Shown piece after piece: positions 1 through 12,402 of a stretch of DNA of 12,402 bases. The notes beneath the pieces were generated by a model that was not told where the DNA came from, ran no database searches, and saw nothing but the letters and a program-made list of their open reading frames with translations. Each line of letters opens with the position of its first letter. Position 1 is the stretch's first letter. A program made the translations under genes and the position numbers. Origin of the DNA: Candidatus Firestoneibacteriota bacterium (GTDB taxonomy: Bacteria > Oederibacteriota > JAAXVQ01); contig JAAXVQ010000024.1 in NCBI GenBank assembly GCA_013335425.1, positions 1 through 12,402 on the forward strand, given 5' to 3'.

Positions 1-84
1 GCCCCGGGGGGCGCCGGCGGCCGCCGCTTCCACCCCGGCATGTCCTCCACCGATAACAATCAGATCAAAATCATGGCCGGGCAT
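1..84 (-). CDS. mnmG: MnmG (GidA) N-terminus, partial: tRNA uridine-34 modification FAD enzyme
   Basis: Only the first 28 codons are present; the gene continues past base 1. The peptide starts MPGHDFDLIVIGGGHAGVEA, the FAD-binding Rossmann strand-turn-helix of MnmG, whose GGGHAG glycine loop is followed by an EA(A) helix start. In the family, MnmG works with MnmE to install the carboxymethylaminomethyl (or aminomethyl) group on U34 of certain tRNAs in the cytoplasm, using FAD and methylene-tetrahydrofolate. The ATG at 84 is preceded by a purine-rich stretch (GAAAGGAAA) about a dozen bases upstream, a modest ribosome site. The gene follows the 207-aa ORF after 62 bases on the same strand. The histidine in the glycine loop favours MnmG over other flavoproteins, but 28 residues limit certainty. 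Confidence 0.85.
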   Translation of the reverse strand, partial: MPGHDFDLIVIGGGHAGVEAAAAGAPRG

Positions 85-146
85 GGTGGCTGCGATTTCC
101 TTTCTTCTTTGTGGGGTTTAGGTGGAAAAATCAGACAGGGAAAAAG

Positions 147-770
147 CTATTGCCCGAAGGTAAATTGTTCCATGATATACACCAAATCCTGCCCCGGCGC
201 GGTTTGGTAATAAATCCGTCCGGTGACGTTGTTTACCGCATCCTTGACCCGCAGAAGTTTGGCCGCGTGCTCCCACAATTTGCGTCCCGCCCGAATCGAA
301 GAAAATTCGCCGTCTTCATGATCGTGACAAGTTTCCAGTTCCCGGGCAAAGGCCCGGCAGGTTTCGGGGTCTCCGGTAATGTCGCTGACCGCATCCCAGA
401 CGCTTTGCGCTTTTTTAGGCAGCATGCGCCCCAGGTGATACGCCAAAAGCGTCAGCACCAGCGTATAATATTCGCGAATGTCTTTTTTTTGCAGGCTGCC
501 CAAGCGGCACTCCGCCAGGCAAATGTTGCTGCCGATGCCCGTGGTGTTTTTCAACATGAAATTGGCGATTTCCAAAAACCCCTTCAGGAGCTTGGCGTCG
601 TCTCCGCGGTAGCGTTCCAAACCCGCGGCCAACTCGGTCATGGCTTCGTTGTGCAGCCGCTCCCAGGATTCCGGGACAGCCTGCTCAGAATTTTTTGACG
701 GCTCCGAGGCTGAATAATTCACGGTCACCTTGGGCCGAGAATACCGTTTGGGCGGTTTGTCTTCAGTCAT
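147..770 (-). CDS. Hypothetical protein, 207 aa, unrecognised family
   Basis: I do not recognise this protein. It is 207 residues, soluble-looking, with no signal peptide or membrane segment. A polar, probably disordered N-terminus (about residues 1-35, rich in K, P, S and E) precedes a mostly helical body. It has four cysteines, C84 and C88 (ICLAECRL) and C138 and C148, the last inside CHDHED; a metal site is possible but unproven. The ATG at 770 was chosen because GAGGAA lies 4 bases upstream and because the open frame above it (to 1244) runs antiparallel-free but out of frame through the end of rsmB, reading as low-complexity translation. It sits between rsmB and mnmG on the same strand, 77 bases after rsmB, so co-transcription with RNA-modification genes is plausible; function is unknown. 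Bases 483-490 are an A8 run in the coding strand (Q-K-K at residues 94-96), a potential slippage site. Confidence 0.75.
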   Translation of the reverse strand: MTEDKPPKRYSRPKVTVNYSASEPSKNSEQAVPESWERLHNEAMTELAAGLERYRGDDAKLLKGFLEIANFMLKNTTGIGSNICLAECRLGSLQKKDIREYYTLVLTLLAYHLGRMLPKKAQSVWDAVSDITGDPETCRAFARELETCHDHEDGEFSSIRAGRKLWEHAAKLLRVKDAVNNVTGRIYYQTAPGQDLVYIMEQFTFGQ

Positions 771-809
771 CAGGTTCCTCAATGCCCCGGGTTCGGGGAT
801 GGAATTTCC

Positions 810-836
810 GTAGGAACGGCTTCCACCCGTTCCTAC
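810..836. repeat. REP-like palindrome, copy A
   Basis: Bases 810-819 (GTAGGAACGG) are perfectly complementary to 827-836 (CCGTTCCTAC), with a 7-base loop. This forms a 10-bp stem in the 77-base gap between rsmB and the 207-aa gene. There is no T-run on either side, so it does not look like a Rho-independent terminator. Its AACGG/CCGTT arms and GTAG ends match the palindromes at 2251-2275 and 6718-6740, which suggests a dispersed repeat family. Confidence 0.7.
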
Positions 837-847
837 CATGGGCCGGC

Positions 848-2179
848 CTAGGCGGTTCTGAGCAAGCGCGCAGCAAACATGCCGTCCATCTCGGGATGTC
901 CGGGCAGCGTGCGGAAAAAGCCGTCCTCGCCCCAAAACTCGGGACGCGGCCAGCCGCTGCTTCCCGGACCCGGCCGCAGGGAAAACTCCTGATGACGGGT
1001 CAAGAACGCGCCCACCACGTCTTCGTTTTCTTCCGGCTCGGTGGTGCAGGTGGCATAGATCAAATGCCCGCCAAGCTTCACATGGCCGGCGGCCTGTTCC
1101 AACAAGGCGCCTTGTTCCTGACCCAACCGGGACAAATCCGACTCTGTCACCCGCCAGCGGGTTTCCGCATGGCGGCGCAAAGTCCCCAAGCCCGAACAGG
1201 GCGCGTCCACCAGCACTCGGTCGGCCAGAAAACCGGTCGGGCAAACCGTACCAGTGCGCAGGCAGCCTAAGCCCAAACGACGGGCGTTTTCCTCGATTTT
1301 TTTCAACTTGTCCGCAGCCCGGTCCAGGGCCAAAACCTCTCCGCGATCACCCATGAGTTCGGCCAGGTGGGTGGCTTTGCCCCCGGGGGCCGCGCACAGG
1401 TCCAAGCAGACGGACCCGGGAACCGGGTCTACCAAGTACCCCACCAGTTGCGAAGCCGCATCCTGGAAATAAAACCAACCGTCGGCCACGCCGGGCATAC
1501 GCCCCGGGTCCCCGGTCCCGCTCAAACGCAAAGCCTGCGGCGCGGCTTCGGGTTCGGCTTCGATTTGTTTGTCCTGCAGCCAAACCAGCGCTTGGTCCCG
1601 GGTGCCTTTCAAACAATTGACCCGCGCCACCAACGGCGGCGCCTCATTGGCCGTCTGCATCAAGGCTTCGGCCGCTTCACGCCCAAAACGTCCCACCCAC
1701 CGCTTCACCAGCCAAACCGGCATTGAGTGCAGCACTGAAAGGTAGGCTACCGGGTCCGGGTCCGCCGGCGGCAACGGGGGCGCGCCCTTGCGCCCCAAAG
1801 CCCGCAACACGGCATTGACAAACGCCGTTTGCCGGGCATCCAACCCGCCCTTGGCCGCTTCCACGGTGGCATGCACGGCTGCGTGCGGCGGCACCTTGGA
1901 CAACAGCAGCAATTGGTAGGCGCCCAGGCGAAGCAAATTCATCACCTTGCGCGGCGGACGCCCGGCTGTAAAAAAAGTTTGCAGCACATAATCCAAAAAC
2001 AGCCGCCCCTTCACGGTGCCGAAGACCAGTTCCCGCACCAAGCGGGCGTCGGGCGCAGAGAGCGGATGCTCGCGCAGCGCGTCGCGCAGAACGTCCTCGG
2101 CCCAAGCCCGGCGGATCTCCAGCGTGTTCAAGATCTGCCAGGCCACGCTCCGGGCCGTGACGTTTGATTTTATTTCCAT
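848..2179 (-). CDS. rsmB: RsmB (Sun/Fmu): 16S rRNA m5C967 methyltransferase
   Basis: Cytoplasmic SAM-dependent enzyme that methylates C5 of 16S rRNA cytosine 967 (E. coli numbering) during small-subunit assembly. The 443-residue length is near the usual 430-450. Residues 1 to about 140 form the NusB-like RNA-binding domain (ARLVRELVFGTVKGR, NAVLR). The Rossmann methyltransferase follows: motif I CAAPGGKATHL at 262-272 for SAM, motif IV DAPCSGLGT at 325-333 with Cys328, and motif VI YATCTTEPEENE at 375-386 with Cys378. Two cysteines, in PC and TC motifs, are the signature of RNA m5C methyltransferases; the TC cysteine attacks the base and the PC cysteine assists release. The C-terminus (GFFRTLPG...MDGMFAARL) is also typical. 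The ATG at 2179 has AAGGAT 6 bases upstream. RsmB and RsmF-type enzymes share motifs, but the NusB-like N-domain identifies RsmB. Confidence 0.96.
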   Translation of the reverse strand: MEIKSNVTARSVAWQILNTLEIRRAWAEDVLRDALREHPLSAPDARLVRELVFGTVKGRLFLDYVLQTFFTAGRPPRKVMNLLRLGAYQLLLLSKVPPHAAVHATVEAAKGGLDARQTAFVNAVLRALGRKGAPPLPPADPDPVAYLSVLHSMPVWLVKRWVGRFGREAAEALMQTANEAPPLVARVNCLKGTRDQALVWLQDKQIEAEPEAAPQALRLSGTGDPGRMPGVADGWFYFQDAASQLVGYLVDPVPGSVCLDLCAAPGGKATHLAELMGDRGEVLALDRAADKLKKIEENARRLGLGCLRTGTVCPTGFLADRVLVDAPCSGLGTLRRHAETRWRVTESDLSRLGQEQGALLEQAAGHVKLGGHLIYATCTTEPEENEDVVGAFLTRHQEFSLRPGPGSSGWPRPEFWGEDGFFRTLPGHPEMDGMFAARLLRTA

Positions 2180-2185
2180 GAAAAC

Positions 2186-2191
2186 ATCCTT
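2186..2191 (-). promoter_or_regulatory. Ribosome binding site of rsmB
   Basis: AAGGAT on the minus strand, 6 bases before the ATG at 2179. It fixes that ATG as the start. Confidence 0.6.
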
Positions 2192-2250
2192 AACCCGAAA
2201 ACGATCAGAGTCATTCCCGGGCAGGCGAGACTACCTCCGGGCAACCTATG

Positions 2251-2275
2251 CGGGAAACGGTTTCAAACCGTCCCC
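2251..2275. repeat. REP-like palindrome, copy B
   Basis: In the 138-base gap between htpX and rsmB, ACGGTTT (2257-2263) pairs with AAACCGT (2265-2271), flanked by GGGA and CCCC that partly extend the stem. The AACGGTTT/AAACCGT core matches the other two palindromes of the window. A second, weaker fold lies next to it at about 2216-2243, where CCCGG and CCGGG arms enclose AGG/CCT. No T-run follows either, so a terminator is not supported. The rest of the gap shows no clear promoter. Confidence 0.6.
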
Positions 2276-2317
2276 GGCAAAATCCCCCAGGAAGCGGCAG
2301 GGACGGACGCCAAGGCT

Positions 2318-3175
2318 TTAAATTCCTTTGGGCAGGCCTTTCAATTCCTGATCAAGCGCCCGCAGGCGCTCGGCGCGCTGTTCGACGTTGGGATGCGTGG
2401 AAAACAGGCTGGCCAATCCTCCGGCTTTGAACGGATTGACGATGAACAAATGCGCGGTCACGTTGCCGCCGGGGGTCGCCTCCAGGGGGTGTCTCGTCAC
2501 CGAGGCGTGCAGTTTTTCCAAGGCCGTGATCAAATCCAATGGTCGGTTGGTCAAGATCCCCGCCGCGCGGTCGGCCGCAAACTCCCGCGAACGGGAAATG
2601 GCCATTTGAATTAAAAAAGCGGCGATCGGCGCCAAGATCATCAGGACGATGCCCGCCAAGGCATTGTCCCGGTCGCGCCCGCCCCCGAACCAAAGTGCCG
2701 TGCGGGCGATCATGGCAATGGCGCCGGCCAAGGTGGCGGCCACGGCACTGATGAGGATATCGCGGTTGCGTACGTGCGAGAGCTCATGAGCCAAAACCGC
2801 GGTAAGTTCGCGGTCGTTTAAAAGCCCGGCCAAACTCGTAGTCACGGCCACGACCGCATGCTTGGGGTTGCGCCCCGTGGCAAACGCGTTGGGTACGTCC
2901 AGATCAAGCATTTTTACCTTCGGCATCGGCAAGTTGGCTTGCGTGGCCAAGTTTTCCACCAAAGCCACCACCCGCCGTTCGCTCGGCTGGGGGTCCCGCG
3001 CCCGGTACATGGCCAGCACGATTTTGTCCGAAAACCAGTAAGAACCCAGATTCATAACCCCGGCTACCACCAACCCCATAAGCATGCCGCGGGAACCGCC
3101 CAGCCAATCACCCAAGAGCATAAACAGGACGGTCATTACCAACAACAGCAGGAACGTCTTGAACAAATTATGCAT
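2318..3175 (-). CDS. htpX: HtpX-type M48 membrane zinc metalloprotease
   Basis: Integral inner-membrane endopeptidase that helps clear misfolded membrane proteins. It is 285 residues, the usual HtpX length. Two N-terminal membrane segments (about 5-22 and 30-48) precede the catalytic domain. The zinc motif HELSH at 130-134 gives two His ligands and the catalytic Glu131; the third ligand is Glu198 in SREFAAD. Two more hydrophobic stretches (about 140-160 and 172-193) flank the region before Glu198, as in HtpX. DVPNAFATGRNP (93-104) is the conserved segment ahead of the active site. The ATG at 3175 has AAGGAG 9 bases upstream. In some bacteria the gene is induced by envelope or heat stress, but I see no CpxR- or sigma-32-type site here. 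It lies 90 bases after the PilZ gene, behind a strong hairpin, so it may form its own unit. Confidence 0.95.
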   Translation of the reverse strand: MHNLFKTFLLLLVMTVLFMLLGDWLGGSRGMLMGLVVAGVMNLGSYWFSDKIVLAMYRARDPQPSERRVVALVENLATQANLPMPKVKMLDLDVPNAFATGRNPKHAVVAVTTSLAGLLNDRELTAVLAHELSHVRNRDILISAVAATLAGAIAMIARTALWFGGGRDRDNALAGIVLMILAPIAAFLIQMAISRSREFAADRAAGILTNRPLDLITALEKLHASVTRHPLEATPGGNVTAHLFIVNPFKAGGLASLFSTHPNVEQRAERLRALDQELKGLPKGI

Positions 3176-3184
3176 ACGCTTTCA

Positions 3185-3190
3185 CTCCTT
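3185..3190 (-). promoter_or_regulatory. Ribosome binding site of htpX
   Basis: AAGGAG on the minus strand, 9 bases before the ATG at 3175. It is strong in sequence and supports this start. Confidence 0.65.
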
Positions 3191-3239
3191 CACCTTCCCG
3201 AAGCCCGACGGGTTCCGGTTTTTGGCTTTAGCTTTTTGA

Positions 3240-3263
3240 CACCCGGCAGGTTGCTGCCGGGTG
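3240..3263 (-). other. Perfect 10-bp stem-loop just after the PilZ gene
   Basis: CACCCGGCAG (3240-3249) pairs exactly with CTGCCGGGTG (3254-3263) around a 4-base loop. The hairpin starts 2 bases after the PilZ stop codon. On the minus strand it is followed by TCAAAAAGCTAAAG, not a T-run, so it is at best an atypical terminator. It could instead protect the mRNA 3' end or act as a processing site. On the plus strand it is followed by ATTTATT, which is also weak. Confidence 0.55.
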
Positions 3264-3265
3264 AT

Positions 3266-3658
3266 TTATTCGCCCGAAGCAGCCAGGGTCGTTTCCACGA
3301 ACCGTTTGATTTTGTCAGCGTCTTCTTCCCGCAGGGCCATGAAAAATATCCCAGCCGCATGCGAACCCTGCTCCTGCGGCGTGGTCCAGACCACTTCGGA
3401 AAACGCGCGCAGCGCCTGGCTTTCACTGGGCAAGTTGACTTCAATCTTTAAAATATCCCCGCGCGAGAGCTCATGCGGGGTCAGCAGGCAGAGCCCCTCG
3501 GCCGAGACGTCCACGGAACTGGCGTCCATGGGGCTGCGTTTATGCTCCAAAAGCGCCATGGCCTCCTCGGTCTGGTTGATGACCTTGTACTTTACCGGTA
3601 TGTTGACTTTAATGCGCGGGTGCTTGCGTTTGTCGAACGACAACGACGCGTTTTCCAT
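3266..3658 (-). CDS. Small stand-alone PilZ-domain protein (putative c-di-GMP receptor)
   Basis: A 130-residue cytoplasmic protein that is essentially one PilZ domain. The c-di-GMP signature is present: RKHPR (RxxxR) at residues 11-15 and DVSAEG ((D/N)xSxxG) at 50-55, with about 35 residues between them as usual. After the second motif come the beta strands of the barrel (GLCLLT, GDILKIEVNL, FSEVVWT, AAGIFFMAL) and a C-terminal helix. Family knowledge says such proteins bind c-di-GMP and alter motility, polysaccharide or other targets; the target here is unknown. The start at 3658 is fixed by GGGAGGT 5 bases upstream; the longer open frame to 3805 would run through the end of the RNase H gene. 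It follows that gene after 23 bases, so it is probably in the pyrG-kdsA-rnh unit. Confidence 0.88.
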   Translation of the reverse strand: MENASLSFDKRKHPRIKVNIPVKYKVINQTEEAMALLEHKRSPMDASSVDVSAEGLCLLTPHELSRGDILKIEVNLPSESQALRAFSEVVWTTPQEQGSHAAGIFFMALREEDADKIKRFVETTLAASGE

Positions 3659-3663
3659 GTACG

Positions 3664-3670
3664 ACCTCCC
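3664..3670 (-). promoter_or_regulatory. Ribosome binding site of the PilZ gene
   Basis: GGGAGGT on the minus strand, 5 bases before the ATG at 3658. This near-consensus site decides the start against the longer in-frame alternative at 3805. Confidence 0.7.
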
Positions 3671-3681
3671 GGTTTTCCCAC

Positions 3682-4091
3682 TTAAGATAAATGTCGGTCC
3701 AGCGCTTCGTTCACCAGCCGATCGGCCGCGGCGTTTTGCGCCCGCGGTATATGCACGATCTCGCAAGCCGTGAAATGCTTCAAGGCCTGCTGCACATCCT
3801 CCCACAACAGCCGCAGCTTGGCGTCCTTAACCCGGTACTGCCCGTTGAGCTGCCGTACCACCAGCTCCGAGTCGAGATGGATTTTCAAGCGCGTCAAGCT
3901 GTGCTGTCGTGCCAGTTCCAGGCCCAAGAGCACGCCCTGGTATTCGGCCCAGTTGTTGGTGGTAATGCCCAAGTATTTGCCGCGCCCTTCCAGCACGCCG
4001 CCGTCTTCCTTATATAATACCGCGCCGGCCGCGCTGGGTCCAGGATTACCGCGTGATCCGCCGTCGCAAAAAAGCGCGCCTGGGGAAGTTT

Positions 4092-4095
<4 letters not shown>
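3682..4095 (-). CDS. rnhA: Ribonuclease HI family protein
   Basis: Cytoplasmic nuclease that cuts the RNA strand of RNA-DNA hybrids with two divalent metals. The four acidic residues are visible: Asp11 in CDGGSRGNPG, Glu51 in NNWAEYQG, Asp75 in HLDSELVV and Asp125 in NAAADRLVNEAL. At 137 residues it is shorter than E. coli RNase HI (155). It appears to lack the basic protrusion helix and belongs with the compact RNase HI-like group also seen in archaea and many bacteria, so the symbol is a family-level call. The start is GTG at 4095, which overlaps the kdsA stop as GTGA, implying translational coupling; there is no strong ribosome site of its own. Its position after kdsA looks like operon convenience rather than a shared pathway. 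Confidence 0.92.
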
Positions 4096-6664
<2,569 letters not shown>

Positions 6665-6717
6665 AATAAAATCGGAAAAAGGGCGAATTGGAGAGGAATC
6701 GGCCAAAACGACGCAGT

Positions 6718-6740
6718 GAACGGTCTAAAACCGTTCCCTA
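6718..6740. repeat. REP-like palindrome, copy C
   Basis: GAACGGT (6718-6724) pairs with ACCGTTC (6730-6736) around CTAAA. On the minus strand it reads GTAGGGAACGGTTTTAGACC then GTTC, with a GTAG tetranucleotide at the 5' edge. Sequence and intergenic setting match the copies at 810-836 and 2251-2275. It sits between the terminator of the surface genes and the pyrG promoter. Confidence 0.65.
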
Positions 6741-6745
6741 CCGGA

Positions 6746-6775
6746 AGAAAAAAATAAACACCGGGCATGGCCCGG
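6746..6775 (-). terminator. Rho-independent terminator after the PorV-TPR gene
   Basis: Reading the minus strand, CCGGGC (6775-6770) and GCCCGG (6766-6761) form a 6-bp G+C stem with a 3-base loop. It is followed by TGTTTATTTTTTTCTT, a T-rich tract with seven Ts in a row (6754-6748). It lies 55 bases after the stop of the gene ending at 6830 and should close the unit that includes the two surface genes. A second stem, ATTGGGG/CCCCAAT at 6782-6802, sits just before it. Confidence 0.75.
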
Positions 6776-6781
6776 AGAACC

Positions 6782-6802
6782 ATTGGGGTTCACCGCCCCA
6801 AT
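6782..6802 (-). other. Stem-loop upstream of the terminator
   Basis: ATTGGGG (6782-6788) is perfectly complementary to CCCCAAT (6796-6802) across a 7-base loop. It lies between the PorV-TPR stop codon and the terminator hairpin and may stabilise the transcript 3' end. There is no T-run of its own on the minus strand. Confidence 0.45.
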
Positions 6803-6829
6803 TGAAGGTCTCCCTTGAGGCCGCAAAAC

Positions 6830-8743
6830 TTATTGCACGGCTTTAAGCTTTTTCTGCGTCTTGTCGATGTTGTCGGCCGCGCCGGGGTAGTCGGGCACCA
6901 ACGTCAGCGTGTCACGCCAATTGGCAATGGCCTGTTTCCACAAGCCTTGGGTGTACTGCTCGATACCCTTTAAGTAGTATTCTTTGGCACGCTGTTTAAA
7001 CACCCCATCATTGGCCTGAATCAGCTTAAGCACCTCGACGTATTGAGGGGAAATGGCCAAAATCCGCCGCCAATTGCCGGCAGCACGCACCAGATCCCCG
7101 GCCTGCAAGTACCGGCTGCCGGCCGCAATCAAGTCCGCAACTTTTTCCTCCAACAGCTTCCCGGCCAGCTGCATATACTGCCGGGCTTCCCTGTGCTTGG
7201 GTTCGATTTTCAGAAGTTTACCCCACGCCTCCATGGCGCCACGATAATCGCCCTGTTCAAACTTTTTCAAACCCGCGAGGTAATATTCTTTTATGCGCGG
7301 GTCTTTAAACCCTTGCCCGCCTTTGACCATCTCCACCCGAATTTTATCCAACATCTCTTTGGCTTCGGCTTGGTTGGGGTCCAGTTCCAGCACGTTTTGA
7401 TAGGCCAACAGGGCATCGGCCCAATCCCGCAAGGTAAACGCCTTGCGCCCTTCGGCCAAGTTTTTGGCAATGGTCTTCGCATGGTAAGCTTCCCGGGTTT
7501 CACCCAACGCCTTGGCCGCCCGGGTGTTTTTCTCATCCAAAAGCAGAACCCGTTGATATTCCTCCAAGGCGTCCGACAGCTGCCCGTTTTTCCGGAACTG
7601 ATCCGCTTTCACAAAATGCAGGTTGATCTCCTGTTCCAGTTCCTGGCGTTTCAAAGCCGTCCGGGCCCCTCCCAATCCGGCAAGCGCGGTTGCGTCTTCC
7701 GGAGCAAACGTCAACACCTTTTGGAACGCATCCACGGCCTGGGTGTATTGTCCGGCTTTTAATGCCGTCCGCCCCGTGGCACGCGCTTCGGCAATCAATT
7801 TTTCTCTCTCTGAAGCCAAGGCGCGGCCGCCGCCGAAAAAGTAGGTAAAACTGGCGCGGTGCCCGAACCCCAAATCCCCCTGCGGAATCAACGCATAGTC
7901 CAACTGGTATCCCTGTAAATTAAAACCCAGCCCGGCCCGCAGGCCCGAGAGGTTATCCAGGCCTTCATTTTCCGGACGCCAAAGATAACCGGCGCGTAAG
8001 GCAAAGAGATTTTGATACCAATACTCCACGCCGACGCCGTAGCGGAACCAGCCCAGCCAGGGACGGCTGACATCCGCGCTCACGATCAACTGGTCTTGAA
8101 AAAATCGCCCGGCCAAACCGGCGCGCAACGTCAGCGGCGTCGGAAAACCGGCTACAGGCGTTCCCAAATTTTGCAGGGCCGCGCCCGCCGAGTACCAGGC
8201 GCCCGCCGGGCGATAGAGCGCCCCGGCGTCCAGGCACACGCTGCTGTAGGTCACGTCGTCGAGTTGTTCGCGCGCGTAATTCAGCAGCACGCCCGCCAAG
8301 AAACCCTGTCCCAGATTGCGCCCATAGGCCAACCCCACCAGTGCGCTATAGGGATTAAATCCGTTGCCCGTGACCAAACCGTCTTCGTCCCGCCGCTCCT
8401 GAATGTCCGAATTGAGATAAGACACCTGCACAGCCGGGCACCCCCAGGCCTGCGGCACCGCTGCCGATAAATATTCCTGGCGCAGGTTGACGATCCACTG
8501 ATTATGCTGAAAAAGGATCTGCGTGTCGTTGACCTGGCCGAGCCCCGCCGGATTCCAAGACAGGGTGTTGACATCGTCGGCCAAACCCGCAAAAGCTTCG
8601 CCCAAGGCATAGGCCCGGGGGCCCGCCCCCAATTCCAGAAACGCCATGGCCCGGCGGGAAGCGAGCCGATCCGCGCCCCAAACCGACAAGGCTCCGCCGA
8701 GCAAACATAATGTCAAAAGACCGCTTAATATTTTATTGATCAT
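6830..8743 (-). CDS. PorV/PorQ-like outer-membrane barrel fused to C-terminal TPR repeats
   Basis: A 637-residue exported protein. Residues 1-24 are a signal peptide (short basic start, LLTLCLLGGALSVWGA core and cleavage). Residues about 30-305 look like a PorV/PorQ-family (FadL-like) beta-barrel: the start LELGAGPRAYALGEAFAGLADD followed by LSWNPAGL is the family signature, then alternating strands rich in Gly, Tyr and Leu end in FTYFFGGG. Residues about 313-635 hold about six TPR-like helical pairs near 320-350, 377-407, 430-460, 487-517, 539-569 and 588-619 (for example AGQYTQAVDAFQKVLTFAPED), which would face the periplasm. PorV is the shuttle of the type IX secretion system; here function is inferred only. 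The ATG at 8743 overlaps the upstream stop as ATGA with GGTGA just before it, so the pair is translationally coupled. The open frame above the ATG runs inside the upstream gene and is rejected as coding. Confidence 0.85.
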   Translation of the reverse strand: MINKILSGLLTLCLLGGALSVWGADRLASRRAMAFLELGAGPRAYALGEAFAGLADDVNTLSWNPAGLGQVNDTQILFQHNQWIVNLRQEYLSAAVPQAWGCPAVQVSYLNSDIQERRDEDGLVTGNGFNPYSALVGLAYGRNLGQGFLAGVLLNYAREQLDDVTYSSVCLDAGALYRPAGAWYSAGAALQNLGTPVAGFPTPLTLRAGLAGRFFQDQLIVSADVSRPWLGWFRYGVGVEYWYQNLFALRAGYLWRPENEGLDNLSGLRAGLGFNLQGYQLDYALIPQGDLGFGHRASFTYFFGGGRALASEREKLIAEARATGRTALKAGQYTQAVDAFQKVLTFAPEDATALAGLGGARTALKRQELEQEINLHFVKADQFRKNGQLSDALEEYQRVLLLDEKNTRAAKALGETREAYHAKTIAKNLAEGRKAFTLRDWADALLAYQNVLELDPNQAEAKEMLDKIRVEMVKGGQGFKDPRIKEYYLAGLKKFEQGDYRGAMEAWGKLLKIEPKHREARQYMQLAGKLLEEKVADLIAAGSRYLQAGDLVRAAGNWRRILAISPQYVEVLKLIQANDGVFKQRAKEYYLKGIEQYTQGLWKQAIANWRDTLTLVPDYPGAADNIDKTQKKLKAVQ

Positions 8744-11700
8744 TTGATCACCGTCAGTTTGCCTACCGGAAATCCGTGCATACCACCATCCTGGCTGCGT
8801 ACTGTAATACGGTGGAGATACACCCCTGGCGCCACCCCGTCCACGTTCCAGGTTTGTTTGTGGTACGCGCCTCCTCTGCCTTCCCTTTGCTGATCCCAAA
8901 CCAATTCACCCGCCTGGTTATAAACCCGGATGCGCACCGTGGCGTCCTGGTCCAGCCAAGCAAGGAACGTGATGGTCCGCCCGCGGCAAGGGTTGGGATA
9001 ACTCACGGCTTCATCGTGCCCAATCAAAGATTCCAGGACAAAATCCGCCCGCTCCCCGGGATAATGCCCGCTTTGTATGCCGCTTTTCATACCCGTGGCC
9101 GAAGCTTTGATTTCATAAAGGCCCGGCGTCAAAGGCGAGAGCACATAGGCGCCTTGACTGTCCGTGGAAACTTGCATTTGCAGGTTTCCCGAAGCATTCC
9201 AGGCTTGAATCACAGCTTGGCTCAACGGCTGGTGGTCCGCACTTTTAACCACCCCGGCGATGGAGGTCTGCGGGACCAGCACCAAATTCACGTTGTCCGT
9301 GGTATTGCCGATTCTGGCGGACGCGGTCGTGCCGCCCGTGGTATAGCCCGGGGTCTGGGCCGAAACCGTGAAGGTTCCGCTGTGCAATCCCGGCAAAGCA
9401 TAAAATCCGTCGGGGTGGGTGAGCGCGACGCGCGCCGGGAGCGGATTATCCGCCTGAAAAGCCTGGATCATGCACAACCCCAGCGGACGGCCCAACGGAT
9501 CGGTCACGCGCCCGGAGAACGAGCCGCCGGTTTGCATGATGAACTCCTGCTGCAAGGTTTGCGGCGCTGCGGGCACGCTGACCGCGGGCAAAGGCTCCAT
9601 GGCCAGGTTGACGCCGAGGATCGAGGTAAAATAAGCTTGGGCATGATACGTTCCCGGGGAAAGCATAAGCGCATAGTTGCCCCATTGATCCGCCAAGGCC
9701 TCCCCCGTAACGGCCGAATCCGCTTCGGACCAAAACTTAATGATGCCCGTGAAGGTCCGGTTGCCGGAGGTGTCGTGCATGGCGCCGTAGACTTTCGCTC
9801 CCGGCAATAAGCTGAAGTTATAGCGATAGTTCCCCTGCTCCACCACGGTCATATTGCCGCTCTGACGGCAGGCCATGCCGTAGTCAACCGCCGGAGGAAT
9901 GGCCTGCAATGTGTAGTTCCCAGGAGCGACGCCCTGCAGGCGGTAATACCCGGTGTCGTCCGTAAAACTGATTTGATCGAAAAAGGAGAGCGAGGCGAGC
10001 ACGTCAAATTTATTCTTGGCCACGACCTTGACCCCAGCCAGGGAATTGCCCGTCGCATCATAGACATAACCGTCGATCGTCGCGCCGGCCGACAATTGGC
10101 GGTTATACCTATCCACGGCGCCGGCCGTCACATGCAGGTAATCGGTGAGGGTTTGGGTATGCCCGGCGACATTTTCCACCACAGCCAGGTAGTCGCCTTC
10201 CGGGGCATAGGAAAGTATAAAATTCCCGTCAGCGGCCAAATCCGCGCTTATGGCAATGTCCGAGTTTAATAATATGACACTTCCGGCACTGAGGCTGTTG
10301 CCCGCCGCGGTGGTCACCAGCCCTTGCCTGCCGCCGGCCGGGTGCAGGAAAAAGTTCTGCTGTCGGCCGGCATTTTCCGTGACCGTAAGCCCTTTGACCA
10401 CCGCGGCCGCGTTAAGCGCAGTTAAGCTGGCCTTGGGGGTTATGGCGAGCGTATAATTTTGAAAAGGCGAAAGTCCGTCAACGGAATATTTTCCGGCAGC
10501 ATCGGTCCGGGTTTGCACCCATTTCTCAAAGGGAAATTTCATGTCCACATAGGCTTGCACCAAAGCCCCGGAGAGCGGCTGTTGTTGGGCATCATAAACC
10601 GTACCTTCCAGCCACCCGCCGGGTTGGAGGATAAAATTGCGGGTCGTAACGGTCACCGAACCCTGCAGGGAAATGCCGCTGAATTCGGCACTCTGCAGAT
10701 TCAAGCCTTGCGGCGGCGCAACCCGGATGGAGTACAATCCCTGAGTGAGACCGTTAAAGTTGTAGGTCCCTGAAGGCCCTGTCGTGGATTGCTGTTGGTT
10801 GTTGCTGTTGCCCGTGGCCGGGAAAACAGTCACAACCGCCGCGTTCACTGGTCGGTCGAGATAATCACGGATAAATCCATTGAGACTTCCGCCCGCCCAG
10901 AGTAAAAAATTAATAGCCCCCGTATTTTGATTATCCAGCACCGCCAGATTATAGCGGACAGCATTGGAGTATCCGGGTGGTCCGAGGGCGATTAAATGAT
11001 TGAGGCCGGGAAGAACGTGCGGGAGCAGGTATTGCCCGTCGGCCGCCGTATAGGTCACGCTTTGCGGCATATAATCCGCGGCATTGGCATAAACCGAAAG
11101 CAGCCCGATGTTGGCGGCCGGAAGCGTGGTCCCGGCATAAGTCACCCGCCCCGATATCGAACCGCCGACCGCGAGCGCAAAATCCACCCCGGGCATATCC
11201 GTTTTATCCGTCAGCACCAGGGCGCGGGTCGGCAGGGGCGCATATTGGGGCGTGGTAAGGGTCAGGCGGGAAGTTCCCGGAGGCTGACGTAACTCGTAAT
11301 AGCCATCCGCAGCCGTGGAGGTGACAGCCGGAAAAACATTGGCCGGATCATTGCCTGAGGCCGTAAGGCCGATCCCGGCCAGCGGCAGTCCGCCCACCGC
11401 GGTACGCACATGCCCGGAAATTAGGGAACCCACATAAATCGAAGCGTTTTTGGTGTTGGTTTGGCCGGCTGCAATTTCCGGAGGATTGAGCTCCATGACA
11501 GTAGCGTACCCGGTTTTGGTCAGGACTACATAATGCGCGGCATTGGCATCCACCACGGGCAGGGTCAGCACGTAAGCGCCCTGGGCATCGGTGTAGGCGG
11601 CATAGGGAAGGTACGAATTGGGGAAAGCCACGACAAACACGCCTGCGCAGGGCGTGTTGTGCGAAGCGTCGGCAATGGTGCCCAGCAAAACACCGGACAT

Positions 11701-11781
11701 GGCCGCTTCACTCGTCGAAATGCAACCCAGTCCCAGGGCGCAACCCAATATCAGCACCGGCATCCATGTCCGCGAAGGCAT
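8740..11781 (-). CDS. Secreted multi-domain protein: about ten carboxypeptidase-regulatory-like modules plus FlgD/T9SS-like C-terminal domain
   Basis: A 1013-residue exported protein with no enzyme motif that I can see. Residues 1 to about 26 are a signal peptide (VLILGCALGLGC core, likely cut near SEA-A; the lipobox-like GLGC is poor because position -3 is Gly). About ten modules of 80-95 residues follow, starting near 29, 119, 207, 297, 388, 483, 567, 661, 752 and 839. Each begins like GG-x-(I/L/F)-x-G-x-V, has a PLxGAxV-type strand, then a DxxGxY turn and a PGxY/LxV strand. This is the carboxypeptidase D regulatory-like / transthyretin-like fold. Residues about 925-1013 start YPNPCRG and end GVYLHRI...KLTVIK, like FlgD Ig-like and T9SS type A sorting domains. 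The ATG at 11781 has AAAGGA 8 bases upstream. It follows kdsB by 74 bases with no visible promoter or terminator. A role as a surface stalk or adhesin is inference. Confidence 0.85.
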   Translation of the reverse strand: MPSRTWMPVLILGCALGLGCISTSEAAMSGVLLGTIADASHNTPCAGVFVVAFPNSYLPYAAYTDAQGAYVLTLPVVDANAAHYVVLTKTGYATVMELNPPEIAAGQTNTKNASIYVGSLISGHVRTAVGGLPLAGIGLTASGNDPANVFPAVTSTAADGYYELRQPPGTSRLTLTTPQYAPLPTRALVLTDKTDMPGVDFALAVGGSISGRVTYAGTTLPAANIGLLSVYANAADYMPQSVTYTAADGQYLLPHVLPGLNHLIALGPPGYSNAVRYNLAVLDNQNTGAINFLLWAGGSLNGFIRDYLDRPVNAAVVTVFPATGNSNNQQQSTTGPSGTYNFNGLTQGLYSIRVAPPQGLNLQSAEFSGISLQGSVTVTTRNFILQPGGWLEGTVYDAQQQPLSGALVQAYVDMKFPFEKWVQTRTDAAGKYSVDGLSPFQNYTLAITPKASLTALNAAAVVKGLTVTENAGRQQNFFLHPAGGRQGLVTTAAGNSLSAGSVILLNSDIAISADLAADGNFILSYAPEGDYLAVVENVAGHTQTLTDYLHVTAGAVDRYNRQLSAGATIDGYVYDATGNSLAGVKVVAKNKFDVLASLSFFDQISFTDDTGYYRLQGVAPGNYTLQAIPPAVDYGMACRQSGNMTVVEQGNYRYNFSLLPGAKVYGAMHDTSGNRTFTGIIKFWSEADSAVTGEALADQWGNYALMLSPGTYHAQAYFTSILGVNLAMEPLPAVSVPAAPQTLQQEFIMQTGGSFSGRVTDPLGRPLGLCMIQAFQADNPLPARVALTHPDGFYALPGLHSGTFTVSAQTPGYTTGGTTASARIGNTTDNVNLVLVPQTSIAGVVKSADHQPLSQAVIQAWNASGNLQMQVSTDSQGAYVLSPLTPGLYEIKASATGMKSGIQSGHYPGERADFVLESLIGHDEAVSYPNPCRGRTITFLAWLDQDATVRIRVYNQAGELVWDQQREGRGGAYHKQTWNVDGVAPGVYLHRITVRSQDGGMHGFPVGKLTVIK

Positions 11782-11789
11782 ATCGGCTG

Positions 11790-11795
11790 TCCTTT
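11790..11795 (-). promoter_or_regulatory. Ribosome binding site of the ten-module gene
   Basis: AAAGGA on the minus strand, 8 bases before the ATG at 11781. It supports that start over the ATG six codons later. Confidence 0.5.
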
Positions 11796-11855
11796 TCGGC
11801 AGTCTGAAGTCAGTTCACTTGGCCGCGTTCATCATTCCCGCCCGGGGCGCCATGC

Positions 11856-12402
11856 TCAACAGCGGAGCGTGTTCGCCATTTTTCGGGCACGCGTCAGATC
11901 TGCCTGAGTATCGACGGAAAGCGTGGGTTTATCCACTCGGACCACGCGGATTTTCACCCCGTTTTCCAAGGCCCGTAATTGCTCCAACTTTTCGGTTTTT
12001 TCCAGGGGGGTCTGGCGCCAAGCTGCGTAACGCAGCAAAAAGTCGCGCCGATAGGCATACAGCCCAAGATGCAGTCTGCAAAGGCCGGACGGCAGCTTGC
12101 CGTTGTCCCGGGCATGGGGAATGGGGGCGCGGGAAAAATACAGGGCATTGCCCTGCAGATCGCAAACCACTTTCACGGCATTGGGATTGGAGTAATCCTC
12201 CGTGGGCAAGGGCGCCGCGAGGGTGGACATCAACAAAGTTTTATCCTTCACCAGCGGCGCACACAAACGGTCGATAGTGGCGGGCAGGATAAAAGGTTCG
12301 TCACCCTGGATGTTGACCACGATGTCGCAGTCGATTTTTTTAGCCACCACGGCCAAACGGTCCGTGCCCGAGGCGCAGGCTACCGGGGTCATGACCGCTT
12401 CC
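11856..12402 (-). CDS. kdsB: KdsB, C-terminal part: CMP-Kdo synthetase (5' end outside the window)
   Basis: Cytoplasmic 3-deoxy-manno-octulosonate cytidylyltransferase, which makes CMP-Kdo from Kdo and CTP for Kdo transfer to lipid A. The last 181 codons are present; the N-terminal nucleotide-binding start lies beyond 12402. The reading frame is open through the edge (EAVMTPVACASGTDR), so the Met encoded at 12392 is internal and not the start. Family motifs: SGTDRLA, IVVNIQGDEPFI, YFSRAPIPHARD, LHLGLYAYRRDFLLRY, PLEKTEKLEQLRALENG and SVDTQADLTRAR. The stretch LEKTEKLEQLRALE also occurs in related CMP-sugar cytidylyltransferases, but the QGDEP and HLGLYAYR combination indicates KdsB. It is followed after 74 bases by the ten-module secreted gene instead of the frequent partner pyrG, which lies 5.2 kb away. 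Confidence 0.95.
   Translation of the reverse strand, partial: EAVMTPVACASGTDRLAVVAKKIDCDIVVNIQGDEPFILPATIDRLCAPLVKDKTLLMSTLAAPLPTEDYSNPNAVKVVCDLQGNALYFSRAPIPHARDNGKLPSGLCRLHLGLYAYRRDFLLRYAAWRQTPLEKTEKLEQLRALENGVKIRVVRVDKPTLSVDTQADLTRARKMANTLRC

Follow-up and report, generated by a model that had tools for sequence, protein, structure and literature searches.

A type A-like cargo gene coupled to a PorV-family barrel gene suggests dedicated carriers in a type IX-like secretion system

Two overlapping genes on the stretch of DNA analysed here (the window, 12,402 nucleotides) probably encode a cargo protein, P0002, and its dedicated outer-membrane carrier, P0001, of a type IX-like secretion system (T9SS) in the phylum FCPU426/Goldiibacteriota; we put the probability of this reading at about 0.6. 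Its direct basis is the families of the two proteins, the predicted fold of the barrel, the order and overlap of the genes, the genome-wide recurrence of such pairs and the SprA homologues of the phylum. These observations are best read as a variant of the T9SS that would give every type A-like cargo a PorV-family carrier of its own, probably kept as its surface anchor. The earlier note on this DNA had proposed an undescribed export-and-anchor module. A T9SS-type pair is indeed present, as one of many, but because the translocon is a SprA relative the pair belongs to a T9SS variant rather than to a separate, stand-alone secretion system.

Table 1. Coordinates in the window of the two genes, their domains and their junction
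Feature	Position	Strand	Basis and remarks
Cargo gene P0002	8740..11781	minus	1013 aa; Sec-type signal peptide (by eye), CarboxypepD_reg stalk, type A CTD
P0002 stalk, nine CarboxypepD_reg (prealbumin-like) stretches, residues ~30-915	9037..11694	minus	Pfam PF13620; limits approximate
P0002 T9SS type A sorting domain (CTD), residues 928-1013	8743..9000	minus	Pfam and NCBIfam
ATGA shared by the cargo stop and the barrel start	8740..8743	minus	Sequence
PorV/PorQ-family barrel gene P0001 with TPR domain	6830..8743	minus	637 aa; Pfam and NCBIfam
P0001 PorV-fold outer-membrane barrel, residues 25-310	7814..8671	minus	Profile and predicted fold
P0001 TPR domain at the C-terminus (residues 311-637), presumably periplasmic	6833..7813	minus	Pfam and model
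Terminator-like stem-loop 3' of the barrel gene	6761..6775	minus	Consensus match alone; 10 sites in the region against 9.2 expected from shuffles

The window is one contig (C229) of a genome, G000, that comprises 525 contigs and is 84% complete. Its protein relatives and the loci named below are labelled candidate division FCPU426 or Candidatus Goldiibacteriota, both of which are phylum names at NCBI. All matched genes are encoded on the minus strand: kdsB, truncated at the window end, P0002, P0001, pyrG and kdsA, together with an RNase HI-like gene, a gene for a TIGR02266 protein (PilZ-type), htpX and rsmB; for the RNase HI-like gene, the TIGR02266 gene and htpX, the best match stays under the curated cut-off. 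The pair is surrounded by KDO genes, with kdsB upstream (11859-12401) and kdsA downstream (4095-5093), a setting made possibly interesting by the reported delivery of anionic LPS by PorZ in Porphyromonas gingivalis (PMC8545088).

Both proteins begin with what looks by eye like a Sec signal peptide. In P0002, PF13620 (CarboxypepD_reg) scores 250.6 bits over nine stretches, which points to a stalk of nine modules followed by the CTD; the modular protein with a terminal sorting domain that the earlier note described is therefore confirmed, its count of ten modules is not. Residues 928-996 match Por_Secre_tail (PF18962) with 35.7 bits against a cut-off of 27, and TIGR04183 scores 38.7 bits against 23, which places the domain among T9SS cargo CTDs, as had been proposed from its appearance. 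Its landmarks are the YPNP start, the Gly of VYNQAGEL and the Lys of the C-terminal KLTVIK. Neither of the type B models, TIGR04131 for the CTD and TIGR03519 for the barrel, is among the NCBIfam matches listed for P0002 or P0001 at E <= 10, so that the pair does not classify as type B. Among the PHROGs, P0002 has no match and P0001 a single weak one, in its TPR part.

P0001 exceeds the cut-off of the NCBIfam PorV/PorQ family (NF033709; 136.8 bits, cut-off 90) and stays under those of the equivalogs: 51 of 250 bits for PorV (NF033710), 75.5 of 220 for PorQ (NF033711) and 41.9 of 325 for PorV2. The description of P0001 as a PorV/PorQ-like barrel with TPRs is accordingly correct at the level of the family and its domains, and not at that of either equivalog. 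TPRs, and no OmpA domain, are among its Pfam matches; the best-listed TPR stretches cover residues ~320-530, and the predicted model is helical up to residue 636. The whole protein, folded with 14 sequences, came out with a poorly formed barrel (pTM 0.42); a second prediction, with 98 sequences, reached a pLDDT of 95. Residues 257-319 of Flavobacterium johnsoniae PorV have no counterpart in the profile alignment, suggesting that the carrier loops may differ.

At the junction, AAATGATC, the TGA stop of the cargo gene and the ATG start of the barrel gene share the ATGA that the earlier note had pointed out. The same 4 nt, and the same cargo-then-barrel order, occur in the related loci L156, L157 and L158. 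Naming neighbours by eye, we found kdsB upstream in L157 and L158, and pyrG and kdsA downstream in L156 and L157 and not in L158. Eight of 14 clear P0001 homologues, the window's own included, lie on contigs that match in size those of P0002 homologues (12402, 28416, 5532, 1134623, 19878, 14087, 1467107 and 11444 nt); of the remaining six, four sit on contigs no longer than ~5 kb and two on larger contigs. L156, which comes from a same-genus relative and, having a contig of equal length (28416 nt), is probably one record with G001:C59, holds three tandem CTD-like proteins (223-8004), the last of them directly 5' of the sole barrel, and small genes are inserted between this barrel and pyrG (both by eye).

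The arrangement recurs across genomes. With curated models, 11 of 34 barrel loci in G000 have a same-strand CTD 84-260 nt upstream, and close upstream pairs number 20 of 54 in G001, 11 of 29 in G012 and 4 of 9 in G013; chance adjacency, which predicts 0.26, 0.15 and 0.03 pairs in these three genomes, is ruled out by the counts. (The lists were cut at E <= 10 in G000; in the other three genomes the limit was E <= 0.001 for barrel matches and E <= 1 for CTD matches.) We also built a CTD profile from nine G000 CTDs that have no adjacent barrel match and applied it to the gene just before each barrel. A CTD was found in the gene immediately 5' of 56 of the 100 testable barrels in the four genomes (26/44 in G001, 13/22 in G000, 12/26 in G012, 5/8 in G013), and in 19 of 221 other ORFs of the fetched loci; at least some of these 19 are cargo genes in loci included on other grounds, such as the L156-L158 orthologues. 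The 100 barrels derive from 126 matches, with split matches merged by hand, after leaving out 18 under 40 bits, one without sequence and seven within 350 nt of a contig edge; 14 of the 100 have no reachable ORF of at least 80 aa and were scored as misses, which leaves 86 upstream C-termini. A repeat in 40 genomes outside the first count placed 30 of 67 barrels after a CTD gene, in 28 of the 40 genomes and 10 of 14 families. Of the other ORFs in these stretches 2 of 111 matched, and of the shuffled peptides 0 of 285. The repeat drew 70 barrels, three of which were dropped at contig edges, and since these were the first two usable ones per genome in listing order, the sample leans to high-scoring barrels. 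The pair is thus conserved together, as the co-occurring homologues show, and it is one of many, with pairing far above chance genome-wide.

The reverse order is rare. Among the 100 barrels, 6 frames did not close, 19 had no next ORF and 32 had a next ORF running off the locus; of the 43 testable ones, three have a CTD in the next downstream gene, one of which is the cargo of the next barrel, so cargo-first is a strong rule and not an absolute one. With curated models in G001, G012 and G013, no CTD was found on the opposite strand or in the 500 nt that follow a barrel, a test blind to a long downstream cargo gene because the CTD is the far end of the gene; CTD matches 0-4000 nt downstream number 4, 5 and 0, with 1.9, 1.1 and 0.2 expected. 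In one reverse-order case (G000:C462:4014-4835, plus strand; L014) the CTD ends the downstream gene and not the upstream one. Pairing is no universal rule either, as 44 of the 100 barrels follow no CTD gene and many CTD matches stand without a barrel beside them.

P0002 might instead be an ordinary type A cargo served by a small common set of PorV proteins, perhaps just one, with P0001 co-expressed for another job, for example as a PorQ-kind barrel of an attachment complex. We consider this unlikely, though some observations favour it. In Bacteroidota the PorV of the T9SS translocon (6h3i, 8gl6) is the single, general carrier that type A cargos share, while dedicated carriers belong to type B cargos (as set out in parts of PMC12618676 and PMC12635249), and high-scoring unpaired barrels could fill that role here (204.9 bits on G012:C16, 185.4 bits on G001:C164). 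By contrast, the present genomes hold many PorV-family barrels each, frequently one for every cargo and ending in TPR, OmpA or FlgD-Ig tails, and a shared carrier has no need of dozens of cargo-then-barrel pairs. Among the 55 pairs with a readable start, taken as the earliest in-frame ATG (a choice that favours overlaps), the barrel start overlaps with the cargo stop in 25, the overlap being exactly 4 nt in 20 of these, and in 22 more the start lies 0-60 nt past the stop. Nearest-neighbour matching of CTDs and barrels, which exceeds chance in G000 and G001, also speaks against sharing; the absence of Mantel co-divergence in G012 (r -0.05) speaks for it. Co-divergence is likewise absent in G013 (r -0.08), and with close barrels removed it is not significant in G000 (p 0.10) and weak in G001 (p 0.026), in a test that is itself weak because the CTD is short and that omitted 2 of 56 pairs for short barrels. 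Within-genome co-divergence of CTD and barrel supports dedicated carriers in G001 and G000, not in G012 or G013.

Less probable again is an uptake pair, in which P0001 would be a FadL-like channel, P0002 a surface feeder and the CTD a mere export tag. Against it, PorV tops the matches by profile as well as by predicted fold, the CTD recurs upstream of the 56 barrels (a comparison made on the CTD alone), and TPR, FlgD-Ig or OmpA tails are common on paired barrels.

Returning to a cargo and its carrier, relatives of SprA, the translocon such a pair would need, are near-universal in the phylum. An SprA alignment made from the phylum itself matched 45 of 45 genomes at E <= 1e-5, and in 42 the score was 140 bits or more; complete-looking relatives have open frames of 1767-2334 aa, G016 and G000 contain shorter fragments, and G030 has a weak match alone. 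The curated SprA model, TIGR04189, matched 22 of 26 genomes, exceeding its cut-off in 3, and weak matches at model positions ~120-340 look fn3-like (fn3 in Pfam). That SprA might be missing from the window's own genome, where the curated model came back empty, was discarded when the phylum-specific alignment recovered a syntenic N-terminal fragment (E 1e-23) at the edge of a contig; the gene beside it, matched by eye, is the one that neighbours SprA in G001. SprA, which the earlier note had named for a search, is hence accounted for, and PorV-family proteins above cut-off are found in all 45 genomes as well, with 6 to 42 matches listed per genome (weak and split matches included, and at least that many in some).

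Of the motor and sortase genes named alongside it, the searches covered those for GldL, GldM, GldN and PorU. In 26 genomes, searched without a positive control, GldL, GldM and GldN never exceeded their cut-offs; at E <= 1, GldL matched in 12 genomes (best 7.5e-4) and GldM in one, and GldN in none. No PorU-grade sortase was found in the same 26 genomes either: Peptidase_C25 occurs in three, with scores of 60, 84 and 40 against a PorU cut-off of 420. These peptidases were rejected as PorU and, given their low scores and the CTDs that end two of them, look like cargo. The two, at L149:8697-11345 and L150:6818-11341, are C25 (gingipain/PorU clan) peptidases with a type A CTD in two relatives. A divergent PorU-type sortase may exist in the phylum.

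By its profile matches and conserved residues, the paired CTD is a type A T9SS signal. Among the 86 upstream C-termini, TIGR04183 matches 55 and PF18962 46 at E <= 0.1, and the type B model TIGR04131 matches 4 (best E 0.011); FlgD_ig (PF13860) matches 36 and NCBIfam FlgD models up to 27. A profile of 24 paired CTDs searched against the PDB ranks PorU (E 4.7e-9), the 8glj sorting domain (7.7e-6) and PorZ (4.9e-5) ahead of FlgD (0.003). Conserved among the CTDs are the Gly of GxY (54 of 54), that of IYNxxGE (47 of 54) and, in the last strand, the Lys (40 of 54); we take the latter two to correspond to CTD motifs reported as essential in P. gingivalis in a portion of PMC11285876. A non-exported pair, in which a periplasmic protein would end in an Ig domain of the FlgD type next to an incidental barrel, can draw on the FlgD matches, yet it is made highly improbable by TIGR04183 in 55 of 86 C-termini, by the P0002 score above the curated cut-off, by the PDB ranking and by the near-universal SprA. 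A CTD that is FlgD alone, a genome lacking SprA and PorKLMN and an unconserved pair, which jointly were to have spoken against the proposal, gave way to a type A CTD, SprA and a conserved pair.

The F. johnsoniae system offers a template for how the two proteins could work together: there, according to part of PMC10994853, the CTD binds PorV loops inside SprA, and the energy-requiring step is the release of carrier and substrate. By analogy, P0002 would be exported via Sec, fold in the periplasm and enter the SprA pore with its CTD. Loops of the cognate PorV-family barrel, made alongside through translational coupling, would catch the CTD within SprA, and cargo and carrier would be drawn out together via the SprA lateral gate. 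Because no PorU sortase was found, the CTD is probably left uncut, in which case the cargo would remain bound and the barrel would act as its surface anchor. The TPR tail would face the periplasm, where it probably tethers its barrel to either the translocon or the cell wall; sister barrels have an OmpA-type or FlgD-Ig tail in its place. In this scheme we infer the transport, the specificity between CTD and barrel, the anchoring and the role of the TPR tail. Related behaviour is described in sections of PMC5562754 and PMC10202324: in P. gingivalis the PorZ CTD is retained and PorQ apparently anchors PorZ, and one review offers the speculation that CTDs are shielded from cleavage by cognate PorV-like barrels.

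Among known systems, SprB/SprF of F. johnsoniae and other cognate pairs of type B CTD and PorP/SprF have a similar layout. As far as portions of PMC12618676 and PMC12635249 describe it, the gene of a type B cargo is commonly followed directly by that of its dedicated PorP/SprF carrier, the pairing is cognate and the cargo stays bound, features of transport and anchoring that would carry over here by inference. The present pair differs in joining a type A CTD to a PorV-family barrel and in coming from genomes with GldL/M/N under cut-offs; the simplest reading is that the dedicated-carrier plan is used here with type A signals and PorV-family barrels. PorZ/PorQ and PorU/PorV of P. gingivalis resemble it in that a PorV-family barrel holds a CTD protein at the surface (portions of PMC5562754 and PMC10202324), and P0001 scores higher with PorQ than with PorV; they are fixed parts of one attachment complex, whereas the cargos here are many and different. 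In PorE-PorP-PG1035, a carrier barrel and a periplasmic partner likewise hold a CTD protein at the surface (part of PMC9143113), with a link to the cell wall (part of PMC12618676). Here, instead, 7 of 36 tailed paired barrels carry the OmpA-family domain on their own chain, and P0001 has TPRs.

Among the literature matches listed, no report places a T9SS in this phylum or gives type A cargos PorV-family carriers of their own; passages of PMC12618676 confine the T9SS to Bacteroidota, and those of PMC11205867 to the FCB group. Models for PorV2 and PorU2 exist in NCBIfam, which means that further PorV paralogues with partners are already known, at any rate as models. It is a tentative possibility, which we do not favour as it stands, that this phylum outside Bacteroidota throughout runs a type IX system built on type A signals and on one carrier per cargo. 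Private PorV-family barrels, in their dozens and many with tails that reach the cell wall, would each bring out a single surface protein and keep a permanent hold on it; PorU and the known GldKLMN motor would be missing, and SprA release would be powered otherwise. If the reading of dedicated carriers is right, such pairing would belong to the carrier principle and not to type B signals, the phylum would supply dozens of natural CTD-carrier pairs for recognition rules, and the question would arise how SprA export is energised with no known motor detected.

Several further observations concern the barrels and CTD proteins themselves. FlgD_ig matches 10 of 36 paired-barrel extensions, and short Ig-like tails end a set of paired barrels (L101, L114, L116, L127, L024 and L027, named by eye from sequence); it is conceivable that such a tail is an intramolecular mimic of the CTD. 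An apparent double-barrel fusion, with two PorV-family matches in a single open frame of 1024 aa, lies at G004:C49:227461-229572 (minus). A cluster of CTD proteins, with eight successive TIGR04183 matches and no PorV-family match listed on the contig, spans G013:C21:4342-39094 (plus), and a weak CTD match (E 0.067) at ~223298-223534 of G012:C1 falls inside an open frame of 24,245 aa, a giant protein.
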